51,396 bases of DNA. Source: Micromonospora orduensis. Lineage in GTDB: Bacteria > Actinomycetota > Actinomycetes > Mycobacteriales > Micromonosporaceae. Shown in pieces: positions 1 to 51,396 of the stretch. The position numbers and the translations under genes are program-made. Positions within the stretch are counted from its first letter, which is position 1; each line of letters opens with the position of its first letter. The notes beneath the pieces were generated by a model. It was given only the letters and a program-made list of their open reading frames with translations. It made no database searches and was not told the DNA's origin. The stretch spans positions 1 through 51,396 of the forward strand of contig NZ_VDFY01000130.1 in NCBI RefSeq assembly GCF_006228125.1, read 5' to 3'.

Positions 1-13
1 GGGCGCCGACGGC

Positions 14-484
14 GTGCGCTCGGCGAACCGGCCGGCCGCCGCTCGGCGTACCGCCGCCGGTGGCGCCGTCAAGCGGCTCGCCGCACCCCATCCCCGTCGC
101 TTCACCGGTCGGGCCACGGTGCTCTTCGCGGTGCTGATCGCGCTCGCCCTGGCGTACACCTACCCGGTGCGCGTCTACCTGGACCAGCAGGCCGACATCG
201 AACGGATGGAGGCTGCGCAGGCGGTGCAGGAGGAGGAGATCGCCAAGCTCGCCGCCGAGGCCGCGAAGTGGCAGGACAAGGCGTTCATCGAGACCAAGGC
301 CCGGGAACGGTTCTTCATGGGTCGACCGGGCGAGAAGATGATGGTTGTCCTGCACGATCCGGAGGGCGCCGCCCGCGACGCCGGGAAGTCGGCCGGTCCG
401 GCCGCCCCGGCGGGTCCGGTCACCTGGTACGACACGCTGTGGTCGAGCGTGCAGGCGGCGGACAGCCAGCAGCCGGGCAAGTGA
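14..484 (+). CDS. FtsB/DivIC-like septum formation initiator (start uncertain)
   Basis: Bitopic cell-division protein of the septum formation initiator family, expected to join the FtsL/FtsQ complex at midcell. The sequence shows a basic, Ala/Arg-rich cytoplasmic N-terminus (1-33), one membrane helix (about 34-52), a coiled coil (about 57-86) and the family segment ARERFFMGRPGEKMM (about 97-111), then an Ala/Pro/Gly-rich tail. The GTG at 14 has no clear ribosome site and the frame is open to the first bases of the window, so the true start may lie outside. In other actinobacteria this gene lies between enolase and a DUF501 gene; the DUF501 gene follows here, so enolase is expected upstream. 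Confidence 0.85.
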   Translation: MRSANRPAAARRTAAGGAVKRLAAPHPRRFTGRATVLFAVLIALALAYTYPVRVYLDQQADIERMEAAQAVQEEEIAKLAAEAAKWQDKAFIETKARERFFMGRPGEKMMVVLHDPEGAARDAGKSAGPAAPAGPVTWYDTLWSSVQAADSQQPGK

Positions 485-516
485 CCAACCGACAAGCATC
501 AGGAGAGATGGGCACC

Positions 517-1074
517 GTGACTGTCGTACCACCGCCGGAGCCGGCGGCGGATTCCGTACCTCCGCCGAAGCGGGAACCGGCCACGGAGGCCGACCTGGCC
601 GCGGTGGCCGCGCAGCTCGGCCGCCCGCCCAGGGGCACCCGGGCGGTGGCGCACCGCTGCCCGTGCGGCCTGCCGGACGTGGTGGAGACGACGCCGCGCC
701 TCGCCGACGGCACCCCGTTCCCGACGCTGTACTACCTGACCTGCCCCCGGGCCACCGCTGCGTGCAGCCGGCTGGAGTCGGCGGGGCTGATGAAGGAGAT
801 GGCGGACCGGCTGACGACGGATCCCGAGTTGGCCGCCCACTACCGGGCGGCACACGAGGACTACCTCGCCCGCCGGGAGGCGATCGGTACGGTCCCGGAG
901 ATCGCCGGCATCTCGGCCGGCGGTATGCCGGGTCGGGTGAAGTGCCTGCACGTGCACCTGGGGCACGCGTTGGGTGCCGGATCGGGTGTGAACCCGTTCG
1001 GCGACGAGACGCTGGAATTGGTCGAGCCCTGGTGGGCGGCCGGTCCGTGCGTGGACGTGCCTCCCGCCGAATGA
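517..1074 (+). CDS. DUF501 domain-containing protein
   Basis: Conserved actinobacterial protein of unknown function, about 185 residues. Recognisable segments are AVAHRCPCGLPDVVET, the LYYLTCPRA stretch and GRVKCLHVHLGHALG, rich in Cys and His and suggestive of metal binding (inference). Two starts are possible. ATG at 508 lies only 2 bases from AGGAG at 501-505, whereas GTG at 517 lies 11 bases from it; I prefer 517. The stop overlaps the ATG of the next gene (ATGA), implying translational coupling. The order ftsB-like, DUF501, ppx is conserved in mycobacteria; here an acetyltransferase gene is inserted before ppx. Confidence 0.85.
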   Translation: MTVVPPPEPAADSVPPPKREPATEADLAAVAAQLGRPPRGTRAVAHRCPCGLPDVVETTPRLADGTPFPTLYYLTCPRATAACSRLESAGLMKEMADRLTTDPELAAHYRAAHEDYLARREAIGTVPEIAGISAGGMPGRVKCLHVHLGHALGAGSGVNPFGDETLELVEPWWAAGPCVDVPPAE

Positions 1075-1592
1075 CAGCGCAGGTCGAGGGTCAGATCCTG
1101 GTGCGGCGGGCCCGCACCGGCGACGTGCGGGGCATCCGGCGGCTGGTCGACACGTACACCGACGACCGGCGTCTGCTCAGCAAGGCCACCGTCACCCTGT
1201 ACGAGGACGTGCAGGAGTTCCGGGTGGCGGTCCGCGCCGAGGACGGCGTGGTGGTGGGCTGCGGCGCGCTGCACGTGATGTGGGAGGACCTGGCCGAGAT
1301 CCGTACGGTGGCGGTGGATCCGTCCTGTCGGGGCCGGCGGATCGGTCACCGGCTGGTGGGTGAGCTGATCGACGCGGCCCGGGAGCTGGGCGTGGCCCGG
1401 ATCTTCGTGCTCACCTTCGAGACGCGGTTCTTCGGCTCGTTCGGCTTCCGGGAGATCGACGGAGCTCCGGTGCCGCAGCCGGTGTACGAGCAGTTGCTGC
1501 GCTCGTACGACGAGGGTGTCGCGGAGTTCCTGGACCTGGAGCGGGTCAAGCCGAACACGCTTGGCAACACCCGGATGCTGCTGCGCCTGTGA
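1071..1592 (+). CDS. argA: Amino-acid N-acetyltransferase (ArgA type, GNAT fold)
   Basis: Probable L-glutamate/L-glutamine N-acetyltransferase making N-acetylglutamate, the first step of arginine synthesis. The protein is 173 residues and purely GNAT, lacking the amino-acid-kinase domain of enterobacterial ArgA. It closely resembles, from memory, the short M. tuberculosis enzyme Rv2747: shared segments include VRRARTGDV, VTLYEDVQEF, VVGCGALHVMW, EIRTVAVDP, IFVLTFETRFF, YDEGVAEFLDL and VKPNTLGNTRMLL. The acetyl-CoA loop is the CRGRRIGHRL segment. The start ATG overlaps the DUF501 stop by four bases. Its location away from other arg genes is notable. Function is by strong family resemblance, not proven. 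Confidence 0.85.
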   Translation: MTAQVEGQILVRRARTGDVRGIRRLVDTYTDDRRLLSKATVTLYEDVQEFRVAVRAEDGVVVGCGALHVMWEDLAEIRTVAVDPSCRGRRIGHRLVGELIDAARELGVARIFVLTFETRFFGSFGFREIDGAPVPQPVYEQLLRSYDEGVAEFLDLERVKPNTLGNTRMLLRL

Positions 1593-1616
1593 GCGGCGCG
1601 GGTCGCGGGTTGTCGT

Positions 1617-1622
1617 AGGGTT
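1617..1622 (+). promoter_or_regulatory. Candidate -10 box of a leaderless ppx transcript
   Basis: TAGGGT (TAnnnT) ends five bases before the GTG start at 1628 and no Shine-Dalgarno sequence is visible, so transcription would begin at or next to the start codon. No convincing -35 element. Confidence 0.35.
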
Positions 1623-1627
1623 GCCGG

Positions 1628-2581
1628 GTGACGACGCGTGTGGCGGCCATCGACTGCGGGACCAACTCGATCCGACTGCTGGTCGCCGACCTGCCCGACG
1701 CCTCGGCCGGGCCGCAGGCGCCGCTGGTCGACCTGACCCGGCGGATGGAGATCGTCCGGCTTGGGCAGGGCGTGGACCGGACCGGGCGGCTGGCGCCAGA
1801 GGCGATCGAGCGGACGCGGGTGGCGCTGGCGTCGTACGCCGCCGACATCGAGAAGTGGGGCGCCGAGCGGGTGCGGATGTGCGCCACCTCCGCCTCTCGG
1901 GACGCCGCCAACGCGGCCGACTTCACCGAGATGGTGCGGGCCACCCTCGGGGTCGCGCCGGAGGTGGTCAGCGGCGACGAGGAGGCCCGGCTGTCGTTCA
2001 CCGGCGCGGTGCGCGGGCTGCCCGCCGACGCGAAGGAGCCGCTCCTGGTCGTCGACATCGGTGGCGGGTCGACCGAGTTCGTGGTGGGCGACCGGGCCGG
2101 CGGGGTGCGGGCGGCGATCTCGGTGGACATCGGCTGTGTCCGGATGACCGAGCGGCACCTGGCGGCTGACCCGCCGACGCCCCAGCAGGTCGCGGCCGCG
2201 CAGGCCGACATCGCGGCGGCGGTGGACCGGGCTCTCGCGGTGGTGCCCGGCCGGGAGGCCGCCACGCTTGTCGGCCTCGCCGGGTCCGTCACGACAGTGG
2301 TCGCCATCGCTCAGGGCCTTGAGGAGTACGACCCGGAGCGTATCCACCACGCCCGGGTGTCGTACGAGTCGGTGGCGCGGGTGACCGCGGATCTGCTGTC
2401 GCGCACCAGCGCGCAGCGGTTGGCGATCCCGGTGATGCACCCGGGCCGCGCCGACGTGATCGGCGCGGGCGCGCTGGTGCTCCGCGTGATCATGGAGCGG
2501 GCCGGGATGCCGTCGGTGGTCGCCTCCGAGCACGACATCCTCGACGGCATCGCCTGGAGCCTCCAGCCCGCATCGAACTGA
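1628..2581 (+). CDS. ppx: Ppx/GppA family exopolyphosphatase / guanosine pentaphosphatase
   Basis: Cytosolic phosphatase of the ASKHA superfamily that removes terminal phosphate from polyphosphate and/or converts pppGpp to ppGpp. Visible motifs: phosphate-1 loop AAIDCGTNSIRLL (6-18), the family block CATSASRDAAN (85-95), SGDEEARLSF (115-124) and phosphate-2 loop DIGGGSTEF (143-151). C-terminal landmarks are GLAGSVTT and the SEHDILDG near the end. At 317 residues it is the short form without a C-terminal HD domain, like mycobacterial Rv1026/Rv0496 (from memory). The start is the GTG directly downstream of a -10-like box, with no SD. Confidence 0.9.
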   Translation: MTTRVAAIDCGTNSIRLLVADLPDASAGPQAPLVDLTRRMEIVRLGQGVDRTGRLAPEAIERTRVALASYAADIEKWGAERVRMCATSASRDAANAADFTEMVRATLGVAPEVVSGDEEARLSFTGAVRGLPADAKEPLLVVDIGGGSTEFVVGDRAGGVRAAISVDIGCVRMTERHLAADPPTPQQVAAAQADIAAAVDRALAVVPGREAATLVGLAGSVTTVVAIAQGLEEYDPERIHHARVSYESVARVTADLLSRTSAQRLAIPVMHPGRADVIGAGALVLRVIMERAGMPSVVASEHDILDGIAWSLQPASN

Positions 2582-2633
2582 CGCGCGGTCGGCCGACGCG
2601 GACCTGCGTCGATCACCGCTTCGGCGCGTTCCG

Positions 2634-2663
2634 TTGACGGTACTTCGCACTGCACAGTAGTGT
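2634..2663 (+). promoter_or_regulatory. Promoter of the padR-HAAS operon
   Basis: TTGACG at 2634-2639 and TAGTGT at 2658-2663 are separated by 18 bases, a good sigma-70-type promoter. The expected transcription start (about 2670) coincides with the GTG at 2671, so the transcript would be leaderless. The -10 box lies inside a perfect inverted repeat. Confidence 0.65.
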
Positions 2664-2666
2664 GCA
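2651..2666. promoter_or_regulatory. Inverted-repeat operator overlapping the padR promoter
   Basis: TGCACA-GTAG-TGTGCA is a perfect six-base inverted repeat with a four-base spacer. It covers the -10 box and ends five bases before the preferred padR start. PadR proteins usually bind short dyads at their own promoter, so autorepression is the likely role (inference). Confidence 0.6.
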
Positions 2667-2670
2667 CTGC

Positions 2671-3003
2671 GTGGACACCACACAGTTGCTGAAGGGCGTG
2701 CTCGACCTCGCCGTCCTCGCCGTTCTCCGGGAGGAGGACGGCTACGGCTACGACATCCTGCGCCGGCTCCGCGAGGCCGGGCTGGAGGAGGTCGGCGACG
2801 CCTCGGTCTACGGGACGCTGCGCCGCCTCTTCGCCGCCGGCCTGCTCACCACGTACGTCGTGCCGAGCGAATCCGGGCCGCACCGTAAGTACTACGCGCT
2901 GAACGCCGCGGGGCGCGACCAGTTGACCCGCTCCGGCAAGCTCTGGCGCTCGTTCGCCACCACAATGGACAGTCTGCTCGACGATCGGGGGATGGCGGCA
3001 TGA
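2671..3003 (+). CDS. PadR family transcriptional regulator
   Basis: Winged-helix repressor of about 110 residues. The HTH signature is LLKGVLDLAVLAVLREEDGY-GYDILRRL, then DASVYGTLRRLFAAGLL (recognition helix and wing) and HRKYYALNAAGRDQL, all typical of PadR. It is short, with only the DNA-binding domain and one C-terminal helix for dimerisation, as in PadR-s1 proteins. A GTG at 2662 would also give an ORF, but it lies inside the -10 box of a good promoter, so I use GTG 2671. Its stop overlaps the ATG of the HAAS-domain gene (ATGA), and PadR/HAAS pairs usually act as one module controlling membrane functions. Confidence 0.85.
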   Translation: MDTTQLLKGVLDLAVLAVLREEDGYGYDILRRLREAGLEEVGDASVYGTLRRLFAAGLLTTYVVPSESGPHRKYYALNAAGRDQLTRSGKLWRSFATTMDSLLDDRGMAA

Positions 3004-3995
3004 CCGTCACGGAGCAGGAAATCACCGACTACGTGGCGCGGGTCCGGGCCGCACTGGCCGACCTGCCGCCCACCCAGCGCGACGAGCTGACCGAGGACCT
3101 GGCCGACCATCTCGCCGAGTTCGCCGCCGAGACCGACGGCACCCTCGTCGAGCGGTTGGGCGAGCCCGAGACGTACGCCGCCGAGCTGCGCGCCGCGGCC
3201 GGCGCGACCGGACGCGGCGGACGCAACCTGGACCAGCGGGTCGCATCCGCGGTGGTCCGGGTCCGCGCCCGGCTGCGCGTGCTCGACACCCGGCTCGGCC
3301 CGCTGCTGGGGTACGACACGGCGGGCGAGTTCCTGCGGTTGCTGCGGCCCGCCTGGTGGGTGCTGCGCGGCTACCTGGCGGCGATGCTGGTCACCGTGAT
3401 CAGCACCGGGGGAGGCTTCGGTCTGCTGCCCCGATTCGGCGGCGAGCTGCTCGCCGGCCTGTTCATGCTTGCCGGCTTCGTGCTCGCGTCGATCTGGCTC
3501 GGCCGCCGCTCCGCCCAGCTGGCCGGCTGGCCACGGTGGGCGGTGCACGCCGGCAGCGTGGTGCTGGCGATCTTCGCGCTCGCCGCGGTCGGCAACGCGG
3601 AGGACCGGCTCGGCTACAACGACTACTACTACGACCAGACCTCGGTCGACAGTCAGTACAGCCAGGTTCGGGACGTCTTCGTCTACGACAGCGAGGGTCG
3701 CCTGGTGGAGAACGCCCGGCTGTTCGACCAGAACGGCAACCCGATCCGGCTGGGCTACCCGGACTGTTCCGGCCCCGTGGACCAGTACGGCAATCCGCTG
3801 CTGCGGCCCTACCCGTACTGCCTCGACCAGGCGCCCTTCGGTCACCGGGCGCCGGGCGCGGTCGTCCCGACACCGACCGGCACGCCGGAGCCCACCGAGA
3901 CACCGTCGACGAACCCGACAGCGGCCGTCACGCCCCCGGCGACGCCCGGTACGCCCCCGGCGACGCCGACCGGTGAGCCGAGCCCGACGAGCTGA
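3000..3995 (+). CDS. HAAS (DUF1700-like) domain membrane protein
   Basis: Partner of the upstream PadR regulator, 331 residues. The N-terminal 70 residues (ITDYVARVRAALADLPP, DELTEDLADHLAEFA, ERLGEPETYAAELRAAAG) form the HAAS domain common to proteins encoded next to PadR genes. Three or so hydrophobic helices follow (about 118-195). The C-terminal part is an unusual Tyr/Asp-rich extracytoplasmic region (NDYYYDQTSVDSQYSQV, about 206-222) with repeated 'Asp-Gln-x-Gly-Asn-Pro' turns, ending in a Thr/Pro-rich tail. The tail may be exposed or glycosylated. Function is unknown; sensing or anti-sigma-like activity is only a suggestion from the domain name. Confidence 0.75.
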   Translation: MTVTEQEITDYVARVRAALADLPPTQRDELTEDLADHLAEFAAETDGTLVERLGEPETYAAELRAAAGATGRGGRNLDQRVASAVVRVRARLRVLDTRLGPLLGYDTAGEFLRLLRPAWWVLRGYLAAMLVTVISTGGGFGLLPRFGGELLAGLFMLAGFVLASIWLGRRSAQLAGWPRWAVHAGSVVLAIFALAAVGNAEDRLGYNDYYYDQTSVDSQYSQVRDVFVYDSEGRLVENARLFDQNGNPIRLGYPDCSGPVDQYGNPLLRPYPYCLDQAPFGHRAPGAVVPTPTGTPEPTETPSTNPTAAVTPPATPGTPPATPTGEPSPTS

Positions 3996-4125
3996 CCGAC
4001 GATGTGAACTGGATCATGTGACGGAAGCTGGGAAATAGCTGAACGGACGAGGCGAGCGGGACGGCACCGGAAATCAATGGTCGTTACGGTGTCGTCTGCT
4101 CATCAACCCCTCGGAAGGAACCCCC

Positions 4126-4632
4126 GTGTCAGAGCAGGTCGCACCGCCCCCCGCGCCCGACGCAGCACCGCCCCAGCCGGCCGCTGAGACGCAGCCCGCC
4201 GTCGAGACGCCGACGCCCCCGCCGGTCGAGCAGGAGGCGAAGAAGTCCGGTGCGAAGAAGGCGCTCGGCATCATCGGCGCGATCGTCGTGTTCCTCGTCA
4301 TCGCCGGCCTGAAGTTCGGTGTCGGCTCGGCGATCGGCAACTACCTGAACAAGGACGAGACGGCCGACGCCAAGGCCGGTGACTGCATCGCCGAGCTTCC
4401 CGAGGTGACCGGCACCAAGGAGGAGGAGGTCGACGGCGCCAAGGTCGTCTCCTGCACCTCCACCGAGGCGGCGTACAACGTGGTCGGCCGGGTGGACGGT
4501 CAGACCGAGGCGCAGGCCAAGGCGCCCACCTCGTGTGACCAGTTCCTCAAGGAGGGCGACGAGGGCTACGTCTTCTACAACATCGAGCCGGGCAAGACGG
4601 GCTACGTGCTCTGCCTGACCAAGAAGGCCTGA
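4126..4632 (+). CDS. LppU/SCO3897-like membrane-anchored protein
   Basis: Protein of 168 residues: a disordered cytoplasmic Pro/Ala/Glu-rich N-terminus (1-40), a Lys-rich patch, one membrane helix (about 45-66, LGIIGAIVVFLVIAGLKFGV), then a small extracytoplasmic domain with four Cys (DCIAEL, VVSCTST, TSCDQF, VLCLTKK) probably forming two disulphides. This layout matches the LppU/SCO3897 family found in many copies in actinomycetes; function is unknown. The GTG start is supported by GGAAGGA eight bases upstream. A strong hairpin follows 15 bases after the stop, so it seems to be a single-gene unit. Confidence 0.7.
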   Translation: MSEQVAPPPAPDAAPPQPAAETQPAVETPTPPPVEQEAKKSGAKKALGIIGAIVVFLVIAGLKFGVGSAIGNYLNKDETADAKAGDCIAELPEVTGTKEEEVDGAKVVSCTSTEAAYNVVGRVDGQTEAQAKAPTSCDQFLKEGDEGYVFYNIEPGKTGYVLCLTKKA

Positions 4633-4647
4633 CGGCACATCGGCGCG

Positions 4648-4685
4648 GACGACGGCGGCGGGGAAGAATCCTCGCCGCCGTCGTC
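4648..4685 (+). terminator. Strong intrinsic-type terminator hairpin
   Basis: Arms GACGACGGCGGCGGGGA (4648-4664) and TCCTCGCCGCCGTCGTC (4669-4685) pair over 17 bases with one G-U, loop AGAA. No long T tract follows, as is common in high-GC actinomycetes. It lies just after the LppU-like gene. Confidence 0.75.
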
Positions 4686-4829
4686 GTACCCAAGGTCACC
4701 GGCCGGCGAACAGGAGGTGAACGCCACTGTTCGCGCGTCTTCCCGACGGCCCCGCGGCGTGGCAGGCTACCGGCACGTAGGACCACTGGGCGACCAGCCA
4801 ACGATGACTGACCGCTAGGAGGACGGCCG

Positions 4830-5516
4830 ATGGGCGAGATGGTGCGCTACCGCAGCAACGGGGGCACGAGCGAGGGGTATCTCGCGATACCCGCGAGCGG
4901 CACGGCCAGTCCCGCCGTCATCGTCATCCAGGAATGGTGGGGCCTGGTGCCGCACATCCGCTCGGTGGCGGACCGGTTCGCCGAGGCCGGCTTCGTGGCG
5001 CTCGCCCCGGACTTCTACCACGGCGAGACCACAAGCGAGCCGGACGAGGCGCAGCGGCTGCTGATGGCGATGCGGATGGACGAGGCGGCGAAGGATATCG
5101 CCGGCGCGGCCGACTACCTCGCCGGACGGCCCGAGGTCACCGGCAAGGTCGGCGCCGTCGGCTTCTGCGCCGGCGGCAGCCTGGCCCTGTGGTCGGCCAC
5201 CATCTCCGAGCGGATCGTCGCCGCCGCGGGCTTCTACCCGATGCTGCCGTGGGAGTCGATGCGCCCCGACTGGGCCGACTACGCAGGCAAGGCCGCCGTC
5301 ATCCACTGCTCCGAAGAGGACGGCACCTCCACCGCCGACGGCGTACAGACCGCCCGCCGGGCCATCGAGGAGGCCGGTGGCACCTGCCACCTCTACGACT
5401 ACCCGGGCACCTCGCACGCGTTCTTCAACGACGACCGGCCGGAGGCGTTCGACCAGCGTGCCGCCGCCAGCGCCTGGGCCCGGACCCTGGAACTCTTCCG
5501 GGCCAAGCTTGGCTGA
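4830..5516 (+). CDS. Dienelactone hydrolase family protein
   Basis: Cytosolic alpha/beta hydrolase of 228 residues. The Cys-Asp-His triad of true dienelactone hydrolases is visible: nucleophile elbow GFCAGG with C113, D164 in HCSEEDG, H196 in GTSHAFF, and the accessory Glu in VIQEWWG (E35). Such enzymes open enol-lactones in aromatic degradation, but most actinobacterial copies lack a known substrate and no aromatic genes are nearby. ATG start follows AGGAGGACGGCCG. The stop overlaps the TTG start of the uracil-DNA glycosylase, so the two are probably co-translated. Confidence 0.85.
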
Positions 5517-6249
5517 GTCGCGTACCCCCGAGCAGGTGGTCGCCCGCGCAGCGCGGGCGACCGACCTGGCCGACCTCGACGCGGCCGTGAGCGACTGTTT
5601 CGCCTGCCCCCGGCTCGTCCAGTGGCGGGAGGAGGTGGCGCGCACCCGCCGTGCCTCCTTCCGCGACCAGGAGTACTGGGGTCGTCCGGTCCCGGGCTTC
5701 GGCACCGCCGACGCGCGGATCGCCATCCTCGGGCTTGCGCCGGCCGCGCACGGCGGAAACCGCACCGGCCGGATCTTCACCGGTGACCGCTCGGGCGACG
5801 TGCTGTTCGCCGCCCTGCACCGTGCCGGGCTCGCCAACCAGCCGACGAGCGTCGCCAGCGACGACGGGTTGGCCCTGCGCGACCTGCGGATCTTCTCGGC
5901 CGTCCGATGTGCGCCGCCGGACAACAAGCCCACGCCGGGTGAACGGGACACCTGCGCTCCCTGGCTGCACCGCGAGGTCACGCTGATCCGGCCCACCCTG
6001 CGCGTCGTGGTCGCCCTGGGCGCGTTCGCGTGGGCCGCGTGGTGGCCGGTGCTGCGCCAGGTGTACGGTCAGCGCCCGCCCAGCCCGCGACCGGCGTTCG
6101 GCCATGGGGCACACTGGTCCGCAACGGGCGCGCCGGATTTGCTCGGCTGCTACCACGTCAGCCAGCAGAACACCTTCACCGGGCGGCTGACACCAGAGAT
6201 GCTGGACGATGTCTTCGGCCGGGCCAAGCAGTTGGCCGGAGTGGACTGA
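5509..6249 (+). CDS. udgB: Uracil-DNA glycosylase family 5 (UdgB type)
   Basis: Base-excision repair enzyme removing uracil, and in family 5 also hypoxanthine and other deaminated bases, from DNA. Motif 1 [13 protein letters not shown] (75-87) has Ala rather than Asp/Glu at the usual catalytic site, a family 5 hallmark. The iron-sulphur cysteines are visible: C30 and C33 (CFAC), then C134 and C149 separated by 14 residues. The last motif is [14 protein letters not shown]. The TTG start at 5509 overlaps the preceding gene by eight bases and there is no clear SD, so translation likely depends on re-initiation; a GTG about 25 bases later is an alternative. Confidence 0.88.
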
Positions 6250-6269
6250 GAACGCGTGGGGCGGTGGCA

Positions 6270-7055
6270 ATGACGGACAGTACGCGCCCGCCCACGCCGT
6301 ACCCGGTTGCCGAGCAGGGGGTGCTGCGTCCGGCTGTCGGTCTGCTGCGCCGCTGGTGGCCGGTGGGCGTGATCGCCGTCCTGCTCGCCGGGGCCGCGCT
6401 GGCGTCCGGGAACTCGTCGATCGGGGCCAGCCGGATCCCGCCTGTGGAACAGGTGCCGTGGGTTCCGGAGTACCCGACGGCCGAGCCGCCACCGTCGATC
6501 CCGGTGGAGCCGCGCGACGCCGGAGAGGCCACCCAGGCGCACATCCCGCAGTGGATCGCGACAGTGGCGATGGTGCTGCTCGGGCTGGCCATCCTCGCCG
6601 CGCTCAGCTACCTCGGCTGGACCCTGCTGCGCGGTCTGCGGCGTCGTCGGGCGACCCGCGCGCTTCCCGCGCAGAGGTCCCGGCGTACGGCCGAGGGCAC
6701 CGCCCGCGAGGTCGTCGCCGCCCTCGACGCCGGCCTGGTGGACCTCGACGACCAGGCCACCGACCCCCGGGTGGCGGTGATCGCCTGCTGGGTGCGTCTG
6801 GAGGAGGCCGCCGCCACGGCAGGTGTTCCCCGGCGTACCGGCGACACCCCCACCGACCTGGTCAGCCGGCTGCTGCGCGGCGACCCGGACGCGGGCGTGC
6901 CGGCGATCGTCAGCGCCGACGTGCTGGCCGAGCTGGCATACGTCTACCGGGAGGCCCGATACGCCACCCGCCTGGTCGACGAACGCACCCGCGACCAGGC
7001 CCGCGCCGCGCTGCGCCGGTTGCGCGGCGAACTGACGACGGCGGTGGGCTCATGA
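6270..7055 (+). CDS. DUF4129 domain-containing membrane protein
   Basis: First gene of the MoxR operon, 261 residues. Two membrane helices (about 28-46 and 94-120) flank a Pro-rich extracytoplasmic loop, and the cytoplasmic C-terminal half is the DUF4129 domain (VIACWVRLEEAAATAGVPR, DTPTDLVSRLL, LAELAYVYREARYAT). DUF4129 proteins accompany MoxR/DUF58 systems and are thought to take part in assembling or sensing envelope complexes; the biochemical role is unknown. The ATG overlaps nothing upstream, but a GTG two codons earlier is possible. The stop overlaps the next start (ATGA). Confidence 0.8.
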   Translation: MTDSTRPPTPYPVAEQGVLRPAVGLLRRWWPVGVIAVLLAGAALASGNSSIGASRIPPVEQVPWVPEYPTAEPPPSIPVEPRDAGEATQAHIPQWIATVAMVLLGLAILAALSYLGWTLLRGLRRRRATRALPAQRSRRTAEGTAREVVAALDAGLVDLDDQATDPRVAVIACWVRLEEAAATAGVPRRTGDTPTDLVSRLLRGDPDAGVPAIVSADVLAELAYVYREARYATRLVDERTRDQARAALRRLRGELTTAVGS

Positions 7056-7636
7056 GCAGCACCAGCATCGACGACCTGCTCGCCTTCGAGGAGGAGGCGG
7101 CGCCGGCCGGCCCGCAGGAGCGCGGCTCCCGGGCCCGCCCGGTGCTGCGTTCGCTCGCGGTGGCCGCCGCGGTGGTCGCGGTGCTGCTCGTCGGCCTCCG
7201 CGCGGTCGGGCTCCAGGTCTCGCTGCCCGTGCTTGTCGCCGGAGTGCTCGCCGTGCTGGCGGTCCGTCGGGTCACCGCCCTGCTCGCGCCGCCACCCCCG
7301 CCGCCGCCCGCCGGTCGGATGTCCACCGGCGAGGAGGACGGCACCTACCGCTGGACATCCCGGGACGCTCTGCGCGCGGCGATCAACGGCTGGGAGCGGC
7401 CGTTGGACTGGTCGTCGGGCAACCGTGAGCGGTTCACCGAACGGATCCTGCCCCGCCTCGGCGAGCTGGCCGACGAGCGGCTGCGCCAGCGGCACGGCCT
7501 CACCCGCGAATCCGATCCGACCCGCGCCCAGGCGCTGCTCGGTGACCAGCTCTGGAGCTTCCTCACCACCCCCTCCCGCCGCCCCCCGTCGCCGCGCGAC
7601 GTCGCGGCGATCGTCGCCGAACTGGAGAAGATCTGA
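7052..7636 (+). CDS. Membrane protein of the MoxR operon, unknown function
   Basis: I do not recognise a named domain. The 194-residue protein has a short acidic N-terminus, two close membrane helices (about 32-52 and 55-72), a run of seven prolines (80-86) and a cytoplasmic helical region with WERPLDWSSGNRERFTERI and LGELADERLRQRHG. It sits where DUF4350-type genes occur in related operons, but I see no DUF4350 similarity. Start overlaps the DUF4129 stop and its own stop overlaps the MoxR start (TGATG), so stoichiometric co-translation is likely. Confidence 0.7.
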   Translation: MSSTSIDDLLAFEEEAAPAGPQERGSRARPVLRSLAVAAAVVAVLLVGLRAVGLQVSLPVLVAGVLAVLAVRRVTALLAPPPPPPPAGRMSTGEEDGTYRWTSRDALRAAINGWERPLDWSSGNRERFTERILPRLGELADERLRQRHGLTRESDPTRAQALLGDQLWSFLTTPSRRPPSPRDVAAIVAELEKI

Positions 7637-8643
7637 TGAACGACGTGGACCGGACCATGCCCGCCGCCGAGGTCGGCCACCTGGCGCGGGCGGTGCTGGA
7701 CGCGGTCGGCACCGTCGTGGTCGGCAAGCGGGACGCGTTGGAGCTGGTCCTCGCCGGCATCCTGGCCGGTGGGCACGTGCTCCTGGAGGACCTGCCGGGG
7801 CTCGGCAAGACGCTCACCGCGCGCTCCTTCGCCCAGGCCCTCGGGCTGGACTTCCGCCGCCTCCAGTTCACCCCGGACCTGCTGCCCGCCGACGTCACCG
7901 GTTCGTTCCTGTACGACCAGCGCAACGGCGACTTCACCTTCCGGGCCGGGCCGGTCTTCACCAACCTGCTCCTCGCCGACGAGATCAACCGGACGCCGCC
8001 GAAGACCCAGTCCGCGCTGCTGGAGGCGATGCAGGAGAAGCAGGTCTCGGTGGAGGGGGTGACGTACAAGCTGGACGAGCCGTTCCACGTCCTGGCGACC
8101 GCAAACCCCATCGAGTACGAGGGCACGTACCCGCTGCCCGAGGCGCAGCTGGACCGTTTCCTGCTGCGGGTCTCCTTCGGCTACCCCGAGGGCGACGAGG
8201 AGTGGGAGGTGCTGCGTCGCCGGATGAGCCGCCGCCGCGAGGAGGCCGACATCAAGCCGGTGGTCGACGCGGCCACCCTGCGGACGATGCAGGCCGCCCT
8301 GGAGGACGTGGTGGTGGAGGACTCCATCGGTCGGTACATCGTGGCCCTCACCGCGGCCACCCGGGAACACCCGTCGGTGCTGGTCGGCGCCTCGCCCCGT
8401 GGCTCGCTGGCGTTGCTGCTGCTGGCCCGGGTCCGCGCGGTGTTCGGCGGCCGGGACTACGTCGTGCCGGAGGACGTCAAGGAGGTGGCGGCGCCCGCGC
8501 TCGCGCACCGGATCACGCTGCGCCCGGAGATGTGGCTGCGCCGCGTCGACCCGGCGTTCGTGGTCGGTGAGGTGCTGGACGCCACGCCCGCGCCGGCCAG
8601 CGGTGCGCTGCCGAGCTACGCCGCCGGCGGGCCCCGGCGCTGA
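7636..8643 (+). CDS. MoxR family AAA+ ATPase
   Basis: Cytosolic AAA+ chaperone-like ATPase of 335 residues. Walker A LPGLGKT (53-59), Walker B LLADEINRTPPKTQSALLEAM (113-on, DEIN 115-118), sensor 1 LATANPIEYEGTYPLPEAQLDRF and sensor 2 GASPRGSLAL are all present and intact. MoxR ATPases work with von Willebrand or DUF58 proteins to insert metals or mature envelope complexes. Here the gene overlaps both neighbours by one to four bases and is followed directly by the DUF58 partner. Confidence 0.93.
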   Translation: MNDVDRTMPAAEVGHLARAVLDAVGTVVVGKRDALELVLAGILAGGHVLLEDLPGLGKTLTARSFAQALGLDFRRLQFTPDLLPADVTGSFLYDQRNGDFTFRAGPVFTNLLLADEINRTPPKTQSALLEAMQEKQVSVEGVTYKLDEPFHVLATANPIEYEGTYPLPEAQLDRFLLRVSFGYPEGDEEWEVLRRRMSRRREEADIKPVVDAATLRTMQAALEDVVVEDSIGRYIVALTAATREHPSVLVGASPRGSLALLLLARVRAVFGGRDYVVPEDVKEVAAPALAHRITLRPEMWLRRVDPAFVVGEVLDATPAPASGALPSYAAGGPRR

Positions 8644-10061
8644 TGACCGGATCGACAGTGCCGCACGCTGCCGAGCCGGAGCCGGCCCCCGGCTGGGCGC
8701 CCACCCGGGCGCTCGGCCGGGCGGTGCTGCTCGCCGGCCTGCTGCTGGTGGCGGGGGTGCTGCTGGGGCGGGTCGACCTGATCGTCCTGGCCGCGCCGTT
8801 CGCGCTGGGCACCGCGTACGCGCTGCGCCGCCGACCCACCGCGCTGCCGCAGGTCTGGATCAACCCCGGTGACGACGGGCCGCTGGTCGAGGGCGGCGAT
8901 GTGGCGGCGGCGGTGAGCGTCGGCAACCCGGACACGGTCGACTACGACCTGGTGGTGGTGCGGTCCCGGGTCTCGCCGTGGCTGCGGATCGACCGGGCCG
9001 GCTTCGCCGGGTCCGTCGACGACGCGCCGGCGGCCGATGCCACCGCGACGGGCGGCGCCGGTCGGTCCGCCGCGGACCGGCCGTTCGTGACGTCGGTGCC
9101 CACCGGCGCGGCCGTGGACCTGGAACTCGCCGGCCGGGCCCTGCGCTGGGGCCGGCATCCGGTCGGCCCGGCCGGAGCCCGGGTCGCCACGGCGGGTGGC
9201 CTGCTGGTCTCCCGCGCGGTGATCACCGCGCCGGTCGGGGTGCGCGTCTACCCGCGCACGGAGCCGTTCGAGGCGGTGGAGGCGATGCCGCGGGCGGCCG
9301 GCCTGGTCGGGGCGCACCACTCCCGCCGGCCCGGCGAGGGCGGTGAGCTGGCCGGCGTACGGATCTTCGCTCCCGGTGACCGGCTGCGCCGCATCGACTG
9401 GCGGGTGTCGCTGCGCGCCCGGCAACTGCACGTGGCGGCCACCCTCTCCGACCGGGACGCCGAGGTGGTGGTGCTGCTCGACGTGCTCGCCGAGGCCGGT
9501 CGATCCGGCGGGGTGGGCGGTGCCGCCTCGGTGCTGGACACCACCGTGCGGGCCACCGCCGCGATCGCCGAGCACTACCTGCACCGTGGCGACCGGGTGT
9601 CGTTGCTGGAGTACGGGCCGGGGGCGCGACGGTTGCGCCCCGCCGCCGGTCGCCGGCAGTACCTGACGGTGCTGGAGTGGCTGCTCGACGTCCGCGCCGA
9701 CTCCTCCCCGCACGAGCCGTACGACCAGGTGTTCGGCCCGCAACTGCTCTCCTCGGACGCGCTGGTGGTGGTGCTCACGCCGCTGCTGGACGAACGCTCG
9801 GCGCAGATGCTGGCCCGGCTGGCCCGCGCCGGGCGGTTCGTGGTGGCGGTCGACACGCTGCCGACCGACCTGACGCCGCCGAAGGACAGGGGCTGGGCGG
9901 AGGTGGCGTACCGGCTGTGGCGACTGGACCGGGAGACCATGATCGGCCAGTTGCGGGAGCACGGCGTTCCGGTGGTGCGGTGGGCCGGCGCCGGCAGCCT
10001 GGACCAGGTGTTGCGTGACGTGGCCCGCCTGGCCACGGCTCCGAGGGTGGGTGGCCGGTGA
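8643..10061 (+). CDS. DUF58 domain-containing protein
   Basis: MoxR partner of 472 residues. Two adjacent N-terminal membrane helices (about 22-60) are followed by a beta-rich region and the DUF58 signature FAPGDRLRRIDWRVSLRARQLHV (about 240-262), then a vWA-like fold with VVVLLDVLAEAG and LVVVLTPLLDERS. In known systems DUF58 proteins bind MoxR and probably present a substrate. Start codon overlaps the moxR stop (TGATG), and the stop overlaps the next GTG. Confidence 0.88.
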   Translation: MTGSTVPHAAEPEPAPGWAPTRALGRAVLLAGLLLVAGVLLGRVDLIVLAAPFALGTAYALRRRPTALPQVWINPGDDGPLVEGGDVAAAVSVGNPDTVDYDLVVVRSRVSPWLRIDRAGFAGSVDDAPAADATATGGAGRSAADRPFVTSVPTGAAVDLELAGRALRWGRHPVGPAGARVATAGGLLVSRAVITAPVGVRVYPRTEPFEAVEAMPRAAGLVGAHHSRRPGEGGELAGVRIFAPGDRLRRIDWRVSLRARQLHVAATLSDRDAEVVVLLDVLAEAGRSGGVGGAASVLDTTVRATAAIAEHYLHRGDRVSLLEYGPGARRLRPAAGRRQYLTVLEWLLDVRADSSPHEPYDQVFGPQLLSSDALVVVLTPLLDERSAQMLARLARAGRFVVAVDTLPTDLTPPKDRGWAEVAYRLWRLDRETMIGQLREHGVPVVRWAGAGSLDQVLRDVARLATAPRVGGR

Positions 10062-10618
10062 ACGCCGTCGCCGAGCGGGTCCGGGCGGCCCAGGCCGCTT
10101 TCGGCCGGATCAGTCTCGTACCGCTGCTGGTTCGCGGCGGGATCTTCGTCACAGTGCTCGCCGGGTTTGCGCTGGCGTTCCCCGCCGAGGTGCTGCCCGG
10201 CCGGCCGTTGCTCTTCCTGACGGTGGCCGCGCTGCTGCCGTTGGTGGGGCCCCGGCGCATCTGGTCGACCTTCGCGGCGCTCCTCACGGTGGGTGGCTGG
10301 CTGCTCGCCACCGACGGGTACGGCCGACCGGTGGCGCTGTGGCGGCTGCTCGCCATCGCCGCGCTGCTCTACCTGGGGCACACCCTGTGCGCGCTTGCCG
10401 CGCTGCTGCCCTACGACGCCGTGGTCGACCCGGAACTGGTCGTCAGTTGGCTGCTGCGGGCGGGCGCGGTGCTGCTGGGTTCGGCGGTGCTCGCGGTACT
10501 GCTGGTGCAGGTGGCGGGCCTGGGTGGCGAGACCGGCCACCAGTGGGTCACCGTGCTCGGCCTGCTGGTCGCGGTGGGCACGTCCGCGTTGCTGGGCTGG
10601 CTGCTGCGGCGCAGGTAG
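10058..10618 (+). CDS. Membrane protein closing the MoxR operon
   Basis: Very hydrophobic protein of 186 residues with about five membrane helices (around 27-45, 48-63, 68-85, 92-115, 125-180) and basic ends. No recognised domain. GTG start overlaps the DUF58 stop (GTGA). In other actinobacteria the MoxR/DUF58 operon often ends with membrane genes of the RDD or SpoIIM families; this one looks like neither. Confidence 0.65.
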   Translation: MNAVAERVRAAQAAFGRISLVPLLVRGGIFVTVLAGFALAFPAEVLPGRPLLFLTVAALLPLVGPRRIWSTFAALLTVGGWLLATDGYGRPVALWRLLAIAALLYLGHTLCALAALLPYDAVVDPELVVSWLLRAGAVLLGSAVLAVLLVQVAGLGGETGHQWVTVLGLLVAVGTSALLGWLLRRR

Positions 10619-10721
10619 CCCGGTGGGGCGGCAGGGTTACGCAGGTCACAGGGGTTGTGCTCCATCACAGATGAGGGGCGCGAGCGGGATTACCTGAGCA
10701 GGCCGGGGAAAGATAGATGAC

Positions 10722-12053
10722 GTGAATCCGAAGCGGATCCTTGTGGTGGGTGCCGGGCACGTCGGCTTGTACGCCGCCCTGCGCCTGTCGAAGAAGCTCA
10801 GCTCCCGTGAGGCTGAGGTCATCGTGGTGGACCCCCAGCCGCACATGACCTACCAGCCGTTCCTGCCCGAGGCTGCGGCGGGCAACATCTCCCCTCGGCA
10901 CTCCGTGGTGCCGCTGCGGCGGGAGTTGCGCCGGTGCAAGGTGGTGGCCGGCACGGTCACCCGCATCGAGCACGAGCGCAAGGTGGCCACCGTGCAGCCG
11001 ATCATCGGGCCCGCCCGGGAGATCGCGTACGACCACGTGATCGTGGCGCCGGGCTCGGTGTCCCGGACGCTGCCGATCCCCGGCCTGCACGAGCAGGGCA
11101 TCGGCTTCAAGACCATCGGCGAGGCGATCTACCTCCGCAACCACGTCCTGGACCGGCTCGACGTCGCCGCCGTCACCCCGGACCCGGACGTCCGCCGATC
11201 GGCGCTGACCTTCACCTTCGTCGGCGGTGGGTACGCCGGCATCGAGGCGCTCGCCGAGATGGAGGACATGGCCCGCGACGCGCTGCGCTACTACCCGGAG
11301 CTGAAGCCGGAGGACATGCGCTGGGTGCTCGTCGAGGCGACCCAGCGGGTGCTGCCCGAGGTGGATCGGGACATGGGCGCCTACACGGTGCAGCAGTTGC
11401 TCAAGCGGAACATGGACATCCGGCTGGACACCCGGCTGGAGTCCTGCGTCGACGGCGTGGTCAAGCTGTCCGACGGTGACAGCTTCCGCTCCGACACGAT
11501 CGTCTGGACCGCCGGCGTGAAGCCGTCGCCGATGCTGGACGCCACGGACTTCCCGCGCGACGAGCGCCGGCGGGTCACCTGCATCCCCACCCTCCAGGTG
11601 GTCGACGGTGACCGGGTGGTCGAGGGTGCGTGGAGTGCGGGCGACTGCGCCGCGGTGCCCGACCTCACCAAGGAGCCCGGCAACTTCTGCTCGCCGAGCG
11701 CCCAGCACGCGGTACGGCAGGCGGCGCGGATGGCCGACAACATCGCAAACGTGATCCGGGGCCGCGAGCCGGTCAACTACAAGCACAAGCACGTCGGCAG
11801 CGTGGCGAGCCTCGGCCTGCACAAGGGCGTCGCCCAGGTGTACGGCATCAAGATGACCGGCTGGCCGGCGTGGTTCATGCACCGTACGTACCACATGAGC
11901 CGGATCCCGTCGTTCAACCGCAAGGTCCGGGTGGTCGTCGACTGGTCGCTGGCGTTCTTCCTCAAGCGTGAGGTGGTCGCCCTGGGCCAGCTGCACGATC
12001 CGCGCGAGGAGTTCGTCGAGGCGTCCCAGCCGGTAGGCGCCCCCCGCGTCTGA
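10722..12053 (+). CDS. ndh: Type II NADH:quinone oxidoreductase-like FAD protein
   Basis: Single-subunit, non-proton-pumping NADH dehydrogenase feeding electrons to menaquinone at the inner face of the membrane. FAD-binding Rossmann motif VVGAGHVGLYAA (8-19), NADH-binding motif FVGGGYAGIEA (166-176), TAGVKPSPML and the second FAD motif WSAGDCAAVPD are present, as is the quinone-side QHAVRQAARMADN. The C-terminal amphipathic stretch FNRKVRVVVDWSLAFFLKRE resembles the membrane anchor of NDH-2. 443 residues, normal for the family. GTG start with GGGGAAAG upstream. Single-gene unit bounded downstream by a strong hairpin. Confidence 0.9.
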   Translation: MNPKRILVVGAGHVGLYAALRLSKKLSSREAEVIVVDPQPHMTYQPFLPEAAAGNISPRHSVVPLRRELRRCKVVAGTVTRIEHERKVATVQPIIGPAREIAYDHVIVAPGSVSRTLPIPGLHEQGIGFKTIGEAIYLRNHVLDRLDVAAVTPDPDVRRSALTFTFVGGGYAGIEALAEMEDMARDALRYYPELKPEDMRWVLVEATQRVLPEVDRDMGAYTVQQLLKRNMDIRLDTRLESCVDGVVKLSDGDSFRSDTIVWTAGVKPSPMLDATDFPRDERRRVTCIPTLQVVDGDRVVEGAWSAGDCAAVPDLTKEPGNFCSPSAQHAVRQAARMADNIANVIRGREPVNYKHKHVGSVASLGLHKGVAQVYGIKMTGWPAWFMHRTYHMSRIPSFNRKVRVVVDWSLAFFLKREVVALGQLHDPREEFVEASQPVGAPRV

Positions 12054-12060
12054 CCCGATC

Positions 12061-12103
12061 GACGACGAGGGGCCCTGCCGTGTCGGCGGGTCCCCTCGTC
12101 GTC
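12061..12103. terminator. Bidirectional terminator between ndh and the convergent membrane gene
   Basis: Arms 12061-12080 and 12084-12103, the outer 12 bases (GACGACGAGGGG) perfectly paired and 18 of 20 Watson-Crick overall, loop TGT. It sits between two converging stop codons. Confidence 0.8.
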
Positions 12104-12108
12104 TCCGG

Positions 12109-13944
12109 TCAGACCCGCCAGGTCCAGGCGTCGGCGATCCGGGTGGACGGGCCGTAGAGCTGTTCCAGGGTGGCTTTCAGGGCGTCCGCGTGGGGGGCGT
12201 CGTCGGCCAGCGCCACGCAGGACGCACCCCAGAAGTCGGCGTCCCGCGCGGCCTGTCGGCGCTGCTCGTCGCCGATGGCCGGCTGGTCGCCACGCCGTGC
12301 GACGTCCGCCAGCAGAGCCGAGGTGGGCTGCTTGAAGGTGCCCATCGCGGCGGTGCCGTCCCGCCCGTACGGGCCGATGAAGAACCCCTCGGGCATCCCG
12401 AACCCGGCGGCGGCGGCGGCCGCCCAGCGCATCGGCCACGGCTCCTTCGGTGTGGGCAGCGGGACCGGGACCAGCACCCCGCCGGGTTCTACGCACTGCC
12501 GCCAGTGCCCGCCGGTGATGAACTCCGGCACGGCGGGCCGCTCGGCGGTCGGCAGCGGCGTCGGGAAGATCGGCAGCAGCGCCGCGACCACGGCCAGCGG
12601 CACGAACCGTCGTACCCGACCGGTGCTGCCCAACGCACGGTCGACCGCGAGGACGAGGAGCGTCGCGACGATCGGCAGGAGCGCCAGGCCGAACCGCATG
12701 GGCAGCGCGCCGTCCACCACGGGCAGCCCGGCGAGCAGGGCGTACGGGCCGGGCAGCGCGGTACGGGTGCCGCCGAGCACCACCTCCGGGCCGAGCGACA
12801 GGGCCACCATGACGAGTCCTGCGGCGACGCAGGCCAGCACCAGTCGCCGTCGCCCGGCCCAGCAGGCGCAGGCCACGGCCGCCAGCAGCAGTGGCCAGCC
12901 GAGGAAGGTGTTGTACTCGGCCGGGCCGGTGGTGAGCCGCGCGGACTCGTCGCTGCCGAGCACCGACAGTGGGGAGACCATCCACCAGCTGCTCAGGTCG
13001 GCCGAGAAGTACGCGGGGCTGAACATGCCGTCGGCGACGCCCTGCGGCCCGGCGAACTGGAACCACAGCGGATAGCCGAGCACGAGGAGCGCCAGTCCGG
13101 CGGCGACCGCCAGCCCGGCGGCGAAGTTGGGCAACGCCCGCCGTGCCAGGTCCCGGTCCGTCACCGCGTAGCTGACCGCCATCACGAAGAGCGCGATGGC
13201 GGCGAGGAACAGCACCTCCTCGCCGACGAAGACCTGCACGGTGACCGCGGCGGCCAGTCCGGCCGCGGAGGTGAGGATCCGCCGCCGGTCCGGTCCGGCG
13301 AGCGTCGTCGCCCCGGGGTCGGACGCCCGCAGCAGCCGGACCACCAGCCAGACGATCACCGGTACCAGCCACTGGGCGGTCATGTGCAGGTGGCTGTTGG
13401 TCTGCGACACCATCCCGGGGCCGAACCCGCACAGCCCGCCGCCGAGCGCGGCGGCGAGCCGGCGGGCACGCAGGGTCCGGTGGAACAGCAGATACCAGGC
13501 GAGCGCGGTGCCGGCCAGGTTGGCGGCGGCCAGCAGGGCGAAGGTGACCGGGGCGCCGAGCAGCAGGGTGACCGGCGCGCAGACGACGCCGAGCGCGATG
13601 ACCGTCGTGTTGGCCATCAGGTTGACCCCGTCCGGGGCGTTGAGCCGGTCGGTGAGCAGGCCGAAGTCGCCGAGCAGCGCTCGCGCGTCGACGGCCAGGA
13701 ACCACTCGTAGAGGGCCTGGTCCTCCGGGTTGAGCGCGAGCGTGCGCCCGGCCGGGTCGGGCCACAGCCCGTGGGTGAGCCAGCCGGCGAGCACCACGAA
13801 CAGCAGGACGGCCGGCAGGTCCGCCCGACGGCGGCGGACGGCAGCCAGCAGCCGGACGGCCAGGGGCCGGCGGTTGACCTGATCGGCGAGGCGCAGGGCC
13901 TGCTCAGGTGCGGCGTCGGGGGCCGTGGGGGCTGCGCTGCTCAC
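12109..13944 (-). CDS. Polytopic membrane protein, possible GT-C glycosyltransferase
   Basis: Membrane protein of 611 residues with about eleven helices. It starts with a cytoplasmic Ala/Pro-rich segment, one helix (AVLLFVVLAGWLTHGLW), then an extracytoplasmic loop containing LALNPEDQALYEWFL and LNAPDGVNLMANTT. A soluble C-terminal domain contains PEFITGGHWRQCVEPGG and GFGMPEGFFIGPYG. The topology with acidic residues in the first outer loop is that of polyprenyl-phosphate-dependent GT-C transferases, but the substrate is unknown. The frame extends across the neighbouring tRNA gene, which rules out the longest ORF; I use GTG at 13944. Single-gene unit. Confidence 0.65.
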   Translation of the reverse strand: MSSAAPTAPDAAPEQALRLADQVNRRPLAVRLLAAVRRRRADLPAVLLFVVLAGWLTHGLWPDPAGRTLALNPEDQALYEWFLAVDARALLGDFGLLTDRLNAPDGVNLMANTTVIALGVVCAPVTLLLGAPVTFALLAAANLAGTALAWYLLFHRTLRARRLAAALGGGLCGFGPGMVSQTNSHLHMTAQWLVPVIVWLVVRLLRASDPGATTLAGPDRRRILTSAAGLAAAVTVQVFVGEEVLFLAAIALFVMAVSYAVTDRDLARRALPNFAAGLAVAAGLALLVLGYPLWFQFAGPQGVADGMFSPAYFSADLSSWWMVSPLSVLGSDESARLTTGPAEYNTFLGWPLLLAAVACACWAGRRRLVLACVAAGLVMVALSLGPEVVLGGTRTALPGPYALLAGLPVVDGALPMRFGLALLPIVATLLVLAVDRALGSTGRVRRFVPLAVVAALLPIFPTPLPTAERPAVPEFITGGHWRQCVEPGGVLVPVPLPTPKEPWPMRWAAAAAAGFGMPEGFFIGPYGRDGTAAMGTFKQPTSALLADVARRGDQPAIGDEQRRQAARDADFWGASCVALADDAPHADALKATLEQLYGPSTRIADAWTWRV

Positions 13945-14045
13945 GGCATCGACCCTAAACTGGCGAGCCCGTCGGGGTACGTCGGGTCGTCGCAGACCGG
14001 CTACGGTGACATTGCACCGCGCGTGTCGGCGCGCCGGTGCCACCC

Positions 14046-14129
14046 GCCCGGGTGGTGGAACGGCAGACACGGCCGCCTTAAAAGCGGCTGCCGAAAGGCG
14101 TGCGGGTTCGACCCCCGCCCCGGGCACCA
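14046..14129 (+). tRNA. bldA: tRNA-Leu (anticodon UAA), bldA-like
   Basis: Acceptor arms GCCCGGG (14046-14052) and CCCGGGC (14119-14125) pair fully; discriminator A14126 and an encoded CCA (14127-14129) follow. The anticodon stem GCCGC/GCGGC frames loop CTTAAAA, giving anticodon TAA, which reads the UUA leucine codon. A long variable arm (TGCCGAAAGGCG) and T-loop GGTTCGACCCC confirm a class II leucine tRNA. In Streptomyces the UUA-reading tRNA is bldA, which gates development and antibiotic genes because UUA is rare. Body closely resembles S. coelicolor bldA as I remember it. Confidence 0.95.
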
Positions 14130-14182
14130 GTCGACTCGGTACGCATCCTCATTCGTGATCACCGGGACTTGGCTGCGCCGTT

Positions 14183-14208
14183 TACTCTTGGAGGGCACGT
14201 TCACGTGC
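14183..14208 (+). promoter_or_regulatory. Candidate promoter region and dyad upstream of the first Bax inhibitor-1 gene
   Basis: TACTCT (14183-14188) fits a -10 box. Seven bases on, GCACG-TTCA-CGTGC (14195-14208) is a perfect five-base inverted repeat lying around the expected transcript start. Could be an operator or a leader hairpin. No good -35. Confidence 0.3.
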
Positions 14209-14235
14209 AAACGACCCCCTGAGGGAGGCCAGACA

Positions 14236-15051
14236 GTGAAGACCTCGAACCCGGTGCTCGCCCGGCTCGGCCAGGCGGCCGAGCGGGAGCGCTCCGCCGG
14301 GTACGCCCCGGCCGGGCCGTACGGACAGCCCGGCATTCCCCAGCAGTACCCCTCCCAGGCCGGTTACCCGGCCGCGCCGCCGGCCGTCGCACCCATGACT
14401 GTCGACGACGTGGTCGTCAAGACGGTCGCTCTGCTCGGCATCCTCGGCATCACCGCCGCGGCGGCCTGGGTGCTCGTGCCCGACTCGCTGGTCAGCACCG
14501 CCTGGATCGGCGCGGCGGTGGTCGGCCTGGTGCTCGGCTTGATCATCTCGTTCTCCCGGATGGCCAACCCGGCGCTGGTCATCGCGTACGCGGTCGTCGA
14601 GGGCGTCTTCGTCGGCATGGTCAGCAAGGCCTTCGAGACGCTCTACGACGGCATCGTGCTCCAGGCCGCCGTGGCGAGCTTCGGCATCTTCTTCCTGATG
14701 GCGATGCTCTACAAGGCGAAGGTCATCCGGGCCACCCCGGCCTTCGTCAAGGGCATGATCGCGGCGATGGTCGGCCTCTTCGCCGTCATGATGATCAACC
14801 TGGTGCTGGCGCTGTTCGGCGTCAACACGGGCCTGCGCGACGGCAGTCCGCTGGCCATCGGCTTCAGCCTCGTCTGCATCGTGGTCGCGTCGCTGAGCTT
14901 CGTGCTCAGCTTCAAGGAGATCGAGGACGGCGTCCGGATGGGCCTGCCGCAGCGCTACTCCTGGGTGGCCGCGTTCGGCATCCTGGTCAGCCTGGTCTGG
15001 CTCTACATCGAGATCCTGCGCCTGCTGAGCTACTTCCAGGGCGACGACTGA
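14236..15051 (+). CDS. Bax inhibitor-1/YccA family membrane protein (copy 1)
   Basis: Seven-helix membrane protein of the BI-1 family, 271 residues; family members are pH-dependent calcium-leak channels or protease modulators, and the actinobacterial role is undefined. A flexible Tyr/Pro/Gln/Ala-rich N-terminus (1-52) precedes MTVDDVVVKTVALLG. The conserved acidic residues appear in FKEIEDGVRMGLPQRYSW near the C-terminus, and FETLYDGIVLQA is a family mark. GTG start with GAGGGAGG eight bases upstream. The next gene is a shorter paralogue. A hairpin follows. Confidence 0.88.
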   Translation: MKTSNPVLARLGQAAERERSAGYAPAGPYGQPGIPQQYPSQAGYPAAPPAVAPMTVDDVVVKTVALLGILGITAAAAWVLVPDSLVSTAWIGAAVVGLVLGLIISFSRMANPALVIAYAVVEGVFVGMVSKAFETLYDGIVLQAAVASFGIFFLMAMLYKAKVIRATPAFVKGMIAAMVGLFAVMMINLVLALFGVNTGLRDGSPLAIGFSLVCIVVASLSFVLSFKEIEDGVRMGLPQRYSWVAAFGILVSLVWLYIEILRLLSYFQGDD

Positions 15052-15070
15052 CCTCGTCCGCACTGTCGAC

Positions 15071-15106
15071 CGGCGCCCGCTCCCGCTCTCGCGGGGGCGG
15101 GCGCCG
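15071..15106 (+). terminator. Terminator hairpin between the two Bax inhibitor-1 genes
   Basis: CGGCGCCCGCTCCCG (15071-15085) pairs with CGGGGGCGGGCGCCG (15092-15106) with one U-G wobble, loop CTCTCG. Confidence 0.75.
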
Positions 15107-15187
15107 TCGTGCGCGCCGTTTGCCCGCCGCCGCCGGTCCGCCCGGGGCAGAGTGACTGCGAGGGGTACGCGGGCGAAGGAGGCGGCG

Positions 15188-15946
15188 GTGCGCAGCAACA
15201 ACCCGGTGCTCAACCGGCTGGACGAGACCGGCCGGCTGGAGGCCCGGGTGCTCGGCGCCCGCGACGTCGAGCCGATGACTGTCGACGACGTGGTGGTCCG
15301 TACCGTCGGGTTGCTGCTCGTCACCGGGGTGGCCGCCGCGGTGTCCTGGGCGGTGATCCCCGACGCGGTGTGGCTGGGTGCCGCGCTGGCCGGCAGCGCG
15401 CTCGCCTCGATCGCGCTGGTCCTCGTCATCTCCCTGCGCGGGATCACCAACCCGGTGCCGATCGTCGGCTACGCCCTGCTCCAGGGGCTGCTGCTGGGGG
15501 TGGCCAGCCGGACCTTCGAGCAGGTCTATCCGGGCATCGTGGTGCAGGCGGTGGCCGGCACCTTCGGTGTCTTTCTCGGCATGGCGGCGCTCTACCGCGC
15601 CCGGATCATCCGGGCGACGCCCCGGCTGGCCCGTCTGGTGATCGGTACGCTGCTCGGCATCGCCGTGCTCAGCGTCGTCAACCTGGTGTCGTATCTGATC
15701 TCGGGACGGCCGGGGCTGGAGGTCTACAGCGCCAGCGGGGAGGTCGGCTGGCTGCCGTACGCCTTCTCGGTGGTGGCGATCATCGCCGGGGCGTTCAGCT
15801 TCATCCTCGACTTCGACCTCGTCGAGCGCTCGGTGCGCGACGGCCGACCCCGCCGGTACGCGTGGCTGAGCGCGTTCGGGCTGCTCACCGGGCTGGTGTT
15901 CCTGTACTGGCAGTTGCTGCGACTGCTCAGCTACCTGCGTCGCTGA
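15188..15946 (+). CDS. Bax inhibitor-1/YccA family membrane protein (copy 2)
   Basis: Paralogue of the preceding gene: 252 residues, seven helices, sharing SNNPVLNRL at the N-terminus, EPMTVDDVVVRTVGLL, RTFEQVYPGIVVQAVAGTFG, ALYRARIIRATP and DFDLVERSVRDGRPRRYAWL, but lacking the Tyr/Pro/Gln linker. The acidic pair near the C-terminus is retained in altered form (DFDLVE instead of FKEIED). I use GTG 15188 because GGAGG lies five bases upstream; an in-frame upstream start at 15152 has no such site and would precede the conserved N-terminus. A hairpin separates it from copy 1, so it may have its own promoter. Confidence 0.87.
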   Translation: MRSNNPVLNRLDETGRLEARVLGARDVEPMTVDDVVVRTVGLLLVTGVAAAVSWAVIPDAVWLGAALAGSALASIALVLVISLRGITNPVPIVGYALLQGLLLGVASRTFEQVYPGIVVQAVAGTFGVFLGMAALYRARIIRATPRLARLVIGTLLGIAVLSVVNLVSYLISGRPGLEVYSASGEVGWLPYAFSVVAIIAGAFSFILDFDLVERSVRDGRPRRYAWLSAFGLLTGLVFLYWQLLRLLSYLRR

Positions 15947-15978
15947 CCGGCCCGGCCCGGCGTGGCCCGTGCCGGTCG

Positions 15979-15984
15979 TAGACT
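15979..15984 (+). promoter_or_regulatory. Candidate -10 box, leaderless transcript
   Basis: TAGACT ends eight bases before the ATG at 15993, which has no SD. Confidence 0.3.
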
Positions 15985-15992
15985 CGGCGCCG

Positions 15993-16313
15993 ATGAGCGC
16001 AACGGAGTTGGATCAGACCGTACGGCTGCTGGTCGGCCAGGTCGGGCACTGGGAGCAGCCACGCTGGGCGGCGACCGCGACCACCGGCAACGTGCCCCGC
16101 GCCGACCTGGTGCACCGGCTGGTGCAGGAGATCGCCAACCTGGCCGCCGACGCCGAGGGGCAGCCGCGCCGGGTGGTGCCGCGGCTCGACAACGACCTGG
16201 CCCTGCCCGACCAGCTGCGGGTGGTGACGGCCGACCTGCTGGCCGCCAGGCCTGGCGACGAGGTACTGGCGCGGGCCGCCGCCGAGGTGACGGCGACCCG
16301 CGGCGCGCTCTGA
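15993..16313 (+). CDS. Small conserved hypothetical protein
   Basis: Soluble, mostly helical protein of 106 residues with no recognised domain. It contains WEQPRWAATATTGN, a central helix VHRLVQEIANLAADAEGQ and DNDLALPDQLRVVTADLLAA. Codon usage (GC-rich third positions) matches the neighbours and the ATG follows a -10-like box, so I regard it as real. It converges on the thiolase gene with only seven bases between stop codons. Confidence 0.65.
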   Translation: MSATELDQTVRLLVGQVGHWEQPRWAATATTGNVPRADLVHRLVQEIANLAADAEGQPRRVVPRLDNDLALPDQLRVVTADLLAARPGDEVLARAAAEVTATRGAL

Positions 16314-16320
16314 GGACAGC

Positions 16321-17583
16321 TCAGCTCAGCCGCTCCAGCACCATGGCCATGCCCTGCCCGCCGCCGACGCACATGGTCTCCAGGCCGATGGTCTTGTCGT
16401 GCCACTCCAGCGCGTTCAGCAGGGTGCCGGTGATCCGGGCGCCGGTCATGCCGAACGGGTGGCCGACGGCGATCGCGCCGCCCATCACGTTCAGCTTCTC
16501 CTCCGGGATGCCCAACTGGCGGTACGAGGGGATGACCTGCGCCGCGAACGCCTCGTTGATCTCGACGAGGTCGACGTCGTCGATTGTCATGCCGGCCCGC
16601 TTCAGCGCCTGCCGGGACGCCTCGACCGGCCCGAGGCCCATGATCTCCGGCGACAGGGCGGTCACGCCTGTGGAGACGATTCGGGCCAGCGGGGTCAGAC
16701 CGAGCTCCTCGGCCCGCTGGGCGCTCATCACGACCACGGCGGCGGCGCCGTCGTTGAGCGGGCAGCAGTTGCCGGCGGTGATCCGGCCGTCCGGGCGGAA
16801 CACCGGCTTCAGGCTGGCGACGGCGTCCAGGGTGACGCCGGCGCGCGGGCCGTCGTCGGTGTTGACCACCTTGCCGTCCGGCGTGGTGACCGGGGTGATC
16901 TCCCGGGCCCAGAAGCCGTCGGCGATGGCCTTCTCGGCGAGGTTCTGACTGCGGACGCCGAACTCGTCCATGTCGGCGCGGGTCACGTCGTACACCTGGG
17001 CCAGGTTCTCCGCGGTCTGCCCCATGGTCAGGTAGATGTCCGGCAGCTCGCCGGACTCGCGCGGGTCGGTCCACACCTCGGCGCCGCCCTGCGCGCGACG
17101 CTTCGAGCGCTCGGCGGCCTCCGCGAAGCGCGGGTTCTCCCAGCCGCCTCCGACCAGGGCCTGCGCCTCCGGCGGCAGACCGTCGGAGCTGCCCCGGGCG
17201 TACCGGGAGACCATCTCCACACCGGCGGAGACGAAGACGTCGCCCTCGCCGGCGCGGATCGCGTGCAGGGCCATCCGGGTGGTCTGGAGCGAGGACGCGC
17301 AGTAGCGGGTCAGCGTGGCGCCGGGCACGGTGTCGAGCCCGAGCAGGGTGGCCACCACGCGGGCCATGTTGAAGCCCTGCTCACCGCCGGGCAGGCCACA
17401 CCCGAGGTAGATGTCGTCGATGGTGGTCGGATCGAGCTGGGGAATCTTGTCCAGTGCGGCCTGGACGATGGTCGCGGCGAGGTCGTCGGAGCGGACGTCG
17501 CGCAGGGACCCCTTGTGCGCCCGGCCGATGGGGGAGCGGGCGGTGGCGACGATGACAGCGTCGCGGGACGACTCAATCGGCAT
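16321..17583 (-). CDS. fadA: Acetyl-CoA C-acetyltransferase (thiolase, FadA type)
   Basis: Degradative thiolase of 420 residues, cleaving 3-ketoacyl-CoA in the last step of beta-oxidation. All catalytic features are present: nucleophile C95 in TRYCASSLQT, NEAFA, H375 in GHPFGMTGAR and C405 in MCVGGGQG. Gene order with the SGNH hydrolases matches M. tuberculosis fadA3-Rv1075c (from memory), which argues for the FadA3 group rather than a sterol-specific thiolase. It is transcribed alone. The upstream region carries a short motif also found upstream of the acyl-CoA dehydrogenase gene. Confidence 0.93.
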   Translation of the reverse strand: MPIESSRDAVIVATARSPIGRAHKGSLRDVRSDDLAATIVQAALDKIPQLDPTTIDDIYLGCGLPGGEQGFNMARVVATLLGLDTVPGATLTRYCASSLQTTRMALHAIRAGEGDVFVSAGVEMVSRYARGSSDGLPPEAQALVGGGWENPRFAEAAERSKRRAQGGAEVWTDPRESGELPDIYLTMGQTAENLAQVYDVTRADMDEFGVRSQNLAEKAIADGFWAREITPVTTPDGKVVNTDDGPRAGVTLDAVASLKPVFRPDGRITAGNCCPLNDGAAAVVVMSAQRAEELGLTPLARIVSTGVTALSPEIMGLGPVEASRQALKRAGMTIDDVDLVEINEAFAAQVIPSYRQLGIPEEKLNVMGGAIAVGHPFGMTGARITGTLLNALEWHDKTIGLETMCVGGGQGMAMVLERLS

Positions 17584-17598
17584 GGACCAACGTTAACC

Positions 17599-17610
17599 CG
17601 CCGGTAACAT
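17599..17610. promoter_or_regulatory. Motif CGCCGGTAACAT upstream of fadA (possible shared operator)
   Basis: This exact 12-base word lies 16 bases upstream of the thiolase start and occurs again at 45067-45078 before the acyl-CoA dehydrogenase gene. It overlaps a loose dyad (GTTA...TAAC on either strand). Low-confidence candidate site for a fatty-acid regulator. Confidence 0.25.
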
Positions 17611-17656
17611 GGCGGGAAGAAGCGAGCGCGGCGGGAAATGTCACCCCGCCCCGGGC

Positions 17657-18469
17657 CTAACGCCGGGAGGCGACCGCGGCCGCCGCCGCGACGGCGGGCA
17701 GCAGCGCGTGCGCCCACACCCGGTAGCCGTCGGCCGAGGGGTGGAAACCGTCGTGGCAGAGCGTCCCCGCGTCGGCCCGGAACACCGGCCCGGTCTCGGT
17801 GGCCAGGTCGACCACGCTCCCGCCGGCGTCCAGCACGGCCGTGGTCTGCGCGTGGGCCATCCGCCGGCCGGACCAGCCGATGATCTGACGCAGCGGTGGG
17901 GCGATGGCTCGTATCGCACCGAGATCGGGGCACGTGCCCACCACCACCTCGACCCGCGCCTCGCGCAGCCGGTGCACCGCCGACCCCAGGTACGCCGCCG
18001 CGTCGGCGGGCCGGCGCATCGCGGTGGCGTCGTTCGCGCCGATCAGGATCAACGCCACGTCGGGCCGCTCGCCGAGCAGGGCACGGGCCACCTGGGTGGC
18101 CAGGTCCGTCGAGCGGGAACCGGAGACTCCGACGCTGGACAGGTGCACCAGGCGGCCGGCCGGACCCTCGGCGAGCAGATGAGCCAACTGACCGCCGATG
18201 GTGTCCTCCAGGCGGTCCACGCCCACGCCCAGGGCCGACGAGTCGCCGAGCAGCACCAGCCGCAGCGGCGGCGCACCGGCCCGGCCGATCGTGGCGCGCA
18301 AGGCCAGCCCCAGCTCCGGCTGCGCGTACCGCCGGTGACGGGCGACGAACGCCTCACCGGCCAGGACGGCGGCACCGCCCACCGTGCCGGCGAGCAGCGA
18401 GAGTGCCGCCGCCCGCCCCACTCGGCCGGGGAGGCCGGCGGTCACGTCCCGCCCGCTGCGCTCGTTCAT
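17657..18469 (-). CDS. SGNH/GDSL hydrolase (copy 2 of a tandem pair)
   Basis: Esterase-fold protein of 270 residues with a hydrophobic N-terminal segment (about 20-40) that may be a signal anchor placing the domain outside the cytoplasm. Block I LVLLGDSSALG (S77), block III IGANDAT and block V DGFHPSADGY (D240, H243) give a complete Ser-Asp-His site. Start ATG at 18469 overlaps the stop of the other SGNH gene (ATGA). Homologous in position to M. tuberculosis Rv1075c, a reported esterase. Natural substrate unknown; cell-envelope acyl groups are possible. Confidence 0.88.
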   Translation of the reverse strand: MNERSGRDVTAGLPGRVGRAAALSLLAGTVGGAAVLAGEAFVARHRRYAQPELGLALRATIGRAGAPPLRLVLLGDSSALGVGVDRLEDTIGGQLAHLLAEGPAGRLVHLSSVGVSGSRSTDLATQVARALLGERPDVALILIGANDATAMRRPADAAAYLGSAVHRLREARVEVVVGTCPDLGAIRAIAPPLRQIIGWSGRRMAHAQTTAVLDAGGSVVDLATETGPVFRADAGTLCHDGFHPSADGYRVWAHALLPAVAAAAAVASRR

Positions 18470-19518
18470 GCCAGTCCCTCCACTGTCGAGGTGTCCGGGG
18501 CGGAGCCGCGCTGCGGCACCGCGCCGACACCGAAGAACGCCCGGCGGCGCAGCTGCGCCCACCGACCGGCCGGTCCTCGGTCGTGGCCCCGGACCTGGGT
18601 GCCGCTGACCTCGGTGCCGGCGTGCCGGGCCGCCTCCTGCGCGGCCTCAGGCAGCGACCGTACGCCCTCGCCGCGCGCCTGTGTAGCCCGTCGTTCCTGC
18701 CCCGCGCCGAGTGCCGAGAGCATCGTCGGTAGGAGGGCGGCGGCGGCCATCGCGTACCCCTCGGCGGAGGGATGGAACCGGTCCCAGGCGAACATCCGGG
18801 CCGGCTCGGCGGCGAACCGGGGGCCGAGCAGGTCACCGAGGGAGACCGTCCAGCCGCCCGCCTCGACCACCGCCACCGTCTGGGCGGCGGCGAGCTGTCG
18901 GCTCCAGCGGCGCGCCAGCCAGCGCAGCGGTGGTTGGATCGGCCGGATCGCGCCCAGGTCGGGGCAGGTGCCGACGACCACCTCGCACCCCGCCTCCCGC
19001 AGGGTGCGCACCGCCTCGACCAGGTAACGCACGGCAAGACCGCGCGGCGTGCGGTTGGTGATGTCGTTGCCGCCGATGAGGATCACCGCGATGTCCGGGT
19101 GGTGCTCCAACGCCGCCTCCACCTGGTGCCGCAGCGCCGACGAGATGGCACCGACCACCGCGAAGCGGTGCAGTTGCACCGGTCGGTGCAGCCGACGCGA
19201 CAGACCGGTGGCGAGCAGCGCGCCCGGCGTCTCCCGGCGGCGGTGCACCCCGTAGCCGGCCGCCGACGAGTCGCCGAGCACGACCATGGTGAGCGCGGGG
19301 CCGGGGAACTTCGCGCCGTACACCCCGTCGCAGCGCGGCGGCGGCGCCTCGGCCATCGGGATGGTGCGCCGGGCCTGCCGGGCCTGGCCGAGCAGCACCC
19401 CGCCGGTGGCCACAGCGGCCGCCGCGGTGGCGCCCGTCCAGATGGCCGCCAGGCGGGCGACCCGCCGGGCTTGTCGCCAGCGCGGACCAACGGGTACGAC
19501 GAAACCAGCCACCCCCAT
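18466..19518 (-). CDS. SGNH/GDSL hydrolase (copy 1 of a tandem pair)
   Basis: First gene of the pair, 350 residues. A basic N-terminus and hydrophobic segment (about 23-44) form a signal anchor; then block I VVLGDSSAAGYG (S84), block III IGGNDITN, TCPDLGAI shared with the partner, and block V DRFHPSAEGY (D246, H249). It carries an extra C-terminal tail of about 80 polar residues absent from the partner. ATG start follows a GATAAT box by eight bases, with no SD, so the mRNA is probably leaderless. It overlaps the next gene by four bases. Confidence 0.87.
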   Translation of the reverse strand: MGVAGFVVPVGPRWRQARRVARLAAIWTGATAAAAVATGGVLLGQARQARRTIPMAEAPPPRCDGVYGAKFPGPALTMVVLGDSSAAGYGVHRRRETPGALLATGLSRRLHRPVQLHRFAVVGAISSALRHQVEAALEHHPDIAVILIGGNDITNRTPRGLAVRYLVEAVRTLREAGCEVVVGTCPDLGAIRPIQPPLRWLARRWSRQLAAAQTVAVVEAGGWTVSLGDLLGPRFAAEPARMFAWDRFHPSAEGYAMAAAALLPTMLSALGAGQERRATQARGEGVRSLPEAAQEAARHAGTEVSGTQVRGHDRGPAGRWAQLRRRAFFGVGAVPQRGSAPDTSTVEGLA

Positions 19519-19526
19519 ACAGCGAC

Positions 19527-19532
19527 ATTATC
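19527..19532 (-). promoter_or_regulatory. Candidate -10 box of the SGNH operon
   Basis: GATAAT on the minus strand, eight bases from the ATG, in an otherwise very GC-rich stretch. No clear -35. Confidence 0.4.
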
Positions 19533-19668
19533 GCGCCGGCCCGACACGCCGCTGTCGTCGTGACGGCACCCGGGTGCCTGGAAAGCGACGCGACGGGGTA
19601 CCAGTACGGGGGAGGCCGGCCGACTTGCGCCGACCCGCCACGCTGATCCGGCGGAGAGGAGCGCGACG

Positions 19669-20025
19669 ATGGGGAAGACACTCAAGCGCAGCGCGGCGTT
19701 CACGGCACTGGCCCGGGCACTGGCTGCCGGGGCGCGCGGTGGCCCGTCACTGGGCACCCGGTTGGCGGCGCTGCCCCGGATGATCAGGGCCACCACCAGG
19801 GGCGAGTACGACGGCGGCCTCCGGTTGGCCCTGATGACGGCGGCGACGGCGTACATCGTCTCGCCGATCGACCTGCTGCCGGAGATCCCGCTGGCGATCT
19901 TCGGGTTGGCCGACGACGCCGTCATGATCACCTGGTTGGCCGGCAGCGTGCTCGCCGAGACCGACCGTTTCCTGGAGTGGGAGGCCCGACGCAGCTCGGT
20001 CATCCCCGGGGGCCTGGTGCCCTGA
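19669..20025 (+). CDS. YkvA family (DUF1232) protein
   Basis: Small membrane-associated protein of 118 residues. The DUF1232 signature is GLRLALMTAATAYIVSPIDLLPE-IPLAIFGLADDAVM (about 49-88), with the typical SPIDLLPE motif. Function unknown; homologues occur in many bacteria and plant organelles. ATG with GGAGAGGAG eight bases upstream. It precedes cbs by 72 bases on the same strand. Confidence 0.85.
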   Translation: MGKTLKRSAAFTALARALAAGARGGPSLGTRLAALPRMIRATTRGEYDGGLRLALMTAATAYIVSPIDLLPEIPLAIFGLADDAVMITWLAGSVLAETDRFLEWEARRSSVIPGGLVP

Positions 20026-20097
20026 CGGCACGTACGCTGGGCGGCGAGGAAACGTCTGCCGGGCCGCCGTCGCCGGCGCCGCAACGAAGGGCACACC

Positions 20098-21468
<1,371 letters not shown>

Positions 21469-21473
21469 GTTCC

Positions 21474-21509
21474 CACCTGGTGCCCCGCCTGCGGGCGGGG
21501 CACCAGGTG
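21474..21509 (+). terminator. Strong terminator of cbs
   Basis: Sixteen-base perfect inverted repeat, CACCTGGTGCCCCGCC (21474-21489) and its complement (21494-21509), loop TGCG, five bases after the cbs stop. No T tract. Confidence 0.85.
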
Positions 21510-21517
21510 ACCCTGTC

Positions 21518-21668
21518 GCGCCCTTTGCTCTGCTTACGCATATGCACCACCCACCGAACCACCGAACCCCCGTCGCCGATCCGCCGCCACCACTCACGGC
21601 CGCCGCCGCCGCCACCACTCACGGTCGCCACCGCCGCTGGTGCGTATCGGTAAGCAGAGCAAAGGCGC
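21518..21668. repeat. Long palindromic intergenic element
   Basis: Arms 21518-21549 and 21638-21668 are near-complementary: GCGCC, one bulged base, TTTGCTCTGCTTAC (21524-21537 against 21650-21663, perfect 14 bases), a short mismatch, then GCACCA/TGGTGC. The 88-base loop holds a direct repeat, CGCCGCCACCACTCACGG at 21582-21599 and 21607-21624. The core CCTTTGCTCTGC recurs at 51346-51357. No coding potential of note. Confidence 0.7.
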
Positions 21669-21722
21669 ACGGGCGAGGACTGCACGGCGCGCGGGCGCGC
21701 TCGGCGGGCGGGCGAGGGCTGC

Positions 21723-22232
21723 TCAGAGGGGGCGGGCGTAGCGCAGTTGGGGCGTGAGGGCGGTGCCGATGTGCTCGTCACGCTCCGCTCCGGTCGGGGT
21801 CCAGCCGCCGCGCTCGTAGAAGGAACGGGCGTGGGCGTTCTCCCGCAGCACCCAGAGCACGGCACGCCGCCAGCCCTGCGCCCGCATGGCGTCAAGCGCG
21901 TCCACCATCAGGGTGCGGCCGACGCCCCGGCCCTGCTCGGTCGGGTCGAGGTGGATCGCGTTGAGTAGCCCGGTGGCCGGGTCGTCCTCGTCGTCCGGGC
22001 CCAGGTGGCTGAACCCGACCAACCTCCCGGCCCGTTCGGCCACGGTCATCCGGTGGGTGTCCCGCTCCCACTGCCACCGCTCGACCCAGTACCGCCCCAT
22101 CGCCTCCGGCGTCGGGTCGGCAAGCGCCGCGGCCGGCAGGAACGAGGAGTACGCGGCGACCCGGGAACGCTGGTGCAGGGCACCCACCCCCATCAGGTCG
22201 TCACCGGTGGCGGGACGGAGCGTGACGGTCAC
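21723..22232 (-). CDS. GNAT family N-acetyltransferase
   Basis: Acetyltransferase of 169 residues with unknown substrate. GNAT motif A is [21 protein letters not shown] (acetyl-CoA loop Q-x-x-G-x-G), and motif B is [21 protein letters not shown]. The GTG start overlaps the rnz stop by four bases, so it is translated from the rnz transcript. No functional link to tRNA processing is evident beyond this coupling. Confidence 0.87.
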
Positions 22233-23158
22233 CCGGCCGAGGGTACCCGGCGCGGCGGCACCTGCACCGTCGTCAGGTCCTCGGCGATGATCAGCTCACC
22301 GTCGAAGTGGACCCGCGCCTCGTCGTGGAACCGGCGCGGGTCGGGGTACCGCTGGGAGAAGTGGGTGAGCACCAGCCGGCGTACCCCGGACTCGGTCGCC
22401 ACCCGGGCGGCCTGCGCCGCGGTCAGGTGCCCGACCTCGGCGGCCAACGCGGCCTCCGACTCCAGGAACGTCGACTCGATGACCAGCAGGTCCGCGTGCT
22501 CGGCGAGGGCGTACACCCCGTCGCAGAGGGCGGTGTCCATCACGAAGGCGAACCGCTGCCCCGGCCGGGGCACGCTCACCTCGTCCCGGGTCACGCGGCG
22601 CCCGTCGAGGTCGAGGTGCCCGACGCGGATCAGCTCGCCGACGGCCGGCCCGGCGATGCCGTACGCGGCCAGCTTCTCCGGCAGCATCCGGTGCCCGTCC
22701 GGCTCGATCAGCCGGTAACCGTACGTCTCGATGGGGTGCCGGAGCCGGCGTGCCTCCATAAAACCGCAGCTCAGCGCGACCCGCTGCCCGTCGGCCTCGA
22801 TCGGGGTGACCGCCAGCTCGGCGGTCTCGTAGAAGGAGGTGGCGTGCCGCAGGCGGGCGAAGTACTCGGTGCCACCGGCCGGGAAGTGCACGGCCACCGG
22901 GTGCGCCACCCGGTCCAGGGAGAGCCGCTGGATGGTGCCCGGCAGCCCCAGGCAGTGGTCGCCGTGGAAGTGCGTGACACAGATCCGGGTCAGGTCGGTG
23001 GCGGTGACCGTGGTGTGCAGGAGCTGCCGCTGGCTGCCCTCGCCCGGGTCGAAGAGGATCACCTCGTCGTCCCAGCGCAGCACGTACCCGTTGTGGTTGC
23101 GCAGCCGCGTCGGCGCCTGGCTGGCCGTCCCCAGCACCACCAACTCGCGCATCGACAT
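22229..23158 (-). CDS. rnz: Ribonuclease Z (tRNA 3'-endonuclease)
   Basis: Metallo-beta-lactamase-fold nuclease that cuts precursor tRNAs 3' of the discriminator base. The zinc motif HFHGDH (63-68) with D67/H68 is intact; further ligands lie in FVMDTALC and [11 protein letters not shown]-terminal [16 protein letters not shown] is diagnostic of RNase Z. 309 residues, normal for the short form. I take ATG 23158 because GGAAGAGG lies seven bases upstream; an ATG two codons later is an alternative. The 252 bases upstream contain an elaborate leader (see separate entries). The downstream GNAT gene overlaps. Confidence 0.93.
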
Positions 23159-23183
23159 CGACGGGCCTCTTCCGGATATGAAG

Positions 23184-23248
23184 CGACCCCCGGGGCGCTC
23201 CGCGCTGTCGCGCGGGCCGGCTGGACTGGGCCGGCGCCCCGGGGGTCG
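23184..23248 (-). terminator. Branched hairpin (three-way junction) upstream of rnz
   Basis: A 15-base perfect outer stem (23184-23198 with 23234-23248) encloses two hairpins: CCGCGC/GCGCGG with four-base loop (23200-23215) and CCGGC/GCCGG with eight-base loop (23217-23234). It could act as terminator/attenuator or a protein-binding element. Confidence 0.55.
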
Positions 23249-23346
23249 GGTGGCTGCCTGGAATTCGCCGCACCGCTGCCACACGGTCTCGACGATGGTG
23301 CTGGTTGCCCGCCTGTCGGCGGACCGTTCACTGTCGAGGACAGCGG

Positions 23347-23385
23347 CTAGCGGACAGCCACCTCACGAGTCCGATTGCTATACAA
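23347..23385 (-). CDS. Possible 12-residue leader peptide
   Basis: TTG-initiated ORF encoding (M)[11 protein letters not shown], ending at TAG. Its only support is the exceptional SD tract ending ten bases before the start codon (from GGAGG). Too short for coding statistics. Could instead be non-coding. Confidence 0.3.
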
Positions 23386-23389
23386 GTCT

Positions 23390-23404
23390 GGACCACCTCC
23401 TTTC
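23390..23404 (-). promoter_or_regulatory. Extended Shine-Dalgarno tract
   Basis: GAAAGGAGGTGGTCC on the minus strand can pair along all 15 bases with the 16S rRNA 3' end (GGAUCACCUCCUUUC), with a single G-U pair. Usual SD sites in this window pair over four to seven bases. Confidence 0.6.
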
Positions 23405-23416
23405 ACGTGTACCGCC

Positions 23417-23446
23417 ACGCTATCGAGTCTTCGTCGGGCTCGGCAA
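23417..23446 (-). promoter_or_regulatory. Promoter of the rnz leader
   Basis: On the minus strand TTGCCG (plus 23441-23446) and TAGCGT (plus 23417-23422) are 18 bases apart. Transcription would start near 23410, just before the extended SD tract. Confidence 0.45.
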
Positions 23447-23472
23447 CGGATTTCGATCACAGGGCCGGACGG

Positions 23473-23507
23473 GAATGCCCGGCCACCTTCTCGGTGGCCG
23501 GGCATTC
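23473..23507 (-). terminator. Terminator of msrA
   Basis: Fifteen-base perfect stem GAATGCCCGGCCACC / GGTGGCCGGGCATTC with loop TTCTC, starting 24 bases after the msrA stop. It isolates msrA from the rnz leader. Confidence 0.85.
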
Positions 23508-23530
23508 GAGGTCGTGCGGGAGTACGGCGG

Positions 23531-24193
<663 letters not shown>

Positions 24194-24267
24194 GGTGGGA
24201 CTCCTCTCGTACCTCTCCCAGCGTGTAACACCGGTGGGTTCTGCTTCCTTACCCGCGTCAGTGTGAC

Positions 24268-24690
24268 TCAGGCCCCTGGCGGGAGGGCGGCGGCGACCCG
24301 GTCGGCGTGGGCCAGGGCCTCGGCGTCGTCGTCGTAGCGGGTCCGCGGCCAGAAGAAGCCGCGCAGCCCGTCGCCCCTGGTCCGCGGCACCACGTGGGTG
24401 TGCAGGTGCGGCACCGACTGGGACACCTTGTTGTTGATCGCCACGAACGTCCCACCGGCGCCCAGACCGGTCTCGACGGCCACGGCCAGCCGCCGGACCA
24501 GCGCGAAGTAGCCGGGCAGCAGCTCGGCCGGCAGCTCGGCCAGGGTCACCAGATGCATCCGTGGCACCACCAGCACGTGCCCCTTGAACACCGGCCGCGT
24601 GTCCAGGAAGGCCACCCCGTCCGGCTCGTCGGCGACCCGGAACGCCGGCACCGCACCCGCCACGATTTCGCAGAAGACGCACCCGCTCAT
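24268..24690 (-). CDS. HIT family protein (histidine triad)
   Basis: Nucleotide hydrolase/transferase of the Hint branch, 140 residues. The triad is H95-L-H97-T-H99 in [19 protein letters not shown] at the N-terminus gives a CxxC (C4, C7) zinc site with [10 protein letters not shown]. Likely cleaves adenosine 5'-phosphoramidates. ATG is preceded by TAGCCT six bases away and no SD, so it appears leaderless. Divergent from metB with 67 bases between starts. Confidence 0.9.
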
Positions 24691-24696
24691 CGGCCC

Positions 24697-24750
24697 AGGC
24701 TATGCCGACCACCCGGCTCCGCCACGCCCCGCCGGCCGGGGCACTACCCT
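24697..24750. promoter_or_regulatory. Divergent promoter region of HIT and metB genes
   Basis: TAGCCT on the minus strand (24697-24702) lies six bases before the HIT ATG; TACCCT on the plus strand (24745-24750) lies seven bases before the metB ATG. Both fit TAnnnT -10 boxes of leaderless transcripts. Between them the DNA is GC-rich with no clear -35. Confidence 0.4.
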
Positions 24751-24757
24751 CACCAGA

Positions 24758-25900
24758 ATGAGTCACGGCTTCGAGACGCTCGCCATCCACGCCGGTCAGG
24801 ACCCTGAGGCCCGCACCGGCGCGGTGATTCCACCGATCTATCAGACCAGCACGTACGCCCAGGACGCCGTCGGCGCGCCCCGGCTCGGCTACGAGTACAG
24901 CCGCTCCGGCAACCCGACCCGCGACGCCCTGCAGGAGTGCCTCGCGGCGCTGGAGGGCGGGCCGGTCGGCCTCGCCTTCGCCAGCGGCCTGGCCGCCGAG
25001 GACACCCTGCTGCGGGCCGTCTGCCAACCCGGCGACCACGTGATCATCCCGGACGACGCGTACGGCGGCACCTACCGGCTCTTCGCACGGGTCGCCCAGC
25101 GCTGGGGCCTGGAGTTCACCCCGGCCAAGGTCTCCGACCCGGCCGCGATCCGGGCCGCGGTGCAGCCCGGCCGTACGAAGATCGTCTGGGTGGAGACGCC
25201 CACCAACCCGCTGCTCGGCATCGCCGACATCGCCGCCCTGGCCGGTGTCGCGCACGACTCGGGCGCGCTGCTGGTCGTCGACAACACCTTCGCCTCGCCG
25301 TACCTCCAGCAGCCGATCGCGTTCGGCGCCGACGTCGTGGTGCACTCCACCACGAAGTACATCGGCGGGCACTCCGACGTGGTGGGCGGCGCGCTCGTCG
25401 TCGCCGACGCCGCGCTCGGCGAGGAGCTGCGCTACCACCAGAACGCGATGGGCGCGATCAACGGCCCGTTCGACGCCTGGCTCACCCTGCGCGGCATCAA
25501 GACCCTCGGGGTACGGATGGACCGGCACTGCGACAACGCCGAGCGCCTCGCCGCGTACCTCGACGGGCACGCCAAGGTGTCCCAGGTGATCTATCCCGGG
25601 CTGCCCTCGCACCCTGGCCACGAGGTTGCCGCGAAGCAGATGCGCCGCTTCGGCGGCATGATCTCGTTCCGCGCCTCAGGCGGCGAGGACCACGCCGTGG
25701 AGATCTGCAACCGCACGAAGCTCTTCGTGCTCGCCGAGTCGCTCGGCGGCGTGGAATCCCTGATCGAGCACCCGGGCCGGATGACACACGCAAGTGCTGC
25801 CGGCTCGCCGCTTGAAGTTCCCGGCGATCTCGTGCGACTGTCTGTCGGCATCGAGACGGTCGACGACCTGCTCGCCGATCTGGAGCAGGCACTGGGCTGA
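24758..25900 (+). CDS. metB: Cystathionine gamma-synthase (Cys/Met PLP family)
   Basis: PLP enzyme of 380 residues. Schiff-base lysine K200 in [15 protein letters not shown]-contact [40 protein letters not shown] and the C-terminal [12 protein letters not shown] are all typical. Family members make cystathionine from O-acyl-homoserine or split it (gamma-lyase), and actinobacterial MetB can do both. Its partner cbs is 3.3 kb upstream. No hairpin separates it from the following amidase, 18 bases on, suggesting an operon. Confidence 0.92.
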
Positions 25901-25918
25901 CCGCTGGGGAGGATGGCC

Positions 25919-27322
25919 GTGCAGGACATCATGGCGACCTGGGTCGGAGCGACCGCCAAGCAGATCGCCCGGGGGGTGCGCCGGGGCGACGTCTCGGCCA
26001 CCCAGGTCGTCGCCGACCACCTTGAGCACATCGCCTCGGCCGACCGCGAACTGGCGGCGTTCCGCGTCGTTCGCGGCGGCGAGGCGATCACCGAGGCGGA
26101 GAAGGTCGACGAGCAGGAGGACCTGGCCAACCTGCCCCTCGCCGGGGTGCCGGTGGCGGTCAAGGAGAACACCCCGGTCGCGGGGCTGCCCACCTGGAAC
26201 GGGTCGGCCGCCGCGCGTACCGACGTCGCGGAGGCCGACCACGAGGTGGTCCGCCGGCTGCGCGGCGCCGGTGCGGTGATCCTGGGCGTGACCCGGATGC
26301 CGGAGCTGGGACTGTGGGCGCTCACCGACGACGGCAGCGCGGTGACGCGCAATCCGTGGGACAGCTCGCGTACCCCCGGCGGTTCCTCCGGCGGCGCGGC
26401 CGCCGCGGTGGCGGCCGGCCTGGTGCCGATCGCGCACGGCAACGACGGACTCGGTTCGATCCGGATCCCCGCCGCCTGCTGCGGTCTGGTCGGGCTCAAG
26501 CCGGGCCGGGGCGTGGTGCCCTGCCAGCTCGGCGCGGACGACTGGTTCGGTCTGACCGAGCACGGGATGCTGACCAGCACGGTCGCCGACGCGGCGGTCG
26601 GCTTCTCGGTGCTCGCCGGACGGCGGCCGGAGAAGCTGGTCCCCCCGCAGCGGCTGCGGGTGGGCGTCTCGCTGCGCTCCCCGGTGCGGGGCGTGTCGCC
26701 GGACGCGCCGAACCGCGACGCGGTCGCCGCCGCCGGCCGGCTGCTCGCCGCCGCCGGGCACGACACCGTGCCGGCCGATCCGATCTACCCCACCGCGCTC
26801 GGCCTCCAGGGCATCGCCACCTGGCTCGCCGCCGCCGCCACCGACGTACGGGCCGCCGGCCTGGATCGACGCGGCCTGCAGAGGCGTACCCGTCGACACG
26901 TCGCGTTGGGCGAGTGGGCGCAGCGCCGCGGGTACGTCAGGGAGGCCGACCGGGCCGCGTGGCGGGAGCGGTCCGTCGACTTCTTCACCGACCACTCGGT
27001 CGACCTGCTGCTCACCCCGGCGCTGGCCACCGCGCCGCCGGAGGCCGCGCGCTGGTCCGACAGGTCCTGGCGGGCGAACATGACAGCCAACATCCGGTAC
27101 GCCCCGTACGCGGCGCCGTGGAACATCGCCGGTCTGCCCGCGATCGTCGTGCCGGTGGGCCGCCGCCCGGACGGCCTGCCGGTGGCGGTGCAACTGGTCG
27201 GCCCGCCCGGCTCGGAGCTGCTGCTGCTCGGCGTGGCCGGTCAGTTCGAGATGGCCGCGCCCTGGTCGCGCCACGCCCCCGGTTACCCCCGGGTCGGAAC
27301 GGGGTCGCCGGCCACCGCATGA
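25919..27322 (+). CDS. Amidase signature (AS) family enzyme
   Basis: Amide hydrolase of 467 residues with unknown substrate. The Ser-cisSer-Lys triad is visible: Lys in VPVAVKENTP, cis-Ser in TPGGSSGGAAAAVAAG, nucleophile Ser in GNDGLGSIRIPAACCGLVGLKP. I prefer GTG 25919 because GGGGAGG ends six bases before it; the ATG at 25913 touches that sequence. Unlike GatA it has no gatB/gatC neighbours, so it is a stand-alone amidase. Co-transcribed after metB. Confidence 0.88.
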   Translation: MQDIMATWVGATAKQIARGVRRGDVSATQVVADHLEHIASADRELAAFRVVRGGEAITEAEKVDEQEDLANLPLAGVPVAVKENTPVAGLPTWNGSAAARTDVAEADHEVVRRLRGAGAVILGVTRMPELGLWALTDDGSAVTRNPWDSSRTPGGSSGGAAAAVAAGLVPIAHGNDGLGSIRIPAACCGLVGLKPGRGVVPCQLGADDWFGLTEHGMLTSTVADAAVGFSVLAGRRPEKLVPPQRLRVGVSLRSPVRGVSPDAPNRDAVAAAGRLLAAAGHDTVPADPIYPTALGLQGIATWLAAAATDVRAAGLDRRGLQRRTRRHVALGEWAQRRGYVREADRAAWRERSVDFFTDHSVDLLLTPALATAPPEAARWSDRSWRANMTANIRYAPYAAPWNIAGLPAIVVPVGRRPDGLPVAVQLVGPPGSELLLLGVAGQFEMAAPWSRHAPGYPRVGTGSPATA

Positions 27323-27386
27323 TCGTCGAGCCGGTCGCCCCGGTGTCGCCGACGGGGGCGCCGGAGGCGGGTGGCACGATCGGGGC

Positions 27387-28607
27387 ATGACGGAACTGGT
27401 CGGCCTCGACGACGTGCGGGCTGCGCGGAAACTGCTCGACGGCGTCATCCGGACCACCCCGCTCGAGCCCTCCCGGCCGTTGAGCGCGCAACTGGGCGGG
27501 CCGACGTGGCTCAAGTGCGAGAACGTGCAGCGCGCCGGCTCGTACAAGGTGCGCGGCGCGTACGTGCGGATCTCCCGGTTGTCGGCGGACGAGCGGGAAC
27601 GCGGGGTCGTCGCGGCGAGCGCCGGCAACCACGCGCAGGGCGTCGCTCTCGCGGCCGGTCTGGTCGGTACGCACGCGACGGTCTTCATGCCGGTCAACGC
27701 GCCGCTGCCGAAGGTCGCCGCCACCAAGGGGTACGGGGCGCAGGTCGAGTTGGCCGGCAACACAGTCGACGAGGCGCTTGTCGCCGCCCAGACGTACGCC
27801 GAGCGGACCGGCGCGGTGCTGATCCACCCGTTCGACCACCGGGACGTGATCGCCGGGCAGGGGACGGTGGCGCTGGAGATCCTCGAGCAGTGCCCGGACG
27901 TGCGGACCATCATCACCGGTGTGGGTGGCGGCGGACTGATCTCGGGCATGGCGGTGGCGGCCAAGGCGCTGCGGCCGGACATCCGGATCATCGGCGTGCA
28001 GGCGGCCGGTGCGGCGGCCTTCCCGCCCTCCCTGGTGGCCGGGCAGCCCGTCCGGCTGCCCGCCTTCGCGACGATCGCGGACGGCATCGCGGTCGGCCGT
28101 CCCGGGGAGATCACCTTCAACCACGTCCGCGAGCTGGTCGACGAGATCGTCACGGTCACCGAGGAGGACATCTCCCGGGCGCTGCTGTGCCTGTTGGAGC
28201 GGGGCAAGCAGGTCGTCGAGCCGGCCGGCGCCGTCGGCGTGGCCGCGTTGCTGGCCGGCGTGGTAGAGGTGGAGACGCCTGTGGTCGCGGTGCTCTCCGG
28301 CGGCAACATCGACCCGCTGCTGATGATGCGGGTGATCGAGCACGGCCTGGCCGCCGCGGGTCGCTACCTGCGGGTGACGGTGCGCTGCTCGGACCGGCCG
28401 GGACAACTGGCCTCGCTGCTCAGCCAGATCGCCGAGCACCGGGCCAACGTGGTGGATGTGGAGCACCAGCGCGCCAACCCGCACCTGAGTCTCGGCGAGG
28501 TGGAGGTGGCGCTGTCGGTGGAGACGCGGGGGGTCGAGCACTCGGACACGCTGATCAGCGCGCTGCGGGCCAGCGGCTACCAGGTGGTCTTCGCAGCCGA
28601 GGCGTGA
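27387..28607 (+). CDS. ilvA: Threonine ammonia-lyase (dehydratase)
   Basis: PLP enzyme converting threonine to 2-oxobutyrate, the entry to isoleucine synthesis, 406 residues. PLP lysine K54 in AGSYKVRGAY, SAGNHAQGVA, tetraglycine loop GVGGGGLISG and LSGGNID are intact. A single C-terminal ACT domain (about 330-402, LRVTVRCSDRPGQLASLL) makes it the short, one-ACT type, like the 406-409 residue actinobacterial and TdcB-like enzymes. ATG lies six bases after CACGAT, with no SD. A hairpin overlaps its stop codon. Confidence 0.92.
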   Translation: MTELVGLDDVRAARKLLDGVIRTTPLEPSRPLSAQLGGPTWLKCENVQRAGSYKVRGAYVRISRLSADERERGVVAASAGNHAQGVALAAGLVGTHATVFMPVNAPLPKVAATKGYGAQVELAGNTVDEALVAAQTYAERTGAVLIHPFDHRDVIAGQGTVALEILEQCPDVRTIITGVGGGGLISGMAVAAKALRPDIRIIGVQAAGAAAFPPSLVAGQPVRLPAFATIADGIAVGRPGEITFNHVRELVDEIVTVTEEDISRALLCLLERGKQVVEPAGAVGVAALLAGVVEVETPVVAVLSGGNIDPLLMMRVIEHGLAAAGRYLRVTVRCSDRPGQLASLLSQIAEHRANVVDVEHQRANPHLSLGEVEVALSVETRGVEHSDTLISALRASGYQVVFAAEA

Positions 28608-28631
28608 CACCTGTGGGGTGTCACGCCTCGG
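28597..28631. terminator. Terminator overlapping the ilvA stop, shared with greA
   Basis: CCGAGGCGTGACACC (28597-28611) pairs perfectly over 15 bases with 28617-28631, loop TGTGG. The ilvA TGA (28605-28607) is inside the left arm. It also lies 24 bases past the converging greA stop. Confidence 0.85.
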
Positions 28632-28655
28632 AAGCGGTGTCTCAGCGCGCTGGCG

Positions 28656-29153
28656 TCAGCCGGAGAAGGGCTCGAAGCTGACCACTGTCACCTTGATGTC
28701 GGCGCCGCTGGGCGCCGTGTAGGTGCAGGTCTGCCCCGGCCGACCGCCCAGGATCGCCTTGCCGAGCGCGGACTCCGGGCTGTAGACGGTCAGGTCGGTG
28801 GTGGCCGCGATCTCCCGGGAGCCGAGCAGGAACGTCTCGGTGTCGTCGGTGTCGTCGTCGAAGTAGATCGTCACGACCATGCCGGGCGACACCGCGTCCG
28901 CTGTCGGGGCCTCGCCGACCTTCGCGGTGCGCAGCAGCTCCTGGAGGTAGCGGATGCGGCCCTCGGCCTTGCCCTGCTCTTCACGGGCGGCGTGGTAGCC
29001 GCCGTTCTCCCGCAGGTCGCCCTCCTCGCGCCGGGCGTTGATCTCGGCTGCGATCGCGGGGCGGTTGGCGATGTGCTCGTCGAGCTCGGCCTGGAGGCGG
29101 TCGTACGCGTCCTGGGACAGCCAGGTGGCGGGCGCCTCGTTGCCAGTGGACAC
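28656..29153 (-). CDS. greA: Transcription elongation factor GreA
   Basis: Cleavage factor that rescues backtracked RNA polymerase, 165 residues. N-terminal coiled coil (about 10-80) contains WLSQDAYDRLQAELDEH, INARREEGDLRENGGYHAAREEQG with the acidic tip residues D and E (GDLRENGGY), and the C-terminal FKBP-like domain has LLGSREI, SPESALGKAILG and VTVVSFEPF. GTG 29153 is chosen because TGAGGAG lies seven bases upstream; longer frames add no conserved sequence. Confidence 0.93.
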   Translation of the reverse strand: MSTGNEAPATWLSQDAYDRLQAELDEHIANRPAIAAEINARREEGDLRENGGYHAAREEQGKAEGRIRYLQELLRTAKVGEAPTADAVSPGMVVTIYFDDDTDDTETFLLGSREIAATTDLTVYSPESALGKAILGGRPGQTCTYTAPSGADIKVTVVSFEPFSG

Positions 29154-29199
29154 AGGCGGTCTCCTCAGTTGTGCGTGGCTGGCTGACAGGTGAACTACC

Positions 29200-29205
29200 A
29201 AGTTA
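29200..29205 (-). promoter_or_regulatory. Candidate greA -10 box
   Basis: TAACTT on the minus strand, in an AT-richer patch 46 bases before the GTG. The -35 is weak. Confidence 0.3.
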
Positions 29206-29309
29206 CCAGTGCGGTACGACACAGCGTGTCGGCCATCACCGGCGGTGTCCGTGTGCAGCACCCCGGGTAGGCGGCCCCCGCCGCGCCAGGAGCGCGACGT
29301 CTCCCCAGC

Positions 29310-29750
29310 TCAGGCCGGGGGTCGGCAGCGCAGCACCTCGCCGATGAACGGCCGTGCGGTGGTGGCGAGGCGGTGCCGGGTGGTGACGTGCCGGTCGCCC
29401 GGGGCCGCGGTCACGGTGACCTCCTCGCGGGCCACCTCGACACCCGCGCGGTCGCGGGCGCGCAGCACACACACCGCCGAGCCGCCCGGCGGCACGGTCA
29501 CCCGGAAGTCGACGAGCACCTGACCGTCGGTGATGTCGGTGTACGTGATCACCTGCGCGTCGTACGCCGGGTCGCCGTACTGCCGGTAGAGCCGTACCGA
29601 GATCAGCGTCAGCGAGGCCACCAGCAGCAGCAGGGCCAGTGCGGTCAGCAGCGTACGACGGGTCTTTCCGCCCGGTTCGCGGCGGCGGCCGTAGCGCCCG
29701 GCGGGAAAAACCGGCGCGCCCGGTGAAATTGTGGCGTGCGTCTCGGTCAC
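29310..29750 (-). CDS. DUF4307 domain-containing membrane protein
   Basis: Bitopic protein of 146 residues: short N-terminus, basic GRRREPGGKTRR, one membrane helix (about 33-52) and an extracytoplasmic immunoglobulin-like domain (TDGQVLVDFRVTVPPG, AVCVLRARDRAG, VLRCRPPA with paired Cys). Equivalent in position and type to M. tuberculosis Rv1081c, next to mca. GTG 29750 has AGGAG ten bases upstream. Function unknown. Confidence 0.8.
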   Translation of the reverse strand: MTETHATISPGAPVFPAGRYGRRREPGGKTRRTLLTALALLLLVASLTLISVRLYRQYGDPAYDAQVITYTDITDGQVLVDFRVTVPPGGSAVCVLRARDRAGVEVAREEVTVTAAPGDRHVTTRHRLATTARPFIGEVLRCRPPA

Positions 29751-29950
29751 CGGCGGGTATCTCCTGGCGTTGTTGTCGGCGGCATCGGCAAGAATGACAG
29801 GGTCCATCCTCCCAGCCCGGCTCAGCGGCAGGAACGGCAGGCCGGGCCCCGCGCGGTGCGACCGGCGGCGGGGTGTGGAGGATCCCCGGCAGGTCAAGCC
29901 GGTCGAGTCCGGTCGGGTCCACCGTCCGGCACAGACGAGGAGCGCCGAAG

Positions 29951-30832
29951 TTGGCAGAGCAACTGCGTCTCATGGCCGTCCACGCGCACCCGGACGACGA
30001 GTCGAGCAAGGGTGCGGCGACCATGGCGAAGTACGTCGCCGAAGGGGTGGACGTCCTGGTCGTGACGTGCACCGGCGGTGAGCGCGGCAGCGTGCTCAAC
30101 CCCAAGCTCGACCGGCCCGACGTGTGGGCCAACATCGCCGACATCCGGCGCGCCGAGATGGACGCCGCGCGGGCGATCCTCGGCGTCGACCAGGCCTGGC
30201 TCGGCTTCGTCGACTCGGGGCTGCCCGAGGGCGACCCGCTGCCGCCGCTGCCGGAGGGCTGCTTCGCCCTCCAGGACGTCGAGGTGGCCGCCGGGCCGCT
30301 GGTGCGGCTGATGCGCGAGTTCCGTCCGCACGTGGTCACCACGTACGACGAGGAGGGCGGCTACCCGCACCCCGACCACATCATGTGCCACAAGGTCAGC
30401 GTGGCCGCCTTCGAGGCCGCCGGCGACCCGGAGCGCTACCCGGAGCTGGGCGCTGCGTGGCAGCCGCTGAAGCTCTACTACGACATCGGCTTCTCCAAGG
30501 CCAAGATCATGGCCCTGCACGAGGGGATGCTCGCCGCGGGCCGGGAGTCTCCGTACGAGGAGTGGCTCAAGCGCTGGGAGGACCGCCCGGACAAGGGCCC
30601 CCGGATCACCACCCGGGTGGAGTGCGCCGACTACTTCCCGGTCCGCGACGACGCGCTGCGCGCCCACGCCACCCAGGTCGACCCGGACGGCTTCTGGTTC
30701 CAGGTGCCGATGGAGTTGCAGCAGGGTGCCTGGCCGACTGAGGACTTCGAGCTGGCCCGATCGATGGTGGACAGCCCGATGCCCGAGTCCGACCTTTTCG
30801 CCGGTGTGCGGGAGACGGCGCACGCGCGCTGA
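29951..30832 (+). CDS. mca: Mycothiol S-conjugate amidase
   Basis: Zinc amidase that cleaves mycothiol-drug conjugates into a mercapturic acid and GlcN-Ins, a detoxification step. Zinc ligands are in AHPDDE (H13, D16) and HPDH (H143). The DESSKGA stretch with Lys (K20) fits Mca rather than the deacetylase MshB, as does the 293-residue length. TTG 29951 is chosen because GAGGAG lies eight bases upstream. Divergent from the DUF4307 gene and followed by a small membrane-protein gene, as in mycobacteria (Rv1082). Confidence 0.93.
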
Positions 30833-30880
30833 TTCACCGCGGCGCTACTCTGGTAACCAACCGCACATCGGAGGAACGCC

Positions 30881-31174
30881 ATGCTGACCGCTGCCCAGGT
30901 GCTCGCGGAGAACAACTTCGGGGACACCCGCACGGGTGGGCTGGCCGGCCCGATGGGCCTCTTCCTCATCCTGCTGCTGGCCGCCGCGACAATCCTGCTG
31001 ATCCGCAACATGAACGCCCGGCTGCGCCGGCTGCCCGACCGGTTCCCCCAGCAGGGGCGGCCGACCGACCCGACCAGGGCCGACGCGGCAGTCGCTGATC
31101 CGACAGACGGGACCGGAGGCCGTGATTCATCCACGCCCGCTCCCGACGGGCACCAGCAGCACCGGAACGGGTAG
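30881..31174 (+). CDS. Small single-pass membrane protein
   Basis: 97 residues: extracytoplasmic N-terminus, one helix (about 26-43, GLFLILLLAAATILLI), basic stop-transfer RNMNARLRRLP and a disordered cytoplasmic tail. No domain recognised; matches the position of M. tuberculosis Rv1083 beside mca. ATG with CGGAGG seven bases upstream, and TACTCT at 30846-30851 may be a -10 box. Confidence 0.7.
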   Translation: MLTAAQVLAENNFGDTRTGGLAGPMGLFLILLLAAATILLIRNMNARLRRLPDRFPQQGRPTDPTRADAAVADPTDGTGGRDSSTPAPDGHQQHRNG

Positions 31175-31194
31175 TCCCCGCATGATTCACGCCC

Positions 31195-31230
31195 AACCGG
31201 GTGGTCGCCCCCTGTTGCGACCACCCGGTT
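31195..31230 (+). terminator. Terminator after the mca unit
   Basis: Fourteen-base perfect stem AACCGGGTGGTCGC / GCGACCACCCGGTT, eight-base loop, followed by TTTGGC. Confidence 0.85.
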
Positions 31231-31291
31231 TGGCTTAGCCTTCCGCCGGGGGGACCAAAAATCCCCGAGCCGTGCGCGGGAGGGGGCGCCG

Positions 31292-31357
31292 ATGACAGTC
31301 ACAGCACCGGCCGCCCGTCGTACCCTCACGCGGCCGCCTGATGGAGGAGGTCGGTGA
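31292..31357 (+). CDS. 21-codon upstream ORF coupled to the GGDEF-EAL gene
   Basis: ATG at 31292 with a strong SD (GGGAGGGGG) upstream encodes MTVTAPAARR...PPDGGGR and stops at TGA 31355-31357, which overlaps the GTG of the following gene (GTGA). Such an overlap is typical of translational coupling. The peptide has no recognised similarity. Confidence 0.4.
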   Translation: MTVTAPAARRTLTRPPDGGGR

Positions 31358-33876
31358 CCTCCGGCCCGGTCGGCGACCGGCTCGGGGTACGCGGCACGCC
31401 GGTACGGCTGCTCGTGCTCACCGCCGCGGTCACGCTGACCGCCGTCGTCGCCGCCACTGTGGGGTTGACCCTGCCGGCCAGCCTGCCGTCGGACGACCCG
31501 CTCGGTGGTCCGGCCCGCTTCGGCATCGTCGTCGGCGTCGTCGCCATCGCCCAGCTCGCCCGGCTGCGGTTCCGCTCACCCGCCGGCATGGTCAGCATCA
31601 CCTGGGGCGAGGCGGCGTTGATCGTCTGCCTCTACCTGGCGCCCGCCGGCTGGCTGCCGTCGGCCACCCTGCTCGGCGCCGGGCTGTCCTGGACGGTGCT
31701 CTCGCTGCACAACGACCGCCGCCCGGCGCTGGAGATCGTCCGGATCGCGGCGTCGTTGGCGGCCGCCACGGCGCTGGCGGTGTCCGTGGCCACCGCGTTG
31801 GGGGAGCCGCTGCTCGCCGCGCCCACCCCGATGCTGGCGCTGGCCGTGCTCGCCGGCTCGGTGACGTACCTGCTGGTGACGGCCTGGCTCGGTGGGGTGA
31901 CGCTGAGCCTGCGGCACGGTCTGCCGATCGGCCCGCCCCTGCTCGCGGCGCTGCGCGGCAAGCTGCTGATGTTCGTCGGCAACGTGGCGGTAGGCCTGGT
32001 GGTGGTCGCGCTGCTGGAGCTGGACGCGCGCTGGCTGCTGCTGCTCCCGCCGCTGCTCTGGCTGCTCCAGCAGACCTACCGCTACCGGCTGCGGGCCGAC
32101 CAGGAACGCCGGACGTGGCGGGCCTTCGCCGAGGCCACCGCGGCCCTCAACCAGCTCGACGAGCGGGGCGCGGCCAGTGCGGCGGTCACCGGCGCGCTGG
32201 CGCTGTTCAACGCCGAGCTGGTGGACGTCGACGTGGCGCGGGCGGACGGCCGGTGGCGCCGCTACCGGGGTGACGCGGGCGGCCAGATGGTCGACCGGGA
32301 GGTGGGTCCACCGGACCTGTCGGAGCCGGACGAGCACGAGCTGATCCGTCCCCTCTCGGTCGGCGCCGCGCCGGTCGGCCGGCTGCGGGTCCGGTTCCCG
32401 CGATCCGCCCCGCCGAGCAACCGGGAGCGCGACGCCGTCGCCGCGTTCGGCGACGCCCTGGCCGCCGCGCTGCACGACGCCGCGACCCACCGCGAGCTGC
32501 GGCTGGTGACCGCGCGGTCGTCGTACGAGGCGGTGCACGACCCGCTCACCGGGCTGGCCAACCGGGCGGCCATGCTCGGCAAGGGTGACCAGTCGTTGCG
32601 TCAGCTCGCCCACGACCATCCGGTGGCGCTGCTGCTGCTGGACATCAACCAGTTCAAGGAAGTCAACGACACCCTCGGGCACGCCGCCGGCGATCAGCTG
32701 CTGCGGCTGACCGCGAACCGGCTCAGTTCGATGGCCCGGCCCGGCGATCTGCTCGGCCGGCTCGGCGGTGACGAGTTCGCGCTGCTGCTGACGTCCGTGC
32801 CGGTGCTCGGCGACCGGGCCGCGCCGCTGGCGCACGCGCTGCGCCAGGCCCGGGAGATCGCCGAACGGCTGGCCGCCCCGACCGAGGTGGCCGGGGTGCG
32901 GATGTCGATCGAGGTGTCCGTCGGGGTGGTCGTCGCCGACGCCGGCACGGCCGACATGACCGAGCTGCTGCGCCGGGCCGACATCGCGATGTACCAGGCC
33001 AAGGAGGGTGGGGGCAGCGTCGCCGCGTACGACGGCAGCCGGGACGCGGCCAGCACCGACCAGCTCGCCCTGCTTGCCGAGCTGCGTGAGGCGCTGAAGG
33101 TCGACGACCAGCTGGTGTTGGCGTTGCAGCCGGCGGTCGACCTGGCCACCGGCGCGCCCACCGGCGTGGAGGCGCTGATCCGCTGGCAGCATCCCCGGCG
33201 TGGCTGGCTGGGCCCGGCCGACTTCATCCGTCCGGTGGAGAACAGCGAGCAGCTCGGCACCTTCACCCGGTACGTGCTGGACAAGGCCCTCGCTGTGGCC
33301 GCCGGCTGGGCACGGGAGGGGCTGGACGTACCGATCTCGGTGAACCTGTCGGCGCGCAGCCTCCTGGACCCCCGGCTGCCGGCGGAGATCGCCGACGCGT
33401 TGCGTCGGCACCAGGTGCCACCGCACCGGCTCGTGTTGGAGATCACCGAGACCGTGGTGATGAGCGAGCTGGAGGTCATCGACGAGGTGCTGGCCACCCT
33501 GCGGTCGATGGGGGTGCAGCTCGCCGTGGACGACTTCGGCACCGGCTTCTCCTCGCTGACCTTCCTCACCCGGATCGCGGTGGACGAGTTGAAGGTGGAC
33601 CGCTCGTTCGTGATCCGGATGGCCGACTCGCCGGAGGCCGCGGCGATCGTCCGGACCACCGTGGGTCTCGCCCACGAGCTGGGCCTGCGGGTGGTCGCCG
33701 AGGGGGTGGAGACCGCCGAGCAGCGGATGGCGCTGGCCGAGCTGGGCTGCACCTCCGCGCAGGGCTACCACTTCTTCAAGCCGATGCCGGCGGACAAGAT
33801 CGGCGCGGTGCTGGGGACGCTGCGCGACTCGGCCGAGTCGAACGTGTTCCGGCTCCGCGCCGACGGCGCCTCCTGA
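31354..33876 (+). CDS. Membrane-bound GGDEF-EAL cyclic-di-GMP protein
   Basis: Cyclic-di-GMP enzyme of 840 residues. The N-terminal 240 residues form about eight membrane helices, a MASE-like sensor. A linker of about 140 residues follows, then the diguanylate cyclase with intact GGDEF (471-475) and an I-site RPGD five residues before it. The EAL phosphodiesterase domain has EAL (606-608), [19 protein letters not shown] (726-731), KVDRSF and EGVET, all catalytic residues present. Both activities could be functional, with the I-site giving product inhibition. GTG start overlaps a 21-codon upstream ORF; GGAGGAGG lies close upstream. Confidence 0.93.
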
Positions 33877-33904
33877 CCGCCGGGCACGTCCGGGCGGCTG
33901 TGGT

Positions 33905-33910
33905 TATGGT
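33905..33910 (+). promoter_or_regulatory. Candidate -10 box, leaderless DUF255 gene
   Basis: TATGGT ends six bases before GTG 33917; no SD visible. Confidence 0.35.
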
Positions 33911-33916
33911 CGTCGG

Positions 33917-35962
<2,046 letters not shown>

Positions 35963-35969
35963 CCGTCGG

Positions 35970-36443
35970 CTACTGGTCGTGACAGCCGATCTGGTCGCCG
36001 ATCTCGTTGGGGATGCCGAACGAGCTGCATTCGAGGGCGCTGCCCTCGCCGATCTTCTTCCACCTGCCGGCCGCGTACTCGAAAACGATCACGCCGTCGC
36101 CCTGCTGGGCCGGATCGACAGCGATCACACCTGCCGTCGCCCACCGGCGTGCGCACTTGATGTGGTCCGGGTCGATCCGGTGGGTGCTGCCCAGCCCCGC
36201 TGCCTTGTGCAGGGTGGCGGCGCTCACCGGGCAGGCGCCCCGGGTGCTGGCCGACGGGCTGGGTGCCGCGCTGGGGGTGGACGACGCGTCGCCGGATGTC
36301 GTCGCGCTGGAGGGCGTGGCGCTGGGTGCGGGCGTTGTGGCGCCGGCTCCAGCCACGGGATCGGGCGACGCGGTGGTGCAGGCTGTCAGCCCCGCCAGCA
36401 CGGTGACGGGCGCGAGGACGCGTAGAGCTGCCAGATTCATCAT
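35970..36443 (-). CDS. Small secreted lipoprotein
   Basis: 157 residues with a lipoprotein signal: short N-terminus, hydrophobic core LAPVTVLAGL and lipobox LTAC (Cys near residue 22). A Ser/Thr/Pro/Ala-rich spacer of about 45 residues follows, then a small domain with four Cys (GACPVSAATLH, IKCARRWATAGVIAV, ALECSSFG, IGCHD). No recognised family beyond actinobacterial secreted proteins. ATG-ATG start; GGGGGA is very near. It converges on the DUF255 gene with seven bases between stops. Confidence 0.75.
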   Translation of the reverse strand: MMNLAALRVLAPVTVLAGLTACTTASPDPVAGAGATTPAPSATPSSATTSGDASSTPSAAPSPSASTRGACPVSAATLHKAAGLGSTHRIDPDHIKCARRWATAGVIAVDPAQQGDGVIVFEYAAGRWKKIGEGSALECSSFGIPNEIGDQIGCHDQ

Positions 36444-36673
36444 TCCCCCATGGTCCAGCGTGGATGCTCGATGTCTGTCACACGTCCGGTTGAGCCGCAG
36501 GGTTGCGCCGGACACCGTCGCTTTGGCGACAACCGGCAGCACGCTGCGCCACATCCCGAAATGTGCCTAATAGTCACCACCGTGCCCGTAGGGGCCGTGC
36601 TCCCGTGCCGCCCGGGTGGGTCGCCGGCCCTCCGGGGTGGCCACGTCGATGGCCCGGATAGGCTGGCCGCGCT

Positions 36674-37849
36674 ATGGATTCCCGCACCGGACTACCAGTT
36701 GTCGGCATGGTGGGTGGCGGCCAGTTGGCCCGGATGACCCACCAGGCCGCGATCGCCCTCGGCCAGTCACTGCGCGTGCTCGCGGCGGCCCCCGACGACG
36801 GCGCGGCCCTGGTCGCCGCCGACGTCCAGTACGGCGACCACACCGACCTCGCCGCGCTGCGCACCTTCGCGAAGAGCTGCGACGTGGTCACCTTCGACCA
36901 CGAGCACGTGCCCAACGAGCACATCCGCACGCTCGCGGCGGAGGGCGTGTCCCTGTACCCGCCGGCGGACGCGCTGCTGCACGCCCAGGACAAGCAGGTC
37001 ATGCGGGAACGCCTGACCGAGCTGGGCGCGCCGAACCCCGCGTGGCGGCCGGTCGGCGACCCGGCCGACCTGGTCGACTTCGGCACGCGGGTCGGCTGGC
37101 CGGTGGTGCTCAAGGCGGCCCGCGGTGGCTACGACGGCCGGGGCGTCTGGATGGTCGACGACGCCGCCCAGGCCACCGAGCTGGCGACCACGCTGCTCGC
37201 CGGTGGCACGCGGCTGATCGTCGAGGAGCGGGTGCCGCTGCGCCGGGAGCTGGCCGTGCAGGTGGCGCGGTCGCCGTTCGGTCAGGTGGCCGCGTACCCG
37301 GTCGTCGAGACGGTCCAGCGGGACGGCATCAACGTGGAGGTGCTCGCCCCGGCCCCCGACCTGGACGAGGACCTGGCGGTCGCCGCCCAGCAGCTCGCCA
37401 TCGACCTGGCCACCGCGCTCGGCGTGGTCGGACTGCTCGCCGTGGAGCTGTTCGAGGTGCGCGACGCGGCCGGCCGCCCCGCGATCGTGGTCAACGAACT
37501 GGCGATGCGCCCGCACAACTCGGGGCACTGGACCATCGAGGGCGCCCGGACCTCCCAGTTCGAGCAGCACCTGCGGGCGGTGCTGGACTACCCGATGGGC
37601 GACACCGCGCTGACCGCGCCGGTGGTCGTGATGGCGAACGTGCTCGGTGGTGAGCCGGGCGGCATGTCCATCGACGAGCGGCTGCACCACCTCTTCGCCG
37701 CCGAGCCGGGCGCGAAGGTGCACCTCTACGGCAAGCAGGTGCGGCCCGGCCGCAAGATCGGGCACGTGACGGTGCTCGGCGACGACCTGGACGACGTACG
37801 GGCGCGGGCGGCGCGCGCCGTGCGCTGGTTGCGGGAGGGGCACGAGTGA
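36674..37849 (+). CDS. purK: N5-carboxyaminoimidazole ribonucleotide synthase
   Basis: ATP-grasp enzyme converting AIR, ATP and bicarbonate to N5-CAIR in purine synthesis, 391 residues. [11 protein letters not shown] at the N-terminus, [22 protein letters not shown] (ATP clamp), [16 protein letters not shown] and [14 protein letters not shown] are signatures. TAGGCT ends nine bases before the ATG and no SD is evident. Overlaps the longest purE frame by four bases. Confidence 0.94.
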
Positions 37850-37881
37850 CCCGCGCGGCAGCGAACCAGGGAGGAACCGCA

Positions 37882-38373
37882 GTGAGCACCGTCGGGCTCA
37901 TCATGGGCAGCGACTCGGACTGGCCGACCATGCGGGCGGCGGCGGAGGTGCTGGACGACTTCGGGGTGTCGTACGAGGTCCGGGTGATCTCGGCGCACCG
38001 GACGCCGGTGGCGATGATCGAGTACGGCCGCGACGCCGCCGACCGGGGCCTCAAGGTGATCATCGCTGGCGCGGGTGGCGCCGCCGCCCTGCCCGGCATG
38101 GTCGCCTCGGTGACCCCGCTGCCGGTGATCGGTGTGCCGGTGCCGCTGAAGCACCTCGACGGCATGGATTCGCTGCTGTCCATCGTGCAGATGCCGGCGG
38201 GGATTCCGGTGGCCACGGTGTCGATCGGCAACGCCCGCAACGCCGGCCTGCTCGCCGTACGGATCCTCGGTGCGTCCGACGAGGCGCTGCGCGCCCGCAT
38301 GGCCACCTACCAGCAGGACCTGGAGAAGCTGGTGGCGGAGAAGGAAGCAACCCTCCACTCCACCCTGCCCTGA
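37882..38373 (+). CDS. purE: N5-carboxyaminoimidazole ribonucleotide mutase
   Basis: Class I PurE, moving the carboxyl of N5-CAIR to give CAIR, the step after Pur[16 protein letters not shown] (catalytic His), [14 protein letters not shown] and [22 protein letters not shown] are present; 163 residues, the normal length. GTG 37882 is chosen because GGGAGG lies seven bases upstream; a frame opening at 37846 would add twelve non-conserved residues. Forms an operon with purK. Confidence 0.94.
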
Positions 38374-38390
38374 CCTCCGCAGGGCAGGGT
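38362..38390 (+). terminator. Terminator overlapping the purE stop
   Basis: ACCCTGCCCTG (38362-38372) and CAGGGCAGGGT (38380-38390), 11 bases perfect, seven-base loop. The TGA stop (38371-38373) is in the stem-loop. Confidence 0.75.
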
Positions 38391-38457
38391 CGCAGCGGCC
38401 CACGAGCCCGGCCCACTCACCGTCCCCACTCAGCCACGCCGCCGTGACCCTCCGGAT

Positions 38458-41400
38458 TCACCTCATGCCGCGTAGGGCCGTCTGGAGGCGTTCCTGGGCG
38501 CGGCGGCGGCGTTCGTTGCTGGCGCCGAGCACCAGCAGCAGGATGCCGACGGGGATCAGCGCCAGCCACGGGCCGAGACTGAACAGGGCGTGGATGGCGG
38601 CGATCGCGGTGACCGACGCGCCGACGATCACCGGCGCCTGCTGCCGGCTGGACGAGCCGAAGATCAGCACCCCGACGGCGCCGAGCAGCAGGAGCATCTG
38701 CCGCAACGTGCTCGACTCGGTGGCCAGCACGATCGCCAGGGTCGGCACGAAGGCGGCGACCAGCGCCGGCCCGTACGCCACCCAGCTGCTGAGTTCCGGT
38801 CGGTGGCGTAGCTCCAGGACGCCGACCAGCAGGGCCAGCGCGGCGAACGGCAGCGTGTAGGCCTCGGGCAGCGCCACGTCGGCGACCCTCATCAGGAACC
38901 ACCAGGCGGTGATCTCGCAGGCCACCACCGACCAGAACAGGATCCGGCGTTCCACCGGCCGCCGGCCGGGCCGGGTGGCGGCCACGCCGAGGACCGCCCC
39001 CCAGGCGGCTAGCAGGGCGGCGATGTGCCGCGGCGAGTCGAAGGCGAGGGCGAGGGCGATCAGTGCGGCCGCGTACCCGCTCCACTCCACGGTGGAGGCC
39101 TCGCGCTGCGCTTCCGGACGGCGCAGGCGGGGCAGGGTCGCGGCGAACACCTGAAGGGCCGCCCCGACCGCGAGCACCCCGAACGCGGACCAGACGGCGG
39201 CCAGCCCGGCCACCAGGCCGGCGGTGAGCACGAAGAGCTGCGCCATCAGTGAGGCGAACAGCCAGCCGAGGATGCGGGCCCGCTGGGTGGTGCCGTAGAA
39301 CGCCCCCACGGCGCCGACGGCGACCGCGCTGCCGAGGGTGAACAGGGTCATGTCCCTGGTGGCCAGGCTGCCGGCCAGACCGGCGCTGCCGGCGGTCAAC
39401 CCGATGACGAACACCAGCACCCGGGCGAGTCGCAGCGAGCGGGCCGGGTCGACCAGCGGGGGCGGCGGGGTCAGCGCGAGGCCGAGCATCGCGATGGTGA
39501 AGACGGCGAGCGCGGCGACGGTGCTCGCCGGCCAGCCCCGGCCCAGCGCGATGGGCGCGATCAGCAGGGTGACGGCGGCGCCGGGCAGCACCACCGGAAC
39601 GGCCCGGGACCGTCGGCCGCCACTGAAGCCGGTGGCGGCCAGCGCCGCGGTCGCGGTGAGCAGCAACGCGGTGAGCACGTGGGTCGGGTTGATCACGTCC
39701 GAGGGTGGGGTGAGCAGCTCCGGCGGCGGTCCCTGCCAGATTCGGGTCAACGTGCGGTGCGGCTCGACCAGGGCGGTGAACAGGGCGGGTGCGATCGAGA
39801 CGAGGGCCAGGACGGTCGGCAGAGCCGCCGCGGCCAGCGCACCGGCGGACGGGCTGACCCGCCACCGCCGGTTCTCCGGGTCGTCGGGCAACCGTCGCAG
39901 CGCGCCGTTGAGCAGCACCGACCACCGGCGGACCGGCTGGGCCGAGCCGGTCGGCGGCACGGTCGCGGCCCGGATCAGCTCGGCGAGCACGCCGAGCAGG
40001 GCGGCGGCGGCCGCGTAGACGCCCGCGGCGAGACCGGTGGGGATCGCCGCGAGCGCGCTGATGGTGGCCCCGCCGACCACCGCCACGCTCACCCACGGCA
40101 GGTACTGCGGAACGTGGCGCCGGACCGCTGCCACTGCGGCCAGGCCGAGGCTGGTGGCGGCCAGCGCGGCGGTGAGCACCACCTGCGCCGAGTGGTCGAA
40201 CTCGGCGGACAGCGCCGCCACCGCCCCCGGCAGGGCCAGCAGCGCGGCGCCGATCGCCGCTCCGCCGATCTGCACCAGGTGCGGTGGCATCCCCTCGGTC
40301 TCGATGTCGGTCACCTGCGGCCCGGCCAGGACGCGGGCCAGCGTGGCCACCACCACGCCGATCAGCGCGATGCTGCCCAGCGCCAGCGCGGTGGTCCACG
40401 GCCGGACCAGACCGGCCCCGGCGGCGTGCAGCGCCACCACCCCGGCGACGGTGGCCCGGGACAGCGCGGCCCGGGCCTCCTCGGTGGCCACCGAGGCCAT
40501 CCCGAAGACGGTGGCGACCATGCCGCCGACCAGGACCGGTGACCACCAGGGCAGGTCGAACGCGGCCGGTGCGCCGATCGTGGCGAGCACCACGGCCGCG
40601 CCGGACACGTCCCACCGCCATGGCGGCGGGAGCAGGATGCCGGCGGCGACGGCCAGCAGCGCCAGCGCGACCGGGGCCTGCCAGGTGGACCCGCCGGTCG
40701 GTGCGGCCGGCCAGCCGCTCAGGTCGCCGTCCCAGATCGGGCCGGGAGTCGCCAGCACACCCACCCCGCCGCGCAGCGCCGTCCAACCGGCGAGCACACC
40801 GATGAGTACGCCGCCGACGGCGATGCCGAGGATCGGCCCGCGCCGCCACTCCTCCGGCATGGCGCGGGCGCCCACGGCGACCACGAGCACGAGGCCGGCG
40901 GCCACCGCCAGCTGCCCGCCCGGTGTGAGGACCGCGGCGATGCGTACCAGCGTCGCGATCAGCGCGGTGGTTACCGCCGCCGCAGCCAGGTCCGAGCCGT
41001 CCAGGGTGAGGTCGGAGCGGCGGCCGGCGTCGATCGACGGAGCCAGGAAGAGCAGCACGGCGGCGACCAGCAGCAGCGCGCCGACCCATGCGTCGGCGAC
41101 TGTCGCGCCGGGCGCGCCGAAGGCCGCGGCGGTGACCACCAGCGCGCCGAGCCCGGTGCCGATCGACAGCGGCGCGGGGATGCGCCGCTGGGAGACCTGC
41201 ACGACGGCCGCGTACCCGAGGGTCACGCAGACGGCCAGGAAGCTCGCCGCCAGCACCGGGACGGTCGCCTCGCGGAGGCTGGCCGGGGTGGGGGTGAGGT
41301 CGACCGGCACGGTGGAGGCCACGAAGGCGGCCACCGCGCCGGGCAGCGCGAAGGCGGCGCCGCCGGCGGCCCAGGCGGTGATCGTGTCGGCGGCCTCGGA

Positions 41401-43344
41401 GGCGAGGCGGACCCGGGGCGCCAGCGCGACAAGCGCGCCGGCCGCGAAGAGGGTGAGCAGGACCGCGGCGGTGAGCGTCGGCCGGGCGAGGCTGGCGCCC
41501 GCGCCGAACAGGCCCACCACGGCGGCGCCGGCACCGTGGGCCAGAGCGGCCCGGCTGCTGCGCGCGGAGAGGCCGCTCACCCCGATGCCGACTGCGGTGA
41601 CGACCATCGGCCAGGGCGCGGACGCCCAACCGAGACCGAACGAGGCCGGTACGGCGAGTGCGCTAAGCGCCGCGCCGGCGACCGCGAACTCCCGGCGGAT
41701 CTCCGGTGGCAGCGCCAGTACGGCGGCGATGGTGAGCAGGAACGCGGCGGCGGCGAGCTGCCAGGCGGTGGGGCCGACCGCGGCGGCCAGTTCGGCCGGG
41801 TAGAGGTCCAGGTCGGCTGCCCAGGCGGGAAGTGACGCCCGGACCGGCGCCACCCCGGCGCGCAGCGCGCCTCCGGCGACCACCACCCCGCTGACGGTGA
41901 GCGCCACCGCCGAGGCGATCTGTGGGCCCCGCCGGGCGGCTTCGGGGACCGCGCGGACGGCCAGCCCGGTGACCGTGATGACCGCCGCGATCAGCAGCAG
42001 CGACCGGCCGGGCAGCGCCACCGAGACGACCCGGCCGAGCGCGCCGATCACGGCCAGGGTGAGGATGCCGGCGGCGACGTCCGGCAGCGGCGGGCGCCGC
42101 AGCACCAGCGCGCCGGCCAGCCCCACCGCGGCGGCCAGCAGCAGCGCCGCTCCGGCGCTTACCGCCGTCGGCACGGTCTGTGCGCGCAGCAGGGCGGTGA
42201 CCGCGTACGCGAGGGCGACCGCGACCGCCGCCGCGTGCAGCAGCCAGATCAGCTCACGCAGCCCGGGCACCGGGCGGGTCGGTCGGAGGTCGGCGGAGCC
42301 GGGGATGGCGTCGACCACCTCGACGGCCTCCTCCGGGTCGCCCTCCGGTCGGCTCTCGGGGTCGCGTTGGCGGGGCGCGGTCGGAGCGACCGGGTCCGGC
42401 AGGTCCTGCCGGACGGGCCGTTCGAACGCCACCCCGGAGCGGGTCAGCCACAGGTCGAAGAGGGCGACAAGGGTCAGCACCAGGGCCCAGCCGGCGGGCC
42501 CGGTGACCCGGTCGTACGCCAGCAGGGGCAGCACCGGCTGCGCGGCGAGCACTGTGGCGAAGCGGGGTACGCGCAGACCCGTCCACCGGGCGTACCCGTA
42601 CGCGACGCCTGCGGTGACCGCGAATATCACCCCGGCGAAGATCGCGCCGGTGACGCCGACCCGGTCCACCGCCCAGAGCGCGTTGCCGGCCAACGGCACC
42701 AGCAGCAGGCCGACCGCGGAGATCGTCTCGGCGGTCGAGGTGAGCCCACGCCGGGCCAGCGCCGGCGGGGCGAGCAGCATCAGCGCGGTGGCCAGGAGCA
42801 GGATGCCGAGCCGGGCCAGCGCGTCCATCGAGCTGGTCGCCACCGCGGCGAAGACCACGGCTGCCACGCCGAGCAGCAGCGCGCCCAGCCCGAGGGGGAT
42901 GTTCTGCACCTCCCGCGACGACGCTTCCGGCGGATGCTCCGGGTCGTCGGCGTCCAGCCAGGACGGCCGGGGTGGGGGTGGCGGCGGATCCTCCGGCGCG
43001 TGCGGTGTGCCCTGGCGCGGCACCCGTGGTGGGGCGCCGGTGGTGGCGGTCGGTGGGCGGCGGCCGGGACGGCGACGCAGCACCCGCCGGGGCCGGGTGG
43101 CCTGCTTGATCCGTTCCTCACCGGCGTGCGCGAGGATGTCCCGCTGGAAGAGCGCGGCCTGCATCTTGGCGGCGATCTGCCGTTGCTCGCGGGCGATGGC
43201 GGCGTCGCGCGCCTTCATCTCCGCGATCGAGCGCTCGATGTCCGCCAGGTGCTCGACCCACTGCGGCTGGTCGGCGCCGCAGTGCGGGCAGCGGACGGCC
43301 GGCTTGATCTCCCGACCGCACGAGGTGCACTGAAAGGTCGCCAC
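38458..43344 (-). CDS. Giant zinc-ribbon polytopic membrane protein (SCO7613-like)
   Basis: 1628 residues. The N-terminus is a zinc ribbon (C6, C9, C19, C22 in CTSCGRE...CPHCGAD), then a helical, probably coiled region (about 30-75), a basic stretch and a Pro-rich linker (about 80-135). From about 155 to the end there is an almost unbroken series of some 40 or more hydrophobic helices with no evident catalytic motif. It resembles the actinobacterial proteins described by an SCO7613 C-terminal domain; function unknown. GTG 43344 has GGAGGGG close upstream and puts the zinc ribbon at the very start. The longer frame to 43599 would cross the neighbouring terminator. Confidence 0.85.
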   Translation of the reverse strand: MATFQCTSCGREIKPAVRCPHCGADQPQWVEHLADIERSIAEMKARDAAIAREQRQIAAKMQAALFQRDILAHAGEERIKQATRPRRVLRRRPGRRPPTATTGAPPRVPRQGTPHAPEDPPPPPPRPSWLDADDPEHPPEASSREVQNIPLGLGALLLGVAAVVFAAVATSSMDALARLGILLLATALMLLAPPALARRGLTSTAETISAVGLLLVPLAGNALWAVDRVGVTGAIFAGVIFAVTAGVAYGYARWTGLRVPRFATVLAAQPVLPLLAYDRVTGPAGWALVLTLVALFDLWLTRSGVAFERPVRQDLPDPVAPTAPRQRDPESRPEGDPEEAVEVVDAIPGSADLRPTRPVPGLRELIWLLHAAAVAVALAYAVTALLRAQTVPTAVSAGAALLLAAAVGLAGALVLRRPPLPDVAAGILTLAVIGALGRVVSVALPGRSLLLIAAVITVTGLAVRAVPEAARRGPQIASAVALTVSGVVVAGGALRAGVAPVRASLPAWAADLDLYPAELAAAVGPTAWQLAAAAFLLTIAAVLALPPEIRREFAVAGAALSALAVPASFGLGWASAPWPMVVTAVGIGVSGLSARSSRAALAHGAGAAVVGLFGAGASLARPTLTAAVLLTLFAAGALVALAPRVRLASEAADTITAWAAGGAAFALPGAVAAFVASTVPVDLTPTPASLREATVPVLAASFLAVCVTLGYAAVVQVSQRRIPAPLSIGTGLGALVVTAAAFGAPGATVADAWVGALLLVAAVLLFLAPSIDAGRRSDLTLDGSDLAAAAVTTALIATLVRIAAVLTPGGQLAVAAGLVLVVAVGARAMPEEWRRGPILGIAVGGVLIGVLAGWTALRGGVGVLATPGPIWDGDLSGWPAAPTGGSTWQAPVALALLAVAAGILLPPPWRWDVSGAAVVLATIGAPAAFDLPWWSPVLVGGMVATVFGMASVATEEARAALSRATVAGVVALHAAGAGLVRPWTTALALGSIALIGVVVATLARVLAGPQVTDIETEGMPPHLVQIGGAAIGAALLALPGAVAALSAEFDHSAQVVLTAALAATSLGLAAVAAVRRHVPQYLPWVSVAVVGGATISALAAIPTGLAAGVYAAAAALLGVLAELIRAATVPPTGSAQPVRRWSVLLNGALRRLPDDPENRRWRVSPSAGALAAAALPTVLALVSIAPALFTALVEPHRTLTRIWQGPPPELLTPPSDVINPTHVLTALLLTATAALAATGFSGGRRSRAVPVVLPGAAVTLLIAPIALGRGWPASTVAALAVFTIAMLGLALTPPPPLVDPARSLRLARVLVFVIGLTAGSAGLAGSLATRDMTLFTLGSAVAVGAVGAFYGTTQRARILGWLFASLMAQLFVLTAGLVAGLAAVWSAFGVLAVGAALQVFAATLPRLRRPEAQREASTVEWSGYAAALIALALAFDSPRHIAALLAAWGAVLGVAATRPGRRPVERRILFWSVVACEITAWWFLMRVADVALPEAYTLPFAALALLVGVLELRHRPELSSWVAYGPALVAAFVPTLAIVLATESSTLRQMLLLLGAVGVLIFGSSSRQQAPVIVGASVTAIAAIHALFSLGPWLALIPVGILLLVLGASNERRRRAQERLQTALRGMR

Positions 43345-43445
43345 GACACCCCTCCGCTCGCACTGTGGACTCCCACTGTCGCAGCATGCCCAAAGCTGGC
43401 GCGGATTTCGACACTTGTCGGCGGGTCCGGGGCAAACAAACGACA

Positions 43446-43481
43446 ACGGCCGGCCGCGGAGAGTGCTCCGCGACCGGCCGT
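43446..43481 (-). terminator. Terminator of the UDP-glucose dehydrogenase gene
   Basis: Sixteen-base arms (43446-43461 and 43466-43481) with one mismatch, loop AGTG, 15 bases beyond the gene's stop codon. Confidence 0.8.
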
Positions 43482-43495
43482 GGCCGTCGGATCCG

Positions 43496-44923
43496 TCAGG
43501 GGCGGCCCATGCCCCGGTACTCCCAGCCGGCCTGCGTCCACAGTGTCGAGTCGAGGCAGTTGCGGCCGTCGACGACCTTGCGGCCGGCGACCAGCTCACC
43601 GAGGGCGACCGGGTCGGCGTTGCGGAAGTCGGCCCACTCGGTGAGAACGCAGACCAGGTCGGCGTCGGCGACCGCCTCGTTGATGCCGACCTCGTAGGTC
43701 AGCTCGGGCACGGCGCGCCGGGCGTTCTCGGTGCCCTGCGGGTCGTACACGTGCACGTCGGCGCCGGCCTTCTGCAGCAGCGCGGCGACGGCGAGCGCCG
43801 GGGCGTCGCGGACGTCGTCGGTGTTGGGCTTGAAGGTGGCGCCGAGCACGGCGATCCGGGTGCCGGAGAAGTCCGGACCGGCCGGCCCGGAGCGGCGGCC
43901 GAGCAGGTCCGCGGCGAGCTGGAGGACCCGGGTGCGGCGGCGCAGGTTGATCAGGTCGACCTCGTGCAGGAACCGCAGCGCCTCACCGGCGCCCAGCTCC
44001 TGGGCGCGGGCCTGGAAGGCGCGGATGTCCTTGGGCAGGCAGGCGCCACCGAAGCCGAGACCGGCCTGGAGGAACCGGTTGCCGATCCGCGGGTCGTACC
44101 CGATGGCCCGGGCCAGCTGGGTGACGTCGCCGCCGGAGGCCTCGCAGACCTCGGCCATCGCGTTGATGAAGGAGATCTTGGTGGCGAGGAAGGCGTTCGC
44201 GGCGACCTTGACCAGCTCGGCGGTCGCGAAGTCGGTGACCACCAGGGGCACCTCGCGGTCCTCGGTGGCGGCCAGGTCGAAGACGCCCTTGTGCGCGGCG
44301 TAGAGCATGCCGTTGGCCCACTCGCTCTTCACGCCGACCACGATCCGGTTGGGGCGCAGCACGTCGTCGACGGCGAAGCCCTCCTGGAGGAACTCGGGGC
44401 TCCACGCCACCTCGACGCCCAGGTCGCCGGGGGTGTGCTTGCCGACCAGCTGCTCCACCCACTCCGCGGTGCCCACCGGCACGGTCGACTTGCCGACGAT
44501 CAGCGCCTTGCGGGTCAGGTGCTGGGCGAGGCTGGTGACCGACGCCTCGACGTACGACAGGTCGGCGCCCATCCCGCCGGCCCGCTGCGGGGTGCCGACG
44601 CAGATGAAGTGCACGTCGCCGAACTCGGCGGTCTCGGCGATGTCGGTGCTGAACCGCAGCCGGCCCGCGGCGAGGTTGCGCTTGAGCAGCTCGTCCAGGC
44701 CGGGCTCGTGGATCGGCACCTGACCGGCGTTCAGCATCGCGATCTTGTCGGCGTCGACGTCGAACCCGAGCACCTCGTAGCCCAGCTCGGCGTAGCAGAT
44801 GGCGTACGTCGCACCGAGGTATCCGGTCCCCAGGAACGTCACCCGCGGCCGAGGTGCGCCCGAGGGCGGCGTCACCGCGGCGATGGCGGGGGTCGGCTGG
44901 ATGGTGGGGTAGGGGATCGTCAC
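43496..44923 (-). CDS. ugd: UDP-glucose/GDP-mannose 6-dehydrogenase
   Basis: NAD-dependent enzyme oxidising UDP-glucose to UDP-glucuronate for cell-surface sugars, 475 residues. Rossmann motif FLGTGYLGATYA (30-41), STVPVGTAEW, EFLQEG, and active-site C295 in GFGGACLPKD are intact; the C-terminal domain has GATFKPNTDDVRDAPAL. A 25-residue Pro/Ala-rich N-terminal extension precedes the Rossmann fold. GTG 44923 has GGAGAAG six bases upstream. GDP-mannose specificity cannot be excluded. No other polysaccharide genes are adjacent. Confidence 0.92.
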   Translation of the reverse strand: MTIPYPTIQPTPAIAAVTPPSGAPRPRVTFLGTGYLGATYAICYAELGYEVLGFDVDADKIAMLNAGQVPIHEPGLDELLKRNLAAGRLRFSTDIAETAEFGDVHFICVGTPQRAGGMGADLSYVEASVTSLAQHLTRKALIVGKSTVPVGTAEWVEQLVGKHTPGDLGVEVAWSPEFLQEGFAVDDVLRPNRIVVGVKSEWANGMLYAAHKGVFDLAATEDREVPLVVTDFATAELVKVAANAFLATKISFINAMAEVCEASGGDVTQLARAIGYDPRIGNRFLQAGLGFGGACLPKDIRAFQARAQELGAGEALRFLHEVDLINLRRRTRVLQLAADLLGRRSGPAGPDFSGTRIAVLGATFKPNTDDVRDAPALAVAALLQKAGADVHVYDPQGTENARRAVPELTYEVGINEAVADADLVCVLTEWADFRNADPVALGELVAGRKVVDGRNCLDSTLWTQAGWEYRGMGRP

Positions 44924-45173
44924 GCCTGTCTTCTCCGCTCGCACTGGCGGCGCGTCGTCGCGTCGCATTCTGCTGCGGCGCCTGGGCGGGCACCGGAGGG
45001 GTGGCTCACTGTCTGTCTTCCATCATCGCCCAGCCGCGTGGGTGCTCCGTCATGCCCATACCTACGCGCCGGTAACATCACCTGAACTGCAGTCGCTAGT
45101 CTTCAGTCTGCGCGTTCGGCGGTCAGGAGACGTCACAGACTGCGCATGATAGCGGTGAAGGGGAGGGGCCGAC
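44924..45173. other. Divergent intergenic region between ugd and acyl-CoA dehydrogenase
   Basis: 250 bases holding both promoters. The word CGCCGGTAACAT at 45067-45078 is identical to one before the thiolase gene; TAACAT there could alternatively be a -10 box. GAAGGGGAGGGG directly before 45174 is a good SD for the dehydrogenase. I see no hairpin of note. Confidence 0.4.
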
Positions 45174-46343
45174 ATGGCCGCAGGCGAGTCGTTCGACGTC
45201 TACCGGTTGCCCGAGGAGCACCAGGCGATCCGGGAGGCGGTCCGTGAGGTCTGCGCGGCGAAGGTGGCCCCGCACGCCGCCGAGGCCGACGAGACGGGCG
45301 AGTTCCCCAAGGCGTCGTACGACGCCTTGCGGGCCGCCGACTTCCACGCGCCGCACATCCCCGAGGAGTACGGCGGGGCGGGCGCGGACGCGCTGGCCAC
45401 CGCTATCGTGATCGAGGAGGTGGCCCGCGCCTGCGCGTCCTCCTCGTTGATCCCCGCGGTGAACAAGCTCGGCACGATGCCGCTGCTGCTGTCCGGTTCC
45501 GAGGAGCTCAAGCGCCGCTACCTGACGCCGGTCGCGGCCGGCGAGGCGATGTTCTCGTACTGCCTCTCCGAGCCGGAGGCGGGCAGCGACGCGGCCTCGA
45601 TGACCACCCGGGCCGTACGTGACGGGGATCACTGGGTGCTCAATGGCGTGAAGCGCTGGATCACCAACGCCGGCGTGTCCGAGTTCTACACCGTCTTCGC
45701 CGTCACCGACCCGGCCGCCCGGTCCCGGGGCATCTCGGCCTTCGTCGTCGAGAAGTCCGATCCCGGGGTGAGCTTCGGCGCCCCGGAGAAGAAGCTCGGC
45801 ATCAAGGGCTCGCCCACCCGCGAGGTCTACCTGGACAACGTACGGATCCCCGCCGACCGCATGATCGGCGCGGAGGGCACCGGCTTCGCCACCGCCATGA
45901 AGACCTTGGACCACACCCGGGTCACCATCGCCGCGCAGGCCGTCGGGATCGCGCAGGGCGCGCTCGACTACGCCAAGGGGTACGTGGCCGAGCGTCGGCA
46001 GTTCGGCAAGGCGGTCGCCGAGTTCCAGGGCGTCCAGTTCATGCTCGCCGACATGGGCATGAAGCTGGAGGCGGCCCGGCAGCTCACGTACGCGGCCGCC
46101 GGGAGGTCCGAGCGTGGTGACGCCGACCTGACCTACTTCGGCGCGGCGGCCAAGTGCTTCGCCTCCGACGCCGCCATGGAGATCACCACGGATGCGGTGC
46201 AGCTGCTCGGCGGCTACGGCTACACGCGGGACTACCCGGTGGAGCGGATGATGCGGGACGCCAAGATCACCCAGATCTACGAGGGCACCAACCAGGTGCA
46301 GCGCATCGTCATGGCACGTCAACTGCTGGCCGGCATCGCCTAG
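45174..46343 (+). CDS. Acyl-CoA dehydrogenase
   Basis: FAD-dependent flavoenzyme of 389 residues catalysing the first step of acyl-CoA beta-oxidation or branched-chain amino-acid breakdown. [14 protein letters not shown] (FAD/substrate loop), [43 protein letters not shown] and the catalytic Glu (about E370) in [10 protein letters not shown] are present. ATG with a strong purine-rich SD. Chain-length preference cannot be told. Single-gene unit ended by a hairpin. Confidence 0.93.
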
Positions 46344-46362
46344 CCGCCACCCGCTCACGTCC

Positions 46363-46394
46363 CCGCCCCATCGCCGCAACCGGCGGTGGGGCGG
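46363..46394 (+). terminator. Terminator after acyl-CoA dehydrogenase
   Basis: CCGCCCCATCGCCG (46363-46376) pairs with CGGCGGTGGGGCGG (46381-46394) with one U-G wobble, loop CAAC. Confidence 0.75.
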
Positions 46395-46527
46395 TCGTCG
46401 TGCGCGTGAGGCCGCACACAGCGGGATGTCGTACCCCTCTGCGACGTTGTCGGCACGGGAGAATCACCGAGACCGATCCCACCACCGCTCGCTCCCACGA
46501 CCGACGACCCTCCGCAGAGAGATCGAG

Positions 46528-47820
46528 ATGATGAAGCAGCTGGTGGAGAAGTCCGGCCCCGGTTCCGCCCCCGAGCCTGAGGTGCTGCCGGGCGACCTGA
46601 TGAGCAAGCGTGACCGGCTCCAACTCGTCCTCGTCCTGGGCTCGTTGATCGCGATCGGCCCACTGACCATCGACATGTACCTGCCGGCGCTGCCCGCCAT
46701 CACGGCGGGTCTGGAGACCACCGAGACCGCCGTGCAGCTGACGCTGACCGGCACGCTGCTCGGCCTCTCGCTGGGCCAGTTGCTGATCGGGTCGCTCTCC
46801 GACGTGGTGGGCCGGCGCCCGCCGCTGCTGGCCGGCCTGGCCGCGCACGTCCTGGCCTCCGTGCTGTGTGTCTTCGCCCCCAACATCGCCACGCTCGGCG
46901 TTCTACGCGTCGTGCAGGGGCTCGGCGTCGCGGCCGCCGCGGTGGTCGCCACGGCAGTCATCCGTGACCTTTTCAGCGGCGATTCCTTCGCCCGGGTCTT
47001 CTCCCGGCTGATGCTGGTGATGAGTCTCGCGCCGATCCTCGCGCCGACCCTGGGCAGCGCCTTGCTTCGCTGGACCGAGTGGCGGGGCGTCTTCGCGGCG
47101 CTGGCGGTGCTGGGCGCCGTGCTGGTCGTCATCGCGGCCCTGCGACTGCCGGAGACCCTGCCGGTGGCGCGACGCCGGCACGGTGGGATGGCGGGCACGC
47201 TGCGCGACTACCGCACGCTGCTCAACGACCGGGCCTTCGTCGGCCTGGTGCTGGTCGCCGGGCTGGCCATGGCGGCCCTGTTCGGTTACATCTCCGGGTC
47301 GTCCTTCGTCCTGCAGACCCAGTACGGCCTCGACGAGCAGCAGTTCGGTGTGGCCTTCGGGGCCGGGGCCGTCGGCCTCATCGCGGGCACCCAGCTCAAT
47401 GTGCGGCTGCTGCACCGCTACACCTCGCAGCAGATCCTGGTCAGCACCCTGATCGCCGGAACGGCGGCCGGGCTGCTGCTCATCCTGCTCGCCGTCACCG
47501 GCGTCGGTGGGCTGGCCGCCCTGCTGGCGACACTGTGGCTCGTCCTGGCCACCATCGGGCTCGCCCTGCCCAACGGGCCGGCGCTGGCCATGAGCCGGCA
47601 CAGCCAGGCCGCCGGGACGGCCGCCGCGCTGCTCGGGGCCGTGCAGTGCGGCATCGGTGCGTTGTCGGCGCCCCTCGCCGGCCTGTTCGGCACGGGGGCC
47701 GTACCGATGGCGGTCGTCATCGCGGGCGGCATGGCCGCGGCGCTGGCGGTCATGGTCCTGGTGGTGCCCCGCGCGGCGCTGCGCACGGTCGACCCGGATC
47801 TGGCCGTCGCCCTGCACTAG
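46528..47820 (+). CDS. MFS transporter, Bcr/CflA drug-efflux subfamily
   Basis: Twelve-helix proton-driven exporter of 430 residues. Helix 1 TIDMYLPALPAI is the Bcr/CflA mark; motif A is GSLSDVVGRRPPLLAG, motif C-like region is MSLAPILAPTLGSALL. The family exports chloramphenicol, bicyclomycin and similar compounds; the true substrate here is unknown. Tandem ATGs at 46528 and 46531, with a GAGAGA site upstream. N-terminal 35 residues are polar and longer than usual. A bidirectional hairpin follows the stop directly. Confidence 0.9.
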   Translation: MMKQLVEKSGPGSAPEPEVLPGDLMSKRDRLQLVLVLGSLIAIGPLTIDMYLPALPAITAGLETTETAVQLTLTGTLLGLSLGQLLIGSLSDVVGRRPPLLAGLAAHVLASVLCVFAPNIATLGVLRVVQGLGVAAAAVVATAVIRDLFSGDSFARVFSRLMLVMSLAPILAPTLGSALLRWTEWRGVFAALAVLGAVLVVIAALRLPETLPVARRRHGGMAGTLRDYRTLLNDRAFVGLVLVAGLAMAALFGYISGSSFVLQTQYGLDEQQFGVAFGAGAVGLIAGTQLNVRLLHRYTSQQILVSTLIAGTAAGLLLILLAVTGVGGLAALLATLWLVLATIGLALPNGPALAMSRHSQAAGTAAALLGAVQCGIGALSAPLAGLFGTGAVPMAVVIAGGMAAALAVMVLVVPRAALRTVDPDLAVALH

Positions 47821-47846
47821 GGGCGGGCCGGTTCCCCGGCCCGCCC
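47821..47846. terminator. Bidirectional terminator between converging genes
   Basis: GGGCGGGCCGG / CCGGCCCGCCC, 11 bases perfect, loop TTCC, directly after the MFS stop and five bases from the converging stop codon. Confidence 0.8.
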
Positions 47847-47851
47847 GACGA

Positions 47852-48526
47852 TCAACGGATCTCGGTGGTGTTGTCCTCGGGGCGCGGTTGGCCCCGCGGG
47901 GGCGCCGACCAGGGCGACTCGCCGCCCACCCGGCGCGGCAGCGGCTCGGTGGGCGTCGGGTCGGCCGGGTAACCGAGGGTGAGCGGGGCGGCGTCCCGCT
48001 CGGCGGGCTCGGTGGGCGGCCAGTCGGTCAGGGTGAAGTTGTCGCTGCGGGGGCCGTCCGACGGCGCCGCCGCCGGCACCTCGGCCGGCACGGCCACCGG
48101 CTGCGGCCAACGCCGCCAGCGCTGGCGGCTGAACGCCGCCATCAGCAGCAGCATGCCGATCAGAAAGAGCGTGCCGTTCTCCACCGGCAGCCGAAGCGGC
48201 AGCGGATCGCCGAACACCTTCCAGCCCTGCGGGACCGCGTCGCGCACCTCGAACGGCGCCACGAACATCCCGACGTACGGGGTGACCAGCAGCAACCCGG
48301 CCACGATCGGGCCCAGCGGCGAGAAGCGCAGTGTGCCGAGCAGGCCCAGCAGGACACCGCCGACGCCGAGGTAGACGGCCGGCTCGATCAGGTTGGCGGT
48401 GTTGAAGGTGCCGATCTCCACCCAGCGGTCGACCGTCCGGCTCGACCCGTCCTGCCCCAGTGTGACGAGCACCCAGGTGATGGGCGCCACCACCAGCCCG
48501 GCGAGGAAGCTCCAGAGATGTCGCAT
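47852..48526 (-). CDS. Membrane protein with Pro-rich tail, unknown function
   Basis: 224 residues with four membrane helices (about 4-24, 48-66, 70-88, 115-133). One extracytoplasmic loop holds DGSSRTVDRWVEIGTFN. The cytoplasmic C-terminal tail of about 90 residues is rich in Pro, Glu and Asp. I do not recognise the family. ATG at 48526, only 23 bases from the divergent thioesterase start, so their promoters overlap. Confidence 0.7.
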   Translation of the reverse strand: MRHLWSFLAGLVVAPITWVLVTLGQDGSSRTVDRWVEIGTFNTANLIEPAVYLGVGGVLLGLLGTLRFSPLGPIVAGLLLVTPYVGMFVAPFEVRDAVPQGWKVFGDPLPLRLPVENGTLFLIGMLLLMAAFSRQRWRRWPQPVAVPAEVPAAAPSDGPRSDNFTLTDWPPTEPAERDAAPLTLGYPADPTPTEPLPRRVGGESPWSAPPRGQPRPEDNTTEIR

Positions 48527-48536
48527 CCGCGCACCG

Positions 48537-48542
48537 TACCGT
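48537..48542 (+). promoter_or_regulatory. Candidate -10 box of the thioesterase gene
   Basis: TACCGT ends seven bases before the ATG at 48550, with no SD: probably leaderless. It lies 11 bases from the start of the divergent gene. Confidence 0.4.
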
Positions 48543-48549
48543 TTCCGGC

Positions 48550-49068
48550 ATGACCGAGCACCTCTCCGCCGCTCCGACCGGCAAGCCGACGTCGTACTCC
48601 CGCGTCACTCTCAGCAAGATCATGACGGCTGTCGATGTGAATCTCTACGGCACTGTGCACGGCGGAGTCCTGATGAAGTTCGTCGATGACGTGGCGGGAG
48701 CCGCGGCCGCCCGGCACAGCGGCGGAACGGCCGTCACCGCGGCGATCGACGAGATCGTCTTCTCCGAGGCGGTCCGGGTCGGTGACCTCGTGCACGCGCA
48801 CGCCCAGGTGAACTGGACCGGGCAGACCTCGATGGAGGTGGGCGTACGGGTGGTCGCCGAACGCTGGGACTCGGCCGAGGACGCGCCGGTGCGGGTGGCC
48901 ACCGCGTACCTGGTCTTCGTCGGCGTGGACGTGGGCGGCACGCCGCGCACGGTCCGCCCGGTGCTGCCGGAGACACCGGAGGACGAGCGCCGGTACCGGG
49001 AGGCGGAGATCCGCCGTGCGCACCGCCTGGCCCGCCGTCGCGCCATCCAGGCCCACCGCGCGAGCTGA
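48550..49068 (+). CDS. Acyl-CoA thioesterase, hotdog fold (YciA type)
   Basis: Cytosolic thioesterase of 172 residues hydrolysing acyl-CoA. The hotdog helix NLYGTVHGGVLMKFVDDVAG carries the catalytic Asp region, followed by VTAAIDEIVFSEAVRVGDLVHAHAQVNWTG and EVGVRVVAE. The C-terminal RRYREAEIRRAHRLARRR helix is highly basic. Matches YciA/acyl-CoA hydrolase proteins; chain specificity unknown. Possible link with the following acetoacetyl-CoA synthetase gene, 142 bases downstream. Confidence 0.88.
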   Translation: MTEHLSAAPTGKPTSYSRVTLSKIMTAVDVNLYGTVHGGVLMKFVDDVAGAAAARHSGGTAVTAAIDEIVFSEAVRVGDLVHAHAQVNWTGQTSMEVGVRVVAERWDSAEDAPVRVATAYLVFVGVDVGGTPRTVRPVLPETPEDERRYREAEIRRAHRLARRRAIQAHRAS

Positions 49069-49210
49069 ACCACATGGGTTGGCCGGGTGGAGTGTGGGCC
49101 GCGCACGCGTCGATCGGCGCACCCGGTGCGCAGAATGGCGCTTCGAGGTAGGGCAAGATGGCGCCACGGCCCATTCACAGTGTCGTGCCGGGCCAGGGGA
49201 GGGTTGAGCA

Positions 49211-51208
49211 GTGGGTGACATGCTGTGGGCGCCGCCGGCGGACGTACGCGAGCGGTCCCGGATCGGCGACTACCTGCGCTGGCTGCGCGAGCACCGCGGG
49301 CTTGACTTCGCGGACTACGACGCGCTGTGGCACTGGTCGGTCACCGACCTGGACGCCTTCTGGCGCTCGATCTGGGACCACTTCGAGGTGATCGCGCACA
49401 CCCCACCGACCGCCACCCTGGCCGAGCGGGGGATGCCCCGCGCCCGCTGGTTCCCCGGTGCCACGCTCAACTACGCGCAGAACGTGCTGCGGATACCCGG
49501 CCGCGCCGACGACGACCCGGTGGTGATCGCGCACGGTCAGACCCGCGCGCCGGTCACGCTGACCGCCGGGGAGCTGCGCGAGCAGGTCCGTCGGGTGTCG
49601 GCCGGGCTGCGCCGACTCGGCGTCACCGCCGGGGACCGGGTGGCGGCGTACGCCCCGAACATCCCGGAGACGTACGTCCTGCTGCTGGCCACCGCCAGCC
49701 TGGGGGCGATCTTCTCGTCCTGCGCGCCCGAGTTCGGCACCCGCAGCGTCACCGACCGCTGGCAGCAGATCGAGCCGACCGTGCTCGTCGCCGTGGACGG
49801 CTACCGGTACGGCGACAAGCCGGTGGACCGGCGCGCCGAGGTCGCCGCGATCCGCGCCGCCCTGCCGTCGCTGCGGCACACCGTCGGCATCGCGTACCTC
49901 GACCCGGCCGCCGCCCCCGAGGACGGCGTCCTGGACTGGGCCGAGCTGGCCGCGCCCACCGACGAGCCGTTGACGTTCACGCCGGTGCCGTTCGACCACC
50001 CGCTGTACGTGCTGTACTCCTCGGGCACCACAGGGCTGCCCAAGCCGATCGTGCACGGCCACGGTGGCATCCTGCTGGAGCACCTGAAGATGCTCGCCCT
50101 GCACCACGACCTGGGCCCGTCCGACAGGTTCTTCTGGTTCACCACCACCGGCTGGATGATGTGGAACTTCCTGGTGTCCGGGCCGGCGGTGGGCGCCGCC
50201 ATCGTGCTGTTCGACGGCAACCCGGGGGTCCGGGCGGAGCCCGGCCGGCCGGCTGAGCCCGACCTGGGTGGGCTGTGGCGGCTGGCGGCCGAGACCGGTA
50301 CCACGTACTTCGGCACCTCCGCGCCGTTCCTGTTGGCGTGCCGCAAGGCCGGCCTGGTGCCGCGGGACGTCGCCGACCTGTCCGCGCTGCGCGGCGTCGG
50401 TTCCACAGGCGCGCCCCTGCCCGCCGAGGGCTTCGGTTGGGTGTACGACACCGTGAGCGACCACGTGCAGCTCCAGTCGCTCTCCGGCGGCACCGACGTG
50501 TGCACCGGCTTCGTCGGCGGGGTGCCGCTCCTACCGGTGTACGCCGGTGAGATCGCCTGCCGGGCGTTGGGCGCGAAGGTGGAGGCCCGGTCCGCCGACG
50601 GCACCCCGGTGATCGGCGAACTGGGTGAGCTGGTGATCACCGAGCCGATGCCGAGCATGCCGGTGGGCTTCTGGAACGACCCGGACGGCACCCGCTACCG
50701 CGAGGCCTACTTCGACGTCTACCCGGGCGTCTGGCGGCACGGCGACTGGATCACCATCAACGAGCGGGGCGGCTGCGTGATCACCGGACGCTCCGACGCC
50801 ACCCTCAACCGTGGTGGGGTGCGGCTCGGCACCGCCGAGTTCTACTCGGTGGTCGAGGGCCTCGACGAGGTCGTCGACTCGGTAGTCGTCCACCTTGAGG
50901 ACGACGAGGGTGGCGCCGGCGAGCTGCTGCTGTTCGTGGTGCTGGCCGAGGGCCGGGAGCTGGACGACGAGCTGCGCGGGAAGATCCGCCGGGAGCTGCG
51001 GACCGCGCTCTCGCCCCGGCACGTGCCCGACGAGATCCACCAGGTACGCGCCGTACCCCGCACCCTGTCGGCGAAGAAGCTGGAGGTGCCGGTCAAGAAG
51101 ATCCTCACCGGCACCCCGGTCGATCGCGCAGCGGCCAAGGGGGCCCTGGCCAACCCCGAGTCGCTTACCGCGTTCGTCGCCTTCGCCCAGTCGAGAACCC
51201 CCGCCTGA
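49211..51208 (+). CDS. aacS: Acetoacetyl-CoA synthetase
   Basis: ATP-dependent acid-CoA ligase of 665 residues activating acetoacetate for ketone-body or polymer use. P-loop YSSGTTGLPKPIVHGHGG, TTTGWMMWN, SGGTDVCTGFVGG, YPGVWRHGDW, and adenylate-domain hinge RSDATLNRGGVRLGTAE are present, and the catalytic Lys is about K622 in TLSAKKLEVPVKK. The N-terminal WRSIWDHFEVI and ARWFPGATLNYAQNVL stretch is typical of acetoacetyl-CoA rather than acetyl-CoA synthetase. GTG with GGGGAGGG seven bases upstream. Confidence 0.92.
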   Translation: MGDMLWAPPADVRERSRIGDYLRWLREHRGLDFADYDALWHWSVTDLDAFWRSIWDHFEVIAHTPPTATLAERGMPRARWFPGATLNYAQNVLRIPGRADDDPVVIAHGQTRAPVTLTAGELREQVRRVSAGLRRLGVTAGDRVAAYAPNIPETYVLLLATASLGAIFSSCAPEFGTRSVTDRWQQIEPTVLVAVDGYRYGDKPVDRRAEVAAIRAALPSLRHTVGIAYLDPAAAPEDGVLDWAELAAPTDEPLTFTPVPFDHPLYVLYSSGTTGLPKPIVHGHGGILLEHLKMLALHHDLGPSDRFFWFTTTGWMMWNFLVSGPAVGAAIVLFDGNPGVRAEPGRPAEPDLGGLWRLAAETGTTYFGTSAPFLLACRKAGLVPRDVADLSALRGVGSTGAPLPAEGFGWVYDTVSDHVQLQSLSGGTDVCTGFVGGVPLLPVYAGEIACRALGAKVEARSADGTPVIGELGELVITEPMPSMPVGFWNDPDGTRYREAYFDVYPGVWRHGDWITINERGGCVITGRSDATLNRGGVRLGTAEFYSVVEGLDEVVDSVVVHLEDDEGGAGELLLFVVLAEGRELDDELRGKIRRELRTALSPRHVPDEIHQVRAVPRTLSAKKLEVPVKKILTGTPVDRAAAKGALANPESLTAFVAFAQSRTPA

Positions 51209-51345
51209 CGCCCTCTCCCGGCGGCCCCGGGCGACCTCCGAGCCTCCGCCGCCCGGTCGACCGGGGCCCCGGGGACCCCCGAGTCTCTGTGGCATGCCGC
51301 AGGCGCTCGCGGTCTCGCACCTGCTGTCGTGTCGCATGGGGGGCA

Positions 51346-51357
51346 GCAGAGCAAAGG
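51346..51357. repeat. Third copy of the intergenic core motif
   Basis: GCAGAGCAAAGG, the complement of the core in the palindromic element at 21518-21668, lies in the non-coding tail of the window and is followed by GGCGC as there. The rest of 51209-51396 holds only a loose dyad (GGCCCCGG at 51223-51230, CCGGGGCC at 51261-51268) that may be the terminator of the synthetase gene. Confidence 0.5.
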
Positions 51358-51396
51358 GGCGCAGGCACCCGCTTGCCCACCCGCAGGACTCAACCC

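Follow-up and report, generated by a model that had tools for sequence, protein, structure and literature searches.

Ms_IGR-5 of Micromonospora orduensis, a small RNA whose fold incorporates a conserved frame of 12 codons

The analysis of a 51,396-nucleotide stretch of Micromonospora orduensis DNA (contig NZ_VDFY01000130.1, hereafter the window) places the gene of the small RNA Ms_IGR-5 on the minus strand, at 23178..23410, with a short open reading frame (ORF) whose codons appear to form part of the RNA structure. We consider it rather probable (about 0.55) that Ms_IGR-5 is a free-standing, ribosome-gated small RNA that holds a conserved 12-codon frame within its own fold. Membership of the Ms_IGR-5 family was already known; the conserved frame and two added pairings, a helix (P1) and a pseudoknot, are apparently undescribed as far as open-access searches show, and no description of any of the three in Ms_IGR-5 was found in the open-access literature.

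The RNA was identified by an Rfam covariance-model search, in which it matches RF02471 (Ms_IGR-5) over the full model (1-184 of 184) with 100.1 bits, against a cut-off of 45, and an E-value of 2.1e-21. This E-value, together with the ORF and the pairings kept in relatives, puts the signal above chance. The 5´ end at 23410 was placed by the Rfam model, and the model 3´ end lies at 23178. Ms_IGR-5 is present in a single copy in the 6.9-Mb genome and sits between two genes also on the minus strand, msrA upstream (PMSR domain in Pfam) and rnz downstream (22229..23158, ATG at 23158), which encodes an RNase Z-like protein of the metallo-beta-lactamase fold (Pfam PF12706 and PF00753). The latter is a neighbour of Ms_IGR-5 outside the conserved context of the family. 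A preliminary description of this stretch had listed a Shine-Dalgarno sequence (SD), a 12-codon ORF, hairpins and a terminator-like stem ahead of rnz, all of which are present on the minus strand, and had read them as either a regulatory leader of that gene or a separate small RNA. The full-length RF02471 match bears out the small RNA, whereas a leader or attenuator of rnz finds no support as the role of the family; an exact hit to a known Rfam family had been named as an outcome that would speak against the description, and RF02471 is such a hit. Only RF02471 and one tRNA reach the Rfam cut-off in the window, tRNA-Leu (anticodon TAA, 14046-14129) being the sole other RNA gene detected.

At E ≤ 1e-3, Ms_IGR-5 was found in 106 of the 121 genomes sampled from the family of the window organism (103 above the cut-off), in 131 of 197 genomes of the class sample (130 above the cut-off), in 57 of 296 genomes of the phylum sample and in none of 14 control genomes; the family, class and phylum samples overlap. 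Deep relatives are detected weakly by the Rfam model, since just 26 of the 57 phylum-sample matches pass the cut-off. A pattern scan of named genomes yielded at least 80 loci, and the taxa among the matches listed comprise mycobacteria, Nocardiopsis, Cellulomonas, Nocardioides, Actinomadura, Acidimicrobiia, Solirubrobacterales, Thermoleophilaceae and others. One metagenome record labelled Acidobacteriota (L231) also appears with Ms_IGR-5 among the matches listed, perhaps through a binning error or transfer. The whole comparison covered about 260 relatives. From the longer match list of the family, class and phylum samples, 183 loci were fetched, and 182 were aligned after one exact duplicate was dropped. 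Two genomes of one genus in the family (L164 and L165) show a long insertion in the variable middle of the RNA, because of which Rfam splits it into two partial hits; tandem copies were rejected there in favour of a single RNA with an insertion.

The reading frame lies at 23347..23385 (minus strand), starts with UUG, read as M, and encodes 12 residues before a UAG stop. In 180 of the 183 loci the stop is located exactly five codons after an invariant GAG GUG. The usual stop is replaced in L116, where the following codon is a stop, and two deep relatives (L104 and L107) carry a shorter frame of 10 codons in a different register, in which the stop follows GAGGUG at 8 nt instead of 9. The stop codons of the 183 loci are TAG (163), TGA (12) and TAA (6), with two loci without a stop. 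In-frame starts at the normal spacing are ATG, GTG or TTG in 163 loci, CTG in 10, ACG in one and ATA in one; six deep loci (L025, L085, L086, L089, L090 and L096) have just ATT or ATC at the start position, hinting at near-cognate starts behind a strong SD. ORF lengths are 12 codons in 137 loci, 13 in 19, 14 in 18 and 15 in one. Across 166 distinct sequences, the distance between the SD and GAG is divided among the three remainders modulo 3 (72, 53 and 41), and an ATG, GTG or TTG 5-12 nt past the SD is in frame in 148, with 24 and 7 in the other two frames.

As the Rfam model itself carries part of the ORF, the frame was retested in the loci of the pattern scan, the pattern of which contains neither a start nor a stop codon and which is the sole set free of both. 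The stop falls five codons after GAG in all 80 matches listed (TAG in 60, TGA in 15 and TAA in 5), and 69 of them have an in-frame ATG, GTG or TTG, the other 11 showing CTG, ATC or ACG nearby by eye. The comparison indicates that relatives keep the 12-codon frame as such, its start and stop codons being interchangeable, and that Ms_IGR-5 contains the conserved translatable ORF expected of a dual-function small RNA.

The frame is preceded by an extended SD, GAAAGGAGGUGGUCC (23390..23404, minus strand), which is complementary to the 3´ tail of 16S rRNA over 15 nt with one G–U. The complementary 16S tail, GGATCACCTCCTTTCT, is present in the genome, and the 13-nt SD core, AAGGAGGTGRTCC, has exactly two occurrences in the 6.9 Mb, one in Ms_IGR-5 and the other antisense to the 16S tail. 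A second, internal SD-like block, GAGGUG, comprises codons 8-9 (23359..23364, minus strand) and does not vary in any of the 182 aligned sequences. The distance between its end and the stop is 9 nt in 180 of the 183 loci and, judged from known SD spacing, would therefore place the block at SD spacing from a ribosome positioned on the stop codon.

None of 200 shuffled sequences folds as stably as the window RNA (z -5.70). Individual pairings were analysed in the 182 aligned sequences and in 120 sequences thinned below 75% identity, with the same outcome, against 1000 shuffles, which ignore the relatedness of the sequences. Covariation among relatives, proposed at the outset as a check on the structure, was found for pairs of P1, P2a and the pseudoknot that exceed all of these shuffles. 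Helix P1 joins the 5´ end of the RNA (23406..23409, minus strand) to codon 7 and the first base of codon 8 (23364..23367). Its pairs 2-4 form in 179, 175 and 165 of the 182 sequences, in comparison with shuffled means of 133.6, 137.4 and 139.6 (0/1000 shuffles reach these values), and include A–U, G–C, C–G and U–A pairs. P1 fails in slid registers, and its pair 5 remains below the shuffles in the 182 sequences. Among the matches listed in the pattern scan, pairs 2-4 form in 72, 72 and 63 of 73 further loci, left from 80 after dropping three already in the first set and four that lack AC at the 5´ end or are repeats.

The pseudoknot connects GGACU in codons 5-6 (23368..23372, minus strand) with AGUCC in the terminal hairpin loop (23223..23227). 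Alignment columns 57:313 form a standard pair in 129 of 173 sequences (71.6 when shuffled), columns 53:318 in 171 of 172 (162.3) and columns 56:314 in 167 of 173 (164.3), values reached by 0/1000 shuffles in each case. No excess above the shuffles was detected for 54:317, 55:315 and 58:312, partly because one clade is misaligned. In 111 of the 120 thinned sequences, the mean longest helix between ORF and loop measures 5.49, versus 4.83 with swapped loops. Among the matches listed, the variable position of the pseudoknot pairs in 39 of 59 further loci, against 23.9 when shuffled, and a terminal loop with GUCC was not found in 14 of 73. Both strands change together in L115 (GGAUGA/UCAUCC), L116 (GGAUG/CAUCC), L157 (GGAACG/CGUUCC) and L019 (UCGACC/GGUCGA); despite the altered pseudoknot strands, the GUCC beside the SD is unchanged in L116, L157 and L019.

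Downstream in the frame, helix P2a pairs GGUGGCUG (23355..23362, minus strand) with CAGCCACC (23249..23256), and five of its nine pairs, aligned as GGUGGCUG with CAGYCACC, exceed every one of 1000 shuffles. Covariation does not support P2b, which would pair the stop codon itself (76:230, 77:228 and 78:227). The segment GGCGAAUUCC (23260..23269), opposite the stop-codon region, is strongly conserved and predicted to be mostly unpaired from the alignment columns.

In the structure line of Rfam, the 5´ end is free of pairing and the GUCC adjacent to the SD is joined to GGAC. The outer pair of this first hairpin, 52:24, covaries (85 of 181; 68.2 when shuffled), but the hairpin was rejected as a conserved pairing, given that its inner pairs show no covariation, although it can form. 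The minimum-energy fold of the window RNA contains this GGAC-GUCC hairpin and neither P1 nor the pseudoknot, so energy alone is no proof of the version with P1. Judged by covariation, P1 and the pseudoknot between the ORF and the terminal loop are pairings that Rfam's model does not contain.

The genomic context was analysed in 83 loci with flanks, a few of which end early at contig ends. In nine of these 83 loci Ms_IGR-5 is followed by rnz, which corresponds to 9 of 32 loci from the family of the window organism and 0 of 51 others. By tblastx, the flanks fall into 33 downstream groups, mutually unrelated, and 32 upstream groups. Pfam-confirmed genes only were used, since a composition-based gene caller missed rnz in L001, L010 and L037. 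Nine further checks were made in loci chosen for an apparently convergent downstream gene, which was then confirmed by Pfam: the next gene is on the opposite strand in 9/9, at most about 65 nt from the RNA end, and the Pfam types include a heme-binding THAP4 type, pyridoxamine phosphate oxidase, methyltransferase, STAS and DNA ligase. Ms_IGR-5 therefore cannot be the leader of these genes. The comparison of neighbourhoods indicates that Ms_IGR-5 is a free-standing RNA. A general role as an rnz leader was discarded on account of the rarity of rnz behind the RNA, its absence outside the family, the 33 downstream groups and the convergent neighbours. The suggested link to tRNA processing by RNase Z gained no support from synteny, the evidence examined. 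In the nine rnz loci, all from the window's family, the rnz start is located about 10-55 nt behind the RNA 3´ end, so read-through into rnz may occur in the window's lineage, and a leader role for rnz may exist in this lineage only.

A predicted -10 box region, TAGCGT, lies at 23417..23423 (minus strand), some 12 nt ahead of the 5´ end. Its identification relies on its sequence and conservation: of 182 loci, 157 have a TAnnnT box 12 or 13 nt upstream of the 5´ end, where about 1.4 would be expected per position, and TTG occurs at -35 to -37 in 117 of 182. A generic sigma-70 scan found no promoter. At the other end, the predicted fold closes with P3 (23185..23247, minus strand), a G+C-rich, terminator-like hairpin without a U-tract, and a terminator scan found no U-tailed terminator. 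The upstream part of the region is indeed AT-richer, as had been noted from the start: the G+C content of the two 60-base windows over 23330-23419 is 0.55 and 0.57, whereas the 17 remaining windows of 23000-23599 range from 0.62 to 0.85.

The proposed mechanism begins with the binding of a 30S subunit to the unusually long SD of Ms_IGR-5, followed by translation of the frame, which probably takes place in Micromonospora orduensis. Codons 5-6 would be taken by the pseudoknot, 7-8 by P1 and 8-11 by P2a; with codons 5-11 engaged in pairing, a translating ribosome must therefore open all three elements, which could refold once it departs. At the stop codon, the terminating ribosome might linger with its anti-SD paired to the GAGGUG located 9 nt ahead. 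The folded RNA and the ribosome-held RNA would then differ in activity or stability, and conceivable outputs are a bound protein, an RNA target or the titration of 30S subunits. In this lineage only, rnz may additionally be read through from Ms_IGR-5.

More tentatively, and with less confidence than in ribosome gating as such, Ms_IGR-5 might act as a ribosome sensor across the phylum, its frame being kept for the act of translation rather than for a peptide. The ribosome would bind through nearly the whole 16S tail, unzip the core codon by codon and park at the stop on the internal SD, while the pseudoknot would close when ribosomes are scarce, so that the fold would report translation capacity. 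If the frame has been retained for the sake of translation, Ms_IGR-5 would represent a free-standing RNA counterpart of leader-peptide switches and would directly read out how available ribosomes are in actinobacteria, antibiotic producers included.

It could instead be proposed that Ms_IGR-5 acts through its 12-residue peptide, as a dual-function RNA in which the structure only stabilises or controls the message. The conservation of frame, start and stop is in line with this idea, and the peptide contains well-kept residues: among 113 distinct 12-codon ORFs, T6 is found in 109, R7 in 85, and E8 and V9 in all 113. However, these residues coincide with paired or SD-like bases, and E8 and V9 are fixed even at their third bases. 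At codons 5 and 12 the variation is concentrated in base 1 (1.86 and 1.26 bits), bases 2-3 being nearly fixed, which is the reverse of coding constraint, and codons 2-4 vary at all bases. Moreover, L104 and L107 retain GAGGUG in a different frame. Codon entropies mostly track RNA pairing; codons 6 and 11 are coding-like, with most of their variation at base 3, and the third base of codon 6 is the covarying pseudoknot base. As the codons mostly lack amino-acid-type constraint, translation, more than the peptide, seems to be conserved, and we infer that selection acts on translation and RNA pairing rather than on the peptide. A functional peptide as the product is considered rather unlikely. An ordinary antisense sRNA acting in trans, its seed being the GUCC loop or the C-rich strands and its ORF a by-product, is ranked slightly below it: the RNA is free-standing and structured, with its own promoter-like box and a conserved GUCC loop, but this loop covaries with the RNA's own ORF, and a by-product ORF is not expected to hold frame and stop so strictly.

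Lower still in probability is the leader or attenuator, in which ribosomes on the ORF would decide whether P3 halts transcription ahead of rnz. The pairing of the ORF with the terminal loop fits such a device, and the short distance to rnz in the nine family loci leaves scant room for a promoter of its own; against it stand the presence of rnz behind just 9 of 83 loci, none of them outside the family, together with the diversity of downstream groups and the convergent genes. The least probable of the explanations weighed here is a decoy whose pairing with the 16S tail would titrate 30S subunits, with translation incidental. Its complementarity of 13-15 nt, with a 13-mer unique in the genome outside 16S, and the second SD-like block GAGGUG agree with a decoy, yet a pure decoy requires no start, frame or stop. 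The ribosome-gated small RNA is the reading preferred over all of these. The frame, P1 and the pseudoknot suggest specific mutants for testing, and their inclusion would make the Rfam model better.

The available parts of one article describe reads from ribosomes that map to Ms_IGR-5 in M. abscessus and in M. smegmatis; its authors caution that canonical non-coding RNAs give Ribo-seq footprints as well (PMC4974804). Transcription is described in the accessible portions of articles on S. lividans (PMC8079986), S. avermitilis (PMC8780764) and M. smegmatis (PMC10454040). In the literature on the M. tuberculosis neighbourhood, an uORF of Rv0813c was found, without a tie to Ms_IGR-5, and a literature search did not establish identity between Ms_IGR-5 and scr4389, a Streptomyces sRNA in the right number range.

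In relation to known systems, the window RNA belongs to the same family as the Rfam entry RF02471 and has the same domain order. The entry is filed as an sRNA, without a function, and its model lacks the conserved frame, P1 and the pseudoknot; Ms_IGR-5 is in this sense a small RNA that a bacterial phylum has retained and to which Rfam assigns no function. Like leader-peptide attenuators, it has a short 5´ ORF with an SD, codons that would pair downstream and a terminator-like end hairpin, but it shows neither a conserved regulated gene behind it nor a run of codons for a single amino acid. Dual-function small RNAs, of which SgrS/SgrT is an example, are likewise free-standing sRNAs with an ORF; in contrast, the codons of Ms_IGR-5 would form the RNA core, and its peptide appears weakly constrained. 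6S RNA and Ms1 resemble it as free-standing structured RNAs of actinobacteria, and no Rfam match to 6S RNA was detected in the window. The partner of Ms1 is RNA polymerase, according to the available parts of two articles (PMC9130861 and PMC4191392), and a term search of the accessible text of a RIP-seq paper (PMC11077062) did not return the name Ms_IGR-5. Finally, the Caulobacter sRNA CC2171 (RF01867) has at its 5´ end the same 16S-complementary block as Ms_IGR-5. Membership in that family was rejected, with 15.9 bits against a cut-off of 75 and a resemblance (23302-23412) limited to this block, and RNAs with the same 5´ device may exist in other phyla.
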